A stretch of DNA of 60,430 bases from a virus. Positions 1-60,430 of the stretch are shown here, in pieces. Location of the stretch: positions 1 through 60,430 of the IMG/VR virus record IMGVR_UViG_3300009151_000080. One strand, given 5' to 3'. Position 1 is the first letter of the stretch, and every line of letters begins with the position of its first letter. A program made the translations under genes and the position numbers. The notes beneath the pieces are model-generated. The model had not been told where the DNA came from. It worked only from the letters and a program-made list of their open reading frames with translations, and ran no database searches.

Positions 1-58
1 CTTTTTTAAGACGGATGAATTCTTTCTCTTTAAGAGAATGTTTGTTTCGTTTTTTCAT
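1..58 (-). CDS. Partial CDS, N-terminus of a basic protein
   Basis: Only the first 19 codons are inside the window, beginning MKKRNKHSLKEKEF and continuing beyond the left edge. The ATG follows an AT-rich leader with a perfect 9-bp inverted repeat and, farther upstream, a TATATATACC element. The N-terminus is lysine-rich; no family can be assigned. Confidence 0.4.
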   Translation of the reverse strand, partial: MKKRNKHSLKEKEFIRLKK

Positions 59-60
59 AT

Positions 61-88
61 GTTCTGTTAGTTTTTAACTTAACAGAAC
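61..88. promoter_or_regulatory. Hairpin just upstream of a start codon
   Basis: A perfect inverted repeat, GTTCTGTTA and TAACAGAAC, around a 10-base loop ends two bases before the ATG of the partial minus-strand gene. It has no T-run on the exit side for that gene, so it looks more like an operator or a translational control hairpin than a terminator. Function is inferred from position only. Confidence 0.3.
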
Positions 89-140
89 TTGAGATTATGG
101 GTGAGAATATATTTTTTCATATTGTAAAGGTATATATAAT

Positions 141-908
141 TTATTTTTTATTGAAAATTTCTGAAAATATTTCATAGTTACTACCAACCGAGTTATGATC
201 GTTGATAATAGCAAATACTATATTATCATAAAGTGAATCATAACCTTCGTCAATCAATACTTGTTTAAAGAAATTAGCCATTTTAGTTGGATCGTTTTTA
301 AAAACTCCACATCCCCATGCTCCCAATACTATGTTTTTAACATCATGTTTAGCTGGTATGGTCAGCATCAATCTTATCTTATTAAGAGTTGTTTCTTCAT
401 AGGAAGAAACTTTATTCTGATCTTTATAGAAATGATGTTCCGAATTCAGATTAATAGCAGCAATAGTCATTACATCACAATCTATTGGATCCATGTAGTT
501 ATAATCCTTATCCTTAAAGAATACAGCACCTTGCGTATAAAGACAAGAGTCATCTTCTAATGGGTAGAAATCGGTTGATATAGAGTGACTTAGATTAGAA
601 CACCTAAATAAACATTCTTCTTGAGCTTTTGCTCCACGTTCAACTCCACCACCTGGTCTTTTATATGAAGCCATATTTAGGATACAAGAGTATCCTTTAT
701 CGGTTTCAAATAGCTTTTCCAAGGCGGAAACGGTGTCAGAGTTTTCTACAGTTATGTTACTGTTCTCTTTTATGTATGATAGATAAGAACCTTTTACTTC
801 ACTAAATGTATGTTTGGTTGTTTCTCCAGACCTTATTTTATAAGACTTATTAAAAGTATCAGTAAATACGTCTATTAGATCTTGGTTGGGTATTTTATGA
901 TTTATCAT
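141..908 (-). CDS. PARG-like ADP-ribose glycohydrolase (TIGR02452/DUF2263 type)
   Basis: A 255-residue protein of the microbial poly(ADP-ribose) glycohydrolase family. The diagnostic GGG-X(6-8)-QEE signature is present as GGG at residues 86-88 and QEE at 96-98, with seven residues between, so the catalytic glutamates are kept. Later blocks (VMTIAAINLN, then NIVLGAWGCGVFKNDP) match the macrodomain-like core. The family removes ADP-ribose from modified targets. In a phage it could reverse host ADP-ribosylation defence or tidy ADP-ribose products; that role is inference. The gene is single, with a TATATTTG box five bases before its ATG, implying host sigma-dependent, nearly leaderless expression. 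It lies downstream of the tmRNA terminator on the same strand. Confidence 0.85.
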   Translation of the reverse strand: MINHKIPNQDLIDVFTDTFNKSYKIRSGETTKHTFSEVKGSYLSYIKENSNITVENSDTVSALEKLFETDKGYSCILNMASYKRPGGGVERGAKAQEECLFRCSNLSHSISTDFYPLEDDSCLYTQGAVFFKDKDYNYMDPIDCDVMTIAAINLNSEHHFYKDQNKVSSYEETTLNKIRLMLTIPAKHDVKNIVLGAWGCGVFKNDPTKMANFFKQVLIDEGYDSLYDNIVFAIINDHNSVGSNYEIFSEIFNKK

Positions 909-912
909 ATAA

Positions 913-920
913 CAAATATA
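913..920 (-). promoter_or_regulatory. Bacteroidota-type -7 element (TAnnTTTG)
   Basis: Reads TATATTTG on the minus strand, immediately before the PARG-like gene. TAnnTTTG is the established -7 consensus of the Bacteroidota primary sigma factor. The start codon is so close that the transcript would be leaderless or nearly so. Confidence 0.5.
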
Positions 921-945
921 TGAAATATACTTAAAAGTTTAAAAT

Positions 946-975
946 AAAAAAACCAACCTAAAAGGTTGGTTTTTG
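946..975. terminator. Rho-independent terminator after the tmRNA
   Basis: AACCAACC and GGTTGGTT form an 8-bp stem with a TAAAA loop, flanked by A and T runs. It lies just beyond the 3' end of the minus-strand tmRNA and could also work on the opposite strand. Confidence 0.75.
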
Positions 976-1329
976 TTGTGGAGGTGTCCGGGTACGATCC
1001 GGAGTTTTCCTAGTCATCTATAAACATTCGTTCACAAGCTTAGTAAATTTTTCTTAACTCACAAAATATATGATTTTATTTTACAATTCTAAATCATCAA
1101 AATATATTGAAACTTTTACAGAGTTCTTACTGTTGGAAACTAATTAAGCTAATGCTACGGTGTTTACCTTTACCATGTTGTTGCGTAGTGTCGCTACTAA
1201 ATCTTCACGAGAACCTACTTCGTTTGTGTTGCCGTTTAAAGCGTTAATGTAATTTATTAATCGGTTGAACATCATCCGATGCTTGAATCATACTTACCTA
1301 TGTCCTAAGAGGCAAATCAGTTCACCCCC
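976..1329 (-). ncRNA. ssrA: Transfer-messenger RNA (tmRNA) with an extended tag
   Basis: The minus strand begins GGGGGTG and ends CACCTCC, a 7-bp acceptor stem with a G-U at the third pair as in E. coli tmRNA. A T-arm-like hairpin (CCGG-ATCGTAC-CCGG) precedes the 3' strand; the discriminator A is followed by CAA, so the CCA tail is not encoded. About 97 nt from the 5' end lies AAACGGCAACACAAACGAAG, close to the resume region of Bacteroidota tmRNA (GGC resume codon, tag beginning G-x-T-N). The frame from GGC runs 29 codons to TAA, starting GNTNEV and ending NTVALA, instead of the usual short tag ending ALAA. An AT-rich pseudoknot-sized segment follows. The gene is 350 nt long and followed by a terminator. 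Pseudoknots were not folded. Confidence 0.85.
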
Positions 1330-1376
1330 CATTTGTTTAACAAAGATATATATAATATTTGAAATATCAAAATTGT

Positions 1377-1634
1377 TTAAACTAAATTGAAATATTTTAT
1401 TAAATCCAATGTGAAGTTCTCTTCATCACTATTATTTTCTCTTCTATTAGTAGATAAAGATACATATAACTCTTTTAATTCATCATCTGATAATTTATCT
1501 ATTTTATTAAATACCTCGAATATACCCATATCAAAAGCTTTATTGTAGTTAGAGAATAAATCTATAACATCCACTACTTCTTTTGGAATTCTACTATTTG
1601 ATTTATCTTCATTAAATCTAGTTAAATGTTTCAT
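1377..1634 (-). CDS. Small CTS-bearing protein, unknown function
   Basis: An 85-residue protein starting MKHLTRFNEDK, one of the recurring N-termini in this window that resemble the T4 capsid-targeting sequence, with a possible prohead-protease cut after FNE. The rest is helical and charged (VVDVIDLFSNYNKAF, then KIDKLSDDELKELYVSL) and matches no family I recognise. It is the last gene of a minus-strand cluster. Probable internal head protein by N-terminus only. Confidence 0.6.
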   Translation of the reverse strand: MKHLTRFNEDKSNSRIPKEVVDVIDLFSNYNKAFDMGIFEVFNKIDKLSDDELKELYVSLSTNRRENNSDEENFTLDLIKYFNLV

Positions 1635-1648
1635 ATATTTTATTTTTT

Positions 1649-2152
1649 TTAAAATGGTACTTCATCATCATCATAAGTTCCTTTAACACCAGCATCATAG
1701 TAGAAGTTTACAGTGAATAAAGGTTCACGTTCTTTAGTTTCCCATAGGTCGACTTCAGCATCATATTGAATAAGAATATCAGTTTGTAACTTTTTAAGAA
1801 CACCAAGTATCTTCATTATAGATTGAAGTCTTTCCTTCTTATTCAGAACAAACTGTATTGAAATATCACTTCCGTCCCAATCAACATAGAACTCACCAAC
1901 TTTTACATTAGCAATCATATTTCTTATTGTAGATGCTAAATGTCCCATTACTTCTGATTCAGAAGCATCGTCTTCATCTTCTTCAAAATCATCATCCTCA
2001 TCATCCGATCCTATCGGACTTTGGTCTTCTTCATCATCAAAGTATTCTTCACGACTGTTATAATCTTCATCATCCTTATCTTCTTCCTTTTCCCAAGGTA
2101 AGTCATTAGGAGCTTCTTCTTTAAGAAGTTGTAAATATTTCTTTAACTTCAT
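1649..2152 (-). CDS. Acidic CTS-bearing protein, possible internal or core protein
   Basis: About 167 residues from the Met at 2152 (MKLKKYLQLLKEEAPND); an in-frame Met three codons earlier (2161) would overlap the upstream gene. The N-terminus is amphipathic and ends in LLKEE, a possible prohead-protease site. Residues 25-65 are a dense Asp/Glu stretch, followed by a folded-looking domain (MGHLASTIRNMIANVKVGEFYVDWDGSD, shown in part). Acidic stretches occur in T4 core and internal proteins, but no family is recognised. It sits directly after the metallopeptidase gene and is probably co-transcribed with it. Confidence 0.55.
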   Translation of the reverse strand: MKLKKYLQLLKEEAPNDLPWEKEEDKDDEDYNSREEYFDDEEDQSPIGSDDEDDDFEEDEDDASESEVMGHLASTIRNMIANVKVGEFYVDWDGSDISIQFVLNKKERLQSIMKILGVLKKLQTDILIQYDAEVDLWETKEREPLFTVNFYYDAGVKGTYDDDEVPF

Positions 2153-2153
2153 G

Positions 2154-3800
2154 TTATTCAAGTTCTATTTTTATATGATCCTCTTCAAATGTAAAATCAG
2201 GGTCTAACTTATGCGATGTAAATAACTTTTGTAAAGCTAACATATCTTTATAGAAGTGATCCAAATCCGAATCAGTTACTTCAATATCAAATACTAATCT
2301 ACCATCAACACCTTTAATTGAATCACTATTATATAAATATAACTTCTTGTATTGACGAATAAGACCTGCATATTTTCTAGCAACTTCCTCATCAAACCCT
2401 ATTTTTCTTTTAACTGAAAGGTTAGTCCAGTCAACTTCAGCACAAGCTTTGGCTAAGTTTTCCAAATATGTAATATTTTGAACCTCATCAGGGGTGTGTT
2501 CATTAAAATATCCAACTGATACATTTGTACATTCGGGAATCAATTCTATAAAGTTAGCTGAGTCTGTAAATACACCGGTTGGATCAAGATTAAGTTTCAA
2601 CCCACTTTTATTTAACTCACTACAAAGTGACTCACCAAATTCATTAGAACAACAAGTTACACCCATTTGTTCAGTAATAACTGAGTAGTAATTTCTCCTA
2701 TCAAAGGAGATCATTTTCTTTTTTCCGTCCATGAATGGATACTTACCTATTTTTTCTGCTACCTTTCCTGAACCAATACCACCACGTTCTTCACCATTAA
2801 AGAACCAATATACACCTTCAACACCCTTAGCCATCATATACATTAATACAGCAACTCCAGATTTATCATCTGCTCCTAGGATTGTTCTTCCGTCAGTTTT
2901 AATAAAGTCCTGATCATCTTTCTTGTAAGCTATCAAACCAACTTTACTCTTTGTTCTATCTACTGTATCTAAGTGGCAAGTAAATACTGTATCTGACTCA
3001 CCGATAATAGCATAATAATTTCCAAACTCATCTCTTTCAAGACCTTCTGGTAAGTATTTAACTACTTCATCTTCATGTCCGTGTGGATATGTTTCGGTCA
3101 CTAAAGATATAAATGTTTCTCTGACGTTAGTTGGTTCGAATTCAAATCTTCTTGGTTGAATAGTTTTACCAGATTTAGGTTGTCCTGAAATACCGGATAT
3201 AAGTCTATTATATTTAACTGCGAAGTCATATATATCGTCTTGGTCAGCTTTAGGGAAAAAGCTTCTACAGAACTGGGTTACTTTTATTCTACCGGACTTA
3301 CCCTTAGATATTATATCAAAATACCATTCTTTATCTGATATATCAACCTTTTGAATTTTCATCGGGTTTTTAATATCTGGATTAGAGTCAAGTGAATAAA
3401 GATCCCAAACCATTGGATCATTTTTGATCTTATCGAGCATCATCCAGAAGTCGTCGGTAAATTTAATAAGATCTTTACCACCTTCTTCTTCGTCATCCCA
3501 TTGTTTTTCGGATTGTTTTTTACTATATCCCATGTCTTCGTCCTTTTTTTCAAGTCCCATTTCAACCCTACACGCTTTGACGAATTTTTTAATCTTATCG
3601 TCTTTTACACGGTCACCTAGGACAGCTTTTATATTCTCAAAGTTTAAACTACCACTGTCTAATAATATTCTATCTTTTTGAGGTACTGAACGAGAGAAAG
3701 ATATTTTAAGTTCCTCTATAATTTTAGAGAACTCTGGTTCTTTTCTTTCAATTTCGTCAAAAATATTTAATATACTATTTGTTAGGTATGCTGCCTTCAT
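2154..3800 (-). CDS. M20/M28/M42-type zinc metallopeptidase with N-terminal extension
   Basis: A 548-residue protein whose last 320 residues form a co-catalytic zinc peptidase domain: HLDT (His276), GADDKSG (Asp311), NGEERGG (Glu337/338), SFDRR (Asp367) and NEHTPDE (His435), so the metal ligands and catalytic Glu appear intact. Residues 1-220 are an extra charged region with no recognisable domain, absent from the paralogue at 11597-12676. The family cleaves N-terminal residues or small peptides; the substrate here is unknown. It may process packaged virion proteins or recycle peptides, which is inference. It is in a minus-strand series between NFACT-R and the acidic protein, and starts 10 bases after the NFACT-R stop. 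Confidence 0.8.
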   Translation of the reverse strand: MKAAYLTNSILNIFDEIERKEPEFSKIIEELKISFSRSVPQKDRILLDSGSLNFENIKAVLGDRVKDDKIKKFVKACRVEMGLEKKDEDMGYSKKQSEKQWDDEEEGGKDLIKFTDDFWMMLDKIKNDPMVWDLYSLDSNPDIKNPMKIQKVDISDKEWYFDIISKGKSGRIKVTQFCRSFFPKADQDDIYDFAVKYNRLISGISGQPKSGKTIQPRRFEFEPTNVRETFISLVTETYPHGHEDEVVKYLPEGLERDEFGNYYAIIGESDTVFTCHLDTVDRTKSKVGLIAYKKDDQDFIKTDGRTILGADDKSGVAVLMYMMAKGVEGVYWFFNGEERGGIGSGKVAEKIGKYPFMDGKKKMISFDRRNYYSVITEQMGVTCCSNEFGESLCSELNKSGLKLNLDPTGVFTDSANFIELIPECTNVSVGYFNEHTPDEVQNITYLENLAKACAEVDWTNLSVKRKIGFDEEVARKYAGLIRQYKKLYLYNSDSIKGVDGRLVFDIEVTDSDLDHFYKDMLALQKLFTSHKLDPDFTFEEDHIKIELE

Positions 3801-3810
3801 TATCTATATA

Positions 3811-4200
3811 TTATTTTTTAGATACGGTAATTTCATAAGAGTTCTTATCATCTACTCTTACTTGACCCGGATTCATACCCTGTTCTTTCTTAACAAACTT
3901 TTTCTTACAATAAACAACTAGTACATCTTCCTTATCTGATTTAGAGTTTTTTGCAGCTATTTTTGCAGCTTGTTCTATAATCTCTTTTGTTGGAACTTTA
4001 TCTTTAACTTTTATCACAACGTGAGATCCCGGAACTCCACGAGCATGGAACCAATAATCATCATCAGTCGCTAGTTCTAATGTAACATAGTCATTAGCAA
4101 TGGCATCTTTACCTTGATAGACTACAAATCCGTCTATATCTAACTTTTTATAGTTAGGTCTATCCTTTTTCGCTTCGTTAAACTTATTTAAGTATCTCAT
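3811..4200 (-). CDS. Stand-alone NFACT-R (DUF814) RNA-binding protein with CTS
   Basis: A 129-residue protein made of a capsid-targeting-like N-terminus (MRYLNKFNEAKK) and one NFACT-R domain. The domain hallmark WFHARGVPGSHVVIK is at residues 50-64, followed by a helical AAKIAAKNS block and KKFVKK....GMNPGQV at 100-114. In cellular RqcH/NEMF/Tae2 proteins this domain contacts tRNA or rRNA on obstructed 60S/50S subunits; here the NFACT-N and coiled-coil parts are missing. It could modulate ribosome rescue. The start overlaps the stop of the upstream gene in ATGA, suggesting translational coupling. Confidence 0.8.
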   Translation of the reverse strand: MRYLNKFNEAKKDRPNYKKLDIDGFVVYQGKDAIANDYVTLELATDDDYWFHARGVPGSHVVIKVKDKVPTKEIIEQAAKIAAKNSKSDKEDVLVVYCKKKFVKKEQGMNPGQVRVDDKNSYEITVSKK

Positions 4201-4541
4201 TTGTTTAAAACTTTATTTAAATAAGATAAACCACGATAAATATCAATGATTCTTAATCTTAAAACAGCTTGAACTGCTGGTGATGTTATAGAAGTACCAG
4301 ATTTTCTAATCATAGCAGTTATATAAATAGTATCACCTCTTTTTAGTTCCTTTTGGGTTAAATCAGATGGTATGCCTATAACATTCTCGGAAACCGGAAT
4401 ATCTTTAGGATCATTGAATACATCTATGATAGATTCGATTTCGAACTTATCCTTTTTAAGATCTTCAATATTTACTTCTAAATCATGGTCTTCAATGTCT
4501 TTAGATAGTTCGTCAAATTTTTTTATCTTTTGCTCTCTCAT
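4197..4541 (-). CDS. Unknown protein, CTS-like N-terminus
   Basis: 114 residues from the Met at 4541 (MREQKIKKFDELSKD). I prefer this start to one farther upstream because an AATATATAT promoter-like element lies just before it and the upstream extension is hydrophobic low-quality sequence running into the divergent gene. The C-terminal half (GDTIYITAMIRKSGTS, then VLRLRIIDIYRGLSYLNK) looks folded but is not recognised. It is the first gene of the minus-strand cluster, divergent from the gene at 4606. Confidence 0.55.
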   Translation of the reverse strand: MREQKIKKFDELSKDIEDHDLEVNIEDLKKDKFEIESIIDVFNDPKDIPVSENVIGIPSDLTQKELKRGDTIYITAMIRKSGTSITSPAVQAVLRLRIIDIYRGLSYLNKVLNK

Positions 4542-4544
4542 ATT

Positions 4545-4560
4545 TTTATATATATTAAAT
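4545..4560. promoter_or_regulatory. Putative late promoter between divergent genes
   Basis: A TATATATATTAAATATAG stretch lies between the divergent genes starting at 4541 and 4606. It matches the AATATATA motif seen before many genes here, compared by eye with the T4 late promoter TATAAATA. Confidence 0.4.
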
Positions 4561-4605
4561 ATAGAAGTAATAAAAACAAAAATTTGACTTCTTAGTATAA
4601 AGAAT

Positions 4606-5931
4606 ATGTCTAAACTAATGAAACTTAATGATATAAAAGACGACAATATCTTAAATGATATATTTAGTAATGAAATCGTAGTCCTTGAAGATGTTCAAGG
4701 TAGTAAAATTTATATCAACTGGAACGGAACTGATTTTACAATCAAACCAAAAACACTATCAGCAGAACCAATCAATATGATTGACCTTGCTATGCAGAAC
4801 TATTATAACACTGCAATAAATTATTTCAACTCACTTGATAATCGAGTTAAAGGTCTTATAAATAAAAAATGGTGGTTTTGTTTTGAATACTTTGTAGATA
4901 GTCAACCAGCTAACATTGAATACAACCGTGTTCCTAAAAACAACTTGGTACTTACTTCTATTTGTAAAGGTAATAAATTTGATTATACTTTTGAAGAGCT
5001 GGAAGAATATGCTAGATTATTTGACGTAGAACTTATTCCAATTATATTTAGAGGTAAGTTAAATGAAAAGATTATAGAAGCTATAAAATACTTTCTTAAT
5101 ACATCAGAAGATGATTTAGAATATGTTTTCGGTGAAAAGACATTTTCATTCTTTTTCTATAAGTTACTAAACCCACAAATACAAAACTCATTCTTAATGA
5201 ATGATGACTTTCAAAAGAATCTTGAGAAGTTAATAATAAGAGTCGATGGTAAGGACGTTTCCTTTGAGATTCTGAACCCTCTTTATAAAAGAATATCAGA
5301 TACTAACTCAACAGACTTCGTTGAAATTTACACCCTTATATTAGTCAATTTCTTAAACTTTTGTCAGTCAGTTGATTTAGATCAGATAAAGATTAAGGGA
5401 TCTAAAAGGGATGAATGTTATATTTATCTCGTAAATAAACTCTTTAATATGTATATGTCCGAAGTTAAGGAAGATCTGTTAATTTTTGACTTTACGATCC
5501 CGGAGTTTTTTGATAAAGATAAGTTTAGAGTTAATATTGAACTTATACCAAATAAGCTTACCAAACAATATATTTCCGAGGATAAGAAGTTAGAGTATAT
5601 CTATAAAATAATACTTGGATCTTTTAATAAGGAAAGGAAAAAAGCTATTGGTGTTTTTAATGACGCTACTATTAGAATATTTAATCACTTTGTTAGATCT
5701 CTACAACTGAAGATAGATGAGTTTTTCAATAAAAAATCAGAAATAGAGCTCACCCGATCAAATTTGATGGATTTTGGGGATTTCTTTGACATTAAAAGTT
5801 ATGATGTGGATGGGGATAACCAAGTTTATCCAGACATCTACAAAGAAATGGAAAAAGGTTCTGACGATAAAAAGAAGAAAGATTTAGGTGGTAAGGAAGA
5901 TCTAGGAAAGGGATTTGACATGGGTAAGTAA
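4606..5931 (+). CDS. Unknown 441-residue protein, possible degenerate nucleotidyltransferase/ligase fold
   Basis: Residues 20-45 (EIVVLEDVQGSKIYINWNG) and a later WWFCFEYFVD block are reminiscent of motifs I and III of RNA/DNA ligase-type nucleotidyltransferases, but the lysine of K-x-(D/N)-G is replaced (INWNG), so if related it would be catalytically dead. The C-terminus is Lys/Asp/Gly-rich (DDKKKKDLGGKEDLGKG). The middle is helical. The 3' end overlaps the convergent homing endonuclease gene by 30 bases. The fold suggestion is weak; treat as unknown. Confidence 0.45.
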   Translation: MSKLMKLNDIKDDNILNDIFSNEIVVLEDVQGSKIYINWNGTDFTIKPKTLSAEPINMIDLAMQNYYNTAINYFNSLDNRVKGLINKKWWFCFEYFVDSQPANIEYNRVPKNNLVLTSICKGNKFDYTFEELEEYARLFDVELIPIIFRGKLNEKIIEAIKYFLNTSEDDLEYVFGEKTFSFFFYKLLNPQIQNSFLMNDDFQKNLEKLIIRVDGKDVSFEILNPLYKRISDTNSTDFVEIYTLILVNFLNFCQSVDLDQIKIKGSKRDECYIYLVNKLFNMYMSEVKEDLLIFDFTIPEFFDKDKFRVNIELIPNKLTKQYISEDKKLEYIYKIILGSFNKERKKAIGVFNDATIRIFNHFVRSLQLKIDEFFNKKSEIELTRSNLMDFGDFFDIKSYDVDGDNQVYPDIYKEMEKGSDDKKKKDLGGKEDLGKGFDMGK

Positions 5932-6807
5932 AAAATCCGATTCCCACATCGAGACCAAATTATATCCAGATTCTATAATCTTATTTTCACGTTCAATGGT
6001 TTTATTATATAACTCTCCAAATTTTAGCCCAGTTGATTTATTTAGATCATCTGGGTTATATTTTTTTGGGTTACCATGCCAATAATCACCATTAAATTCA
6101 TAGATGGTGTTTGAATCGGGATCATATCCATCTACAAGATATAGGTTATTATCTATGTATATCTTATGTTGTCTAAGCTTTACTCCAAGTGAATCCAACC
6201 AAACTAGCTCATGTTTTGATATTCTTTTACCACATTTTGGACAACCTTGTCCATTTAGATGGTGATTTGGGGTTTTGTGGAACTCACCATGTTTATCACA
6301 TATTATTTTAACCATGGTTCTGGCATTGATATATTCAACATCATCATATTTATATAGATTTTTATATAGTGTATTTGCCTTTTCTATAAATGTATCTTTA
6401 TCACTTTTTTGTATATTATGTACATTACACACTATACAACCCCCCTTTCCTCTAATATGAACCCCTGGTAGTTGCCAAAAATATCCGTGTTGGTTACATT
6501 TTATTTTTATTTTAGTGGTGATGTTGATGTATTCCGATTCGGAGTAGTCATACTTTCCATTATGTTTTTTATTGGCATTTATTATAAACTCCTCCCTTGT
6601 GTATCTTTTTTTATCCTGTCCGCATTTATAACATCCACCATTATTAAAATGGGAATTTGGTTTTTGCTCAAACATCCCATGTTTATTACATATAATTTTA
6701 ACCTTAGTATAACTATTAATATACTCTACCATAGAGTAATCATATTTATCACCATGTATTTCCTTACAATCTAAAATAAATTCTTCTTTAGTTTTTCTCC
6801 TTATCAT
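5902..6807 (-). CDS. Homing endonuclease: zinc-binding repeats plus Vsr-like nuclease domain
   Basis: A 301-residue protein with three tandem repeats of about 65 residues, each with the pattern (K/R)F(I)..A...H..KYDYS..EYIN...K..I.C..HG.F......H....GC..C (DUF723-like). The C-terminal 100 residues (HELVWLDSLG, then VDGYDPDSNTIYEFNGDYWHGNP) match the Vsr/EDxHD-type nuclease fold used by phage homing endonucleases. It recognises and cuts DNA to spread its own gene. It is a solitary insertion convergent with the 441-residue gene, with a TATATATACTTATATAA element before its start. Confidence 0.8.
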   Translation of the reverse strand: MIRRKTKEEFILDCKEIHGDKYDYSMVEYINSYTKVKIICNKHGMFEQKPNSHFNNGGCYKCGQDKKRYTREEFIINANKKHNGKYDYSESEYINITTKIKIKCNQHGYFWQLPGVHIRGKGGCIVCNVHNIQKSDKDTFIEKANTLYKNLYKYDDVEYINARTMVKIICDKHGEFHKTPNHHLNGQGCPKCGKRISKHELVWLDSLGVKLRQHKIYIDNNLYLVDGYDPDSNTIYEFNGDYWHGNPKKYNPDDLNKSTGLKFGELYNKTIERENKIIESGYNLVSMWESDFLLTHVKSLS

Positions 6808-6881
6808 AAACTTTATATTGATGTTTTTATATAAGTATATATAAAAAATATGATGTCCCTTTTAGACATTTTTAGACATTT

Positions 6882-7115
6882 ATGAAGAAAAAAACAACTA
6901 GGACTTTTAGTATCTCTGATGATATATGGGAGAAGTTTATGGAAGTCACAAGTAGGAATCAAATAAACCGTTCAAGGCTAATAGAGGATTATATTGAGAA
7001 GTATATAGAATCTAATGAAGAGGTTGATAGTATAGATTTGGTATTAGATAAAATTTCAAAATTTGGAATCAACTCTTTAAGTAAAGGTGAAAAAAGGTTA
7101 TTGGAGGATCAATAA
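6882..7115 (+). CDS. Ribbon-helix-helix protein with C-terminal EEKxFL-type motif
   Basis: 77 residues. The first 45 (TRTFSISDDIWEKFMEVTSRNQINRSRLIEDYIEKYI, residues 5-41) fit a MetJ/Arc-type ribbon-helix-helix DNA-binding domain, with a beta strand and two helices. The last 25 residues (VLDKISKFGINSLSKGEKRLLEDQ in part) match the short C-terminal motif typical of many Bacteroidota proteins and found in two other proteins of this window. Probable small transcription regulator; the target is unknown. Confidence 0.65.
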   Translation: MKKKTTRTFSISDDIWEKFMEVTSRNQINRSRLIEDYIEKYIESNEEVDSIDLVLDKISKFGINSLSKGEKRLLEDQ

Positions 7116-7471
7116 CCTTTTATCTTCATATTATTTACACTTTTATATTTACTTTTAGGATTAGCTGTACATATTATCTTTGATAATAGATTAGCACTTT
7201 TCCTATTTATTAGAGTTGGGTTTTCTAATAAAGAATCTTTGTTTATGCTATATGATATGTGTTCTGTTTCGGTTGTTATAACAACTAGTTTATTCTCCAC
7301 TCCACCATATATTATGGACTTTATTTTTGAACCATTTAGTTCCTCTCCTCTAAATTTATAAAAGACGTAGTTCATAATTTTATTAGCTCTATCCATTTGA
7401 TTGTAGGATTTTGCTTTATCAACCGCTGATAAATAAGTGGTGCTGTTCAGTTCATTAAATTTTAATATCAT
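7109..7471 (-). CDS. CTS-like small protein, unknown function
   Basis: 120 residues starting MILKFNELNSTTYL, with the FNE triplet of the capsid-targeting-like N-termini. An AATATATAG promoter-like element lies just before the ATG. The body has alternating strand-like segments (SIIYGGVENKLVVITTETEHISY, in part) and a basic C-terminus. No family recognised. It is convergent with the ribbon-helix-helix gene, overlapping by 7 bases. Confidence 0.5.
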   Translation of the reverse strand: MILKFNELNSTTYLSAVDKAKSYNQMDRANKIMNYVFYKFRGEELNGSKIKSIIYGGVENKLVVITTETEHISYSINKDSLLENPTLINRKSANLLSKIICTANPKSKYKSVNNMKIKGY

Positions 7472-7510
7472 AAAACTATATATTAAAATTCAAATATAAT
7501 TTTTATAACT

Positions 7511-7702
7511 ATGGGAAAAAAATATTTATCATTTAAGGATGCAAGAGATTTTGTACATACCCTTTCCTTAACAAAAGAGTCAGAGTGGTATGATTATAGT
7601 AAATCGGGGAAGAAACCGGATAATATACCTTCATCGCCTAGATATACATACAAATCTGAGTTTATATCAATGGGTGATTGGTTGGGCATCCATCTAAAAT
7701 AA
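7511..7702 (+). CDS. Phage-integrase repeat unit protein (INT_rpt, PF14882-like)
   Basis: A 63-residue protein consisting of a single unit of the pattern 'F.dAR.FV..L.L....EW..Y.KSGKKP..IP..P...Y...(F/W)...GDWLG'. This unit is known from tandem arrays next to integrase or helicase domains and is thought to bind DNA. Here it occurs alone, with no recombinase nearby. Confidence 0.7.
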   Translation: MGKKYLSFKDARDFVHTLSLTKESEWYDYSKSGKKPDNIPSSPRYTYKSEFISMGDWLGIHLK

Positions 7703-7766
7703 AGCAAAGGAAGGATAAGATCCGAAGACAACGGATAAGTAAGATCCAAAAAATTTTATCAGAAAT

Positions 7767-7955
7767 ATGATACATATGAAAAAAATTAGTGTAAGTACTA
7801 TCAAATTAAAGACTGAATTTACATCAGAAATGGTTGATGAGTTAAGGGATTTTAACATATCCAACTGGGAAGATGACATGGAAAGAAAAATTATTCGTGA
7901 GATGAAAGTACTATCAAGAGTAAAAAAGTTGAGTCAAATTATTGATAAATTATAA
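7767..7955 (+). CDS. Small protein resembling a gp23 helix segment
   Basis: 62 residues (second Met at 7776 is an alternative start). TEFTSEMVDELRDFN followed by an acidic helix and IIREM resembles the T4 gp23-type motif 'T.E..QDL....G.D...EL...L..EI..EI', also visible in this phage's capsid protein as RRTEIEDIKANTGMDIVQKM. It may be an expressed copy of that helix hairpin; alternatively chance similarity of a helical peptide. It has no terminator before the next gene. Confidence 0.45.
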   Translation: MIHMKKISVSTIKLKTEFTSEMVDELRDFNISNWEDDMERKIIREMKVLSRVKKLSQIIDKL

Positions 7956-7987
7956 AAAACCTTTTGGTTTTATGACTTATAATTCGT

Positions 7988-9250
7988 ATGATTGAAGTCA
8001 AGGAATATAAACCAAAAGTCAAATATAATATAACTAAGAAAGTCTCTTCAAAGAAATACAGTATTCAGTTCCTACCAGAACAACTGCAAACAGAATCACT
8101 TGTTAAAACTATAACACATAAGAATGTTAAGATAAAGTCCGCTTATCTTATTGATTTAGTTCACAACTTAATTTTAAAGTATTACCTTAAAAAGGATAAT
8201 ACTTTTAATTTATCCTCTATTATTCTTAAAGAAAAATATGGACATCGATATAACTTTTATATCGATTACCTAGTTAGTAATAATATTTTACAACTTATAC
8301 GGAATCATCAGAAGGGAAAGAATACTCGTGTATATAAACTTCGAGAAGAGGTATATGCTGGTAAAATTAACCGGTATAAAAACTGTGATAATATTTTATT
8401 AAAAAAGTATAAAACCGCAGTTACTCTTATTGAAAAAGAAGATTTAGAGAATAATACTATCGAGGTAGATATTAAACGTAAGTTGGTTGAAGATTTGTTC
8501 CATGTTGATATAGATTATGTAAGGTCACTATTCTTCCTTGATTCTACTTTACAGGACGATGATATTTATAATAAGAATAAATACAGTGTAGAATGTATAA
8601 ATGATAAACATATTTTTTATCATTTTGATAACTATGGTCGTATGCACACTAACTTCACTATTTTAAAGTCATTTATTAGAAAAAACTGTTTATTAATAGA
8701 GGGGGAGGATACAGTGGAAATAGATATTAAAAATAGTCAACCATTATTCTTATGTAAGATTATAGAATCTGATGGGTTATCTATTGTTTCACCAATAGAG
8801 TTTAACTTATATAAGTTTTTAACTAAGACTGGTAAATTTTATCAGTATATAATGGATAACTCGGATTTGAAAGATAAGAAGATGGTTAAGGAGTTAACTT
8901 ATAAAGTATTTTTTGGAAAAAACTTTAGAAGTAAAAGTGATGATATATTCAAATCTCTTTTTCCGACGATACACAATTTTATAAGAATATATAAAAAGGA
9001 ACATGGTGACTATAGAATTTTAGCACATGATCTTCAAAATTTGGAATCTAACCTAGTTTTTAACAAAATAGTAAAAGAGATTATGTATATATACCCTGAG
9101 GTTAGAATTCTAACAGTACATGATAGTTTGATTTGTCAAGAAAAATATCGTAATATTGTGGAAGATATTTTTAATAAACATTTAGACAAAGAATTCGACA
9201 AAAAAGAAAATATATATGAAACAGTACGGACTTTACACCAAGGGATTTAA
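7988..9250 (+). CDS. Orphan family-A DNA polymerase-like protein
   Basis: A 420-residue protein with a family-A-like palm but no exonuclease domain. YGRMHTNFTILKSFI (216-230) resembles the GR..S..NLQ block. VEIDIKNSQPLFL (243-255) matches motif A with catalytic Asp246. KKMVKELTYKVFFGKN (297-312) matches the fingers/O-helix motif B, and VRILTVHDSL (372-381) matches motif C with Asp379. Both metal-binding aspartates are present. The N-terminal 180 residues are Lys-rich and helical, perhaps DNA binding. It may be a primer-dependent repair or replication polymerase or an accessory replication protein. The 3' end overlaps the start of the following small gene. Confidence 0.6.
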   Translation: MIEVKEYKPKVKYNITKKVSSKKYSIQFLPEQLQTESLVKTITHKNVKIKSAYLIDLVHNLILKYYLKKDNTFNLSSIILKEKYGHRYNFYIDYLVSNNILQLIRNHQKGKNTRVYKLREEVYAGKINRYKNCDNILLKKYKTAVTLIEKEDLENNTIEVDIKRKLVEDLFHVDIDYVRSLFFLDSTLQDDDIYNKNKYSVECINDKHIFYHFDNYGRMHTNFTILKSFIRKNCLLIEGEDTVEIDIKNSQPLFLCKIIESDGLSIVSPIEFNLYKFLTKTGKFYQYIMDNSDLKDKKMVKELTYKVFFGKNFRSKSDDIFKSLFPTIHNFIRIYKKEHGDYRILAHDLQNLESNLVFNKIVKEIMYIYPEVRILTVHDSLICQEKYRNIVEDIFNKHLDKEFDKKENIYETVRTLHQGI

Positions 9251-9386
9251 AAAGTTATCAGACGTGATTAAAAAGACACAGGCTCAGTCTTTAGAAGATG
9301 CAATCAGTATCTTTGCTTCTATTAAAAAACTTTCTAAAAAAAATATTAGTGAAATCTTTGAGGTGAGAGAAATACCCACTAAATAA
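9216..9386 (+). CDS. Small helical protein, unknown
   Basis: A 56-residue reading frame (MKQYGLYTKGFKKLSDVIKK, ending EIFEVREIPTK) starts inside the end of the polymerase-like gene in another frame, overlapping it by 35 bases. Spacing, codon usage and an amphipathic helical content support a real gene. No family recognised. Confidence 0.55.
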   Translation: MKQYGLYTKGFKKLSDVIKKTQAQSLEDAISIFASIKKLSKKNISEIFEVREIPTK

Positions 9387-9410
9387 GATTTCATTTTTTA
9401 TATATAGATT

Positions 9411-9983
9411 ATGTTTAATTTAACGGATCTTAATCTATCATATATCATAATCTCTCCAGAAGAACCCGGATCACTACCTTCGGACAATAATCATATATGT
9501 GAGAGGTTGTGTAGTATCCTATATTCAAAAGACTATACAGTTATACCTGTTAAGTCTTATAATGAGGGTATGTATGATAAGTCATTTATAGCCATAACAT
9601 CTGCTGACAACGATACATTAAGGTTTGATGCTATCTGGCTTATGGACAAGTTTTATCAACCATCTGTTATAGCTAAATATAAAGGTGAGTCAAATGCTGT
9701 TAGAATTGCTTATGATGGTTCTGAGAAACCGTTAGGTATGAATGTCTATGATTCTAACTTAGAGAATAAAGTTTATTTATATAATGGAATATCATTCACT
9801 TTTCCGGAATTAAAAAGATATTACTTCCCAAAGAGAAAAGAAGATCTTAAATCTGGTATGATTGTTGAATACTTTAACAATAATAAATGGATATCTAAAC
9901 AAGTATTTAGTGTTGATACAGAGTATGAGAAAATGTACAAACTACTAATGAAATATGAAAAAGTAAGAGTTGAATATAAATAA
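9411..9983 (+). CDS. Unknown 190-residue protein
   Basis: A TATATATAG late-promoter-like element sits eight bases before the ATG. The protein is mixed alpha/beta (YIIISPEEPGSLPSDNN near the N-terminus, then IAITSADNDTLRFDAIWLMDKF) and ends in a basic helix. No family recognised. A bidirectional terminator follows at once and separates it from the convergent zinc-ribbon gene. Confidence 0.5.
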   Translation: MFNLTDLNLSYIIISPEEPGSLPSDNNHICERLCSILYSKDYTVIPVKSYNEGMYDKSFIAITSADNDTLRFDAIWLMDKFYQPSVIAKYKGESNAVRIAYDGSEKPLGMNVYDSNLENKVYLYNGISFTFPELKRYYFPKRKEDLKSGMIVEYFNNNKWISKQVFSVDTEYEKMYKLLMKYEKVRVEYK

Positions 9984-10007
9984 AAAGAGAGACCCTAGTC
10001 TCTCTTT
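9984..10007. terminator. Bidirectional terminator containing a stop codon
   Basis: A 10-bp perfect stem (AAAGAGAGAC and GTCTCTCTTT) with a CCTA loop lies between convergent genes. The loop holds the TAG stop of the minus-strand zinc-binding gene. Confidence 0.8.
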
Positions 10008-10165
10008 AATTTTTTCCACTCGTTACCACATTCACACTTGAATATTTGCCATACTCCCTTCCATGAAATTCTGCGTCCGTTATCTACATGATTCTTAGGT
10101 GGTAATCCTCTACCTATAGTTTCATGTACTTCAACATTAGTTGAGTTACATTTATCACACATCAT
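9995..10165 (-). CDS. Small zinc-ribbon protein
   Basis: A 56-residue protein with CDKC near the N-terminus and CEC near the C-terminus (FKCECGNEWKKLKRD), spaced as a small treble-clef or zinc ribbon. Its ATG overlaps the stop of the glycosyltransferase gene as TAATG, indicating translational coupling. Its stop lies in the loop of the terminator. Specific role unknown. Confidence 0.65.
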   Translation of the reverse strand: MMCDKCNSTNVEVHETIGRGLPPKNHVDNGRRISWKGVWQIFKCECGNEWKKLKRD

Positions 10166-10914
10166 TATTGAAATTTATTTGACTGTCCAGATTTAGGTAC
10201 CGTTGTTGAAATATGTTGTTGAAGTTGTTCCAACTCTGAGTCCTTATAATGATCAAATATTTGTTTATTTCTTTGTTCTAAGGTAGAATCAGTTATTTGT
10301 GATGGATGAAATAGATGATAACCTTTATAGTCTAAAGATTTATAGTTTAACATCTTTCTAATCTTTACATCTTGGAACTTATTCTCATATCCAATGCCTA
10401 AAAAATCTTCGTTCCATCCGCCTATTTTTTGGATAGCGTCTTTCTTAAAAATAGAAATACCATCCGTAATGTTTCTACCCAAACTAAATTCTGGTCTATC
10501 TACTGATAATAATAGATTTAAGTCCTGTAATGACTCTTGTGGTGTCAATTGTATAATCTTACTTAAAGGTAAAACACAATCATAATTATCAAGTGTTTTA
10601 AGTGACTCTATTAACTCCATGGGATCCATAAAGGTATCAGCATCACCAAATATCATAACTGGTGAAATACACCTTCTAATAGCTACATTATAAGCCCAAG
10701 ATTTATTAAATGGGGCGTCACTTTTCAAGAATATCTGAGTTGCTCTTAAATTAAGATGTGATATCTTTGAGTGGGTATCTTGTTCTATTATAAGAACTTC
10801 AGCCCCTTGAAATCCACTTAACCAGTCTATTATTCTTCTAAGTGCTATTATCCTTGTTTGAGAAAATCTAAACGGAATAACATATGTAAATTTAGGTATG
10901 TAAGTATTTTGCAT
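10165..10914 (-). CDS. GT-A fold glycosyltransferase
   Basis: A 249-residue family-2/family-7-like glycosyltransferase. It opens with FTYVIPFRFSQTRIIALRRII, has the DxD metal/sugar-nucleotide motif in IFGDADTFM, and the acceptor block GGWNEDFLGIGYENKFQD typical of galactosyltransferase C-terminal domains. It transfers a sugar from a nucleotide donor. The acceptor could be modified phage DNA, a virion protein or the host surface; the sequence does not say. Short C-terminal Ser/Thr/Gln-rich tail. Coupled to the zinc-ribbon gene downstream. Confidence 0.75.
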   Translation of the reverse strand: MQNTYIPKFTYVIPFRFSQTRIIALRRIIDWLSGFQGAEVLIIEQDTHSKISHLNLRATQIFLKSDAPFNKSWAYNVAIRRCISPVMIFGDADTFMDPMELIESLKTLDNYDCVLPLSKIIQLTPQESLQDLNLLLSVDRPEFSLGRNITDGISIFKKDAIQKIGGWNEDFLGIGYENKFQDVKIRKMLNYKSLDYKGYHLFHPSQITDSTLEQRNKQIFDHYKDSELEQLQQHISTTVPKSGQSNKFQ

Positions 10915-10969
10915 ATTTTTCTTGTTTTTAATTATATTGATTATATTTGTTTTGTTTATATATAATCTT

Positions 10970-11551
10970 ATGATAAATATCCAAAAGGGTATTACCCTAT
11001 TTCTTAATAACGGAGATTCTCAAATACAAGAGGTTTCTAACTTAGTTCATTTTTTAAATAATGAATATAATTTCATTTGTATAAATACTGGTGTGGATAA
11101 GTTCGGTATGTCACCATTGATAAGATCCATAAACACTAAACCAGAGGACATATCAAAAACGATAAAAGAAAACTCTTTTAGATTAGAAGGAGTTTGTATT
11201 CATATACCTCAGAATCTAAAGGAGGATTATAAAATGGTTTGGAACCAACTCAAAGAGTATGAAAACCTTATCATATTTGTTATATGTCCTTCAGCATTTA
11301 GGTTAGATGTTATACCACATGATATGGTGGTTTTTAGGGAGATATTTGAAATAAAACAAAATCCTGAATGGGAATCAAGATTAAGTACATTTGGTGCTTT
11401 CCTAGCTAACAAAGATTCAATTGGGGAAATTCCAAGATTTTTATTTGAGGATGTCTTAATGGAAGAAGAGTTTTCTCTAGATAATTTCAAACAAACTTAT
11501 ATTAGGGATAAAAAATTAGATATATTTCTTGATGATTCCGAGGATAATTAA
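10970..11551 (+). CDS. Unknown 193-residue protein
   Basis: I choose the Met at 10970 (MINIQKGITLFL) because a TATATATAA element lies seven bases before it; the in-frame Met at 10922 would add a hydrophobic stretch coded by the promoter region. Alpha/beta sequence (EGVCIHIPQNLKEDY, then LIIFVICPSAFRLDVIP) with an acidic C-terminus (FLDDSEDN). No family recognised. Confidence 0.5.
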   Translation: MINIQKGITLFLNNGDSQIQEVSNLVHFLNNEYNFICINTGVDKFGMSPLIRSINTKPEDISKTIKENSFRLEGVCIHIPQNLKEDYKMVWNQLKEYENLIIFVICPSAFRLDVIPHDMVVFREIFEIKQNPEWESRLSTFGAFLANKDSIGEIPRFLFEDVLMEEEFSLDNFKQTYIRDKKLDIFLDDSEDN

Positions 11552-11562
11552 AAATAATTGCA

Positions 11563-11570
11563 TACCTTTG
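11563..11570 (+). promoter_or_regulatory. Bacteroidota-type -7 element
   Basis: TACCTTTG, 26 bases before the start codon of the second metallopeptidase gene. It matches TAnnTTTG; no convincing -33 TTG is at the right distance. Confidence 0.5.
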
Positions 11571-11596
11571 TGTATCAATAACTTATAAAACTTATA

Positions 11597-12676
11597 ATGA
11601 GGATAAGAAGAAAGTTTCTACAACTTACGAGACAGACCGTTCCATACGGTAACGAAATAAAACTTCGCCAGTATTTACCTAAAGGGTATAAGAATGACGA
11701 ACACGGTAATTTTTATATAACGGTTGGTGAAAACTTCACCACTATGTTTACATGCCATCTCGATACTGCTTGTTCGTATGACCGAATTGTTAAACACAAG
11801 CAAACAGAACAGTATATCTACACCGATGGTACTACCATTTTGGGGGCGGATGATAAAGCGGGTATGGTTGTTCTATTATACATGATTGAGAAACAAGTTC
11901 CTGGTCTATACTATTTCTTCATAGGTGAGGAAGTTGGTTGTGTCGGTTCGTCTCTTTTAGCTGATAAGTTCAACTGGCCAGATATAACAAAGGTAGTTTC
12001 ATTTGACCGTAGAGGTACTACATCAGTTATTACTGAGCAGTTCTATGGTAGGTGTTGCTCGGATGAGTTTGCACAAGCACTAGCAGACTCACTAAACTCG
12101 ACTGATTCTACATTGAAACTAGCTCCGGATAATACTGGTATATTAACTGACTCTGCTCAGTTTATAGAAATAGTTCCTGAGTGTACCAACATATCAGTTG
12201 GTTATTATGATGAACACACAACCAGAGAAACACAGGATATAGACTATCTTGTTAAGTTGTGCAGAGCTGTTGTAACCATTGATTGGGAGGATCTCCCTAT
12301 CGTAAGAGACCCAGAATTTGATTATGACTACGACGCTCCGGGTTGGGATGATGAACTTGGTCTTGATGATGACGCATCTGACTATGATGAAGAATTATCA
12401 ACCAACATAGTTGTTGATGGTAAAACAAAGAAGATGTTTATATCCAAAACTTGGATCGACAATGAAAAGTCTATGATCAAAGAAGTGTTGAAGAACACTG
12501 GATATAACGCTGAATGTGTTGTTTGGGATGGTAATACTTGTTGGTGTAATGAGAATGGTGATTGGGTGTATATAGGTAATCGAGACGAACTTACTGCCTT
12601 TGCTGACATTAGGTACATACCATATGAACATTTAAGGGAAACAATACCTGTTGATAAAACTAAACTTGTTTATTAA
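11597..12676 (+). CDS. M20/M28/M42-type metallopeptidase (second copy)
   Basis: A 359-residue paralogue of the 2154-3800 peptidase, without the long N-terminal extension. Metal and catalytic residues are intact: HLDT (His54), GADDKAG (Asp85), GEEVGCVGS (Glu111/112), SFDRR (Asp137) and YDEHT (His207). After a short acidic linker (residues 225-250, Asp/Glu/Tyr-rich) comes a C-terminal domain of about 100 residues not found in the paralogue. A TAnnTTTG promoter lies upstream, so this copy is probably early or middle whereas the other is in a virion-type cluster. Its stop overlaps the HAD start as TAATG. Confidence 0.8.
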   Translation: MRIRRKFLQLTRQTVPYGNEIKLRQYLPKGYKNDEHGNFYITVGENFTTMFTCHLDTACSYDRIVKHKQTEQYIYTDGTTILGADDKAGMVVLLYMIEKQVPGLYYFFIGEEVGCVGSSLLADKFNWPDITKVVSFDRRGTTSVITEQFYGRCCSDEFAQALADSLNSTDSTLKLAPDNTGILTDSAQFIEIVPECTNISVGYYDEHTTRETQDIDYLVKLCRAVVTIDWEDLPIVRDPEFDYDYDAPGWDDELGLDDDASDYDEELSTNIVVDGKTKKMFISKTWIDNEKSMIKEVLKNTGYNAECVVWDGNTCWCNENGDWVYIGNRDELTAFADIRYIPYEHLRETIPVDKTKLVY

Positions 12677-13254
12677 TGAAAACTAAAGCTATAGTATTTG
12701 ATTTGTATAATACTCTATTATACTGTTCTGTTAGGAAGAAACCTTATATGGAACTGTTTAAGAATCTTGGTTTAACAAAGGAAGAAATGAGTTTCTGGCG
12801 TGATAAAGTTATGACAGAAAACTATTCTTCTTTTGAAGAACTGAAACTAGCAATCAGACCAAATTCCTTGGTTTATACACAGAATCTTGACTATGTAGTC
12901 AAAGAGGAAAATGAACATACTCATGTATTTGACGACACATATCAGGTGTTAGAATCACTTTATAGAAAGTATGATTTGTATTTGTTATCAAATATTGCTA
13001 CTCCATATAAAGAATGTTTTTATAATCTGGACTTGGATAAGTATTTTAAGAGAGTTTTCTTTTCTTGTGATATTGGGTATAGGAAACCCCAACCAGAAGC
13101 TTTTGAAATGATTGTAAACCATTCGGGATTACAACCTCAACAACTACTAATGGTTGGGGATAGTCAACATTCTGACTATGAAGGTGCGTTAAATTCCGGT
13201 TTAAAAGCTTTACTTAAAGACAAACCTTTAAGTTTGTTATTAACCGATCTTTAA
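12676..13254 (+). CDS. HAD-superfamily hydrolase (haloacid dehalogenase-like)
   Basis: 192 residues. Motif I is FDLYNTL (nucleophile Asp9, Tyr in place of the second Asp as in L-2-haloacid dehalogenases). Motif II is LLSNI, motif III the Lys in YRKPQPEAF, and motif IV VGDSQHSDYEGA. A phosphatase of nucleotides or sugars is the likeliest activity. Translationally coupled to the peptidase gene by TAATG; convergent with the next gene, overlapping four bases. Confidence 0.75.
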   Translation: MKTKAIVFDLYNTLLYCSVRKKPYMELFKNLGLTKEEMSFWRDKVMTENYSSFEELKLAIRPNSLVYTQNLDYVVKEENEHTHVFDDTYQVLESLYRKYDLYLLSNIATPYKECFYNLDLDKYFKRVFFSCDIGYRKPQPEAFEMIVNHSGLQPQQLLMVGDSQHSDYEGALNSGLKALLKDKPLSLLLTDL

Positions 13255-13445
13255 CCGTTTATTAAACCTGGATTCTTAAAACCTTTCTGTTGAACAATTT
13301 CCATTAATTGATCAGGGGAAAGGTTTGTTTTATCCCATCCTTTTTTTCTAGCATATTCAGAAATAAATCTTTCCTTCAATAATTTTTGATCATCTACTGG
13401 TAATACATTTTTTGAGGTGATTAATTTTTCGTTGTCTTTTTGCAT
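13251..13445 (-). CDS. Small conserved-looking phage protein
   Basis: 64 residues, with EYARKKGWDKTNLSPDQLM and a C-terminal KGFKNPGLING. The sequence has the look of a short helical virion or regulatory protein but I cannot assign it. An AATATATAA element precedes the gene at about 40 bases. Confidence 0.5.
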   Translation of the reverse strand: MQKDNEKLITSKNVLPVDDQKLLKERFISEYARKKGWDKTNLSPDQLMEIVQQKGFKNPGLING

Positions 13446-13521
13446 AAAATAATTTGTTTTTTATAAAATTATATATTAAAACAAAAAACCCACCTTTATT
13501 GGAATTTTCAAGGTTTTTTCG

Positions 13522-13529
13522 TACCTTTG
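13522..13529 (+). promoter_or_regulatory. Bacteroidota-type promoter (-33 TTG and -7 TACCTTTG)
   Basis: TACCTTTG ends four bases before the ATG of the 2H phosphoesterase gene, with a TTGG at 13499-13502 about 20 bases upstream in the -33 position. This is the best host-type promoter in the window and predicts a nearly leaderless early transcript. Confidence 0.6.
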
Positions 13530-13533
13530 TCCT

Positions 13534-14055
13534 ATGGTAATCAAGATAAAAGGTATATTGGACTTTACTCCAGAGGATGTGACTAGAAAGCACAAGTCTC
13601 AGTCTTCTTGGAAAAGAGTTGCTGTTATTAAAATGGACGGTGACTTGGATCGTTACTATGCTTGGTTCTTGAAGAAAAGATTTAATTTAGAGTTAAATAA
13701 AAACCTTCGTGGTGCTCACGTTACTTTTATTTCAGATAGACTGGAAAAAAATATATTTGATGAAGCTTCAAAACTATTCAATGGTAAGGAGATTACTTTC
13801 TACCTTGAATTAGAACCAAGGTCTAATGGTCAACACTGGTGGTTAAGAGTTCACTCACCAGAGGCTGAGTCTATTCGTGAGGCAATGGGACTTACAAGAG
13901 AACCTTACTTCGGATTACACCTAACACTAGGATTAGCAAATGAAAGAAACTTAGAACACTCTAAGTACATATTAGAAACCTGTAAAAGATTTGAGATAAT
14001 CTCAAACGAACCAAGAAAACCTATTAGTGAACATGAAATAAAAGAGTTCAAGTAA
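13534..14055 (+). CDS. 2H phosphoesterase, T4 57B/Acb1-like
   Basis: A 173-residue protein with the two H-x-T motifs of 2H phosphoesterases: HVT at 62-64 (GAHVTFIS) and HLT at 129-131 (LHLTLGLAN). Between them is WWLRV followed by IREAMGLTREPYFG, a layout I associate with T4 57B, the anti-CBASS protein Acb1 that hydrolyses cyclic oligonucleotides. Other 2H enzymes (LigT, RNA-repair phosphodiesterases) cannot be excluded. A strong host-type promoter just upstream suggests immediate-early expression, as expected of counter-defence. A hairpin terminator follows the gene. Confidence 0.7.
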   Translation: MVIKIKGILDFTPEDVTRKHKSQSSWKRVAVIKMDGDLDRYYAWFLKKRFNLELNKNLRGAHVTFISDRLEKNIFDEASKLFNGKEITFYLELEPRSNGQHWWLRVHSPEAESIREAMGLTREPYFGLHLTLGLANERNLEHSKYILETCKRFEIISNEPRKPISEHEIKEFK

Positions 14056-14078
14056 ACAAACTTGAACTCTTCTTTTTT
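14042..14078 (+). terminator. Rho-independent terminator
   Basis: An 11-bp perfect stem (AAGAGTTCAAG and CTTGAACTCTT), 8-base loop and T-run. The 5' arm and loop include the last codons and stop of the 2H phosphoesterase gene. Confidence 0.85.
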
Positions 14079-14109
14079 AATAATAAATGGAAACAAAATT
14101 TTTAACAAA

Positions 14110-14232
14110 ATGAAAAAATTATTATTCTTGTCTTTATTTGGATTATTTTCAAATAATTTACATGCACAATTTGAAGCGGATTATACTTCTACTCATAAAC
14201 TTTTTGATATTTTTTTATATATCTATATATAA
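14110..14232 (+). CDS. Possible small secreted peptide
   Basis: 40 residues: a signal-peptide-like start (MKKLLFLSLFGLFS, then NNLHA before QF, a plausible signal peptidase I site) and a 20-residue remainder running into an AT-rich promoter region. It could be a short secreted product or the 5' remnant of a longer gene. Low confidence. Confidence 0.3.
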   Translation: MKKLLFLSLFGLFSNNLHAQFEADYTSTHKLFDIFLYIYI

Positions 14233-14259
14233 AATATTGTGTTCTCCAAAGTAAAAATT

Positions 14260-15033
14260 ATGCCTGAAAGCCCCGAAGTTAAAATAATGTCTGATTATAT
14301 TAATCAGAACTCAAAAGATAAGACTTTTAAGAAAGCTTTTCATGTTGCTAAGGGAAATGTACCCGAACTATTTGAAGATTGTGATTTTACTGTGAGATCC
14401 GAGTCTAATGGTAAAGAGTTACTATTATATCTAAATGATAAGAAGATACACGTTTTTATGGGTATGAGTGGTAACTGGAGATATGTACCAACATCGGATT
14501 GGAATGATACTAAATTTACTCGTTTGAGATTAGACGATAATACCGGTTATTCCCTTTTATTAAATGGTGGATTTATGGGGCCTAAGTATTCGGTTGGTAA
14601 ACCTTTTACTGGAACTAAACGTGGAGTTGATCCAACTAAAGAATTTGATACATTTAAGAAGAATATATTAGATAATATAAATAAAAAGGCATTTGATAAA
14701 CCTATTTGTGAAGTACTCTTAAATCAAGAGTATTTTAATGGAATTGGTGCGTATTTGACTGCTGAAATAGTTGGTAGGTTAGACATAAATCCTTTTAGGA
14801 ACCTTAAAAGTTTTTCGACCAATGAATTAAATAAGTTGTTTGATATGATTTTAAATTGTTGTGAAGAGTCTTATAAATTTGGTGGTGGTGAACTTAGAGA
14901 CTGGAACAATCCATTCGGTTCTTCCAGAATAGATGAGTGGATTAAATTCTACAACAAAAAGGATATATGTCTAAAGGAGAAATTTGGAACAAGAAATATA
15001 TGGATACAAAGGAAATGGAAAGTTATTACTTAG
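14260..15033 (+). CDS. Fpg/Nei-family DNA glycosylase/AP lyase
   Basis: 257 residues starting MPESPEVK. The start is fixed here, not at the in-frame Met at 14239, because the enzyme's nucleophile is the proline exposed after Met removal; PE.PEV is the family hallmark. Later features are the helix-two-turn-helix block with NQEYFNGIGAYLTAEI and the DNA-contact region. The C-terminal part (DICLKEKFGTRNIWIQRKW) lacks a four-cysteine zinc finger and looks like the zincless finger of NEIL1/mimivirus enzymes. It removes oxidised bases. A TATATATAA element lies about 30 bases upstream. Confidence 0.8.
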   Translation: MPESPEVKIMSDYINQNSKDKTFKKAFHVAKGNVPELFEDCDFTVRSESNGKELLLYLNDKKIHVFMGMSGNWRYVPTSDWNDTKFTRLRLDDNTGYSLLLNGGFMGPKYSVGKPFTGTKRGVDPTKEFDTFKKNILDNINKKAFDKPICEVLLNQEYFNGIGAYLTAEIVGRLDINPFRNLKSFSTNELNKLFDMILNCCEESYKFGGGELRDWNNPFGSSRIDEWIKFYNKKDICLKEKFGTRNIWIQRKWKVIT

Positions 15034-15070
15034 GACGAACAATCTTTTTTATATATACTTATAAAAAGAT

Positions 15071-15919
15071 ATGAAATATTATGTTTATACTTTGAGTTAT
15101 GATGGTAAAATTTTCTATGTCGGCAAAGGAACTGGTCTCAGAATGTTTATACATGAAAAAAGAACACGAAAAGGAATCAAGTCGAACAATAATACATCTC
15201 TATTTGAAAAAATACATTCAATAATTGAATATGGGAATAGTATAGAATATACTAAAATTTTTGAAACCAATAATGAGTGTGAGGCTTATAAATTTGAATT
15301 TGAAACTATTGAAAATATTGGATTGAATAATTTGTGTAACCTGACAAAAGATTACTTGAAGACATCCGTTTCCGATATGGTAAAAGCCGCTTTAGCTAAA
15401 TCCGAAAAATGGAATGAATCTAAAATAAAGAAAAAAAGTTTAGAGGTAAGGGAATATTATAGACAAATCAATATTGGTGATAAGAATCCTAGATACGGAA
15501 AGAAAAATACGGAAGAACATATGAATGCTATCAAAAATTCTCTGATTGGAATTCCAAAATCCGAAGAGCATAAAAAAAAGATTAGTGATGCTATCAGAGG
15601 AATAATAAGAAGTGATGAATTTAAGCGGAAAGTTTCCGATTCACTTAGAAACTCATCTAAACTGAAAGAAGTGACTCAATCGGAAGAATTTAAGAACAAA
15701 CATAGGGAAAACTCTAAAAAGAGACATAAAGAATCAATTACTTACTATTATGAATATAATGGTAATATTATTATTCATAAGGGTGGATTGAAAGATATGG
15801 CTAGTCAGTATGATATATCTTTTTACTACTTGAAAAAACTAAGATATGGGAAAATTGAGGAGTATAAGGGATGGAGGTTTATTTCTATCGAAAATAAATC
15901 TTTTAAAACCAAAAACTAA
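15071..15919 (+). CDS. GIY-YIG homing endonuclease with NUMOD motifs
   Basis: 282 residues. The N-terminal GIY-YIG nuclease domain is seen as YYVYTLSYDGKIFYVGKGTG with a following EKxxR-type helix and EFETIENIG containing the catalytic-type Glu. Several NUMOD3-like segments follow (NPRYGKKNTEEHMNAI, then GIPKSEEHKKKISDAI), and a C-terminal NUMOD1-like helix-turn-helix (GGLKDMASQYDISFYYLKKL). A mobile DNA element. TATATATACTTATAAAA precedes it and a hairpin terminator follows. Confidence 0.85.
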   Translation: MKYYVYTLSYDGKIFYVGKGTGLRMFIHEKRTRKGIKSNNNTSLFEKIHSIIEYGNSIEYTKIFETNNECEAYKFEFETIENIGLNNLCNLTKDYLKTSVSDMVKAALAKSEKWNESKIKKKSLEVREYYRQINIGDKNPRYGKKNTEEHMNAIKNSLIGIPKSEEHKKKISDAIRGIIRSDEFKRKVSDSLRNSSKLKEVTQSEEFKNKHRENSKKRHKESITYYYEYNGNIIIHKGGLKDMASQYDISFYYLKKLRYGKIEEYKGWRFISIENKSFKTKN

Positions 15920-15931
15920 CCAAAATAAATA

Positions 15932-15964
15932 AAAAAAGTCTAAATTAATTTAGACTTTTTTTTT
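15932..15964. terminator. Bidirectional terminator
   Basis: A palindromic AAAAAGTCTAAATT/AATTTAGACTTTTT hairpin with A and T runs follows the GIY-YIG gene. The region to 16156 holds only an 18-codon frame (15998-16054) with no support, and a TATATATAATATATG run before the thymidylate synthase gene. Confidence 0.75.
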
Positions 15965-16156
15965 AGTATCAATAAAATATAAAATAAAGAAGAAGAAATG
16001 AATGATGTAGATAAACTGACCGAATTGGTGCTTTATTTTATTTATTCATGGTAAATATCAGGGTACTTTTCTGATTTTATCCTCGTCCTTATCTAGATAT
16101 ATATTAAATGGTATTACCTACTGTTGAACTTTTTTAAAAAATCATATATATAATAT

Positions 16157-16987
16157 ATGATTAAGGCGGATTTTTATTATAAACAAAATTTAAGAAGGAT
16201 TTTAGAAGAAGGTAATATGGATATAAATCCTAGGCCAAAGTACTCTGATGGAACTCCAGCAAATAGTATCTTCATAACCCAAGTATTTGAAGAATATGAT
16301 ATAAATAAAAATGAATTTCCAATAACAACATTAAGAAATACTGCTATAAAGACTGGAATAAATGAAATTCTATGGATATATCAAGATCAGGATTCTTCAT
16401 TGATATCAGCTAGAAAAAGAGGAATAAATTGGTGGGAAGAATGGAATATAGGAAATGATACTATCGGACATAGATATGGATACACTGTGGGAAAATGGGG
16501 ACTTCTAAAAAATTTATTAGAAGAATTAAAAAATAATCCATTTTCTAGAAGACATATAATAAATCTTTTACAAGAACAAGACCTATCTGAAACAGATGGT
16601 TTATATCCATGTGCTTATGAGATAATGTGTAGTGTGAGAAAAGTTAAAAATGATATGTATTTAGATTTAACTTTAAATCAAAGATCAAATGATTATTTAG
16701 TAGCTGGTTATATAAACAAGATCCAATATGTCGCATTACAAATAATGATCTGTAGCCATTTAGGTTATAAACCAGGTAAATTCTGTCATCTAATTCAGAA
16801 TCTTCATATTTATGATAGACATCTTGAAGCAGCTAAAGAAATCATGTCAAAAGAACCAATAGACATTCAACCAGTATTAGATATAAGATCTAAAAAGTCT
16901 TTTTATGAATTTAATGCAGATGACTTCATAATAAAAGACATAAAAAATATAACGAAATTAATCTCGAAATTAGAACTGGCTATATAA
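16157..16987 (+). CDS. thyA: Divergent thymidylate synthase (ThyA-type)
   Basis: 276 residues. Family landmarks: IGHRYGY (the G-x-x-YG block), SRRHIINL (phosphate-binding Arg), active-site Cys152 in LYPCAYE, QRSNDYLVAGYIN (175-187) and HLIQNLHIYDRH. Asn187, at the position that selects dUMP in ThyA, is kept, so thymidylate synthesis is more likely than dCMP hydroxymethylation; a dUMP hydroxymethylase remains possible. The usual PFN is YIN, and LPPC is LYPC. Provides dTMP for phage replication. Confidence 0.8.
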   Translation: MIKADFYYKQNLRRILEEGNMDINPRPKYSDGTPANSIFITQVFEEYDINKNEFPITTLRNTAIKTGINEILWIYQDQDSSLISARKRGINWWEEWNIGNDTIGHRYGYTVGKWGLLKNLLEELKNNPFSRRHIINLLQEQDLSETDGLYPCAYEIMCSVRKVKNDMYLDLTLNQRSNDYLVAGYINKIQYVALQIMICSHLGYKPGKFCHLIQNLHIYDRHLEAAKEIMSKEPIDIQPVLDIRSKKSFYEFNADDFIIKDIKNITKLISKLELAI

Positions 16988-16991
16988 AATT

Positions 16992-17019
16992 AAAAAAAGT
17001 CCTTAATAAGGACTTTTTT
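16992..17019. terminator. Bidirectional terminator between thyA and the head genes
   Basis: AAAAAAGTCCTTA and TAAGGACTTTTTT form a near-perfect hairpin with flanking A and T runs, between convergent genes. Confidence 0.8.
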
Positions 17020-17021
17020 AT

Positions 17022-17318
17022 TTAGAATGTGAATGCGTCTCCACTATCAGGGTAGGTACCGGTATTGTATCCTAATTCTGGGAAAGAAACAACTAAATTG
17101 TAGTTACCAGATGGGGTGGCTCCACCCAATTGAGCTCTTGAGAATGTAAAAGTCTCTACGCCATTTAAGGTATTTCCAGCGATGTTAAGTGACAAACTTG
17201 AAGAAAATCCAGTAATAGTTGCTGCACCACCACCTCTTGTGTGGTATGCTTGTAAGTTAACGGTCAATACTCCAGTTGCGTAACTAGCGTTTGTAATGTG
17301 AATGTAAGGTCTTGACAT
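17022..17318 (-). CDS. Small beta-rich virion-type protein, possible capsid decoration
   Basis: 98 residues, Gly/Ser/Thr-rich with alternating strand patterns (GVLTVNLQAYHTRGGG, FTFSRAQLGG, GNYNLVVSFPELGYNTG), like an immunoglobulin or jelly-roll fold. It lies immediately downstream of the capsid gene on the same strand with its own AATATATAC element, which suggests a capsid decoration role; that is inference from position and composition. Confidence 0.5.
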   Translation of the reverse strand: MSRPYIHITNASYATGVLTVNLQAYHTRGGGAATITGFSSSLSLNIAGNTLNGVETFTFSRAQLGGATPSGNYNLVVSFPELGYNTGTYPDSGDAFTF

Positions 17319-17388
17319 AATGAGTTATTATTTTTAAGTATATATTTTATTCCAAAAACCATTTTTTTCTATTTGGTCTTATTTAATA

Positions 17389-17416
17389 AAAAACCCTCTC
17401 CGAAGAGAGGGTTTTA
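17389..17416 (-). terminator. Terminator after the major capsid gene
   Basis: AAAACCCTCTC-CGAA-GAGAGGGTTTT hairpin with A and T runs, directly beyond the capsid stop codon. Confidence 0.85.
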
Positions 17417-17430
17417 CTTTTTTTACTATC

Positions 17431-19173
17431 TTAGTTAAGTAAACCTGCAGTGTCACTAACTTTAAGAGTCATGTACTGCTTTTGTGGATACCAACCTACT
17501 TCAGATACAGCGTATCTAGAACGAAGTAACATACGTGGAGCGAAAGTCGCTTCAGAGATGATACTGATTGATTGAGCCATTAAGTATGGTACGAAGATGA
17601 TACCTGGTTGATCAGGATTGTTCTTACGTCCGATAACGATACGGTTGTCGTTATATCTCATGTATGGATCAACATAGATTTGGATATCACCGATTTGACC
17701 TACTGGATAAAGTTGACCAGAACCGTTGATTTTAGACTTAGTTGGGTTGATTGTGTAACCAGCGATGTCCATGAAAGCTGCACCTAAACCACCGTTAGTA
17801 ACTGCGAATTGTGCAGGACCTACACGACCTTCAGTTGCGATGTAGTTAGAAGCGTGAAGCATCTTAGTGATCAACTTACGTTGAACAGCGTGTGTAGTTT
17901 CACCACCAACTTGAGTTTGAGTGTAAAGTGTATCTAAGTCAAAGATTGTTTGACCAGAGATAGCTGAAGAATAAGTAGAACCAGCTGCTGGAGCACTTGA
18001 TCTGTTTGAATCACCCATTTCAAAGATTTTAGCAACGATTTGCTTAGAGATTGTTTGAGACAACTCATTAACAAGGATTGATTCCATCTTTTGAACGATA
18101 TCCATACCTGTGTTAGCTTTGATGTCCTCGATTTCAGTTCTACGTAGAGAAGAAGAGATTTCGATAGTACCTACCGCGATAGACTTAGTAGAAACCTTAG
18201 GACCAATAACACCAGAGTAAGACTGATCATCTTCAGCACGACTCATAGGGTATTTACCACCTAAAGAGTTAGTAGAGAAGTTTGTAGAGAAACCAGGTAA
18301 CTGATCTTCTAAAGCTGATATTAAGTTTATTGATATGTTAGCACCACCACTTGAGAAAGTAAGACCAGGAATAGCCACTAACTGACTAGTCATTGATGAA
18401 GTTGCACCAAATGTATTTTGTGTAGCATCAAATGCCCAGCTTTGAACTGTTCCAAGTTGTGAACCGTAAGCGTTAGCTTGTCTAAATGCTCTAAAGATTG
18501 GTAAACCATCAATACGTGAGTAACCTAAGAACTCCATAACACCTGCTTTACTAGAAGGGAGAGTTGTAGTTACAGTACCAGCGTAGTTAAAAGAACTTGT
18601 ATAAAGTCTCTTACCAGAAGCACTTTGGAAACCACCAACTGTTAATGTGATATCTGATGCTGCTGTAATAGCTGCTGCTACTACAGTACCAAATGCACCT
18701 GTTTGTAACAAACCAGCTGAGTCAGCCGCATTACTAGAAGATATCTTAAACACTTGTGGAACACCTTGTGTAGTATCAACGTCGTCATATTGGAAGTCGA
18801 TGTATAACAAGTCTAACTTTGGACCAGGAGTTGGTTTTACAGAAACAAGGTCAAGACCGATTGTTTGAGCTGCAATTTTCATAGCTACTGGAAGAAGGTT
18901 TTGACCTAAATCACCAGAACCGATGTTACCAGCTGCATTTGGAGTAGTACCTGTTATGTTAAGTGTTTGACCAGAGTAGTAACCTGGCTGTGGAGATACT
19001 ACACCACCCATACCGCCAATGCTAGCATTAACGTATGCGTTTTCATTGATTGAGTGAAATTCAGCATATTCTGACATCCAATCTAGTCTGTCTTCACCTG
19101 CTACACCCATGTTTTCTAAGACTGGACCCCATTTTTTAAGAGCCTTTTGTTTGTCTATTCTAATGTGTGACAT
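17431..19173 (-). CDS. Major capsid protein (T4 gp23-like, HK97 fold)
   Basis: 580 residues. The gp23 signature region is LLPVAMKIAAQTIGLDLVSV, then RRTEIEDIKANTGMDIVQKM with a long spine-type helix, and the C-terminal GDIQIYVDPYMRYNDNRIVIG and RSRYAVSEVGWYP blocks, matching gp23 order. N-terminal residues 1-44 end in FHSINE; the same HSINE occurs in the prohead protease, so cleavage after Glu44 is likely, as gp23 is matured by gp21. It forms the capsid lattice. Codon use is regular with little rare-codon content, as expected for a very abundant protein. A TATATATA element is 36 bases upstream and a strong terminator downstream. Confidence 0.9.
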   Translation of the reverse strand: MSHIRIDKQKALKKWGPVLENMGVAGEDRLDWMSEYAEFHSINENAYVNASIGGMGGVVSPQPGYYSGQTLNITGTTPNAAGNIGSGDLGQNLLPVAMKIAAQTIGLDLVSVKPTPGPKLDLLYIDFQYDDVDTTQGVPQVFKISSSNAADSAGLLQTGAFGTVVAAAITAASDITLTVGGFQSASGKRLYTSSFNYAGTVTTTLPSSKAGVMEFLGYSRIDGLPIFRAFRQANAYGSQLGTVQSWAFDATQNTFGATSSMTSQLVAIPGLTFSSGGANISINLISALEDQLPGFSTNFSTNSLGGKYPMSRAEDDQSYSGVIGPKVSTKSIAVGTIEISSSLRRTEIEDIKANTGMDIVQKMESILVNELSQTISKQIVAKIFEMGDSNRSSAPAAGSTYSSAISGQTIFDLDTLYTQTQVGGETTHAVQRKLITKMLHASNYIATEGRVGPAQFAVTNGGLGAAFMDIAGYTINPTKSKINGSGQLYPVGQIGDIQIYVDPYMRYNDNRIVIGRKNNPDQPGIIFVPYLMAQSISIISEATFAPRMLLRSRYAVSEVGWYPQKQYMTLKVSDTAGLLN

Positions 19174-19208
19174 AATTTGTTTTTATTTTTTTGTTTTTTC
19201 TTATAATC

Positions 19209-19216
19209 TATATATA
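19209..19216 (-). promoter_or_regulatory. Putative late promoter of the capsid gene
   Basis: TATATATA 36 bases before the capsid start, followed by an A-rich leader (AAGAAAAAACAAAAAAATAAAAAC) with no Shine-Dalgarno sequence, typical of Bacteroidota translation. Confidence 0.45.
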
Positions 19217-19259
19217 TGACCCGGAAACCTAAATTTGGCAAGGGTGGATTTTTTATAGA

Positions 19260-21416
19260 TTAAAGATTTTTGAATCTTTCCATAATAGAAGTCATTTCCT
19301 TATCAGAGAGTTTATCTTCTTGAATAAGAGCTTCATGAGCAACTAATTTCTTAGAAACTGATTCGTTTTTCTTGAGACTTCTTGTTAACCAGAAATGTTC
19401 AACTTTTGATTCTGTTGTAAGATCTGAGTACAATCTAGCTTGTGATAAGATAGACTTCTTTGAAGACTCATTTAATTGTTTCCAGATTGGCTTAATGTTT
19501 TCAGGCATCAATCTGATTAGTCTTTCTTCAAGACCTTCGTTTTTAGTTGATAACGCTTCGTTGATAAGTTTTAAAACTTCAGAACTTGTAAAGTAGCTTC
19601 TTTCGTTTATGTAAAGTTTTACTTGTTCTTGCTCTTCGTTAGTTAAGCTGTAATAGCTATCTACTTGAGACTTGTTTAAGAACTTTAAGAAGTGTAGATC
19701 ATTTGTTTCAGAAACCTTACGTTTTTTAGCTTCTGCAATAAGTTTATCTATTTGTTTTGATAATTCGGTATCAGAGTTACCTTCGAATTCCTGAGTCATT
19801 TCTTCCTCTTCGTGGCCCATACCCTCTTCTTCTTCATGAGGCATCATTTCTTCTTCTTCTTCGTGTGGCATAGTTTCTTCTTCTTCATGTCCCATCATTT
19901 CGTGTGGCATCATTCCTTCTTCTTCTTCATGACCCATCATTTCGTGTGGCATCATTTCTTCTTCATGACCCATCATTTCTTCTTCAGAAGCTTCTTCAAA
20001 ACCGAACTCTTCAAGTGTTGGTAATAACTTACCTTTACCCTTGTTTTCATTTAATTTAGTACCGTTAAGTTTTTCAGAAATCATACCTGCGTAAGAAACT
20101 GTTTTGTCAAGATTTTCTGCGATATATTCAGAATAAGCAATATTGTCATCTAAGTGTTCAGCAATGTATTCAGAGTAAGCGATGTTACCTTCAACATGTT
20201 CTGCTAAGTATTCAGAATAAGCAATAGAGTTATCCAAATGTTCTGCTAAGTACTCACCATAAGAAATGTTCTTATCTAAGTTTTCAGCGATATACTCAGA
20301 ATAAGCAATGTTCTTATCTAAGTTTTCAGCTAAGTATTCAGAATAAGAGATGTTCTTATCTAAGTTTTCAGCTAAGTACTCAGAATAAGTAATATTCTTA
20401 TCCAAGTTTTCAGCTAAGTACTCAGAATAAGTAATATTCTTATCCAAGTTTTCAGCGATATACTCAGAGTAAGTGATGTTCTTATCTAGGTTTTCAGCTA
20501 AGTACTCACCGTAGTTGATAGCTTTTTCAAGGTTTTCAGCTAGGTAGTCATTGTGAGAAATAAGTTTATCAGCAGTAGTTCTTAATGATTTGTTCTCATT
20601 AACTACAATCTGAACCTTATCAGCTAAGTAGTCTAAGTACTTAACGATCTGTGTGTTAGTCTTGTTGAGGTCTTCATAATACTCAAGAAGTTGTTCTAAC
20701 TTTTTCGGATTGATGTTACCTGTTTTTAAAGCAGATTTAACATCCTTCTTAGTTGTTGCAATCTCTTTAATGAGATATTTAGAATAGTCAGTTAACTGCT
20801 GCTTGGTAACGAATTCATTCTTGTTCATGTTGAATAGTTCGTTTATTTTTGACTCGTCGGACATTTCATATATCCTATAGTTAGTTTCCTTTGTAATTGG
20901 GCGACCAAGAGACTCATTGATAGAGTGCATTCTAGCAGAAGCAAAACCAGGATCAGCAACTATGTCATATGTAAACAATTTCTTTAGAGTTACTGTACCA
21001 TCATTTTCTGTGATACCAGCCGCTCTAGAAGAAACGAATACAGGACATCCGTCATCGACTAATGTTCTTGCCTCTTTACCCCAATATGTATTAAGCAATT
21101 TGATCTGCCCGTCAACACGATTAGACTCCTTGATAAAAGAAGCCTTCTTGATAATGTGTGATGCACGTGATAATGAAGTATCAAATACATCTGGGTGATC
21201 GAATTCGCCATAAACAACTCCAAAATCAGATATACGTTGGTTCAATTCTTCTAAGCATGGTAAAAACTTATCTGCAGTATATATTCTTTCGTTACGGTTT
21301 TTTACACCGAACTCAGTAAATACACCACCCAATAAGTATTCCTTCTTAGAACCTGATCCAACAATATTCTCCACGAGTGGTTTAGTGTTGTTTTCTACGA
21401 TTAAAATTGGTTTCAT
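19260..21416 (-). CDS. Prohead protease-scaffold fusion (gp21-gp22-like)
   Basis: 718 residues. Residues 1-165 are a T4 gp21-like S77 protease: GEFDHPD with catalytic His74, VSSRAAG with catalytic Ser129/130, and DIVADPGF at 151-158. HSINE at 164-168, shared with the capsid protein, is a probable self-cleavage site separating the scaffold. Residues 190-285 are helical. Residues 288-450 hold about twelve 14-residue repeats (YSEYLAENLDKNIT), each with an LAE or IAE triplet matching the T4 gp21 (L/I)-x-E rule. Residues 475-545 are Glu/Met/His-rich (EEEMMPHEMMGHEEE). A further helical core follows. In T4 protease and scaffold are separate genes, so this is a fusion of gp21 and gp22 functions. Confidence 0.85.
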   Translation of the reverse strand: MKPILIVENNTKPLVENIVGSGSKKEYLLGGVFTEFGVKNRNERIYTADKFLPCLEELNQRISDFGVVYGEFDHPDVFDTSLSRASHIIKKASFIKESNRVDGQIKLLNTYWGKEARTLVDDGCPVFVSSRAAGITENDGTVTLKKLFTYDIVADPGFASARMHSINESLGRPITKETNYRIYEMSDESKINELFNMNKNEFVTKQQLTDYSKYLIKEIATTKKDVKSALKTGNINPKKLEQLLEYYEDLNKTNTQIVKYLDYLADKVQIVVNENKSLRTTADKLISHNDYLAENLEKAINYGEYLAENLDKNITYSEYIAENLDKNITYSEYLAENLDKNITYSEYLAENLDKNISYSEYLAENLDKNIAYSEYIAENLDKNISYGEYLAEHLDNSIAYSEYLAEHVEGNIAYSEYIAEHLDDNIAYSEYIAENLDKTVSYAGMISEKLNGTKLNENKGKGKLLPTLEEFGFEEASEEEMMGHEEEMMPHEMMGHEEEEGMMPHEMMGHEEEETMPHEEEEEMMPHEEEEGMGHEEEEMTQEFEGNSDTELSKQIDKLIAEAKKRKVSETNDLHFLKFLNKSQVDSYYSLTNEEQEQVKLYINERSYFTSSEVLKLINEALSTKNEGLEERLIRLMPENIKPIWKQLNESSKKSILSQARLYSDLTTESKVEHFWLTRSLKKNESVSKKLVAHEALIQEDKLSDKEMTSIMERFKNL
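19782..19994 (-). repeat. Glu/Met/His-rich low-complexity repeat in the scaffold
   Basis: Codes for irregular copies of EEEMMPHEMMGHEEEE. In-frame and with synonymous variation; probably a flexible acidic spacer, perhaps metal-binding. Confidence 0.8.
20082..20555 (-). repeat. Twelve 42-bp in-frame repeats of the scaffold
   Basis: Tandem units coding for YSEYLAENLDKNIT with variants (YIAEN, YLAEH, YGEYLAE). 14 residues equals two heptads, so a coiled coil is likely. Copies differ at third positions, so they are maintained by protein selection or old duplication. Each has a gp21-type cut triplet. Confidence 0.9.
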
Positions 21417-21441
21417 CGAGTTATGTTATTTTTTGTACCTC

Positions 21442-21449
21442 TATATATT
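21442..21449 (-). promoter_or_regulatory. Putative late promoter of the protease-scaffold gene
   Basis: CAATATATAG on the minus strand, about 25 bases before the start codon, same motif class as the other late candidates. Confidence 0.4.
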
Positions 21450-21533
21450 GGACTTAATAAATCCCATTTTTTCTAGGGGGATTTTTTATAGATAGTCTTA
21501 AAACTTTATCTGGTGAGACATGTATAACATGTG

Positions 21534-21953
21534 ATGACTTTAGAATTGGAAATAGTATCAAATGACTTAAACATAAGAAAGGCGGTGGTTTCATTCACAC
21601 AGAGAAGGTGTATCACATCATATAGAGACATCGCTCTTGATTTCCTAATAGATGAAAATAATACTTCACTTGAAAAGATATTGGTAGAGTCATCTCCAGA
21701 TAATCCTATAATTGGATGTACATATCAATCATCATTTAGAAATCAAGTCTCATTAAAAGATGTGTCTCACGTAATACAATCAATAAGAATAAGTGAAAAT
21801 AATATATACGCTATGGTTAAAATACTAGATACACCATCTGGAAGAATGTTGAAGGAGTTAACATCAGATCAAATGGTACTTAAACCAGTATATCAAAGTG
21901 ATGGACTTATTTCAACATTTGATATAGACTTTATAAATAATCAAGCAGCATGA
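21534..21953 (+). CDS. gp21-like pseudoprotease paralogue (tentative)
   Basis: 139 residues from the ATG at 21534; a GTG directly before it (21531) is an alternative. Several blocks line up with the protease at 19260-21416: DVSHVIQSIRIS with ASHIIKKASFI, YAMVKILDTPSGRMLKEL with GQIKLLNTYWGKEARTL, and TFDIDFIN with TYDIVADP. The serine block VSSRAAG is replaced by VLKPVYQS, and no GEFDHP histidine motif is present. If related, it would be inactive, perhaps a structural or regulatory partner. It is divergent from the protease gene and overlaps the next gene by ATGA. Confidence 0.45.
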   Translation: MTLELEIVSNDLNIRKAVVSFTQRRCITSYRDIALDFLIDENNTSLEKILVESSPDNPIIGCTYQSSFRNQVSLKDVSHVIQSIRISENNIYAMVKILDTPSGRMLKELTSDQMVLKPVYQSDGLISTFDIDFINNQAA

Positions 21954-22369
21954 TACTTACTAGGGAAATAATAGTTAAAATAAATGAATCCAACTTCTCA
22001 TATTATGAGGAGCTTGGATATGATGTTGCAATTGGTGAAGCATTGATAATACCAATAGAACTATTATCAGCTGGTAGTAGGTATAAGATTGATTGTAAAT
22101 GTGATAAATGTGGAATTGTAAAGGAAGTTATATTTAGAAACTATGTTAAATATGATAATAGATGGGGAGAGTACTTCTGTAGAAAATGTTCTGAATATAA
22201 AAGAAAGAAAACTTTAATAGAAAACTATGGAGTTGAATATCCCATTCAGAATAAAGAAATAAAGAAAAGAATAAAAGAAACAATGATTGAAAAGTTTGGA
22301 GTTGATAACCCAACCAAGTCAAAGGAGATAATAGAAAGAAGAGAAATAAATAAAAAAAGTCCCAAATGA
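21950..22369 (+). pseudogene. Truncated homing-endonuclease-type gene (DUF7487-like N-terminus)
   Basis: 139 residues that match the N-terminal half of the HNH protein at 32664-33590: a zinc-binding KCDKCG...C..C module followed by 'IENYGVEYP..NKEI' and 'IEKFGVDNPTKSKEI' repeats. The nuclease domain is absent, and the frame runs out in the portal-gene terminator, ending NKKSPK. It is probably a decayed homing endonuclease, though a small DNA-binding product is still possible. Start overlaps the previous stop (ATGA). Confidence 0.65.
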
Positions 22370-22382
22370 TTGGGACTTTTTT
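22352..22382. terminator. Terminator after the portal gene
   Basis: AAAAAAAGTCCCA-AATGA-TTGGGACTTTTTT hairpin. It serves the minus-strand portal gene and also carries the stop of the truncated plus-strand gene. Confidence 0.85.
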
Positions 22383-22383
22383 A

Positions 22384-24132
22384 TTAGAATTCAAATTCAG
22401 CGGCTCCAGGAGCTTCAGGAGGAGCACCACCTTCAGGAGCACCACCTTCAGGAGGAGCACCACCTTCAGGAGGAGTTGCTTCACCACCCATTTCACCACC
22501 TGGTATCTCACCACCTGGCATTTCACCCCCAGCTTCGCCACCTGGCATTTCACCACCTTCACCACCACCTTCACCACCACCTTCACCAGCGGCACCAGCA
22601 CCGGATTTACTAGCCTTAACCCAGTATGCTTTGTTTTCCTCTTTCTCTTCAGGAGTCAGCTTCATAACCTTATCAATTAAATAATCAATGTGGAAGTAAG
22701 GTTGTCCCTCAGCTGATTGAATACCTAGTAGAGTTCCTAGAATACCCGCTCTTTTTTCCATATTACCCAGTTTCTTAAACTCTTCAAATAACTGATTAGA
22801 GTGGAACTGTATATCAATTTGATTAAGAAATACTTCATCATCCATAAGTTCAGGAAACTCGATACACATTTGAAGTTTTAGTGGTTTAACAATCAGTTCC
22901 TTGTAGTTAGCTCTTAATCTATTTACGAAGTTATTGAACTTAATCTCATCCTTTGTAAACTCATTTGCTTCAATAAACATATTACCACCACCATTGTCAT
23001 GGTCAAAACGTTGTAGTGGTATTTTTGAAGCTCTTTTAAGTATCTTAAAGAAGTAACTTAACATTATATCCTCATTAAGATCGTGTCCTTGTGGAGATAT
23101 AATTTCTAAGTTAGGTGTACCAGCATCACCATCTGGGAACCACACTTGTTTATTATACGGTAGGTGTTTTTGACCATTGATTGTTACAGTACCCAATGTA
23201 TCATCCCAAGTTATTTCCTCGGAATAATCAGCTATTAACTGACCAATTTGTTCTTCAGCACGTTGTCTTGGTAAACCCTTAATAGGTATAGTAAATTTTT
23301 GATAAAGAGTAGCGTTAATAATGTTAAACATTATTTTAGTTTGCTCAAGAATTTTTAATTGGTTATATGGTTTAATTAAACCTTCAACATAAGAAGTTTC
23401 GGTATAATCATTTTGAGTTGAATATGATATGAATATTATTTGGGAATCTAAAAATATTCTTCTAAGTTGTGGATCTTCAGGGAACTGTATCCATAAATTA
23501 CCTATCGCTGGTTCATAAGCTGGAACTAGTGTATGAGGCATTAGCTTGTTGAAGTGTATGATGTTTTTCTTTTTATCATCCCAGACTATTTCCATTGCTA
23601 TGTAACCATCAATTAGAAAGTCACGCATATAGTTATATGCGGTTATACTATCATTGAATCCATATCTATTATAAATCTTCTCAAAGAATTCTTGATACTT
23701 ATCTTTTATATCTTGTGAGTAATCATTTGAAAGTGGTTTAGGAGAACAGAAGTCTTTCTCATCGGCATGCGTTATTGCTTCTTCAGCAACCGTTGATACG
23801 AAGTCCCTAATCTCATCCTTGATAGAATACTCTCTTAGTATTCTTCTTTTATCAGCATAAGATTTATCTAGATAAGGAACTGATTTTCTATTCAAAACAG
23901 ATGCGACTGCCTTTTGAGAGAAGAAATCGTACATTGAATTATTCTTCTGTGAGTAAGGGTCTTCATTGATACCGACACCGACTGTGTTTCTCATGATCAT
24001 ATCATCATATTTCATTCCGAATGATGATAGATTTCTTAATATTTTAGAAAATAAACCTTTATTCTCCACAGCGGAAGACACAAGGTTTGTACTTTGATTT
24101 TGTTGATTTAAAGGGTTATATGAACCGGCCAT
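22384..24132 (-). CDS. Portal protein (T4 gp20-like)
   Basis: 582 residues. gp20-type sequence: KRRILREYSIKDEIRDFVST, DYAVEE-type AEEAITHADE, YNYMRDFLIDGYIAMEIVWDD, YVEGLIKPYNQLKILEQTKI, and LPRQRAEEQIG near the clip/stem region. It forms the dodecameric vertex for DNA entry and tail attachment. The last 70 residues (about 515-582) are Gly/Glu/Pro/Ala-rich repeats ending EFEF, which T4 gp20 lacks; they may be disordered. TATATATA lies 20 bases upstream, and a terminator lies at the stop. It is the first-transcribed gene of the head module except for the neck-type gene upstream. Confidence 0.9.
   Translation of the reverse strand: MAGSYNPLNQQNQSTNLVSSAVENKGLFSKILRNLSSFGMKYDDMIMRNTVGVGINEDPYSQKNNSMYDFFSQKAVASVLNRKSVPYLDKSYADKRRILREYSIKDEIRDFVSTVAEEAITHADEKDFCSPKPLSNDYSQDIKDKYQEFFEKIYNRYGFNDSITAYNYMRDFLIDGYIAMEIVWDDKKKNIIHFNKLMPHTLVPAYEPAIGNLWIQFPEDPQLRRIFLDSQIIFISYSTQNDYTETSYVEGLIKPYNQLKILEQTKIMFNIINATLYQKFTIPIKGLPRQRAEEQIGQLIADYSEEITWDDTLGTVTINGQKHLPYNKQVWFPDGDAGTPNLEIISPQGHDLNEDIMLSYFFKILKRASKIPLQRFDHDNGGGNMFIEANEFTKDEIKFNNFVNRLRANYKELIVKPLKLQMCIEFPELMDDEVFLNQIDIQFHSNQLFEEFKKLGNMEKRAGILGTLLGIQSAEGQPYFHIDYLIDKVMKLTPEEKEENKAYWVKASKSGAGAAGEGGGEGGGEGGEMPGGEAGGEMPGGEIPGGEMGGEATPPEGGAPPEGGAPEGGAPPEAPGAAEFEF
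22387..22590 (-). repeat. Gly/Glu/Pro-rich low-complexity tail of the portal
   Basis: Repeats of GGEMPGGEAGGE and PPEGGAPPEGGA types in the portal C-terminus, in frame. Composition unlike the rest of the protein. Confidence 0.85.
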
Positions 24133-24151
24133 ATATTTTTTTGATTTTTTT

Positions 24152-24159
24152 TATATATA
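24152..24159 (-). promoter_or_regulatory. Putative late promoter of the portal gene
   Basis: TATATATA about 20 bases before the portal ATG, followed by an A-rich leader. Confidence 0.45.
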
Positions 24160-24188
24160 AAAGAGTGGAGTTTCTCTTAAAACGAGTA

Positions 24189-24878
24189 CTATCCGTACTT
24201 TTCAACACTTCGTTGAATTCTTTGTATATGATCCTTTAAAACACTATAGTTTTCTAAAATCTCATCTGAAGCTTGGTAGAAATCTTTTATTAGAGATTTA
24301 CTCATCTCTTGGTCTCTTTCACGTCTGGTCTTGATCTTAGCTGCCCATATTTCATATAATTTCTTGAAATCATATTTATTCTTGGGATGTCCAGAATATA
24401 AGAACCGAGGGACCACCTCCATATTTATCTTATGTACTAACTCAACTTGGGATAGATTATATTCAACTAAAGCATACTCGAATCCATATTTAAGAAGTTC
24501 CCTATATATACCTTCATATGTTACTGGTAATAATGAATCTCTTTCAAAATCTTCTTCTTTGATATAGCTATCAAATATAGATACTCTTACTTCAAGGGGA
24601 ATGAAATTAAAATTTACACCCATGATAATAATCATATCTCCAAACTTTTTGAAATCAGCTGTGAATATTGGTGAGTATTTCATCCAGTTAGAATCATCTC
24701 TGTAATGTAAATGATAAAAGCCACCAATCTGCATCTTACCAACTGGCATACTTGTTACTTCTTTATCTGACTTCTGAAACTTATTATAGAAATAAAGGGA
24801 GTTATTCTTATAGTTATCGACTATACCATTCCCATAAACCAGATTGCTTAATTTTACATGTTCTAATAGATCACCCAT
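24189..24878 (-). CDS. Conserved-type virion protein, unknown role
   Basis: 229 residues, with a central block (MQIGGFYHLHYRDDSNWMKY, then MGVNFNFIPLEVRVSIFD) that resembles a head- or baseplate-associated protein of T4-like phages, but I cannot name the family. The C-terminus is a coiled-coil-like helix (KTRRERDQEMSKSLIKDFYQ). Placement directly upstream of the portal gene on the same strand supports a neck or head role. Confidence 0.5.
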   Translation of the reverse strand: MGDLLEHVKLSNLVYGNGIVDNYKNNSLYFYNKFQKSDKEVTSMPVGKMQIGGFYHLHYRDDSNWMKYSPIFTADFKKFGDMIIIMGVNFNFIPLEVRVSIFDSYIKEEDFERDSLLPVTYEGIYRELLKYGFEYALVEYNLSQVELVHKINMEVVPRFLYSGHPKNKYDFKKLYEIWAAKIKTRRERDQEMSKSLIKDFYQASDEILENYSVLKDHIQRIQRSVEKYG

Positions 24879-24896
24879 GAAGACGTGTTATTTATG

Positions 24897-24906
24897 AATA
24901 TATATT
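24897..24906. promoter_or_regulatory. Divergent putative late promoter region
   Basis: AATATATATT lies between the divergent gene starts at 24878 and 24923 and reads as the late motif on both strands. Confidence 0.45.
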
Positions 24907-24922
24907 AAAAAATAAATAACAT

Positions 24923-25429
24923 ATGTTAAACAGCGCACCAAAACAACCAGGTAAGTATAAACAAGGACTTTATATACCAAAGAATAAGGATAAGGTGATA
25001 AAACTAAATAGTCAGGGTGGATTATTTTACAGGTCCGGACTCGAACAGAAAATGATGGTTTATTTTGACAATAATGAGAATATAATCAATTGGGGGGCAG
25101 AACATCTTAGAATACCATACACAAAGACTGAATGGGTAAGTGAGTCTCAAGAATTTAAGACAACCGAACATACCTATTACCCAGACTTTTATTATGAGTT
25201 AAAAAGATCAAATGGAACGATATCAAAGGTAATAGCTGAAGTTAAGCCTAAGTCAGAGACAATGGAACCAAAGATACCAGCAACTCCAACATCAAAACAA
25301 CTGAAAAACTTTGAGTATGCTCTTAAAATGTATAATAAGAACCTAAGTAAGTGGACTTACATGATTGAGTATTGTGAAAAGAAAGGATTTGAGTTTATTA
25401 TTATTACGGAAGAGCTTTTAGGAAGATAA
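24923..25429 (+). CDS. Head completion protein (T4 gp4-like)
   Basis: 168 residues. The family's landmarks are the FYRSGLEQKMMVYFDNNENIINWG block, HLRIPYTKTEW, and TYYPDFYYEL...VIAEVKP, which form a TnsA/PD-(D/E)XK-like nuclease core (Asp in YPDF, Glu and Lys in AEVKP). gp4 acts in completing filled heads before tail joining. Coded on the plus strand opposite to the head genes. Its end overlaps the convergent membrane-protein gene by 26 bases. Confidence 0.8.
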   Translation: MLNSAPKQPGKYKQGLYIPKNKDKVIKLNSQGGLFYRSGLEQKMMVYFDNNENIINWGAEHLRIPYTKTEWVSESQEFKTTEHTYYPDFYYELKRSNGTISKVIAEVKPKSETMEPKIPATPTSKQLKNFEYALKMYNKNLSKWTYMIEYCEKKGFEFIIITEELLGR

Positions 25430-25751
25430 ACCCTAATAAAAATATTGTTGATATAAGACTCAATATATCATATAAGTTTATTATAAGAGACTTTTTAGTT
25501 CCTAAAATTAGAAACTTGGATAATCCAAATGTGATAATAATCCAGAAGTATGGACTAAGATGGGTATATAACGCACCAATTATAATCCATATTAGATAAC
25601 AAATTTTCACATAGTAAAAGGATAGGTACTTTATCGGTTTATTACTGTCAACCGGTTTAAAATAAAAGGTGGATCTGTTTGAGATTTGATAAATCTCAAA
25701 CAGAATAAAAAATAAAGGAAGCCACCAAAATATACTAGTTAGATAACTCAT
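25404..25751 (-). CDS. Small multi-pass membrane protein
   Basis: 115 residues with about four transmembrane helices (residues 5-20, 45-63, 66-85 and 93-112). Such size and topology would fit a holin or superinfection-exclusion protein, but no family is recognised. Its start overlaps the end of the gene at 25735 by 17 bases, suggesting co-translation. Confidence 0.5.
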   Translation of the reverse strand: MSYLTSIFWWLPLFFILFEIYQISNRSTFYFKPVDSNKPIKYLSFYYVKICYLIWIIIGALYTHLSPYFWIIITFGLSKFLILGTKKSLIINLYDILSLISTIFLLGFIFLKALP

Positions 25752-26046
25752 CTTGTGATATAATATTTATTTCTTGTAACTTTCTACAGTTAGAAAGTGA
25801 AATCTGAGAAAGTCTCAAACTACCATTATCAATTTCATTGTATAAAGTTTCGCTTACTAATGCGGTTATTACACTACCACACGTTCTGTCATATTCATGG
25901 GGAACATTTTCAGGATCCCTATCTGAGTATATACTACTCACGTATTTATTATGATCCACCATTGTTACGTGTAGGGAGCAACCATCTGGTCTAACACCCC
26001 ATCCTCTTTCTGACTCTTCCCAATATTGTAGAAATACTTTCTTCAT
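25735..26046 (-). CDS. Unknown 103-residue protein, early-type promoter
   Basis: Start at 26046 (MKKVFLQYWEESERGWG); the longer frame upstream would cross the TATATTTG promoter box and has a hydrophobic unlikely N-terminus. Sequence contains RPDGCSLHVTMVDHNKYV and YDRTCGSVITALVSE. No family recognised. It is probably host-sigma-transcribed, and followed by the membrane protein. Confidence 0.55.
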   Translation of the reverse strand: MKKVFLQYWEESERGWGVRPDGCSLHVTMVDHNKYVSSIYSDRDPENVPHEYDRTCGSVITALVSETLYNEIDNGSLRLSQISLSNCRKLQEINIISQDELSN

Positions 26047-26080
26047 ACTTATATTATTTAATAAAACCTTTTTTGTTTCA

Positions 26081-26088
26081 CAAATATA
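26081..26088 (-). promoter_or_regulatory. Bacteroidota-type -7 element
   Basis: Reads TATATTTG on the minus strand, 35 bases before the start codon at 26046, so it supports that start. Confidence 0.5.
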
Positions 26089-26146
26089 ATGTAAAAATCT
26101 AAAATAACTATAAGTCAGATAAAAAGAAAGCAGAAACATCATAAAT

Positions 26147-26174
26147 AAAAACCTCTCAATTGAGAGGTTTTATT
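26147..26174 (-). terminator. Terminator after the gp55-like gene
   Basis: AAAACCTCTCAA and TTGAGAGGTTTT form a perfect 12-bp hairpin with flanking A and T runs. Confidence 0.85.
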
Positions 26175-26175
26175 T

Positions 26176-26460
26176 TTAGAGTGAGTGAAGACCCATTCCA
26201 TCATTTGATGATTCAATACTGATTAACTTAATCAAGTGTTCGTTATCACCTTTTTTCTTATAAAGGTCGTTGAAACCTTTAGCTAGACCTCTTTTGAATA
26301 CTTCGGTGAAGTAAGCAAATGCGTTGTCTGATTTCTCTTCGTTGAAATTGTGCCAGTTGGAAAACATATCTAGTAAACCAGATTGATAACAATCCATTCT
26401 GTCATCGTTATTATAGTATCTCATCTTTTTGATGGTTCTTTTAGCTAAGATCTCTAACAT
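26176..26460 (-). CDS. Late-transcription sigma factor (T4 gp55-like), 5'-truncated
   Basis: 94 residues from the first available ATG. RMDCYQSGLLDMFSNWHNFNE then KSDNAFAYFTEVFKRGLAKG matches the conserved gp55 / sigma-region-2 block ('NFDPEKS.NPFAYFTQ'). The same frame continues upstream of the ATG, without any ATG, through sequence that still looks like the N-terminus (YLHNKDLYVEIIVSKAQGKL) until it meets a homing-endonuclease remnant at about 26550. T4 gp55 has 185 residues, so the gene here is short, and either starts internally or is broken. gp55 recognises the late -10 box, probably the AATATATAC motif here. Confidence 0.65.
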   Translation of the reverse strand: MLEILAKRTIKKMRYYNNDDRMDCYQSGLLDMFSNWHNFNEEKSDNAFAYFTEVFKRGLAKGFNDLYKKKGDNEHLIKLISIESSNDGMGLHSL

Positions 26461-26544
26461 TAATTTAGATTTGTTTGTTAGTTTTCCTTGAGCTTTTGAT
26501 ACAATAATTTCTACGTATAAGTCTTTGTTGTGTAAATAGATAAG

Positions 26545-26850
26545 CGTTCGATTATTTTTTATAGGAAGAACATAAACCCCCTCCTTGACGCTTTCATGTT
26601 ATATGCAAGATTTGTAATTTGTTTACTATTTACACCAGTAAATTTAACAGCGTCTTTTAGTTTATCAAAAAATATTCATTTTTATCAGAGTCTACCAACT
26701 TTAACACTCTCACTATTACTTTGATTCCTTCTATCGATTGCCTCCTGTGGTATTTTTTTCCCCTTTTTTATTTCCGAAAGTTTTCTTCTGTGTTCATCAG
26801 AAAATTTCATACCAATTCTAGATTCTGATAACTTTTTCCCATATTAAAGA
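26545..26850 (-). pseudogene. Remnant of a NUMOD-containing homing endonuclease
   Basis: Frame fragments read KKLSESRIGMKFSDEHRRK, then LSEIKKGKKIPQEAIDRR (NUMOD3 repeats), a stop, and after a frameshift DKLKDAVKFTGVNSKQITNL ending MKASRRGFMF (NUMOD1). No nuclease domain is left. The wreck abuts the 5' end of the gp55-like gene and the 3' end of the gene at 26844. It is probably a deleted free-standing homing endonuclease. Confidence 0.7.
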
Positions 26851-27239
26851 TCCTTTTCTGTCATGCCTAATTGAGAAAGCATTTCTTGTAAATCACCTGG
26901 TTTACAAGGTTTATCATTTTGATCCACACAGTGTTTTACAACCCCATCACAACTTACAACACCAAGTACCTTACACGGAGTAACAGAGCAATCAGATATA
27001 ACAGAGAATCTACAACCTGGCTTAACATACATACTAAAGTGTCTCCCACTTTCCTTATATTTTGGTAACAGTGACCATTTAACATTATTGAATATATCGG
27101 GGTTGGCTTTTACATATCCTGAAAATTCTTCAAATGTTTCAAAGCTTTCACATTTAACATCTCCTTTAGGAGATTCTTCGATTCCATCTTCATGTGGAAA
27201 AGAGTAGAAGAACTCATTAAACTTTCTAATTTTTTTCAT
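26844..27239 (-). CDS. CTS-bearing cysteine-containing protein, unknown
   Basis: 131 residues starting MKKIRKFNEFF, a capsid-targeting-like N-terminus with FNE. Six cysteines lie in the C-terminal half (GCRFSVISDCSVTPCK, then VSCDGVVKHCVDQNDKPC), suggesting metal binding or disulphides. An AATATATAC element is about 25 bases upstream. No family recognised. Confidence 0.55.
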   Translation of the reverse strand: MKKIRKFNEFFYSFPHEDGIEESPKGDVKCESFETFEEFSGYVKANPDIFNNVKWSLLPKYKESGRHFSMYVKPGCRFSVISDCSVTPCKVLGVVSCDGVVKHCVDQNDKPCKPGDLQEMLSQLGMTEKDL

Positions 27240-27276
27240 ACTAGTATTTATTTTTTAATAATGTATATATTAAAAA

Positions 27277-27304
27277 AAAACCTCAGAATTTCTTCTGAGG
27301 TTTT
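27277..27304 (-). terminator. Terminator after the 427-residue gene
   Basis: AAAACCTCAGAA-TTTC-TTCTGAGGTTTT hairpin, located downstream of the minus-strand gene that ends at 27323. Confidence 0.85.
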
Positions 27305-27322
27305 GTATTTTTATTTCTGTTA

Positions 27323-28606
27323 TTAACCTTTAATTCTTTCCTTGTATTGAAGTTGCTTAACAGCTTGTAATTCCGAGTCAAGATTTTCTTTTCTCTTAGT
27401 TAAGTTACTTAAAGCTACATTAAGTGCCTTTGATTCACCGATATATTTGATTGATGATTCTACTTTTTGAATGTTAAAATCTACGTCTTCTAATTTCAAT
27501 GTGATTTCTCTTTCCTTATCTTCTAATTTTCTCTTAGTAATTAATTCTTTACCCATTTTATTTTCATAGAAGAATGTTAAGTCATAGTTTAATTCATTTC
27601 TAACTTCATTTACTAACTCAAGTGCCGATTCATATTTAAAGAATGAATTGCCGTATCTTTCATCACAACGATATAAATATGTAGCATTTTTATAGTTGAA
27701 TGCAAAAACTTCAAGATATGGATTAATCAAGTTAGAAACTCTTTTAACCACATCCATTTCAACAAATTTATTTAAGTTATTTGATGTTTCAAGTAAAACC
27801 GGGTAGAAGTTCTTATTCACGATAGGAATAATAGGTGATGTAAATAAACTCTCAAGTGTAGTTTCTTTATTCATCTCATCATCATTGATAAAGATAACAC
27901 CTTTCTTATTTACAGCTAAACCGATTGTTAAGTTTTCAGATATTCTGAAGTTAACTCTATCTTCATAGATAGTTGCGAACTGCATACCAGTTTGAAGATT
28001 TCTCAATGTAGCTAATTTTTCATTATCAGTTACATATGTTTCAAGAAGAACCTTTTCTATATTATTCTCAGAAAGTAAGAACCAAGAATCTCTAACTAAA
28101 CAAATATAACCTTCTTCAACTTGCTCCACAATAGTGTATATTGATTCTGATTTACCACCAGAAAGAAGATTTGTTCTTTGTTGAGGAGACTTAGTTAAGT
28201 TATGAACAAACAATTTAATTTCTGGAACCCAGTCATAAATTGCTAACTCATTTAAAACCTTTGACATTCTATCTTGATCTGTCTCAAGATTGATAGTTTG
28301 AAGAAGAACATTGATAGGTTGTCTATAAATCTCTCCTTGGTTTTGGCTATTGAGAACATTGTATAAGTGCTTAAGCTCATAAACAAGCTGATATTCAGCC
28401 ATGTCATTATTAAGCGACTCTAATAAACCTTTAATACTCTTATCAAAGGTGTATGATTTTAGTTTCTCATTTAATGAATTAACTATTTGCTTCTCTGATA
28501 AGTCATTACAAGCATTTATATGTCCTTCAAGTATTACAGAAATATCTTCTTGATCCAAAGATAAATTTTTTCTAAAGTTGAATAACTCTAATTTGAGATT
28601 CTTCAT
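27323..28606 (-). CDS. Unknown 427-residue virion-type protein with C-terminal coiled coil
   Basis: Starts MKNLKLELFNFRKNLSLDQE. The middle is a mixed fold (TIVEQVEEGYICLVRDSWF, then VNFRISENLTIGLAVNKKG). The last 80 residues are a charged coiled coil (TKRKLEDKEREITLKLEDVD). Not recognised. AATATATACATT precedes the start. Size and setting suggest a structural protein. Confidence 0.5.
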   Translation of the reverse strand: MKNLKLELFNFRKNLSLDQEDISVILEGHINACNDLSEKQIVNSLNEKLKSYTFDKSIKGLLESLNNDMAEYQLVYELKHLYNVLNSQNQGEIYRQPINVLLQTINLETDQDRMSKVLNELAIYDWVPEIKLFVHNLTKSPQQRTNLLSGGKSESIYTIVEQVEEGYICLVRDSWFLLSENNIEKVLLETYVTDNEKLATLRNLQTGMQFATIYEDRVNFRISENLTIGLAVNKKGVIFINDDEMNKETTLESLFTSPIIPIVNKNFYPVLLETSNNLNKFVEMDVVKRVSNLINPYLEVFAFNYKNATYLYRCDERYGNSFFKYESALELVNEVRNELNYDLTFFYENKMGKELITKRKLEDKEREITLKLEDVDFNIQKVESSIKYIGESKALNVALSNLTKRKENLDSELQAVKQLQYKERIKG

Positions 28607-28653
28607 AATATCAAACGTTATTTTTTTGTTTCTTAATGTATATATTAGATTCT

Positions 28654-28680
28654 AAAAGTGTATTTTTTACACTTTTTTTA
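28654..28680. terminator. Terminator hairpin in a 141-base intergenic region
   Basis: AAAAGTGTA and TACACTTTT flank a T-rich loop, with a following T-run. On the minus strand it follows a TATATATAC element at about 28723-28731, so a short transcript could be made between them. Confidence 0.7.
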
Positions 28681-28747
28681 TTTCCTTTCCTATGTTGCAA
28701 ACCATTGCCTAATCTATAAGATGTATATATAAATATTAAAAATAGCA

Positions 28748-29503
28748 TTATTTCTGATTGTTTATATCTTTGTCGTCATTTGAATTTCTATTCATGGCAT
28801 TAGCATTATTGCGTGATTGAATAATGTTACTATACCATTTCGTTTTCTTTGGAGTAGCAAATGAATCATTATCCTCCTTTTTATAAGCTGGGTAATAGGT
28901 TTGAACTTCAAATGAAACTGATAACTTAATCGTATTATCACTAGTCATATTCTTTTCTCTAGATATTTCAACCTGATTAGAATCTGGAAGAATCATGACT
29001 GCATCAATATTCATAAAGTTGTATTCAAAATACATAAACCTATATAACCAAAGTGTATCAATAATAGCCTGACTACATTTGAATGTATCAATCTCACTAT
29101 TCAATAGTATAACTAGATCATACTTAGCGGTCACCGGAACCGCTCTTACTTTAGTCAACATCTTTCTAATCTCAGTTTGGTTTTCAATAACCATTTTCAA
29201 CCATACATTGGGATTAGCAAACTCTTCTGCTCTTATATCATAAGACGTTAGAGTTATGTGTCCCCTTGGAATGATGTCTGTATTTAACTCAACATATCTA
29301 TTATTAGAAACAACATCATCCGAAAAGGAATCCAATAGAAATCTTTCGTCACCTGCTAATGAATAATAGAAGGGAACATTTACATTTACATCACCAGAAG
29401 TGAATCTATTTACCCAGTTTACTTGTCCTTCTAACGTATCAAGTACACAGACAGTTAAGTCTCTGAAAAATACGTCCTCCATATTAAATTTTTCACCTAT
29501 CAT
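28748..29503 (-). CDS. T4 gp15-like tail completion/sheath terminator protein (tentative)
   Basis: 251 residues. The order of blocks resembles gp15: FFRDLTVCVLDTLEGQV at the N-terminus, VPFYYSLAGDERF, IPRGHITLTSYDI, an IENQTEIRKMLTKVRAVPV core and KLSVSFEVQTYYPAY near the end. gp15 caps the contractile tail and joins it to the head. The C-terminal tail (NNANAMNRNSNDDKDINNQK) is Asn-rich. A TATATATAG element is nine bases before the start. Confidence 0.55.
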   Translation of the reverse strand: MIGEKFNMEDVFFRDLTVCVLDTLEGQVNWVNRFTSGDVNVNVPFYYSLAGDERFLLDSFSDDVVSNNRYVELNTDIIPRGHITLTSYDIRAEEFANPNVWLKMVIENQTEIRKMLTKVRAVPVTAKYDLVILLNSEIDTFKCSQAIIDTLWLYRFMYFEYNFMNIDAVMILPDSNQVEISREKNMTSDNTIKLSVSFEVQTYYPAYKKEDNDSFATPKKTKWYSNIIQSRNNANAMNRNSNDDKDINNQK

Positions 29504-29520
29504 AGAAACTATATATAAAT

Positions 29521-29612
29521 TTTACAATCTCCTAAAATAATATATACCATAATGAAGTATCTGAAATTTACAATCTCCTAAAATAATATATACCATAATG
29601 AAGTATCTGAAA
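29521..29612 (+). repeat. Perfect 46-bp tandem duplication of a promoter and start codon
   Basis: The 46-base unit beginning TTTACAATCTCC and ending GTATCTGAAA occurs twice back to back (29521-29566 and 29567-29612). Each copy holds an AATATATACC element and an ATGAAGTATCTGAAA start. The first ATG (29552) makes only an 8-residue peptide; the second (29598) starts the real gene. Confidence 0.95.
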
Positions 29613-30311
29613 TATTTTGAATCACAATCCGAACCTAATCTGAAAGAGAAAATAGATTCCATTGTTAGTATGTATCAATATCTATGGAATCTTGGAATAG
29701 GTGACTCTTTAGGTAACTTTACCGGAGAATGTTCTACTATCTTCACTGGATTTATAGATCATAATAGTGGATGGAGAAAAGGTGGAAAACCACCCTATTC
29801 TTTTAAAGTTGATGAGTTTATCGATGCGGTTAATAACGATAAGGTATATGGGATGGATCGGAAAATGGAAACAATAAACAAGTTGTATAGATTAAGTTTA
29901 TCTACTAGATATACCGATACTGAGGAAGATATTGAGAAAATGATTAGACCTATACTCGATATGAGAAATTTTGGAGAACAGATTATTAAGTCACATAAAA
30001 TAAGTAGGTATTATAATGGATGGTCTATGAAACCATGTTATAATGTTGAGATTAAATTAAACAATGAACTTTTTATTCATTCTGATGATCAAATTTATGA
30101 TTGGGGTCAAGTGTTATCATTTTCAACTAATAGAGAGGAGTATGATGACGCTAAAAGTAAACTTCGTGAGGTTGAAAAAGAACTATATCAAATAGTTAGA
30201 AGTATTAAATATAAAGCAAACACACTTAATATAAAATATGATGTGGAAGTAAATACTCGATCTTCGTTTAATGATTTTAATTCGATTTATTTATTAATGA
30301 TACCAAAGTAA
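29598..30311 (+). CDS. CTS-bearing 237-residue protein, unknown
   Basis: Starts MKYLKYFESQSEP, with the capsid-targeting-like pattern and a possible cut after YFE. Middle: SIVSMYQYLWNLGIGD, FTGFIDHNSGWRKGGKPPYS. C-terminus: helical plus strands. No family recognised. The start lies in the second copy of the 46-bp duplication, giving two promoter copies. Followed by the clamp-loader gene on the same strand. Confidence 0.55.
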   Translation: MKYLKYFESQSEPNLKEKIDSIVSMYQYLWNLGIGDSLGNFTGECSTIFTGFIDHNSGWRKGGKPPYSFKVDEFIDAVNNDKVYGMDRKMETINKLYRLSLSTRYTDTEEDIEKMIRPILDMRNFGEQIIKSHKISRYYNGWSMKPCYNVEIKLNNELFIHSDDQIYDWGQVLSFSTNREEYDDAKSKLREVEKELYQIVRSIKYKANTLNIKYDVEVNTRSSFNDFNSIYLLMIPK

Positions 30312-30356
30312 ACTTTTAAAATATAAAACTTATAAAAATTCCTATTTATAAGTTAT

Positions 30357-31337
30357 ATGAAAAATTTATTACTCTCCGAAAGATGGCGTCCTAGAACTAT
30401 AGAAGACGTTGTATTACTCCCTAGAATACGGAGAATATTTGAAAACGGACTTAACCAAAATGTTATTCTATTTGGTAATTTTGGTACAGGTAAAACCACT
30501 TTAGCCAGAATACTTATCGGTAAGTACTCCAAGGATAAACCTTATCTTGAACTTAACTCTTCATTTTATACCTCAATTGATACTCTTAGATCTAAAATAG
30601 ATGATTTCTGCTCTAGGGTTTATATGGGATTTGATTTAGAAAAAGATATAACAAGAGATTCAACAAAATATGTTTTCTTAGATGAGTTTGAAAGAACATC
30701 TACACAATACCAAGACGCTCTTAAAGCTTATATAGAAGAGTTCTCTGCTAAAAATGTTAGGTTTATTTTTACTACAAACCATATAACAAAGGTATCTCCG
30801 GGTATATTATCAAGACTTATACAAGTAAACTTTGACTGTCAAACCCCAGAAGAAGAAAGATACTTGAAAACTGAGATATACAAAAGAATAACTAATGTTA
30901 TTTGTAAGAAGGAGGAGTTTGAGATACCTAAAGAGGAGTTGATTAAGATAATCAATAAAAAGTTTCCAGACTTTAGGTCAATAATGATTGAGTTAGATCA
31001 TTACAAGCAGACCGGTAGTTCCAATATAACTAACACTACTTTAAATCTTAAACTCAGAAATGATTTATATAATCTTGTTTTTGATAAATCAAAGACCTAT
31101 GACGATACTTACCACTTTCTGATGAATAATTTCGGTGATGATAAAATAGATGAGATGATTGGACTATTCAGCAGACCATTTATAGAATGGGTCATATCGG
31201 ATAATAAATCTTATATCGATAAGTTATTCAAGGTAAACTATATTATAACAGAACACACAAAGTTACTGGAAACAAGTACAGATCCAATCGTATTAGGAAT
31301 GACTGTAGTTGGAAAGATAAAAGATTTGTTCTCTTAG
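30357..31337 (+). CDS. Sliding-clamp loader ATPase (T4 gp44/RFC small-subunit-like)
   Basis: 326 residues. AAA+ motifs: GNFGTGKTT (Walker A, 40-48), VFLDEFER (Walker B, 106-113), FIFTTNH (sensor 1, 137-142) and an SRL where clamp loaders have SRC (152-154). The C-terminal collar-like domain is helical. It loads the gp45-type clamp for replication, and in T4 that clamp also activates late transcription. Ends four bases inside the convergent next gene. Confidence 0.8.
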   Translation: MKNLLLSERWRPRTIEDVVLLPRIRRIFENGLNQNVILFGNFGTGKTTLARILIGKYSKDKPYLELNSSFYTSIDTLRSKIDDFCSRVYMGFDLEKDITRDSTKYVFLDEFERTSTQYQDALKAYIEEFSAKNVRFIFTTNHITKVSPGILSRLIQVNFDCQTPEEERYLKTEIYKRITNVICKKEEFEIPKEELIKIINKKFPDFRSIMIELDHYKQTGSSNITNTTLNLKLRNDLYNLVFDKSKTYDDTYHFLMNNFGDDKIDEMIGLFSRPFIEWVISDNKSYIDKLFKVNYIITEHTKLLETSTDPIVLGMTVVGKIKDLFS

Positions 31338-31969
31338 TCGTCTATTTCATTTCCTATTACTTTAGCAATAACTATCTCAATACTAATAGTATTATCTTTA
31401 CGAATAATCTCTGTTCCTTCAAGAGATCTTCTTTGATTATTCTTAATATCAATTTTGGTTATTTGCCACTCCTTAGGTAATCTACCAGCTACGGTCATAA
31501 AGTATCTATTTATATATTTACCAGCCTCTACATGAGGAACATCCTTAACCCATATATTAAAGATAGGCTCATCACGTCTTGTAGATGATTTAGTTATTTT
31601 ATATTTATAATCATGATCCTCAAATAACTCATCTATAATATCTATAGTTAGATTATGTCTCATTCTTCTCCACATAGTATAATAGAGATCAAGAAAATCA
31701 TCTACCTTTCTACTATACCAAGAATCGTCCCTGTTATCTATTAGAATCTTAATAGAATCTACAATTTCTTGATATGACATACCATCATTCGCCACACTTT
31801 CTATATCAAGATCGTCATTTACTTTACAAAAGATTGTTTGTATATCAGTCATAACATCATCTACATCTTCATGTTCTTTACCATAATCAAGGATGAGTTT
31901 AGCTATTTGTTCCGGTGTTTCGGATTCATACCATTCTTTAGATTCTTTAAAAAGTTTAATATGTTTCAT
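31334..31969 (-). CDS. CTS-bearing 211-residue protein, unknown
   Basis: Starts MKHIKLFKESKEWYES, a clear capsid-targeting-like N-terminus with a possible cut after FKE. Acidic, helical middle (VDDVMTDIQTIFCKVND) and a C-terminal beta segment (KITKSSTRRDEPIFNIWVKD). No family recognised. AATATATACTCATT ends directly at the ATG, so the mRNA would be nearly leaderless. Confidence 0.55.
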   Translation of the reverse strand: MKHIKLFKESKEWYESETPEQIAKLILDYGKEHEDVDDVMTDIQTIFCKVNDDLDIESVANDGMSYQEIVDSIKILIDNRDDSWYSRKVDDFLDLYYTMWRRMRHNLTIDIIDELFEDHDYKYKITKSSTRRDEPIFNIWVKDVPHVEAGKYINRYFMTVAGRLPKEWQITKIDIKNNQRRSLEGTEIIRKDNTISIEIVIAKVIGNEIDD

Positions 31970-32002
31970 AATGAGTATATATTAATTTTAATATATAACT
32001 TT

Positions 32003-32395
32003 ATGGCAGCAATAGATTTTACAGATTTTTATATTATCGGACCAGAAGACCCGTATTACGTGGCTAATGAGGTTGTTTCTTCTGAGATAATAGAAGTTAT
32101 TATACAGAAATATAAAATGGTTCTTTTCACTAATAAAGGGGAAGTAATGGGGGATTCAAACTTCGGAGCAAATCTACTAGAGCTATTATATGAGACTAAA
32201 GTATCTGAATCATATGTAAGGACTATAATAGAACAACAAATACAAGCTTATATACCAGAACTATTAAATGCTAATTATACTCTACAAATAATATTTACTC
32301 AGGATCCAAATAACTATCAAGATATGATGTTTATTTTATTATCTGTTGCTGACTACAATATATACGCTCAGTTTGGTAATATTTCAACTTACTAA
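32003..32395 (+). CDS. Baseplate wedge protein (T4 gp25-like)
   Basis: 130 residues from the ATG at 32003 (MAAIDFTDFYIIGPEDPYY); the longer frame to 31838 would read through the AATATATAAC promoter and the divergent gene. Middle and end (MVLFTNKGEVMGDSNFGANL, then LELLYETKVSESYVRTIIEQ) fit the gp25/lysozyme-like wedge family, with the conserved G...(F)G..L pattern. gp25 joins the baseplate to the sheath in contractile tails. Confidence 0.65.
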   Translation: MAAIDFTDFYIIGPEDPYYVANEVVSSEIIEVIIQKYKMVLFTNKGEVMGDSNFGANLLELLYETKVSESYVRTIIEQQIQAYIPELLNANYTLQIIFTQDPNNYQDMMFILLSVADYNIYAQFGNISTY

Positions 32396-32550
32396 TATAT
32401 TCTAGATATTAATTCTTTAACATCTAAAGTACTCTCTCTATAAAAGAATTCCTTTAATCTTCTTTCTGGAAATTTAGAATTTCTCCAAAATGAAGCAACT
32501 GATTTGTTAACTTCAAAAAAATCTTCAAGCTTCATTGAATATTTTTTCAT
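32392..32550 (-). CDS. Small HTH-like protein
   Basis: 52 residues from the Met at 32550 (MKKYSMKLEDFFEVNKS); Met at 32535 is an alternative. VNKSVASFWRNSKFPERRLKEF reads like a recognition helix of a small Cro-like DNA-binding protein. Convergent with the gp25-like gene, overlapping four bases. Target unknown. Confidence 0.45.
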   Translation of the reverse strand: MKKYSMKLEDFFEVNKSVASFWRNSKFPERRLKEFFYRESTLDVKELISRIY

Positions 32551-32663
32551 TATATAAAATTCTATAAAATATACATCTATCACCAACATTATATTATATT
32601 TATACAAATAGTTTAAAAGAGGAAACGAACTTTTTTATATATAAATAAAAAAAGTTTTATTAT

Positions 32664-33590
32664 ATGATTATATCAAATACAGTAATGGTAAAAGTAAATA
32701 CAAAAAATATCAAATCACTAAAAGAACACGGATATAACAACTTAAAAATTAAAAATGAAATAGAAATAAAAGTTGAGCACCTATCAAAAGGATCACACTA
32801 CCTAATAGATGTTTGTTGCGATGTTTGCCAAAAACAAAGAAGTATAATGTATAAAGAATATCTATATAATTTAAAGAGTGGTGGGTATTATTCTTGTCAA
32901 GGAATTTGTAGCACTGGAAAAAATAAAAAAACTTGTTTAGAGAAATATGGTGTAGATAATCCAACAAAATCAGTAGAAATTTTAGAAAAAAGACATCTCA
33001 ATAATATATTAAAATATGGTTATGAATATAATACACTATTCAACGAAAAATTAAAACTATCAATAATGGATAAATATGGTGTAGATAATCTATCTAAATC
33101 AGAAGAAGTTAGAGAAAAAAGAAAGAAAACAATGATAGAAAGATATAACGTTGAGTATTATGTTTTATCAAAAGAATTTAAAAATAAGAGCGAAAAGAGT
33201 TGTATAAAAAACTATGGTAAATCACACCCAATGAAAATAAAAGAGGAAGTTAAAAAAAGATTGAATAAAATGGGATTAGACTTTGAAACTAACGATTTCA
33301 TAATTTATAGAAGATTGGTAGATAAATTCACAAAATATAATAGAAATAAATTATTAGAAAATTGGAACGGAAATGATGCATATGATGGGGAATACATTAA
33401 AGAAAACTTCAATTTAAAGGGACAACATGGGGATTATCCAACTATTGACCACATCAAATCTGTTAAAGAATGTTTTAATGAAGGATTACTACCAATATAT
33501 GTAGCAGATATTAATAATCTATGTATAACGAAAAGAAGAATAAATTCAAAAAAAGGATTTAAAAATAACATTGAGTCGCTGAGTAAGTAA
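32664..33590 (+). CDS. HNH-type homing endonuclease (DUF7487-like N-terminus)
   Basis: 308 residues. The N-terminal zinc module (VCCDVCQKQR...C) is followed by three 'YGVDNP.KS.E(I/V)' type repeats. The C-terminus carries TIDHIKSVKECFNEGLLP and NNLCITKRRINSKKG, an HNH-like nuclease pattern (D-H, then N..C and K..N). It is intact and related to the truncated gene at 21950. Its 3' end overlaps the convergent nicotinamidase-like gene by 32 bases, suggesting it inserted there. Confidence 0.75.
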   Translation: MIISNTVMVKVNTKNIKSLKEHGYNNLKIKNEIEIKVEHLSKGSHYLIDVCCDVCQKQRSIMYKEYLYNLKSGGYYSCQGICSTGKNKKTCLEKYGVDNPTKSVEILEKRHLNNILKYGYEYNTLFNEKLKLSIMDKYGVDNLSKSEEVREKRKKTMIERYNVEYYVLSKEFKNKSEKSCIKNYGKSHPMKIKEEVKKRLNKMGLDFETNDFIIYRRLVDKFTKYNRNKLLENWNGNDAYDGEYIKENFNLKGQHGDYPTIDHIKSVKECFNEGLLPIYVADINNLCITKRRINSKKGFKNNIESLSK

Positions 33591-34173
33591 GAATAAAATT
33601 AGTTTTAATTACCACACCTAAAGCTTCCGCAACAACAACAACATCTTTAAGACATTCTTCTCTTGCCCCGCCCACAACCGTAACTTCTAACCCTTTCCAA
33701 CTATTCAAAAGATTTAAAAGTTTTTTAGGACACTCAAACCATTGATGGTTGTTTCCTATAAAAACTATAATAGTACCAACTTTTGTCGGAAAATACTGGC
33801 CCTTTTTTAGTTGTTTTTTATTCTCTAGATCTTTTATCTGATTGTAAACATTCTTATCAAGATTCTTTCTATAGAAATCAGCATTAACAGCATAGTTATA
33901 TCTCTTTTCAATAAGATCTTTTTGGTTTGGGAAATTATATAAATCGTTACTTATAGGTATTTTAGGGTTACTATGATATAAATAATCAGTATCAACATCT
34001 TTTCCTTCCACATGATTGTCCCACAGTTGATAAACATTTGTAAACTGATTACAAAATTTAATCAACTCGTTTAAATACATTGGTGTATAGAATTTTTTAA
34101 ATGACTTCTGTACGTCAACGATTAGAAGATTAGATACTTCATTAAGTTCTTCAAATAACTTTAAGTGTTTCAT
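33559..34173 (-). CDS. CTS-bearing nicotinamidase/isochorismatase-like hydrolase
   Basis: 204 residues. MKHLKLFEELNEVSN is a capsid-targeting-like leader. LLIVDVQKSF (catalytic Asp) starts the cysteine-hydrolase fold, QLWDNHVEG matches the metal-binding D-x-H of nicotinamidases, and VTVVGGAREECLKD supplies the nucleophile Cys in the usual 'GV.tE.CV..T' position. The catalytic Lys may lie in DFYRKNLDK. Such enzymes deamidate nicotinamide or hydrolyse isochorismate. A packaged NAD-linked enzyme is an inference. AATATATACTATA runs into the ATG. Confidence 0.55.
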   Translation of the reverse strand: MKHLKLFEELNEVSNLLIVDVQKSFKKFYTPMYLNELIKFCNQFTNVYQLWDNHVEGKDVDTDYLYHSNPKIPISNDLYNFPNQKDLIEKRYNYAVNADFYRKNLDKNVYNQIKDLENKKQLKKGQYFPTKVGTIIVFIGNNHQWFECPKKLLNLLNSWKGLEVTVVGGAREECLKDVVVVAEALGVVIKTNFILTYSATQCYF

Positions 34174-34198
34174 TATAGTATATATTAAATAATTGCAT

Positions 34199-34233
34199 AA
34201 AAAAACATCAATCTTAAAGATTGATGTTTTTTT
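34199..34233 (-). terminator. Terminator after the Gln/Pro-rich protein gene
   Basis: AAAAACATCAATC-TTAAA-GATTGATGTTTTT hairpin downstream of the minus-strand gene ending at 34248. Confidence 0.85.
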
Positions 34234-34247
34234 ATTTTAATATCTTA

Positions 34248-34868
34248 TTAAGAAGGTAATTCTTCTTCATTTTCTTCCTCTTCCTCTTCTTCTGGATTTA
34301 CTTCTTCATATCCCTGACCTTGTGCCTGAGCTTGTCCCTGAGGAGCTGCTTGACCTTGAGCTTGTCCCTGTCCTTGTGGTTGAGTCTCAGCTTGAACTTG
34401 TGGTTGAGCTTGTCCCTGAGGAGCCATTTGACCCTGAGCTTGTGGAGCTGGTTGAGCTTGTCCTTGAGGAGCCATTTGACCTTCTGGAGCCATTTGACCT
34501 TCTGGAGCCATTTGTGTTTGTGCTTGTCCTTGAGGAGCCATTTGAGCTGGAGCTTGTTGAGCACCTGATTGACCCTGTCCTTGAGCACCACCAACAAGAG
34601 CGTTAGCCGGCATCTTATCAGCGTCTAATCCGTTCTGAACCACCCATTTAATGATTTCTTCAGCTAAGTCCATATCACCAAAGAACTGTCTCAAATTCTT
34701 ACCAACGTTGTCCTTAACTTTTTTAACGTAAGCGTTTAGTAAAGATTGTGGAACATCTGCCATAATTCTTACTTTGTAGATATCATTAACTTGAAGTACA
34801 GACTCTTTAATAATGTCGTCTCTTCTTCTTTTAACTCTATAGCTTTCAAACATTCTGATGTGTTTCAT
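34248..34868 (-). CDS. CTS-bearing virion-type protein with Gln/Pro/Gly repeats
   Basis: 206 residues. MKHIRMFESYRVKRRRDD is a capsid-targeting-like leader with a basic patch. Residues 20-90 are a compact helical domain (VRIMADVPQSLLNAYVKKV). Residues 94-186 are repeats of QMAPQGQAQ and QGQAQ type, and the end is an acidic run (EEVNPEEEEEEENEEELPS). The disordered tail is unlike any other protein here except the portal and scaffold tails. Late promoter motif AATATATAC is about 45 bases upstream. Confidence 0.6.
   Translation of the reverse strand: MKHIRMFESYRVKRRRDDIIKESVLQVNDIYKVRIMADVPQSLLNAYVKKVKDNVGKNLRQFFGDMDLAEEIIKWVVQNGLDADKMPANALVGGAQGQGQSGAQQAPAQMAPQGQAQTQMAPEGQMAPEGQMAPQGQAQPAPQAQGQMAPQGQAQPQVQAETQPQGQGQAQGQAAPQGQAQAQGQGYEEVNPEEEEEEENEEELPS
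34311..34589 (-). repeat. Gln/Ala/Pro/Gly-rich coding repeat
   Basis: In-frame repeats coding MAPQGQAQ, MAPEGQ and GQAQGQ. Low complexity; long antisense frames over it are artefacts. Confidence 0.85.
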
Positions 34869-34935
34869 CTTGAAATTGTATTTTTTTATTGTTTTATAAG
34901 AGTATATATTATAAATAAAAACTCATTTTTTATCA

Positions 34936-35499
34936 TTAATGATGAACCAACACATGAAGTATGAAGAGACCAAACCCAAGTATTGTACCGGTTATACCAC
35001 CATACTTCCACTTATTCAATTTTGATATCATATTCTCATCATTTTTAATGATTTCATCCTTTAATTTTAACTGAGCTTCCGCTTTTTTAAGATCGGCTTG
35101 ATAATTAAGTATTTGTTGATTAAGGTTATCTATCATTTTCTTTTGACCATCCCTTACCTCTTCAAGCTTTTTAGCTTTTATTTCCAACATAGCAACTTTT
35201 CTCTCATACTTATTAACAACTATAATATAGTGTTTGATAGTAGAGTCACAACTTATCTTCATGTCTTCTAATAACTCTAGAAGTTCTTCATCATTATCTA
35301 ATTTTTGAGCCTGTTCAATTGTTAGTATTATACCCACAGTATCTCCATTGACAACATAATAACTTGGAAGGGAGTTTATTATACTGTCTTTTATAGAAAC
35401 TATCTCATGTTTAGTAGTATCTTTAACTAAAGTGTCTGTTTGTGAATAAGCACCAAAACTTAAAAGTGTAGCGAGTATTAATGTAAATATTTTTTTCAT
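34936..35499 (-). CDS. Spanin-like protein: signal peptide, coiled coil, C-terminal membrane helix
   Basis: 187 residues. MKKIFTLILATLLSFGAYS-Q is a signal peptide with a Bacteroidota-style AYSQ cut site. Residues 85-160 form a coiled coil, and 165-187 a membrane helix (GITGTILGFGLFILHVLVHH). With the gene directly upstream it resembles a spanin-type pair that bridges inner and outer membranes in lysis. No lipobox was seen, so assignment is by topology. Confidence 0.45.
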   Translation of the reverse strand: MKKIFTLILATLLSFGAYSQTDTLVKDTTKHEIVSIKDSIINSLPSYYVVNGDTVGIILTIEQAQKLDNDEELLELLEDMKISCDSTIKHYIIVVNKYERKVAMLEIKAKKLEEVRDGQKKMIDNLNQQILNYQADLKKAEAQLKLKDEIIKNDENMISKLNKWKYGGITGTILGFGLFILHVLVHH

Positions 35500-35500
35500 A

Positions 35501-35914
35501 TTATTTCTTTGTTTTTTCTTTCAGAGAATTTAATAACTGATCCCCAGTTCTCTTGATAGGTTCTTCTTTTAATTTATGTATTTTATATTCAATAGAATCA
35601 AATTGTGACTTATAGTGATTAACCTTTACCACAGCATCATGTAACTCGTGATTAACCTTTACTAGTTTATGATTTATTTGACTTAACTCATGTTCTTTTT
35701 TATCAACATTTAGTTTAAGTGTATCATACTTACCTTCAAGTTTTAGTCTGTCTTCTTTAAGACTATCTCTCTGAACTTGTATAGCTGTTACAGAATCTTT
35801 TAACATTCTATTCTTTTCTCGTAATTCTTTCATACTTTTACCACCAAAAAAGGTCATAAGTAGAAAACCAACTAATAAAGACCCGATAATAATCAAGTTT
35901 GTCTTGTTTTTCAT
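35501..35914 (-). CDS. i-spanin-like protein: N-terminal membrane helix and coiled coil
   Basis: 137 residues. A membrane helix (NLIIIGSLLVGFLLMTFFGG, residues 6-25) followed by a long periplasmic coiled coil of Lys/Glu heptads (ELREKNRMLKDSVTAIQVQR, then YDTLKLNVDKKEHELSQINH). This is i-spanin/Rz-like topology. One base separates it from the next gene. Confidence 0.45.
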   Translation of the reverse strand: MKNKTNLIIIGSLLVGFLLMTFFGGKSMKELREKNRMLKDSVTAIQVQRDSLKEDRLKLEGKYDTLKLNVDKKEHELSQINHKLVKVNHELHDAVVKVNHYKSQFDSIEYKIHKLKEEPIKRTGDQLLNSLKEKTKK

Positions 35915-35952
35915 TTATTTTACATATATTTTTTTATAAGAAAAACTTTCCT

Positions 35953-35960
35953 TATATTTG
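35953..35960 (+). promoter_or_regulatory. Bacteroidota-type -7 element
   Basis: TATATTTG, 43 bases before the ATG at 36004 of the HAD gene; it supports that start over one farther upstream. Confidence 0.5.
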
Positions 35961-36003
35961 CTATATATATTTTCTACATAACTCCCAAAATAAATATTTA
36001 AAA

Positions 36004-36510
36004 ATGATTACAAAACTTGTATGTTTCGATTTTGACGGAACCCTTATCCATACACCAACACCCGAAACTGGTCGTCCAGAGTGGGAGAAGAAAACAGGAT
36101 TATCTTGGCAGGGTAGAGGTTGGTGGGGAAACCCAGAATCTCTTAACCTAAAGATTTTCTACCCTCCAGTAAACCAGTGGGTTTATAGTAAGTATCTACA
36201 GGCTAAGTCTGATCCAGAAGCTTATGTTTTTTTGGCAACTGGTCGTTTATCTAAACTTGCTCATCATGTACAAAGGGTACTTGACTTACACGAGATTGAG
36301 ATGGATGATGTTTTCTGCAACACCGGTGGAGATACCTTGAAATTCAAGTGTTATCTTTTTGAGCAGATAATCAAGAAGCATCCAAAAGCTACAGAATTCA
36401 CTATGTATGATGACCGACAGGAACATATGGATGAGTTCGTTAGTTGGGCTAAAAGACAACCAATAAAAGTCAACATCATCGATGTTGTGAACAAAAAGCA
36501 AATTTTTTAA
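36004..36510 (+). CDS. HAD-family protein of the Swiss-Army-Knife RNA-repair type
   Basis: 168 residues from the Met at 36004 (MITKLVCFDFDGTLIHTPTP). Motif I is DFDGTL (both Asp present), motif II the Thr in FLATGR, and motif IV YDDRQEHMDEF. The arrangement DFDGTL..TP....W, then TGR, then DDR.eH matches the HAD_SAK domain linked to RNA repair; a 5'/3' nucleotide phosphatase is the likely activity. A TAnnTTTG box upstream suggests early expression, together with clpS. Confidence 0.65.
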   Translation: MITKLVCFDFDGTLIHTPTPETGRPEWEKKTGLSWQGRGWWGNPESLNLKIFYPPVNQWVYSKYLQAKSDPEAYVFLATGRLSKLAHHVQRVLDLHEIEMDDVFCNTGGDTLKFKCYLFEQIIKKHPKATEFTMYDDRQEHMDEFVSWAKRQPIKVNIIDVVNKKQIF

Positions 36511-36540
36511 TAAATATATACAACAAAATAATAAAAGAAT

Positions 36541-36822
36541 ATGTCAACAATTACAAGAGAACAGGTAAGTACAGACTTGGAAGAAATACTCAGTTTACCT
36601 TACATTCTTATTCTACACAATGATGACCATAATACTTTTGACCACGTAATTGAAAGCCTTATAAAGTATTGTGGACATGAACTAGAACAAGCAACTCAAT
36701 GTGCTCACATCGTACACTTCACTGGTAAGTGCGATGTTAAGCGCGGTGATAAAGAAGTTGTAATGAAAAGCTACAACAAACTCAAAGGAGTTGGACTTTC
36801 CGTAACTATTGAAGAGGCTTAA
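36541..36822 (+). CDS. clpS: ClpS adaptor homologue
   Basis: 93 residues. YILILHNDDHNTFDHVIESL carries the NDD motif (27-29) that binds N-degron alpha-amino groups; CAHIVHFTGKC carries the pocket histidine (His59), and the length and C-terminus match ClpS. ClpS delivers proteins with destabilising N-terminal residues to ClpAP or a ClpC-type unfoldase. A phage copy could redirect the host protease. It lies 30 bases after the HAD gene and 3 bases before the next gene, likely one operon under the TATATTTG promoter. Confidence 0.85.
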   Translation: MSTITREQVSTDLEEILSLPYILILHNDDHNTFDHVIESLIKYCGHELEQATQCAHIVHFTGKCDVKRGDKEVVMKSYNKLKGVGLSVTIEEA

Positions 36823-36825
36823 AAT

Positions 36826-37107
36826 ATGTCTAAGGGTAGGAAATTTAAATTCTGTCAGGATGTTCCATTTATATCAGATGAGTATGGTAAACCAGTTGAT
36901 ATAGGATCTCTTGACAGAATTTTTACTGTTTTAGATGTTAAGTATCCACATATTATTATGAAACTTAGTAGGTCGGATAAACCTAAACCAGAAAGAACAC
37001 ATTTTTATATAAAAAGTCTTGAAATACCAGATACATGGATATCAACTATTTATATAGACTTCTTAGACGATTTAAGAGATAAAAAGATAGAAGAACTTCT
37101 ATCATAG
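36826..37107 (+). CDS. Unknown 93-residue protein in the clpS operon
   Basis: Starts three bases after clpS. Basic N-terminus (MSKGRKFKFCQDVPFI), then DRIFTVLDVKYPHIIMKLSR, a beta segment reading like an SH3-type barrel, and an acidic helix. No family recognised. Overlaps the convergent terminase gene end by 6 bases. Confidence 0.5.
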   Translation: MSKGRKFKFCQDVPFISDEYGKPVDIGSLDRIFTVLDVKYPHIIMKLSRSDKPKPERTHFYIKSLEIPDTWISTIYIDFLDDLRDKKIEELLS

Positions 37108-39258
37108 ATTTCTACCAAACCAATTAGTACTACCAGAGGTGTTATTATTCTTATATTGATTCATAAATTTTCTTTGTTTATTTATATTAATAATAGAAGA
37201 ATAATCAGCGGTATCTTTATAATCTATCCTTTTAAGGATTTCTTTAAATCCTGATAATGTTGTCGAATCTAATATTTTATTAGCATAGTCCTCAACCATT
37301 TCTCTATAGTCAAACTTAGAGAAAGCACTAGCCCCATTAACTAGGGTCATAACCGTATCGTCATTACCAATATCAGCAGCATATCTAATATTACCATGTG
37401 AAGTAATATGCTTTACGAATGTTGTTATCTCTCGTATGTTATCCTCATTATAAATCTTGAAGTTTTTCTTATCCATTGCTTCTTGATAATCTTTAACTAA
37501 TAGGTTTTTATTCTCACCAACTTTAAGTCCTATCTTTTCTTCAGTTGAGTCAGCTCGGTGTTTATATCTAAAGAAAACACTATTACCATAATTATTATTA
37601 CCATCAAATACGTTACGGAGTTCTGATAAGAAAGTATTACCAAAAGTGTTTAGTTCAAGAACTACTTTAAAATTCTCATAGTTAAAATACTCAAACATCA
37701 GAGTATAGAAAAGTTCAGCCAGTTGTTTAACTGAAATAAAATTGGACCGATAAATAGCTATCTGTTCTAAGCAAAAGAAATCGGACATTTGTGTGTATGT
37801 ATCCTTTTGCATATCTATAACTTCTTGACTTTTTGGAGATACTTTAAAGAAGTTCATAACAGAGTAATCTTGTCCCAATCCTTCAGATATATCAATAGAC
37901 ACGACACCTTTTATTCTATTTCTCATAATAGGTGTGTATATATTATCGTCATCTATCCACTTTAAATCAGAATATGAAAACTTCAGCCTTCTATCAAGCT
38001 CTTCTATCTGCTCATATTTAAACGGTTTCTTGTTATCTAATAGATTTTCTATTATACTTTCACTAAGTAAAGATCTAGTAGCATTTACGAATCTCAATCC
38101 ATACTCCTGATTGAACTGATCCTCACCACCAATGTCTTTAATAGCTTCTTCCTTCCAAGTTGTTACTTCAGAAACCGCTTGTATCGGTACTTCTAATCCC
38201 TCGTTATTAGTGATCATTAGGGTTCTTACTAGCTTATCTGGACAAGCATCATTATTATAGATGCAGATTATATCTTTAGCTATTTCACTATTGAACTTCA
38301 TTTCAACTTTAGTAAGATGTCCAAATGTGTCTTCAGTTGCCTTTAGAATTTCCTCTTTAGTTAATTTATTCTCATATAATCTATGATTATTTAATCTAAA
38401 GTAAGTAACAAATCGACCAGGCACTTGATGCCAATAAACTCTCATTGCTCTATAGTTATTCTTGAGTGGATCCCCGTCCGGTCTTTCTGCATCGGTAAGT
38501 AACTTATGAAATAAGTTCATACCATTTGGTGTTGATGTTATAATAATCTTTGAGTTCTCAATTGCTGATACTGTTGGGAAGGCCGCTGTATAATATGGTT
38601 CAATAATAGTAGCGGGTATATGTGCAAACTCATCTAAGTATAGAAAGTCAATAGTAAAACCGATTGCTGGTGTTTTACTTCTAGCTGACGATTTTATTCT
38701 ACAACCATTTTCAAATATCATATTTCTTTGAGTCCAGTTCTTAATGGCTGGTTTTAAGAAGAATGGTAACTGAACATATATTGACTTAATCTTATCAATG
38801 ATCTCGATTGTTGTACCAGCAATGTTAGCTACAATCATTATATTCTTATCATTATTGAACGTAACAAAGTGTAACATTGTTATTGCGGCGTTGATTGTCT
38901 TACCAATCTGACGAGAACCACATAGAATACTAAATCTGCTATTTGTATATAAGTCTAATATCTTCTTTTGATAGTCTCTTAGTCTTATATTCTGAATAGA
39001 ACCATCTTCTGTTTTAATTCTACAATACTTTTCAGCGAAGTATTGAATATCAAGTTTGCATCTAATATACTCTTGTATCTCGTCTGGTGTCATTGCAAAT
39101 GTTATACCTGCTCTTTTAACACCTATTTCACTTTTAAACCATGGATTCTGATATCTCTTAACAACGACACCGTCATTAATCTTATCAGTTATTTCTTCAA
39201 CTAATTTGGTTGTAAATACAAACTTCCTTTCATCTGTCACGTTTTTCGTTACTGCCAT
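37102..39258 (-). CDS. Terminase large subunit (T4 gp17-like)
   Basis: 718 residues. ATPase: CGSRQIGKT (Walker A, 113-121), FLYLDE (Walker B with catalytic Glu, 205-210) and TSTPNG (motif III, 241-246). RNase-H-like nuclease: VVSIDISEGLGQDYS (first Asp), FKVVLELNTFGNTF (Glu) and IGNDDTVMT (last Asp). It powers DNA packaging and cuts concatemers. T4 gp17 has 610 residues; extra sequence lies mostly at the N-terminus and between the two domains. A symmetrical AATATATATAA sits 19 bases upstream, shared with the divergent gene. Confidence 0.9.
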   Translation of the reverse strand: MAVTKNVTDERKFVFTTKLVEEITDKINDGVVVKRYQNPWFKSEIGVKRAGITFAMTPDEIQEYIRCKLDIQYFAEKYCRIKTEDGSIQNIRLRDYQKKILDLYTNSRFSILCGSRQIGKTINAAITMLHFVTFNNDKNIMIVANIAGTTIEIIDKIKSIYVQLPFFLKPAIKNWTQRNMIFENGCRIKSSARSKTPAIGFTIDFLYLDEFAHIPATIIEPYYTAAFPTVSAIENSKIIITSTPNGMNLFHKLLTDAERPDGDPLKNNYRAMRVYWHQVPGRFVTYFRLNNHRLYENKLTKEEILKATEDTFGHLTKVEMKFNSEIAKDIICIYNNDACPDKLVRTLMITNNEGLEVPIQAVSEVTTWKEEAIKDIGGEDQFNQEYGLRFVNATRSLLSESIIENLLDNKKPFKYEQIEELDRRLKFSYSDLKWIDDDNIYTPIMRNRIKGVVSIDISEGLGQDYSVMNFFKVSPKSQEVIDMQKDTYTQMSDFFCLEQIAIYRSNFISVKQLAELFYTLMFEYFNYENFKVVLELNTFGNTFLSELRNVFDGNNNYGNSVFFRYKHRADSTEEKIGLKVGENKNLLVKDYQEAMDKKNFKIYNEDNIREITTFVKHITSHGNIRYAADIGNDDTVMTLVNGASAFSKFDYREMVEDYANKILDSTTLSGFKEILKRIDYKDTADYSSIININKQRKFMNQYKNNNTSGSTNWFGRNL

Positions 39259-39276
39259 AGGAATATTTATTTTTTC

Positions 39277-39287
39277 AATATATATAA
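39277..39287. promoter_or_regulatory. Divergent putative late promoter for terminase and its neighbour
   Basis: AATATATATAA lies midway between the starts at 39258 and 39304 and reads as the late motif on both strands. Confidence 0.45.
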
Positions 39288-39303
39288 GAAAAATAGTGTT
39301 CCT

Positions 39304-39927
39304 ATGAGTAAGAAAGAGGAAAAGCTAAATTCTTTACAAGAAGAGTTTAATAAAATACAAGAAGATAATAAAGATTTAGATGTCAGTAAATACCTTGCCA
39401 AACCAAGTGATTTGCCAGATTTGGGTGAGATACAAATCTACGACTACAATATGGATATTGAAAAGACAAAAGATGAAGCCGATGAGGTACTTGAATCAAT
39501 GGTCGATTTCTATTTAGGGGATCATCCAGATGTATCTAATCATAGATATGTTAGAGCAAAACTGAAGCAAGATTCAAAGGTATATGCTAGATCATTATTC
39601 TTAGATGAGATGACAATGAAGAACTTCCTAACACAATTAAGACAAGTTGATAATGGTGATACTTCAGCTAGAATGCATGAGGTTATTAATCAGTCTATTG
39701 GTCAAATAAGAGATAATATAAAATTCGCTCAAAGTCAAAAAAGTGAATTGGAGAAGTATTACAAAGATATGAGAAGGGATATGGGTCTTAATGAAATATC
39801 AGAATCAATGGAACAAAAGAACATTGAACAACAAACCGAAGAAGGCAGTACCAAGGAAGACAGTAAGATTGTTGATTCCAGAAGTTTAAATGATATGATT
39901 GAGAAGTATATCAAGAATAAAGATTAA
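39304..39927 (+). CDS. Unknown helical protein next to terminase
   Basis: 207 residues, highly charged and helical (MSKKEEKLNSLQEEFNKIQE; VEDNGDTSARMHEVINQSIG-like middle; ERKYYKDMRRDMG). Divergent from the large terminase. A small-terminase or scaffold-like role is possible by position, but no motif shows it. Confidence 0.5.
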   Translation: MSKKEEKLNSLQEEFNKIQEDNKDLDVSKYLAKPSDLPDLGEIQIYDYNMDIEKTKDEADEVLESMVDFYLGDHPDVSNHRYVRAKLKQDSKVYARSLFLDEMTMKNFLTQLRQVDNGDTSARMHEVINQSIGQIRDNIKFAQSQKSELEKYYKDMRRDMGLNEISESMEQKNIEQQTEEGSTKEDSKIVDSRSLNDMIEKYIKNKD

Positions 39928-40772
39928 AACTTCCTATATGATTCAAAGGTCATAATAACATTAGATATGTTTATTATGACTTTTTTTTGATCAATCTTAT
40001 TTAGAATATTGTCATTTACTTTATTTATGAATAAACACGGCTTATACTCCTTGATATCTTCTTTAATAACATCTCTAATACCATTATCTGTTTTAGATAG
40101 TATTACTTCAAGTAATCCATTTATATCATCTGTTATTTTAAGAGTATCATAGTTATTATCATAATAGTATAACTTATCATATCTGGTTAGTTCTTTATCA
40201 ATAAACTTTTGATCATCGGTCTTATAACCAACTAAATGTTGAAGTAATAATCTCATTTTCTTAAACTTAACATCATCCTTATTTTGGTTATAGAAGTTTT
40301 CAGTAATGTAGTAGAAAGCTGTTACCTTAATACCTATTTCTTTTAACTTTTCTTCAAGTTTAGAAAGAAGGGTTTGGTAGTTTCTTTGGGTTTGTCTAGA
40401 ACAAATTATATAAATATCTTCGGTAGTATTCTTTAGAGTCATTAACAAATCCTCATTTATGGTAAAATCCATATTATCAATGATGTCTTTATTTAAAAAC
40501 TCTTGAAGACTTAGGGCAAAGTTAGCAAAATCAACTTTATTATTTTTTGCTTTTATTTTAAGTTTATTAACCATTTCAGTTGGTAACCAAAAGGTTTGAC
40601 CATTAAAGTCAATTTTATTTCCTTGCTTTCTATACACACCATTTTTAATCAGATTGAAGTCTGATTTTGATATTTTCATAATAGGAATATTTGGTTGGTC
40701 TTTATTAACCACCCAAGCTTGTGCATCTATATTAAGAAGTACATCTAAGTCAAAGAAGTGTCCCTTTACCAT
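39924..40772 (-). CDS. Unknown 282-residue protein
   Basis: Starts MVKGHFFDLDVLLNIDAQAW and includes a TTEDIYIICSRQTQRNYQTL segment. The FFDLDVLLN start resembles HAD motif I (DxDxxL), and IICSRQTQ could be motif II, but Lys and final Asp motifs are not evident, so only a loose HAD-like suggestion is made. Convergent with its right-hand neighbour; start overlaps the end of the zinc-ribbon gene. Confidence 0.45.
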   Translation of the reverse strand: MVKGHFFDLDVLLNIDAQAWVVNKDQPNIPIMKISKSDFNLIKNGVYRKQGNKIDFNGQTFWLPTEMVNKLKIKAKNNKVDFANFALSLQEFLNKDIIDNMDFTINEDLLMTLKNTTEDIYIICSRQTQRNYQTLLSKLEEKLKEIGIKVTAFYYITENFYNQNKDDVKFKKMRLLLQHLVGYKTDDQKFIDKELTRYDKLYYYDNNYDTLKITDDINGLLEVILSKTDNGIRDVIKEDIKEYKPCLFINKVNDNILNKIDQKKVIINISNVIMTFESYRKF

Positions 40773-40987
40773 AGTCTTTTCTTTTCTCCAGCTTTATTAA
40801 TTTTTATATCTATTGGATGAGCCATACCGTCCATCCTAGGACCTTCATACTTTTTATCAGTCCAAGTAACACCACCCGATAACTCATTATTAAACGAATG
40901 ACATTTATAACATTGAGTGCTCTCATAATCATCCGGAACGGATACTGTTGATTTACACCATGGACTAGAACATATTATTATTTTCAT
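40766..40987 (-). CDS. Small zinc-ribbon protein
   Basis: 73 residues from the Met at 40987 (MKIIICSSPWCKSTV), chosen because AATATATAACATT precedes it directly. Two cysteine pairs, CSSPWC and CYKC, form a zinc ribbon. A basic Gly-rich end follows. No specific family. Confidence 0.6.
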   Translation of the reverse strand: MKIIICSSPWCKSTVSVPDDYESTQCYKCHSFNNELSGGVTWTDKKYEGPRMDGMAHPIDIKINKAGEKKRLW

Positions 40988-41006
40988 AATGTTATATATT
41001 AAAAAT

Positions 41007-41031
41007 AAAACCCTCAAATATTTGAGGGTTT
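41007..41031 (-). terminator. Terminator between two minus-strand genes
   Basis: AAACCCTCAAATATTTGAGGGTTT is an almost perfect palindrome downstream of the gene ending at 41037. Confidence 0.8.
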
Positions 41032-41036
41032 ATAAC

Positions 41037-41483
41037 TTATCTTATTAGATTTTTACTTAATGCAAATTCATACAGATTTGGTAGGTTTAGATACTTTTGA
41101 AAACCGCTTTTAATTTCTCCAAGATTTTTTGATTTCTTTAATATGTTAATAACAATAAACCCAAACTCTTCTTGGAATTCTAAATAACATTTATTCCAAG
41201 GTTGATTATAGTTTTGTAACGTAATCCATTCATTATCACCACCGGATAACCAATAGAGAGCCTTTTGAGGCTCGATTGTTTCATAGTCGATTTGAATTTT
41301 TTTAGACCAGATAGAATTGTCTGTTCTTGGGTTTCTCATCATAATAGCAACAGCCTCAGCAACGTCTGTAGTAATTTCACTACCTACTTCGAAGAAATAC
41401 TGACCCACTTCTTCACTGATTCTGACAACGTCCGAGTCTTTAAAATTTACGTTGGTTTGCTTTGTGAAACGTTTTTTTCTCAT
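41037..41483 (-). CDS. Unknown 148-residue protein
   Basis: Starts MRKKRFTKQTNVNFKDSD. It includes VGSEITTDVAEAVAIMMRNP and ALYWLSGGDNEWITLQNYNQ. No family recognised, alpha/beta. Confidence 0.5.
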   Translation of the reverse strand: MRKKRFTKQTNVNFKDSDVVRISEEVGQYFFEVGSEITTDVAEAVAIMMRNPRTDNSIWSKKIQIDYETIEPQKALYWLSGGDNEWITLQNYNQPWNKCYLEFQEEFGFIVINILKKSKNLGEIKSGFQKYLNLPNLYEFALSKNLIR

Positions 41484-41501
41484 AAAAAGAAAAGTGATTT
41501 T

Positions 41502-41795
41502 TTATATCTTATCAGATTTAATTCCGCTGATAAATTTGCCATTAAAGTTTCCTCCTTCGAGAATACCATTTTCAAACGTACCATAAAAGTTTCCACCTTT
41601 AAAAATACCATAGTACCAGTTACCTGAGTAGTAACTACCATCATGCCATATCAAAGTGTTATTTCTGATTTCGATTTTTGCATCCTCACATTCGGAGTCT
41701 ATTAACCAGTGGAACTGGTCTTTTTCGAGGATGTTTAAGATTGTATTTGGATTAACTATCTTTTTGCCGTTGTAAAGTAACTCACTAAATTTCAT
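41502..41795 (-). CDS. MORN-like / Gly-aromatic repeat protein
   Basis: 97 residues. The second half is a run of short strands with 'HDGSYYSGNWYYGIFKGGNF' and 'YGTFENGILEGGNFNGKFIS', a beta-solenoid-like pattern (G.(W/F).(N)G.F) akin to MORN repeats, used in phage and bacterial surface proteins. N-terminal half: MKFSELLYNGKKIVN. Upstream: AATATATAC. Confidence 0.5.
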   Translation of the reverse strand: MKFSELLYNGKKIVNPNTILNILEKDQFHWLIDSECEDAKIEIRNNTLIWHDGSYYSGNWYYGIFKGGNFYGTFENGILEGGNFNGKFISGIKSDKI

Positions 41796-41995
41796 AAAAT
41801 TTTCTACATTTAAATCATTGTTACTGAAGTATATATTTTATTATTCTGATACAAAAACCATCATAATCAAAAATTTTGAGATTTTTTATGATTATATTTT
41901 TTTAAATCTGTAAATCGTGATTCCTATTGATAATAATTTTTTTATCATTTTTAGACTTAAAAGAATTAATATATACAGAAAATATAAAGATTAAA

Positions 41996-44900
41996 ATGAG
42001 ATACCTAAAGTCTAGGAACGATTTTCTATATAGAGAAGTTATAGTAGATAAGTCAAATATCAATGAACAGATTAAGTCATCTAGAATGATTCAAGAAAGT
42101 TTTGAGAACGATATTAGATGGGGGGACTCTCTCGTTGGTAGACTTATTAACTCAGTAATAAGATCGGTTAAAATAGGTTATAATGAAACTAAAATTCCAA
42201 AGATTTTGGAAGAGTTGCAAGGTCAATTGGATCAAATAGTATCAGAATCCTTAACTAGAGAAACCGGAGCAAAATTCAATCAATATTATATAATGGTTGC
42301 TCTTGAGGAAATGAAAGATATTTGTTTATCACCAATGTCTGATGAAGAGAAATTAGATCTCCTAATAGGATGGGATGGTTCAACACCAATGTGGGATCCT
42401 AATGATCCAAGAGCAGATATACCTGGACTAATTGAAAATAGAAGACCTATTACAAAATCTATTATGCAAAACATAATAGATAAAATAACAACAAAACTAC
42501 CTGATCTCGAAAAGTATGTAGGTAAAAATAGGGATGAATTTATAGATGACTTATGTGACTTCACTGAAGAGTTAAGAAAAATTACTATAAAAACTCCGGT
42601 TGGTGGTAACAGTGCTCAAATAAGACCATTTTCTGCAAGAATGAATTCTATACTTACTCGATTACAAAGTGTAAATGAGTCATTGAGATTGTCTAGGTAT
42701 TCCAATTTTATAAATGAAGATAATGAAACCACATCAAATATAAAACAACTAAAAGATTTAGCTTCTGAACTATCTAAGGAAATTGAAGGAAAGGAAGAAA
42801 ATGAAATAAAAGGACTTGATAAGTTTAAACAGTTTAAGGGAGTTTTCTTTAAGTTAAATGATAATGAGAAAGAAAAACTAAAAGTAAAAGTTGATGATGA
42901 AGACAAAAATCTTTATGATCTTCTAGTTGATCTTTTAGGTGAAGGTGGGGAGTCTGATAAACCCAATAATATTGAACAAATATCATGGAACAAGGTTATA
43001 CAGAGCTTTACAAAAAGTGGAGCATCTAATTTAATTGCTGATATTAAAGCAACACTCGATAATATAAATTCAAATGATTTAGAAAAGAAAAGAGTTGCTA
43101 CCGAAGTTATAAACGGTATAACTAAACAATTAGTTATTAACACATCAACTATTGGTAAGAATAGAATTAGTTACGAACAACTTATAAAGGAGGATATTTT
43201 CAGGGATAGAAATACCAGCATTAATAACATTTCCAAATCAATATCACTATTGTCAAATGTTATAATGGCTTATAAAGGTCAGGATATATTAAATAGTCAA
43301 GGACCAAAAGCAGAATTTATAAAAAACTTCATAAAGAATTATGAAGCAATAACGTTAAAGAGAAATGAAAGTATCGAGATAAATGAGGCAGATAAAAGAT
43401 CGTTAAAGTATTTCAATGATAAGAAGAATAGATCACTTAACAACCAGAATCAAAATCAAAAGAGTGGAGAACCTAATGTGAATCAAAAAAACAATCAGGA
43501 TCAAAACCAAAAGAGTGGAGAACCTAAATCAGATACTACTAAGATGGGTTCTTCACAAGTATCAGTCAATACTATTAATATACTAAAATCTATTTTGGTG
43601 TTGAATGACTTAATTTCTAAAAAAGAAAGTTGGATCTTATTGGAGAATAATTTCAATCCGGGTGGCGGTACTGGTAGTACAAATCCGACTGGTGGTATTG
43701 GTAGCTCCCCTTCAGATGATGATGATGATGACAATAAAGTCAATAAGGACAATAGTGCAGAAAGGACTGTTAAGAATCTATGGAATACTATGTGGAAACC
43801 ACATGAGGACGAAATGATGAGTAAGGGTGAAGGACCACATAGACTAACTCAAAGGATGGTCGATGACCTACAATCAATGATTGATAAAGGAGAAGATAAA
43901 AAAGTTCTGGATCTTAGTAAAAGACCAGATCCGTTGATTGCTATTGTTCGGGTTTGTAGAAAAGCTCATAATACTTATTTTACAGAAGTAATACCATCTG
44001 GTAGAAAAGATGGTATGGTTTCTAATAAAACATTTAGAGAATATGTTTATCTAGGATCAGGCTCAAGACCCAATCCAAGTAGACTAGACGGTGAAGGTCC
44101 GTGGGCTGTTAAAAGTATATGGGAAAAATGGACAGACGGTGTTACAAAAATATTAGAAGATCAGCAATATAGAAAGATACTTTCTAATGTTGAGTTCATT
44201 GTACCTGGTGCAGAAGATGTATTCAACCCAAAGAAAAATGAGTCCAAAATATATGAAGCGGAAACAGGAAATAGAGTAGATGCTGGTGAACTAACTAAGG
44301 GTAGTAAGCATGGTACTATCATTCTTGACTTCTTATCAGAAATGATTGATACGGAATCTGTTAGGGATTTTGAGGGGTCTCGTAAGAAACTTATGAAGAA
44401 ATACTTTGGAATAGTTACTGGCCCATCCGAAGATCCTAGACCAGTAAGAAGCACTGAACTCCCAGGAGCAAGTGAACAAAAAAATAGTATTAGATGGACT
44501 ACATTTAGTAAGAAAAAGTTTTCGGAGGATAATGATAAACATAAATTTTTCTTGTTCCCAGTTAAAGATGAGAGAAAGACATCTCGCCTTAAACATACAG
44601 CTATATTCCTTCAAGTTCTTGATGTTAAAAAAGAAGACGGAAAAGAATATGTGTATTTTAAATTCACATATGATAGACAAACGATGGCTAAAAAATGGAA
44701 AGACAAAGGAGGGGGTCAAACCAGAGGGTTAGACTATCATGATTGGTCCACAAAAGATTCAAGTACAGAAACCAAATATCTATATTATGGTATTATGCGA
44801 AATACATGGGATTCTGGTAGAATAGCTATAGTATACTGTAATATAAGAGATAAGTCAACTCCGGTTGTTAATATTTGGGGAGAACCACAGTCTGGAATTA

Positions 44901-45172
44901 AGTATAATTTTATTATAGATGATAATAGCTCAAAAAACCTACCAAATTCAACTTATGATACCAAAAAGGCTTTAGTTAAAATATCTAAGTTACAAAGATT
45001 TGATGCTAATGGAGTTGGATCTGATATAAAGCAAAAGGATCTAATCTGTTTTAATGAAAAAAAGGACGATGAGATCCCAATGATTGATTTCTGTGATCAA
45101 AATGGAAAACCAACTCAAGATAATTTAAATCAAAAGCTTATAAAACAAGGTAAAACTTGGGGATTTTGGTAA
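41996..45172 (+). CDS. Giant 1058-residue virion-type protein, probable internal protein
   Basis: Starts at 41996 (MRYLKSRNDFLYREVI) after an AATATATAC motif; the longer frame upstream is AT-rich noise. The N-terminal 240 residues are helical (NSVIRSVKIGYNETK). SRYSNFINEDN near residue 250 again resembles a capsid-targeting site. Residues 480-530 are Asn/Gln/Lys repeats (QNQNQKSGEPN), and a Gly-rich break (GGGTGSTNPTGG) leads to a DDDDDDN stretch and a C-terminal domain of 430 residues with KHTAIFLQVLDVKKEDGKEY and similar beta segments. Not assignable; the multi-site INE/IYE triplets suggest prohead processing. Confidence 0.55.
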   Translation: MRYLKSRNDFLYREVIVDKSNINEQIKSSRMIQESFENDIRWGDSLVGRLINSVIRSVKIGYNETKIPKILEELQGQLDQIVSESLTRETGAKFNQYYIMVALEEMKDICLSPMSDEEKLDLLIGWDGSTPMWDPNDPRADIPGLIENRRPITKSIMQNIIDKITTKLPDLEKYVGKNRDEFIDDLCDFTEELRKITIKTPVGGNSAQIRPFSARMNSILTRLQSVNESLRLSRYSNFINEDNETTSNIKQLKDLASELSKEIEGKEENEIKGLDKFKQFKGVFFKLNDNEKEKLKVKVDDEDKNLYDLLVDLLGEGGESDKPNNIEQISWNKVIQSFTKSGASNLIADIKATLDNINSNDLEKKRVATEVINGITKQLVINTSTIGKNRISYEQLIKEDIFRDRNTSINNISKSISLLSNVIMAYKGQDILNSQGPKAEFIKNFIKNYEAITLKRNESIEINEADKRSLKYFNDKKNRSLNNQNQNQKSGEPNVNQKNNQDQNQKSGEPKSDTTKMGSSQVSVNTINILKSILVLNDLISKKESWILLENNFNPGGGTGSTNPTGGIGSSPSDDDDDDNKVNKDNSAERTVKNLWNTMWKPHEDEMMSKGEGPHRLTQRMVDDLQSMIDKGEDKKVLDLSKRPDPLIAIVRVCRKAHNTYFTEVIPSGRKDGMVSNKTFREYVYLGSGSRPNPSRLDGEGPWAVKSIWEKWTDGVTKILEDQQYRKILSNVEFIVPGAEDVFNPKKNESKIYEAETGNRVDAGELTKGSKHGTIILDFLSEMIDTESVRDFEGSRKKLMKKYFGIVTGPSEDPRPVRSTELPGASEQKNSIRWTTFSKKKFSEDNDKHKFFLFPVKDERKTSRLKHTAIFLQVLDVKKEDGKEYVYFKFTYDRQTMAKKWKDKGGGQTRGLDYHDWSTKDSSTETKYLYYGIMRNTWDSGRIAIVYCNIRDKSTPVVNIWGEPQSGIKYNFIIDDNSSKNLPNSTYDTKKALVKISKLQRFDANGVGSDIKQKDLICFNEKKDDEIPMIDFCDQNGKPTQDNLNQKLIKQGKTWGFW

Positions 45173-45188
45173 TATGATAGAAAAGTCG

Positions 45189-45196
45189 TATCTTTG
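45189..45196 (+). promoter_or_regulatory. Bacteroidota-type -7 element
   Basis: TATCTTTG 18 bases before the ATG at 45215, followed by an A-rich leader. Confidence 0.5.
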
Positions 45197-45214
45197 TATT
45201 AAATAAAAAATACA

Positions 45215-45640
45215 ATGGCCGACTTTTCTAAATTTACATACTCTGTATTTGTTATAGATTTAAGAGATTTTAAAACCATAGAGGATTTAAAATCTTTTTT
45301 AGTTGAAATGAAACTGGATGTTATAGACCCCAATTTCTTCTGGGAATGCAAAACCGGAAACCACAGGGGATATCCTCCTATGAATAAAGTATGGCTTGAT
45401 AAGGCGTCACTTTATGCAGTTGGGTACGAAACAAAAAAAGAAAGGAATTTATTTCCTTTCTTTTTGGATACTATTACTAATCTCGAACCACTTAGGAGAG
45501 GACAAACTTGTCCATTTGACTCTATTGAATTAAATAAAAAAGTTGAAGATTTATCATTAGACTCTATCTTGGAAAAGATACACGCTAATGGTATTTCATC
45601 CCTTACAAAAGAAGAGAAAGAATTCTTGGATAAAAGTTAA
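45215..45640 (+). CDS. Protein with C-terminal EEKxFL motif, unknown function
   Basis: 141 residues. N-terminal part alpha/beta (FTYSVFVIDLRDFKTIEDLK), middle WECKTGNHRGYPPMNKVWL. The final 25 residues, ILEKIHANGISSLTKEEKEF, match the short C-terminal motif widespread in Bacteroidota proteins and in two others here. Expressed from a host-type promoter, unlike its structural neighbours. Confidence 0.55.
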   Translation: MADFSKFTYSVFVIDLRDFKTIEDLKSFLVEMKLDVIDPNFFWECKTGNHRGYPPMNKVWLDKASLYAVGYETKKERNLFPFFLDTITNLEPLRRGQTCPFDSIELNKKVEDLSLDSILEKIHANGISSLTKEEKEFLDKS

Positions 45641-46281
45641 TTTCCAATATTACTACCACCACGAGCGTCACCTGTATTACTCTTCTGTCTATTTCTATTA
45701 ATCTCATCAGCCTTTAGCCAAATCTGTTTAGCTAAAGGTTGACTACATTTTAAAACTTCTGCTTTGTTGAAAGTTCCACCAGTTCTGGTGGATGGTCCTT
45801 TTCTACCCCTTAAATGTATACCAGTTCCTAAACCCCCAAATGTTCTGTCTTTATGAACATTATCTACCTTACTAATCATAACAGTGTATTCTGGATCACC
45901 GGTAGTTCTAAAGTCAATGTGTTTCATCATATCAACTCTATATAAAGTATGATCCTTTGTAAATGGTTGACCTAAGAAGAAGAATGCATCTTTTGTAGAA
46001 GGAGTAACATTACTACCATTTCCATCAAATTGATTAAACCTACCCGATTTATTATAATCTTTACTTAATCCATTTAAGTAGGTCATTATTTCTCTTGCTA
46101 GATCTTCGTCATTATTTTCTTTTTCAGGAGTAGATGAGTTAGGACCTGTGTTAGATCTTTTTTCTTTTTCAGATCCTACTTTATCTTTTATAGCAGATCC
46201 TAATTTTCCAGCCATCCTACCTATAGTAGTAAATAACTCGTTTTGCTTGTCAAATCCACTGAATGACTCTAAATGTTTCAT
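45637..46281 (-). CDS. CTS-related 214-residue protein, unknown
   Basis: Starts MKHLESFSGFDKQNELF, of the MKHL type but without a clear F-x-E triplet. A Gly/Asn/Ser-rich linker (KRSNTGPNSSTPEKENNDED) separates it from a C-terminal domain with FGGLGTGIHLRGRKGPSTRTGG. No family. It ends by overlapping the convergent gene and starts divergently from the gene at 46353 with ATATATATAA between them. Confidence 0.5.
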   Translation of the reverse strand: MKHLESFSGFDKQNELFTTIGRMAGKLGSAIKDKVGSEKEKRSNTGPNSSTPEKENNDEDLAREIMTYLNGLSKDYNKSGRFNQFDGNGSNVTPSTKDAFFFLGQPFTKDHTLYRVDMMKHIDFRTTGDPEYTVMISKVDNVHKDRTFGGLGTGIHLRGRKGPSTRTGGTFNKAEVLKCSQPLAKQIWLKADEINRNRQKSNTGDARGGSNIGN

Positions 46282-46289
46282 ATATTTTT

Positions 46290-46352
46290 AGTATAGTTTT
46301 TATTATATATATTTATCTCTAAAAATGTATTTATGATATTAATATATATAAT
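46290..46352. promoter_or_regulatory. Divergent putative late promoters
   Basis: Two TATATATA-type elements (about 46304-46311 and 46342-46352) lie between the divergent starts at 46281 and 46353. Confidence 0.4.
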
Positions 46353-46928
46353 ATGAAGTATATAAATACATATTCCAATTTCATATCTGAAAAGTTTATC
46401 CCACAAGAAACTGATCCACCTGAACAAGTTAGTGGTATGAATAATTTTAATGATATGGAAAAATGGATAAACGAGTTTAACTCAAAGAAGACAGCTTTAC
46501 AGAATATTTATGTAAACTATAAAACTGAACAAGATCTGGTAAAGACTCTTCAAACACAGAAGTACATCAACTCTCCAAATTTGAAACTAATGAAATTTAA
46601 TAACCCCCTTTTAGGTATGTGGGCTAAATCGTGTGAGATAAGAAGAGAAGTAAATGATATACAGAAAGGTATAGATGATTTAAATAATACCATAAAGGAT
46701 GATACCACTAATGTGGCTTCCAACCCAGCAACTGCTGAAAGTGGTAAGGAAAGTATTAATCTGAAGAAACAAGACCTTACGAATAAACAGAAATTACTAC
46801 AGGATAAAAATCTTGAACTTGCTAATCAAGAGAAGAAGGTTAGAGACGAGCTAAAGAAAATGATGGATAATAATAAAAAGTCCAAAACCCAAATAAACAT
46901 GTATAACGACCAAAAAGGTGAAAAGTGA
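46353..46928 (+). CDS. CTS-bearing coiled-coil protein, unknown
   Basis: 191 residues starting MKYINTYSNFISEKF; YSNFISE closely matches the T4 internal-protein peptide YQEFIAE, with a possible cut after ISE. The second half is a coiled coil (ESGKESINLKKQDLTNKQKL, then DELKKMMDNNKKSK). No family. It is upstream of and co-directional with the tail sheath gene. Confidence 0.6.
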   Translation: MKYINTYSNFISEKFIPQETDPPEQVSGMNNFNDMEKWINEFNSKKTALQNIYVNYKTEQDLVKTLQTQKYINSPNLKLMKFNNPLLGMWAKSCEIRREVNDIQKGIDDLNNTIKDDTTNVASNPATAESGKESINLKKQDLTNKQKLLQDKNLELANQEKKVRDELKKMMDNNKKSKTQINMYNDQKGEK

Positions 46929-46949
46929 AAAAAATAAGTTTTTACTTTT

Positions 46950-46957
46950 TATATATA
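46950..46957 (+). promoter_or_regulatory. Putative late promoter of the sheath gene
   Basis: TATATATA followed by CTGTAAATAAAAAATAATAAAT, 26 bases before the sheath ATG. Confidence 0.5.
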
Positions 46958-46982
46958 CTGTAAATAAAAAATAATAAATATT

Positions 46983-49900
46983 ATGGCAATTCAAATTGGA
47001 AAATACAAAAGACAAGGTATCTTCATAGAAGAATTTGACAATTCCGTTATCAGTTCACCAACAGTTGCTGGTATTACAACTTTAGTTATGGGTTCCTCTA
47101 GAAAAGGACCACTTAACACACCAGTTCTGTTGAATAATGTTAATGACTTACAAAGTATATTTGGAAACATTGATTCAAATTTAGAGAGAAAAGGTTCATA
47201 TTTTCACAGAACTGTAGCACAGATGTTACAGTCAAGTCCAGTTTATGCAATCAACTTAGGTTACTTATCCGATACATTGGATACAGTAGAATATAAATCA
47301 GTATCAACTAGAACAGATAAGTCTAATGACATCGAAAGAACTGGAGCTTATAGAAAGATGTTTGATACTACAGGATTTTGGAAAAGAAGTACCGAGTCTT
47401 TCATCACTCTAACTAAGAATGATCCAGATATCGCTGATAGATTATTAGCTTTCACAAACTTATCTGATAAGTATGTAACACTTTTCATTTACAAATCAAA
47501 AATGAATGGATTTGATTCTAATATGATACAGTGGTATGGTTCAGCTGATAAGGTTCCATCTTATTTAAATCAGTTAGACTATGCTTCTGACTATATGGTC
47601 GATGTAGTAGTGGTTGCTGGTGATTGGTCAAACTATCAACAACTATCTGTAGATTCTATCTGGTCAAGCTACTTTACTTCAAATGGTCTTATTAAAACAC
47701 AAGTTTCCAATTTCATAAACAATAGAAATGTTAATGTTTTAGCATACTACGAAGGTTTATCATTAATCCCTTATTTCAGAGACTCTAATGGTAAAAATAT
47801 ATTCATCGAGACAATAATAAACGCCGATACAGATAAAACTGGTATCTTCTGTTACTTTGATGCTGATAAGCTTGAAGCTTTCTATCCAGACGGTATGGTT
47901 GACTTGATTGGTAACAATCTTCTTAACACAGACGCTCTTGTTGATAATGGTCAAGCTACTATAGATTATTTATCATATTCAGCTACAATAACTGAAAACT
48001 TAACTTTCACCAATACACCACTTGATATGGTGGGTAATGTAGCGGCTTTCGGTCCTAGTATGTCTATAACTAGACAAGACTGGGGGAGTCCAACAAGAAC
48101 TACTTACTTTGCTGAAGGTTATATTAACGGTGTTACTAGATCATCTTTAAATATAGGATCAACTAGTTCAATATCAGTATCATTTAATGTAGCTGATGCT
48201 AACCTTGGTTCAGGTTCAACTGCATCATATGCTGTTATTGGAGGTTCTAAAGTATTGGTTAATAGTGGAGTTAATGGTACAACAACATTTACTATACCCT
48301 CAAGTTCAAGTAACTATACTTTATCTACTGCCACTTCATCTTATGTATCCGTATTCTATATAGAATCTTCTAGTGGTAATATTTTAAGTAAAGATAGTAC
48401 AACATCAACAAATCCAAGTCTAAGTACTAATGACTTAGTTTTAGGATATATGAATTTTAATGTAGTAAACGGATTCTTCTCATATGCTACATACTCAAAT
48501 GTAATGGTCAATAACTCTGGATATGTTGATCTACAACTAACTACAGACTTTACTATTACTAACCCTTCAGCTGGTCAGATAAAGGTAACATTCACCGATA
48601 CAGCAGCAACTGACTCGACAAATAACTATGAAAGACATAGAAGGGTAAGGTTGTTCAACTACATACTTAATATGTTAGATTCATCTAATCTTTATGAAAT
48701 GACTATGTTAAAAGATGTAACAACTTTTGAGAAACTTTCATTAGGTGGAGCATCACTTGTAACATATAATGTAGCTACAACTGCAAATAAATCATTTACC
48801 CTAAACTTAGGTACTTCTACAACACCTACCGATATTTCTTTAGGAAACCTAATGTTCTATAAAGTGGACAATGAGTTATTAATAGAAAACGACGGGTTCA
48901 ATACAAGAAGTACTATAGCTACTGCATCATTTGGTGTGGTCGGTCAATACTCTAACTTCTATACAAGTTTCTTCAATGGTGTTGTAAACACTGGTGACTA
49001 CTTCTATCAGAATGTAATAGACCCAACAATACCAACAAGAGTTGTATTCCAAAACACTGGTACTCAGAGTTATATAGTATTTGATTCCGGAACAATTAAT
49101 CCACTTGATTACCCAACAGTATCAATATCAGGATCTTCATTGAATACCGGATCTTACATCTTTGACGGAGATCATGATTATCATGCATCTTTGACTGACC
49201 CAGCTACTGGGGTAGCTTATACAGGTTCATATAACGCTTATAGAATAACAAATGCAAATCTTGTAAATGAGGATCTAAGTGGTATAACAACTGTATATGA
49301 CGCTTCAACAAAAATCTATTTACAAATGTATTTAGATAGTTCTAATAGCTTATATGTTAAGTATATGGACGAATTGTTACAAGCAACTTTACCGATCAAT
49401 GCTGTATATAATACAACTATCACACTTATATCTGATAAGTCAAACTATAAACAAACTATAGAAATATCACAACCAACTGGATATACTCCAGTAACCAATA
49501 AGATACTAGTAAACGCTACTAGATATGCTGAAGTGGTTGTAGGTGATTTCTTAGAAGCTTATGTAGATATGACTATGGTTGAAGCAGGTCAAATGCCAAG
49601 AAATCTAACAAGAATAATCAGTAAGAAGCTTTATTCTCCTGATACAACACTTGTAGAAATAACTTGTGACTCTCCTATTAATAAGGTAGTTGTGGGTGGT
49701 GGATTACAAACTATGAGATATTCAACTATCGATAACTATGTTACTACATATCAAGCTATTCCACTTAAAGGATTTAAGTTAAGAGAAGCGTCTCTTCCAG
49801 ATGGAACTGAAGCTCAACAAAGTAATATCTTAAACTTAATGGCTAAAGGTACTCCTTTATTTAAGGCAGTAACAAACAAGGAAGCTTTTGACATCAGATA

Positions 49901-50795
49901 CTTAGTTGACGCTTATGGTCTTGGTCTAACAGAAAGATCTAAACAACAGTTAGTTGATATCTGTGGTGAAAGATTAGACTGTCTTGGTTTCTTAAATATG
50001 CCTTCTATGAAGTCGTTTAAGAAGTCAACATCTCCAAGCTTCTTAAACGCTGACGGAGTTTTAGACACAGCTTATATAGCACAAGGTGGTGACTTGGAGT
50101 CGAATCCAGCTTTCTTGTACTCTTTCGGTGACGGAGTAGGTGCTAGTTCAGTAGGTTATTTCTTACCTTATGTAACTGTAAATGACAATGGTAGACCAAC
50201 TGACGTACCACCAGCTATGTTCGTAGCAACGACTTACATGAGAAAACAAAACTCAAATGTAACATCAATAACACCATGGACAATCGCAGCTGGTGTAACA
50301 AATGGTAAGGTAAATAATATCGCTGGTATTGAGATGAACTTCAACCCAACAGATATTGAGAACTTGAACGGAGCTCAAATGAACCCAATAGTTTATAAGA
50401 GAAATAGAGGTTTCGTTATTGAAACTGAAAATACCGGTCAAACTCTTTATAAATCAGCCCTTTCTTACTTACACGTAAGAGAAGTATTAATCGAACTTGA
50501 AAGAGAGTTAGCATCAATGTTACTTGACTTCCAGTGGAAATTCAACACATCTGATATCAGAGCTGAGATTAAACTTAGAGCTGACGTTATCTGTGAAAGA
50601 TACATAAGTAAAAATGGATTATATAACTATTTCAATAAATGTGATAGTGAAAATAATACAGCAACAATCATTGACAACCAAATCGGTGTTCTTGATACTT
50701 ATGTTGAACCGATCAAGGGTATGGGTATTATTGTTAATAACATCACTATCCTTAAAACAGGAGCTATTAACTCAGGTGGTTTCACTGTACAGTAA
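46983..50795 (+). CDS. Tail sheath protein (T4 gp18-like), unusually large
   Basis: 1270 residues; T4 gp18 has 659. The N-terminus is sheath-type (YKRQGIFIEEFDNSVISSPT, then AGITTLVMGSSRKGP), and the C-terminus gives the classic contractile block: LHVREVLIELERELASMLLD, FQWKFNTSD, ICERYI, and VEPIKGMGIIVNNITILKTG. Roughly residues 330-880 are Ser/Thr/Asn-rich beta sequence with no match in gp18, so probably extra surface domains on the tail. The gene has a late-type promoter and a strong terminator. Confidence 0.85.
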   Translation: MAIQIGKYKRQGIFIEEFDNSVISSPTVAGITTLVMGSSRKGPLNTPVLLNNVNDLQSIFGNIDSNLERKGSYFHRTVAQMLQSSPVYAINLGYLSDTLDTVEYKSVSTRTDKSNDIERTGAYRKMFDTTGFWKRSTESFITLTKNDPDIADRLLAFTNLSDKYVTLFIYKSKMNGFDSNMIQWYGSADKVPSYLNQLDYASDYMVDVVVVAGDWSNYQQLSVDSIWSSYFTSNGLIKTQVSNFINNRNVNVLAYYEGLSLIPYFRDSNGKNIFIETIINADTDKTGIFCYFDADKLEAFYPDGMVDLIGNNLLNTDALVDNGQATIDYLSYSATITENLTFTNTPLDMVGNVAAFGPSMSITRQDWGSPTRTTYFAEGYINGVTRSSLNIGSTSSISVSFNVADANLGSGSTASYAVIGGSKVLVNSGVNGTTTFTIPSSSSNYTLSTATSSYVSVFYIESSSGNILSKDSTTSTNPSLSTNDLVLGYMNFNVVNGFFSYATYSNVMVNNSGYVDLQLTTDFTITNPSAGQIKVTFTDTAATDSTNNYERHRRVRLFNYILNMLDSSNLYEMTMLKDVTTFEKLSLGGASLVTYNVATTANKSFTLNLGTSTTPTDISLGNLMFYKVDNELLIENDGFNTRSTIATASFGVVGQYSNFYTSFFNGVVNTGDYFYQNVIDPTIPTRVVFQNTGTQSYIVFDSGTINPLDYPTVSISGSSLNTGSYIFDGDHDYHASLTDPATGVAYTGSYNAYRITNANLVNEDLSGITTVYDASTKIYLQMYLDSSNSLYVKYMDELLQATLPINAVYNTTITLISDKSNYKQTIEISQPTGYTPVTNKILVNATRYAEVVVGDFLEAYVDMTMVEAGQMPRNLTRIISKKLYSPDTTLVEITCDSPINKVVVGGGLQTMRYSTIDNYVTTYQAIPLKGFKLREASLPDGTEAQQSNILNLMAKGTPLFKAVTNKEAFDIRYLVDAYGLGLTERSKQQLVDICGERLDCLGFLNMPSMKSFKKSTSPSFLNADGVLDTAYIAQGGDLESNPAFLYSFGDGVGASSVGYFLPYVTVNDNGRPTDVPPAMFVATTYMRKQNSNVTSITPWTIAAGVTNGKVNNIAGIEMNFNPTDIENLNGAQMNPIVYKRNRGFVIETENTGQTLYKSALSYLHVREVLIELERELASMLLDFQWKFNTSDIRAEIKLRADVICERYISKNGLYNYFNKCDSENNTATIIDNQIGVLDTYVEPIKGMGIIVNNITILKTGAINSGGFTVQ

Positions 50796-50813
50796 TAACT
50801 TGAATCAAATATT

Positions 50814-50842
50814 AAAACCCAGACCGTCAAGTCTGGGTTTTT
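50814..50842 (+). terminator. Terminator after the tail sheath gene
   Basis: AAAACCCAGAC-CGTCAA-GTCTGGGTTTT hairpin followed by T-run. Confidence 0.9.
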
Positions 50843-50849
50843 TATTTTT

Positions 50850-50858
50850 AATATATAC
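50850..50858 (+). promoter_or_regulatory. Putative late promoter of the fibre operon
   Basis: AATATATAC followed by TCTATAAATATTTATAATAA before the fibre ATG. Confidence 0.45.
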
Positions 50859-50878
50859 TCTATAAATATTTATAATAA

Positions 50879-52627
50879 ATGACTAAAATATTAAATACCC
50901 TCCGTGTTACTGGTACAAGTTCCACATCACAAGCATTAGGTGTTACTGGTGGATATGCTCTATTCAATGATATAAGACTTAGTAAAGGAATAACTTATTC
51001 TTCCGGATCTTATAGTGTCGCTGTTATAAACTTAACAACCGGTAGAATAGAAATGGTTTCTGTATCTTCCTTGGGTATAACCGGTGGATCTAGTGGAACA
51101 GGAGGACCTAACTATGTTAATCCAGGTTTATCTGGACAAGTTGCTTTTTATACAGGAGCTACTTCGGTATCTGGTACTTCAAGTCTTTATTTTACACAAT
51201 CAAGTATTCTTTTCAGTGGATTAACAGGAGTAAGTATAACTAATAATACAACTAACTATATACCAACATCTGTATTAGATGTAATACCATTTGGCGGATC
51301 CTCAACATACTCTGCCTTTAAAGTAAGAAATTCTACAGGTTCAAATCCAAATTCAATAAATGTTTTATATAATGGTAATGTTGGATTTGGAACAGATAAC
51401 CCCCAAACTAAACTACATATTAACTCAACACAATCTGGAGCTTTTAGATTAAATGACACAACTGAGTCTCTAGGATATTATCTAGTATCGGATGTAGATG
51501 GAGTTGGTACGTGGACACAATCTCAACAATATGAATTTGGAATAGGTCTAACATCAACCAATGAGTATCCAATATCAGTTGTATCAGTTGACTTGACTCC
51601 TTATTCTGGATTAACATTATCACCGGGATTGGGAATAGATCCTAACTTAGCTGGGTTAGGATTAACATACTCATCAGGAGTTATATCAATAGACTCAAAA
51701 GTCATTTATTGGAGTTATGGTATGGGAACAACCCTAACAATAGACCCAACCAAACTTGACTATGTTTATGTTATAACAACCGGATCATATCTAATAACGA
51801 TTGATACATCATTAGTGGATGGGATAGATGGATTTCAATTTACTTTATTGAAAGATGATAGTGATATTGGTGTAGTATATACTACAATAAATGAATATTT
51901 CTCATCAGTTAACAACTCAAGATTAACTAGACAAAATCAAGTAATACAGTATAAGTATGACTCATATGATGGAATATGGAAAGCTTATATTTTAGATGAG
52001 GGTGTTGTACCACCAATGACTGTATTGGCTAATATGGGTACCGATTATGCTCATGTTGAAGAGTTCCCAGTCATTGATATAAATGATACTATACAAAAAT
52101 CTCTAAATTATACAGAGGGATCATTTACTAATGATTGGTTAAGCGGTACTATATATTCTTGTTTTAGAAAGTTAAGTCTACCATCCGGAGGATCATCACT
52201 TGATTTAACTACAGGTAACTATATCGGAGATACAACTGTCCCAGCATACTCAATGGTTCAAGGTAAATCATTTAGAATATTTTTAACTGGTACTGTAACA
52301 ACCACCGTACCAACTACAAATATTCTAAAGATTAAATTATACATGGGGACAATACTACTAAGCAATGATTATACGTTGAGTACTTCATTAACAAATGAAC
52401 CATTTAGATTATCATATGAGATAAAAATTGGAGATGTTGGTGTATCTGGTTCAGTACATAGTAGTGGTATTTTCACATTACAAAATGATCAACTACACTT
52501 GTTCGATAATACAACTTGGGGGCAAGGAGTCGATACTACAAATAGTAATGTTATCGATGTTGTACTAGGTAGTGATGGTGACGCATCATATGAGATCTAT
52601 CACTCAACAATAGAAAGATTAGCTTAA
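50879..52627 (+). CDS. Tail fibre-like protein
   Basis: 582 residues, Gly/Ser/Thr-rich and beta-patterned. NGNVGFGTDNPQTKLHINST is the common 'VGIGT..P..KLHV' motif of phage tail fibres and Bacteroidota surface proteins. Two-part layout: N-terminal repetitive shaft (TGGSSGTGGPNYVNPGLSGQ) and C-terminal beta domain (FQFTLLKDDSDIGVVYTTIN). Candidate receptor-binding or fibre shaft protein. Starts a three-gene plus-strand run with spacing of 2 and 1 bases. Confidence 0.65.
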   Translation: MTKILNTLRVTGTSSTSQALGVTGGYALFNDIRLSKGITYSSGSYSVAVINLTTGRIEMVSVSSLGITGGSSGTGGPNYVNPGLSGQVAFYTGATSVSGTSSLYFTQSSILFSGLTGVSITNNTTNYIPTSVLDVIPFGGSSTYSAFKVRNSTGSNPNSINVLYNGNVGFGTDNPQTKLHINSTQSGAFRLNDTTESLGYYLVSDVDGVGTWTQSQQYEFGIGLTSTNEYPISVVSVDLTPYSGLTLSPGLGIDPNLAGLGLTYSSGVISIDSKVIYWSYGMGTTLTIDPTKLDYVYVITTGSYLITIDTSLVDGIDGFQFTLLKDDSDIGVVYTTINEYFSSVNNSRLTRQNQVIQYKYDSYDGIWKAYILDEGVVPPMTVLANMGTDYAHVEEFPVIDINDTIQKSLNYTEGSFTNDWLSGTIYSCFRKLSLPSGGSSLDLTTGNYIGDTTVPAYSMVQGKSFRIFLTGTVTTTVPTTNILKIKLYMGTILLSNDYTLSTSLTNEPFRLSYEIKIGDVGVSGSVHSSGIFTLQNDQLHLFDNTTWGQGVDTTNSNVIDVVLGSDGDASYEIYHSTIERLA

Positions 52628-52629
52628 TC

Positions 52630-53421
52630 ATGACATCAGGTGGATTAAATATTATTAATAGACTATATGATAAATATGGAGAAGTACATTGGATTGATTT
52701 CAATGACATAGCTACTTATACGGATCGATCACTTCCAGTAAGTGGTGATTCTATAATTTCGTGTGCTCCAAGATTCGGAGACTCTTCAATAGTTAGTGGA
52801 ACATCTAATCCAAAATTTAGAACAACAAATAGAAACTTTATCGAAATTGGAGAGGCACCTCTTATCGCCACATTAATATCTGGTAATGAACTAGCCAGGT
52901 CAATCTACATAGTACATAGATACACAGGAACAGAATCAATATCTGGATCAAATACTTTATTCTATATAGGAGCTTTTGATTTATCACAATATATATGGTC
53001 ATACAGGAACCCAATAGAGATAGGTCTACCAAATACTGATTATAATATTGACTATTCAGGAAGCTCCACCAAAATAAAGTCCGATTATGGTTCTACTTCG
53101 ATTAACTATATCTTCTCTTCAAGGGATACCAGAGATGGTATACAGAACGCAAAACTACACACAGACCCAGAAAGTGAAGTTAATCTAAATGGGTTCTGTA
53201 GTGTATCGTCAAATAATGGTACTGCTCTATATACTTCTGGTGGTAACATTTGGTTATGGTTAGGTGGTAAACCAAATGTTGATCCATCAAACCCAGATGA
53301 CGGAGTATCTTTAGGAGACTATGATATAGGAGAAATTATTATAGTTGGTGCTTATGTATCAGATCAAGAGGATAAAGATATTATATCATACTTGAATAAT
53401 AAATGGAAAGATTGGAGTTAA
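52630..53421 (+). CDS. Concanavalin-A/LamG-like lectin protein 1
   Basis: 263 residues. HWIDFNDIATYTDRSL at the N-terminus and DYDIGEIIIVGAYVSDQEDK to YLNNKWKDW at the C-terminus frame a jelly-roll of the LamG type, in which the last lines read 'iaEiiiy...ls..e...i..YL..KW'. Sister of the next gene, which has the same frame. Likely binds host surface glycans as part of a fibre; adjacent to fibre genes. Confidence 0.6.
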   Translation: MTSGGLNIINRLYDKYGEVHWIDFNDIATYTDRSLPVSGDSIISCAPRFGDSSIVSGTSNPKFRTTNRNFIEIGEAPLIATLISGNELARSIYIVHRYTGTESISGSNTLFYIGAFDLSQYIWSYRNPIEIGLPNTDYNIDYSGSSTKIKSDYGSTSINYIFSSRDTRDGIQNAKLHTDPESEVNLNGFCSVSSNNGTALYTSGGNIWLWLGGKPNVDPSNPDDGVSLGDYDIGEIIIVGAYVSDQEDKDIISYLNNKWKDWS

Positions 53422-53422
53422 T

Positions 53423-54229
53423 ATGCCTATATACACTATATCAAGAAGACCAGACGAAATACCAGATTTAATACATTGGTTTGATGCTGCAGATATATCT
53501 ACTATAAATAATGGTAGTTCAGATACCAACCTACCATATGTTTTAAAGTTACAAGATAAAGTATCAAGTATGTTATTATCATCAGATACTCATGGTGATA
53601 TACCAACACTAGTTGGACCAAACCCTGAACTAAATTACAATACTGGTATATATTTTAGTGGACATCCCGGTACAGATACTTTAAGTGGATTCTTTCCGGA
53701 CACTAGTTTCAATACTAAAAAAACAATATTCTATGTTTTTACAACAAAACCATACATAGATGAGAGGTTCTATTGTTATAAATTTTCAATACTTAATCCA
53801 GGTAATCGATTACTATCCGGAGCCTTCGGTGGTTGGTCTAATATATCCTTATATACAAATGGAGATTCTCTATTTTATTTAGAAACTCCAGAATCTTTAT
53901 CATACGCTGATTTAGATTTTGGTAAGATACCAAAAAATAAAATCAACATAGTTTCAATAAGTACCGATGATATAGTTAAATCAGTTCGAATGGATCCTGT
54001 CGATACGGAATATTTATACACTACCCCAAATGGTATATCACTTGAAACACGATCAAAACTTATTTTAGGAGATGTCACTGATGTATCATACACACCAGAT
54101 CCCAGTAACAAACCATTTGCGAATCAGTTGGATAATATTTTTTGTGAGATGTTGATTTACAATAGAGCTTTAACGGAAGAAGAAGTAAATAAAGTAAACC
54201 AATATTTGAAAACTAAATGGATTGGTTAA
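53423..54229 (+). CDS. Concanavalin-A/LamG-like lectin protein 2
   Basis: 268 residues. Shares with its neighbour the frame 'P.LIHWFDAADISTI ... IYFSG ... IFCEMLIYNRALTEEEVNKV ... YLKTKW'. Sequence identity between the two is low except for these landmarks, so the duplication is old or selection is diversifying. Function: probable glycan-binding tail protein. 3' end overlaps a convergent gene by 17 bases. Confidence 0.6.
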   Translation: MPIYTISRRPDEIPDLIHWFDAADISTINNGSSDTNLPYVLKLQDKVSSMLLSSDTHGDIPTLVGPNPELNYNTGIYFSGHPGTDTLSGFFPDTSFNTKKTIFYVFTTKPYIDERFYCYKFSILNPGNRLLSGAFGGWSNISLYTNGDSLFYLETPESLSYADLDFGKIPKNKINIVSISTDDIVKSVRMDPVDTEYLYTTPNGISLETRSKLILGDVTDVSYTPDPSNKPFANQLDNIFCEMLIYNRALTEEEVNKVNQYLKTKWIG

Positions 54230-54488
54230 TAAGATCCAGTACTATTTGTAGGTTATTATTATTAAACCCTTCCAATGGTTTACCACCTTTTTTAAGATAA
54301 TCTTGATATAATGATTGATAATCATCATAAACATAAAAATTACCATCTTTATCCATGAGTACTTCAGTACTACTTGGTGATAAGGTAACTGGTAGTTTCT
54401 GTTCGGGATATGATGGTCCCATGTGTTGTCCGACTAATTCCCAACCACTTATTGATTCTAAGAACTGAAACCAATTTTTAATCTTCAT
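54213..54488 (-). CDS. CTS-like small protein, unknown
   Basis: 91 residues from the Met at 54488 (MKIKNWFQFLESISGWELVG). FQFLES resembles the capsid-targeting peptide YQEFIAE with a cut after FLE. Body: EQKLPVTLSPSSTEVLMDKD, YVYDDYQSLYQDYLKKGG. No family. Overlaps the stop of the upstream minus-strand gene by 11 bases. Confidence 0.5.
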   Translation of the reverse strand: MKIKNWFQFLESISGWELVGQHMGPSYPEQKLPVTLSPSSTEVLMDKDGNFYVYDDYQSLYQDYLKKGGKPLEGFNNNNLQIVLDLINQSI

Positions 54489-54936
54489 TATTAATATGTA
54501 TTTTTTCAAAGAACTCTTCTCCACTACGAAGTGAGTAAGTATCCTTTTGGAAGTTATATTTTATATCATATAAGAATCTATCATAGAGATAAGCTTTTTC
54601 ATCATGTTTAAGACTTATTATAGACTTCTCATTTTCAAAGTCATTATAAATAGAAATAATCTCATCTTCTATTCTACCATTTTTATCATAAAGATCACAT
54701 ATAACCTTTTTCTTACTTTCCAGTAGATTAGATATTTTAAGAAAAGCATCATTTTTGGATAAACCAGAAAATTCCCTAAAGTCAGATTCTAATATAGAAT
54801 CATACTTAGATAAGAAATCTTCTTCCCTTTTGGTTAGAGTAATACGATCATGAATCTTATCCAAGATAAGATTTAACTCTATATCCTTTACAGACTCACG
54901 AAGTGATAGATATTTAGACCATTTTTCGAATTTCAT
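54478..54936 (-). CDS. CTS-like protein with ILDKI..EEDFL motif
   Basis: 152 residues from the Met at 54936 (MKFEKWSKYLSLRESVKDIE). A capsid-targeting-like start is followed at once by LILDKIHDRITLTKREEDFL, the motif that sits at the C-terminus in two other proteins here. The rest is charged and helical. No family recognised. Confidence 0.5.
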   Translation of the reverse strand: MKFEKWSKYLSLRESVKDIELNLILDKIHDRITLTKREEDFLSKYDSILESDFREFSGLSKNDAFLKISNLLESKKKVICDLYDKNGRIEDEIISIYNDFENEKSIISLKHDEKAYLYDRFLYDIKYNFQKDTYSLRSGEEFFEKIHINNED

Positions 54937-54981
54937 TATTATCATGATATTAATATATATATTAAAGGTAAATAATATATT

Positions 54982-54989
54982 TATATATA
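54982..54989 (+). promoter_or_regulatory. Putative late promoter of the tape-measure candidate
   Basis: TATATATA followed by CCTATATAATATTTC, 24 bases before the ATG at 55014. Confidence 0.45.
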
Positions 54990-55013
54990 CCTATATAATA
55001 TTTCAAAGAAATA

Positions 55014-58000
55014 ATGGATAAGAAACTACTTGATGCTCTTAATAATTTATCGGTTGCCTTACAACAAATAGCGGATTCCTTAGATCCTAAAAAGAAGAAA
55101 ACTTCTTCTATTGGTAATGCACTTAGTACAAATAACATTGATAAAAAGTTAAAATCAATAGATGCTGGTATTAAACAGATACAAAGTGATAATAAACAAA
55201 TTATAAAAAATCAAGAAAAGATTTTAAGTGGTCAACAAACACTATTAAGTCTAAGTAAAAAACAACCAACTAAAGTTTCACCTCTAGATAAAGTAACAGA
55301 TCCAAATCAGGATAGTGGAATAAAAGGTGGATTGGGTACAGTATTAATGATCGCTGCTGGTGTACTAGCAATAGGATTAGCATTCAAGATTATCGGTAAT
55401 GTAAATGTTATGTCAGTATTAGCAATAGCCCTAGCACTACCACTAATAGCGATGGCGTTTGAGGAGATTGCAAAGATGAAAGACCTGAAACCTGAACAGA
55501 TGAAAAATCTAGTTAAAGTTTCGGTTGCGATGGCTACGGCTATAACTCTTTCATCTTGGATATTAGCATTTGTTATACCGATTAGTATTTCTCAGTTAGG
55601 TACTTCAATAGCAATAGCTGCTATGTTCACGGTTGTTTCATATGGATTAAATAATATATTAAAAAATATTAAAGACATAAAACCAGCTCAAATAAAAAAC
55701 TTAGCCTTAGTGATGGCTGCTGTATCTCTTGCAATTGTTGCCTCATCCTTGATTTTAAATTTTGTTATACCAGTTAGTCCAGGTCAATTAATAACTTCTA
55801 TTCTAATAGCTGGTATGTTTACTGCAGTATCATATGGGTTTGATAAATTATTGACCGGATTAAGAAAAGTTAAAACAACAGACTTAGCAAATCTAGCAAT
55901 ATTACCGTTAATAATGTTAGCAATATCAGTTGCGATTGTTGCCTCATCTGTAATATTACAAGGGGTAATACCAATAAGTTTACCTCAACTAGCAACCGCT
56001 ATAGTTATTGCAGCGATGTTTGGTGTAATATCATTAGGCATGGGTAAAATGTTGGAAGGACTAAGAGACATCCAACCACAAGACTATGCTATTTTAGAAG
56101 AACTACCAGTTATATTCACACTATTCTCAATAGCAATCGTTATATCATCTGCAATACTACAAGCAGTAAGACCGGTTAATCTCTTTAAGTTACTTACAGC
56201 TGTTGCTATAGCAGCTGCCTTTGTTGTTATATCATATTCTATTAAACCACTAATGGAAGGAATAAAAGGAGTTAGCCTAAAGGATATCGCAATAGGTGGA
56301 TTAGTATTAGTATCCATAACCCTAGCTATCGTTGCTGCTTCGTGGATTCTCATGGGGATGGCTCCTATTAAATTCTCAACTGTTATTTTATTTGCAACCA
56401 CAGCATTGGCTATCGCAGTATCCTCTGTTGCATTAGCAATTGCATTCAAATTAATAAATGCAATTGGAAAGCCAGTAGAATATGCGTTAGGTGGGTTATC
56501 AGTACTCATAATAGCAGGTGTAATTGCTTTATCTTCAAGAATATTATCTTTAGGTGATTATAAAGAAGGATCTTATCCAGGTATTGGATGGACACTTGGA
56601 GTTGGATTATCTCTTGTTCTATTTGGTGGAGCAACTCTTTTACTTGGTATGTTGGTTATGGAGACAGGAGGTACAGCATTAGCTGTATTAGCATTGGGTG
56701 CTCTTGCTATGGGTATGGTGGCTTTAACAATAGTAGGTATATCTCAAATATTAAAATTGGGTGATTATAAAGAAGGAAACTACCCGTCTATAGGTTGGTC
56801 AATGGGAGTTGGATTAGCTTTATATCCTTTAGCATTCTCGGCCATGTTAATAGGAGCTCTTGTTCTTACTGGAGTTGGTGCTGTAGCTTTGGGTGTTGGT
56901 TTACTAACAATGTATGGTATTGCAAAAACCGTAGTTAAAATTGCTAAGTTATTTAATGGTGTTAACTGGAGTAAATATCCGGATGTCAAGTGGGCAAAGG
57001 GTGTTGGTACATCACTATCAGCATTTGGTAAAATAATGGGAGATGTTGGACTAAAGGGCATTCTCTTAAATAAGATAGGAGCTATATTTGGTACCGGACC
57101 AGAGGATTTAGCAGACCAAATGATTAAGGTTGATAAGAAATTTGCGGATGCTGGAGATACAGCCTTCACAAAATATCCAAACCAAGATTGGGCAAATAAT
57201 GTTGGTGGTCTACTTTTAAAATTTGCAGAGTTACAAACAAGTGGTGGTGTTGGTGGATTTGTTGCAGGACTAACTGGAAATCTTAAACGCACAGCTCAAT
57301 CTATAGTAGATGTTGATAAAAAACTAGCAGAAGGTAACTATACGAAATATCCAAAATCTGATTGGTCAACAAGTGTTGCTACTTTATTAAAGTCATTTGC
57401 TGATGCTAGTAGTAGCAGTTCATTAGGTGATGCGTTAAAAAATAAATTAACAGGATCTCCATTCACTGCTATAGCTCAAAATATAGTAGATGTATCTAAA
57501 AAACTATCAGAGGGTAAATACACAAATGGTATGCCTGGTGACTACATGACCTCACTAGCTAATAATATCAAGTCATTTATAGAGGTATCAAACTTACTAG
57601 ATAATAGTAAGCTTGGTAATGTAAACAACACCGTCGATAACATTAAAAAAATATCAGATGGATATTCAGAACTAGCCAAGGGACTCAATAAGATTGGTGG
57701 TGAACTTAGTAAAATAGATACTGATAAACTACAAGCCCTAAAAAACTTAACTGGTTCCATAGTACTTATGTCCTTGATGGATTCAGATCAGTTTGAGAAA
57801 ATGATGTCTGCTTTAGAAGACAAGGCGAAGATATTTGTTGGTGTAATGAATGATCTTGATGGAGGCGAATCTAAGGGATTAAAGACTGGAACTTCTGCTG
57901 TCAAGACACCTTCTGGTGGAACAGCTAATAATCAAAAAACTATAAATGACTTATATTTAGTTATGTCATCAGTTGACGCTAGTTTATCATCAATTGCTAA

Positions 58001-58079
58001 GTCAAGTGGTAATGTCTCTAAGTATGTTGATGAGATAAGAACCGGTGAGAGTCCACTTAAAAGGGACAAGAAAAAATAA
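55014..58079 (+). CDS. Probable tape-measure protein with membrane-like repeats
   Basis: 1021 residues. Residues 1-85 are a coiled coil, then a hydrophobic part (about 105-640) with five tandem units of about 65 residues from 158 to 480, each opening with a polar 'K..Q.KNL' segment and containing two hydrophobic helices. Two 'LGDYKEG.YP.IGW..GVG' units and four 'KYP...W...V...L..FA' units follow, with a mostly helical end. Length, coiled coil and transmembrane-like helices fit a tail tape-measure protein that sets tail length and may form a DNA channel in the host membrane. No named domain was recognised. Confidence 0.6.
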   Translation: MDKKLLDALNNLSVALQQIADSLDPKKKKTSSIGNALSTNNIDKKLKSIDAGIKQIQSDNKQIIKNQEKILSGQQTLLSLSKKQPTKVSPLDKVTDPNQDSGIKGGLGTVLMIAAGVLAIGLAFKIIGNVNVMSVLAIALALPLIAMAFEEIAKMKDLKPEQMKNLVKVSVAMATAITLSSWILAFVIPISISQLGTSIAIAAMFTVVSYGLNNILKNIKDIKPAQIKNLALVMAAVSLAIVASSLILNFVIPVSPGQLITSILIAGMFTAVSYGFDKLLTGLRKVKTTDLANLAILPLIMLAISVAIVASSVILQGVIPISLPQLATAIVIAAMFGVISLGMGKMLEGLRDIQPQDYAILEELPVIFTLFSIAIVISSAILQAVRPVNLFKLLTAVAIAAAFVVISYSIKPLMEGIKGVSLKDIAIGGLVLVSITLAIVAASWILMGMAPIKFSTVILFATTALAIAVSSVALAIAFKLINAIGKPVEYALGGLSVLIIAGVIALSSRILSLGDYKEGSYPGIGWTLGVGLSLVLFGGATLLLGMLVMETGGTALAVLALGALAMGMVALTIVGISQILKLGDYKEGNYPSIGWSMGVGLALYPLAFSAMLIGALVLTGVGAVALGVGLLTMYGIAKTVVKIAKLFNGVNWSKYPDVKWAKGVGTSLSAFGKIMGDVGLKGILLNKIGAIFGTGPEDLADQMIKVDKKFADAGDTAFTKYPNQDWANNVGGLLLKFAELQTSGGVGGFVAGLTGNLKRTAQSIVDVDKKLAEGNYTKYPKSDWSTSVATLLKSFADASSSSSLGDALKNKLTGSPFTAIAQNIVDVSKKLSEGKYTNGMPGDYMTSLANNIKSFIEVSNLLDNSKLGNVNNTVDNIKKISDGYSELAKGLNKIGGELSKIDTDKLQALKNLTGSIVLMSLMDSDQFEKMMSALEDKAKIFVGVMNDLDGGESKGLKTGTSAVKTPSGGTANNQKTINDLYLVMSSVDASLSSIAKSSGNVSKYVDEIRTGESPLKRDKKK
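55485..56453 (+). repeat. Five ~65-residue hydrophobic tandem repeats
   Basis: Units start near LKPEQMKNL, IKPAQIKNL, TTDLANLAI, IQPQDYAIL and VSLKDIAIG; each has 'LAIVASS' and 'ATAIVIAAMF' type helices. In frame, well-diverged in DNA, so protein-level repeats rather than recent duplication. Confidence 0.8.
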
Positions 58080-58109
58080 ACATTAGTTTATTTTTAAATA
58101 TAAATTAAT

Positions 58110-58523
58110 ATGAAAAAAATATCACTATATTTCGAATATCGAAGATCTCTTGGTAAGATTAAGAAACAACTGATGTCACAATACTCAGCTCGTGTTGATC
58201 GAGTTGGTAGAATCTACACAGTAATAAATATACCAGTGGAGTTAGTAGAACCATATAATATGAGAAAATCTGATATCGATAGCGTGGCACAAAACTTTGT
58301 TAGAGAGTACACGTCAGCATTATCTAATTTCCTAAATTCAAATGGATTACTTGAGCTATATGACTTTTACGATATAGAAAAGGTGGAAAAGTATAGTTAC
58401 TTAATAGTATTTGGATTTTCCATATTCAATACTCAGAAGGTAGCAAAAAATCTACTTTTCTGGGGATTACCTATTTTAACAATAACTACACTTTTAACTT
58501 GGTTATATTTTAGATACCACTAA
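58110..58523 (+). CDS. Small protein with C-terminal membrane helix, CTS-like start
   Basis: 137 residues starting MKKISLYFEYRRSLG, weakly like the capsid-targeting group (YFE). C-terminal helix LLFWGLPILTITTLLTWLYF suggests membrane insertion. Body: VDRVGRIYTVINIPVELVEP. No family recognised. Follows the tape-measure candidate on the same strand. Confidence 0.5.
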   Translation: MKKISLYFEYRRSLGKIKKQLMSQYSARVDRVGRIYTVINIPVELVEPYNMRKSDIDSVAQNFVREYTSALSNFLNSNGLLELYDFYDIEKVEKYSYLIVFGFSIFNTQKVAKNLLFWGLPILTITTLLTWLYFRYH

Positions 58524-58566
58524 ACTTTTATCAGTTATATAGTTATAATATAAAAATATAAATATT

Positions 58567-58998
58567 ATGGCTGACGAAAGTAAGTATTATGAACTCTGTC
58601 AAGAGACAGAAAACATTTTTATGAAATGCTTTAACAAAAAAGCAATACCATTCAAGTTAGGTTTACAATTTGTGGGATGTGACCAAAAAATGTTGATTAA
58701 GATTAGTAAACTCCCTGACCAATACGCATTTCTTTTAAACAATGATTTACTTATCAGTATCAATGATAAGTTGATGAGTGTATTTGACGATGAATCTATC
58801 CAAATCCTTATGGAGCAAGAGATTGATAAAATATCAATCAATATGGATAATGGAAAAATTAAAATGGTTAAACCAGATTTAACAACTTTTTCAAGTCTTA
58901 TTAATAAATATGGTATAGACAAGATTACCAAGGCGAACCAAGTTCAGGAACTTTATGCTGAACAAAAACAAGACGCGGAAGAAGATTTTCTCGTTTAA
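58567..58998 (+). CDS. Conserved-type phage protein, possible inactive metallopeptidase-like domain
   Basis: 143 residues. LLISINDKLMSVFDDESIQI, then LMEQEIDKISINMDNGKIKM, recalls the phage metallopeptidase-type fold (PF18894-like), but HExxH is replaced by EQEID, so if related it is not a peptidase. LTTFSSLINKYGIDKITKAN follows. Weak assignment. Probably virion-assembly related by its neighbours. Confidence 0.4.
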   Translation: MADESKYYELCQETENIFMKCFNKKAIPFKLGLQFVGCDQKMLIKISKLPDQYAFLLNNDLLISINDKLMSVFDDESIQILMEQEIDKISINMDNGKIKMVKPDLTTFSSLINKYGIDKITKANQVQELYAEQKQDAEEDFLV

Positions 58999-59018
58999 TA
59001 TAAAATAAAATAAATAAT

Positions 59019-59732
59019 ATGGAAAAACAAGTTTTAGAAACAAATGTGGTAAAACCAAGTTTATCTATCTTTGAGAACGAACAAGAACATCGTTTAATCT
59101 CAGTTGAAACTGAGACTAATCTAGATTCTAAGATCGCAGATATAGAAAACTTTATGAGTAATAATACCGGGAAAGGTAAAAGCGAACTAGAAAAGGATAA
59201 CCTTTATGGCGAAGCTAAAGAACTTTGGAATAAGTATGCTGAAGAATTAAGAAATGTAAACTACACTTTCTATCTTAACAGAAAGCAGTATCAGTTCATA
59301 ACTGACTTATTACTAGACGGTTTGGAATATGATGTTAATACTATATTCCTAGCTATTGAACTAACTGAAATGTTGGGAGAGTGGAAGAATACAGGATCTG
59401 CTAAAGATGATAAAAGCGTACAGGGATATATATCTGACGCAACTGAAATCACATACATATATCACTTAATAGCAAAACATAAAGTTAAGGGTCTAAAAAA
59501 TGCATCTTATCGTTTTGCTGAGGTTCTTAAAAGAATTGGAAACATTTCAAAGGTTATCGCTTACTACGATACTCACGCTAAGAATCTTTCTAAAGATATA
59601 CAAGACTGGGTAGCTTCTTTTGAAGACGGTGTCTTTATAGAAGGAAAGGACTGGGGTAAAACACCAGAAGCTTCTACAGAAAGTACAGAACCAAAAAAAG
59701 GTAAGAAGAAAACCGAAACAACTCAAGCATAA
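59019..59732 (+). CDS. Unknown 237-residue protein
   Basis: Helical, soluble protein (NNVTFYLNRKQYQF-type middle: YTFYLNRKQYQFITDLLLDG; LAIELTEMLGEWKNTG) with a Lys/Thr/Glu-rich tail (STEPKKGKKKTETTQA). No family recognised. Third gene of a plus-strand run after the tape-measure candidate; the terminator contains its stop codon. Confidence 0.5.
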   Translation: MEKQVLETNVVKPSLSIFENEQEHRLISVETETNLDSKIADIENFMSNNTGKGKSELEKDNLYGEAKELWNKYAEELRNVNYTFYLNRKQYQFITDLLLDGLEYDVNTIFLAIELTEMLGEWKNTGSAKDDKSVQGYISDATEITYIYHLIAKHKVKGLKNASYRFAEVLKRIGNISKVIAYYDTHAKNLSKDIQDWVASFEDGVFIEGKDWGKTPEASTESTEPKKGKKKTETTQA

Positions 59733-59765
59733 TAAGAAACCCTCTCAATAGAGGGTTTCTTATTT
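59731..59765. terminator. Bidirectional terminator
   Basis: A hairpin of AAGAAACCCTCT and AGAGGGTTTCTT with a short CAAT-type loop, between convergent genes. Confidence 0.85.
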
Positions 59766-60430
59766 TAAGGACCTGGTGTTAATATAGGTATTATTGGGAC
59801 AAACGGACCAAGTGGGTCAAGATTGGTTATACCCGTAAATAAATCATTTAATCCTCTAACTTCATAGTTCTTTTTAGAAGTATAGTTCTGACCATATCCA
59901 TTATCACTAGTTACTTCTATTGTAATGAATGGATCAATATTAGAATCTATTGTAAAGTTAAATGACTGAGTACCGGTTCTATATTCTGTTATTGTCTGAA
60001 CAGGTACGAATGGAACAAATTTCCATTCAGTAACATCCGTCCAACTGGCAAACGAACCATTGGCTAAAATATCCTGTAAAGGTGTTGTTGAAGACTGTGT
60101 ACCAACAGTATTATACCAAGACTGTGTACCTATATATTCATAGATATTTTGACTATAGTTTGTAAACTGTCCTAATATATAATCAGTATTTAGATTAAAA
60201 GAAGGTATTGACTCATACTTTCTTGGATTCTTTAACTTATTATTATCTATAACAGACTCATAAACCTTACCATAATAAGTAACATTATCACCTATACTAT
60301 AAGTATTAAATGGATACCACTCAAGATAAGTCTTATAAGTTCTTACCTTAACAGTAAAGTAATCAGGTATATTATCATCAGCTACATAGAAATCAACATG
60401 ACATGTATATACTGTACTACCACTATTAAC
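59765..60430 (-). CDS. Partial tail or fibre-type protein (C-terminal part)
   Basis: 221 residues; the 5' end lies beyond the right edge. Beta-rich sequence with Tyr and Asn: TYYGKVYESVIDNNKLKNP, NYSQNIYEYIGTQSWYNTV, DPFITIEVTSDNGYG and a Pro-rich end (FVPIIPILTPGP). GDNVTYYGKVYES resembles carbohydrate-binding 'Y..GD.V.Y.GK.Y.s' modules. Probably a tail spike or baseplate-fibre protein. Confidence 0.6.
   Translation of the reverse strand, partial: VNSGSTVYTCHVDFYVADDNIPDYFTVKVRTYKTYLEWYPFNTYSIGDNVTYYGKVYESVIDNNKLKNPRKYESIPSFNLNTDYILGQFTNYSQNIYEYIGTQSWYNTVGTQSSTTPLQDILANGSFASWTDVTEWKFVPFVPVQTITEYRTGTQSFNFTIDSNIDPFITIEVTSDNGYGQNYTSKKNYEVRGLNDLFTGITNLDPLGPFVPIIPILTPGP

Follow-up and report, generated by a model that had tools for sequence, protein, structure and literature searches.

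We analysed a 60,430-base virus record that carries myovirus genes (terminase, portal, major head protein, tail sheath, and clamp loader), referred to here as the window, and found that it almost certainly contains a real tmRNA gene with an unusually long tag. The unusual length is shared across a family and is no quirk of this record: related tmRNAs with long tag frames occur in about 95 viral records, and large relatives encode, judged by sequence, SmpB, a ClpC-like unfoldase, and ClpP. On these grounds we give roughly even weight to the view that the phages practise functional trans-translation in which the long tag is a degron, most likely read by phage ClpC-ClpP in those relatives that have them.

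The mature RNA of the window is read from the minus strand, with G1 at 1329 and the discriminator A73 at 979 (Table 1). The RNA runs GGGGGUG...CACCUCCA; its CCA 3' end is not encoded by the gene. The two acceptor strands form a seven-pair stem that retains G3.U70, the alanine-identity pair, and that covaries in the family, which agrees with an earlier sequence-only reading of this DNA that called the acceptor canonical. The T-loop, AUCGUAC, departs from the canonical UUCRANN, and the second PK1 stem is weak in the window RNA itself, whereas it covaries elsewhere in the family. The TAnnTTTG-type element upstream of the gene is of what we take to be the Bacteroidota promoter type; the arrangement TTG-N18-21-TAnnTTTG lies upstream in 26 of 51 distinct family members, compared with 0.4% of shuffles. 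Two terminator-type sites were found in the scanned stretch (0.1 expected).

Table 1. Coordinates of the tmRNA gene, its parts, and its flanking signals in the window.
Feature	Positions	Strand	Support
Phage tmRNA gene, one-piece, 351 nt	979–1329	−	Covariance model, 102.5 bits; relatives called by ARAGORN/RF00023
Acceptor stem, 5' strand, GGGGGUG	1323–1329	−	Covarying family stem; G3.U70 retained
Acceptor stem, 3' strand, CACCUCC (U70 at 982)	980–986	−	Pairing and covariation
T-arm, UCCGG-AUCGUAC-CCGGA	987–1003	−	Window sequence; family T-stem covaries, 5 of 6 pairs
PK1 first stem, AUCGG (1280–1276) with CCGAU (1264–1260)	1260–1280	−	100% of family cells paired
Tag frame GNTNEVGSREDLVATLRNNMVKVNTVALA, 29 codons (1233–1147) and stop UAA (1146–1144)	1144–1233	−	Open frame; ~95 records
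Promoter −7 element TATCTTTG, TAnnTTTG type	1341–1348	−	Family promoter count
Promoter −33 element TTTG, 19 nt from the −7 element	1368–1371	−	Family promoter count
Intrinsic terminator-like hairpin just 3' of the tmRNA end	948–974	−	12-pair stem, then T run

Standard tools are silent on the window: ARAGORN called no tmRNA, and Rfam RF00023 gave no match at its gathering score or in a permissive scan. Sub-threshold Rfam matches around the tmRNA were weak, mostly low-complexity hairpins at the terminator, and were set aside. Taken literally, this silence is the outcome that the sequence-only reading named as refuting it, but homologs overturn it. A covariance model built from the first 150 positions of 15 relatives, with the window left out, matched the window at 1329–1181 with 102.5 bits (E 6.5e-21), the next match in the window having an E-value of 0.36. 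At two near-relative loci (L021 and L189, the latter in a 227-kb phage) ARAGORN calls a tmRNA with a 29-residue tag, GNTNEVGSVEDLVFALRNNILKANRLAVA, and RF00023 scores 63.6–65.3 bits. These two pass the RF00023 gathering score, as do L086, L097, and L188. ARAGORN called a tmRNA at 5 of 34 family loci scanned and at none of 17 further loci. Both programs miss most members because of a GGCAGUA-like T-loop and a 6-bp T-stem, and the RF00023 miss on the window is a detection limit of one model rather than a biological feature. Since most tmRNAs of this huge-phage group escape both programs, surveys of phage tmRNAs undercount. Whole-RNA minimum-free-energy folding of the window tmRNA did not stand out from shuffles (z −0.68); an RNA that is AT-rich and pseudoknotted would be expected to behave so, and we relied on comparative evidence instead.

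The first relatives came from DNA similarity, which gave two unannotated megaphage records matching the tag region, and further ones from pattern scans of viral contigs; an exact T-arm pattern had no match in viral contigs. Across 84,980 bacterial and archaeal species genomes the PK1/resume pattern, which is strict and would miss divergent copies, was absent apart from two chance matches inside genes. The terminase of the window is 63–66% identical to those of nine long-tag records of 154–642 kb, among them LR756502 (642 kb) and LR745206 (635 kb).

We aligned 39 of the RNAs over the acceptor, T-stem, P2 base, and both PK1 stems. Of the cells in these helices, 95.5% were paired, against 86.1% in shuffles and at most 46.4% in slid controls; 14 of 28 pairs were changed on both sides, and the cells so changed numbered 108, where shuffles gave 34 and slid controls no more than 44. 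Three rows (L017, L098, and L127) are 1–2 nt short at the 5' end, so that acceptor-stem counts are slightly low. G3.U70 is kept across the family while its neighbours in the stem (pairs 5, 6, and others) show compensatory changes, the two A-U rows at this position being rows shortened at the 5' end; in outlying members pair 2 becomes U-A (L065) and pair 7 becomes A-U (L104 and L108). The first PK1 stem is paired throughout, and the second is paired in 83.7% of cells with both-side changes at four of its five pairs. Most members have a six-pair T-stem with the loop GGCAGUA or similar in place of UUCRANN, and L021, L086, L097, L108, and L188 have the canonical T-loop. This covariation, the match to the window-free model, and the near relative called by both ARAGORN and RF00023 bear out the sequence-only proposal of a phage tmRNA.

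The tag frame in the window specifies 29 residues, the length claimed in that earlier reading, and the L021/L189 tag is homologous and equally long, ARAGORN placing its resume codon at the same site. Both the position of the frame and the peptide are conserved. Among 47 distinct tags the length is 29 residues in 31, 27 in 12, 28 in two, 25 in one, and 19 in one; 45 of the 47 thus fall at 27–29 residues, and the 19-residue tag represents one lineage. A tmRNA with a canonical elbow in a 507,910-base phage (L188, positions 59800–60500; RF00023 83.6 bits) has a tag of 34 residues, GNVITNEVGSLSDILSVLAKSKTTATQVEELEIA, when its start is called by homology at the family resume codon; ARAGORN starts this tag 18 codons later, at an internal codon. 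Three further loci (L086, L104, and L108) belong to a different long-tag family, VVSEKIDVLDALDSTESVQDGELVLAV, DNETIGVLDFFNSTEVNEGELLQVV, and VETEKVNVLDALISTEVKEEALLLAV, similar in length and unlike in sequence.

Several measures indicate that the frame is maintained as a peptide. In 24 distinct 28-codon frames there were no in-frame stops in the tag frame, against 54–131 in the others, and tag indels across the family are whole codons that leave the frame open. The pN/pS ratio was 0.63 over the whole tag (17 of 300 column shuffles were as low) and 0.51 over codons 1–19; the whole-tag signal is modest because RNA structure also constrains this region. No other protein in eight carriers ended in the tag peptide.

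The window tag ends VALA, so the ALA, not LAA, terminus noted earlier is correct. Only the window has the VALA ending; among relatives the tags finish in ATV, ELV, ELA, AVA, VVA, and others. The final three positions show more than twenty combinations, the last residue always being A or V, while E10, D11, V13, and L16 are invariant in 45 tags and define an internal motif, EDLVxxL. VALA is thus one of many endings, and the conserved information in the tag is internal. This distribution bears on a rival account in which the tmRNA is functional, host ClpXP or other proteases read the hydrophobic A/V end, and the extra 18–20 residues are a linker or serve RNA folding. The A or V terminus of all 47 distinct tags fits that account, and the predicted hairpins in the tag coding region mean that length could follow RNA structure. 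However, an invariant interior with a variable last three residues is the reverse of what a terminal degron predicts, and related phage tmRNAs have short ALAA tags, so the RNA does not need the length. We judge host-protease reading unlikely.

Genes found elsewhere in the relatives hint at a phage-encoded reader. Intact SmpB ORFs scoring over curated cut-offs are present in LR756502, LR745206, and the 476-, 385-, 270-, and 227-kb long-tag carriers, and a 436-kb record is a seventh long-tag carrier with SmpB. A ClpC-like protein of 700–720 residues with a double AAA+ architecture occurs in seven long-tag records; in the two or three of these in which domain details were read, it lacks the N-terminal domain, its alignment to ClpC starting at residue 145, and a UVR middle motif is present. 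ClpP was found in ten long-tag records searched, and the LR756502 protein exceeds the NCBIfam equivalog cut-off. When only records of roughly 350 kb and upwards are considered, SmpB and ClpC occur together in five of five long-tag phages, most of which also have ClpP, and in none of four similarly large phages with related tmRNAs (446, 349, 452, and 448 kb), which do carry ClpP-like genes. Three of these four have ANDN...ALAA tags, and the tag of the fourth lies outside the sequence examined. A Fisher test on the five versus four records gave p 0.008, which is indicative only, as it takes no account of relatedness, two of the short-tag records are nearly identical, and the tag of one record cannot be seen; the contrast follows clades, so these are not independent events.

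The window's own 60-kb fragment contains no SmpB, ClpP, or ClpC gene, so that their presence in its phage is judged from kin; SmpB is present in relatives whose terminase is 64–66% identical to that of the window phage. Some smaller long-tag records, which may be fragments, had no SmpB or ClpC match. The SmpB and Clp genes are not clustered with the tmRNA gene. In the long-tag megaphages L136–L139, SmpB shares a conserved neighbourhood with a thioredoxin-like gene, which also adjoins SmpB in L141. The 446-, 349-, and 452-kb phages (G016, G017, and G018) have ClpP-like genes in tandem, and in each pair one copy contains an in-frame TGA. Alanyl-tRNA synthetase was absent from the carriers searched, except for a partial match in LR745206; no complete phage enzyme having been found, charging would fall to the host.

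Taken together, the route that we favour would begin with the host alanyl-tRNA synthetase charging the RNA through G3.U70. The charged RNA would enter stalled ribosomes with SmpB, which the larger relatives encode, and the template would switch to GGC at 1233; Ala and the 29-residue tag would be appended, and release would occur at UAA. The long tag, combining an internal, putatively helical motif (EDLVxxL) with a short hydrophobic C-terminus, would then act as a degron for a Clp-type protease, most likely the phage ClpC-like unfoldase with ClpP in the relatives having them, rather than being read only by host ClpX through a terminal LAA. We infer charging and tagging from the family and from known tmRNA biology, and the choice of protease is the most inferential step of all.

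The sequence-only reading suggested that the RNA might rescue ribosomes while sparing, delaying, or redirecting the product. Rescue without fast degradation, in which products are spared or sent elsewhere and phage translation continues, has about the same low probability in our estimate as reading by host proteases. Tag endings other than LAA would fit it, and a degron ending in ADAS for ALAA is degraded less well by Escherichia coli ClpXP (PMC8512704), but the Clp protease genes of the carriers, a tag sequence that is maintained instead of drifting, and the constant A or V at its end speak against it. Sparing or delay found no direct support; redirection is circumstantially favoured by the phage SmpB, the ClpC-like protein, the frequent ClpP, and the conserved internal motif.

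It is improbable that the RNA is a decoy whose main effect is to occupy SmpB and so block trans-translation by the host. A precedent is described in PMC4131195, the TLD-only tmRNA of mycobacteriophage DS6A, for which such a role has been proposed, and the T-loop is changed in many members of the present family; yet the family retains the pseudoknot, an open long tag frame, and the mRNA domain in full, and SmpB is supplied by the phages rather than depleted. A decaying host ssrA remnant with a tag frame extended by chance, which the silence of ARAGORN and RF00023 on the window might suggest, is refuted by the covariation, the frame and tag conserved in about 95 records, the promoter, and the terminator.

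A broader form of the degron reading, which we put forward tentatively and consider less likely than the degron function itself, is that a huge-phage lineage has a partly orthogonal line of trans-translation and proteolysis, made up of a tmRNA with a changed elbow and a tag of 25–34 residues, a phage SmpB, and a ClpC that lacks the N-domain and, with ClpP, reads EDLVxxL, so that stalled products in infected cells are marked for the phage protease and not that of the host.

The phage family resembles bacterial one-piece tmRNA (RF00023) in its G3.U70 acceptor, T-arm, long P2, PK1 before the resume codon, and tag frame with a stop. It differs in a tag of 25–34 residues instead of about ten and, in most members, in a GGCAGUA-like T-loop on a 6-bp T-stem. 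Usual tmRNA tags have ~8–15 residues and end in ALAA or similar, and textbooks treat them as degrons; Mycoplasma is the known exception to this rule, with an extended tag and another protease. The Mycoplasma tag lacks ALAA and is read by Lon (Gur and Sauer, 2008; Ge and Karzai, 2009, as summarised in PMC3985003). It is the precedent for the reading favoured here: like the phage tag it is long and lacks a terminal ALAA, and it goes with a change of protease, as the phage tag may do; the phage case differs in that the genes are phage genes, the tag sequence is unrelated, and ClpC/ClpP is, from the genes, the candidate reader.

Phage tmRNAs are known from mycobacteriophages and Bacillus phage G (PMC4131195), from 402 phages by ARAGORN and Melnitz (PMC9004378), and, using ARAGORN, from huge phages that also have SmpB (PMC7162821). 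These reports share with the present family a tmRNA in lytic phages and, in huge phages, a tmRNA with SmpB; their accessible text does not describe a conserved long tag. No description of a conserved long-tag phage tmRNA family was found in the text of the open papers searched, though earlier notice elsewhere is possible, and the literature yielded no Bacteroidota host tag. We suggest that long tags sharing a conserved internal motif arose in this phage family alongside its genes for SmpB and Clp proteins, which makes a joint phage takeover of ribosome rescue and protein disposal a testable question.

Short-tag phage tmRNAs (L158, L162, L163, L174, L180, and L185) share the GGCAGUA/GGCGGUA T-loop and are recognised by RF00023, but their tags have about 9–13 residues, several ending ALAA, and the large records examined have no SmpB or ClpC-like gene. 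Since these RNAs pass RF00023 with the same loop, genuine tmRNAs can carry this variant whatever the length of their tag; it may alter D-loop/T-loop or SmpB contacts. The loop was seen in these six and in L149, L153, L157, L161, L177, and L184; visible tags in this set are short (for example ANDNATAPYALAA and GNYNTQVAYA), ARAGORN misses all of the set, and RF00023 accepts most of those scanned.

Beside the tmRNA gene, the window encodes a microbial-type poly(ADP-ribose) glycohydrolase (141–908, minus strand; PF10021, E 2.9e-22); relatives occur in 14 viral contigs, and the enzyme may be a counter-defence against ADP-ribosylation. L184, L185, and L001 have tRNAs with a CUA anticodon (amber suppressors, labelled tRNA-Pyl by ARAGORN), a hint that some of these phages may recode TAG.
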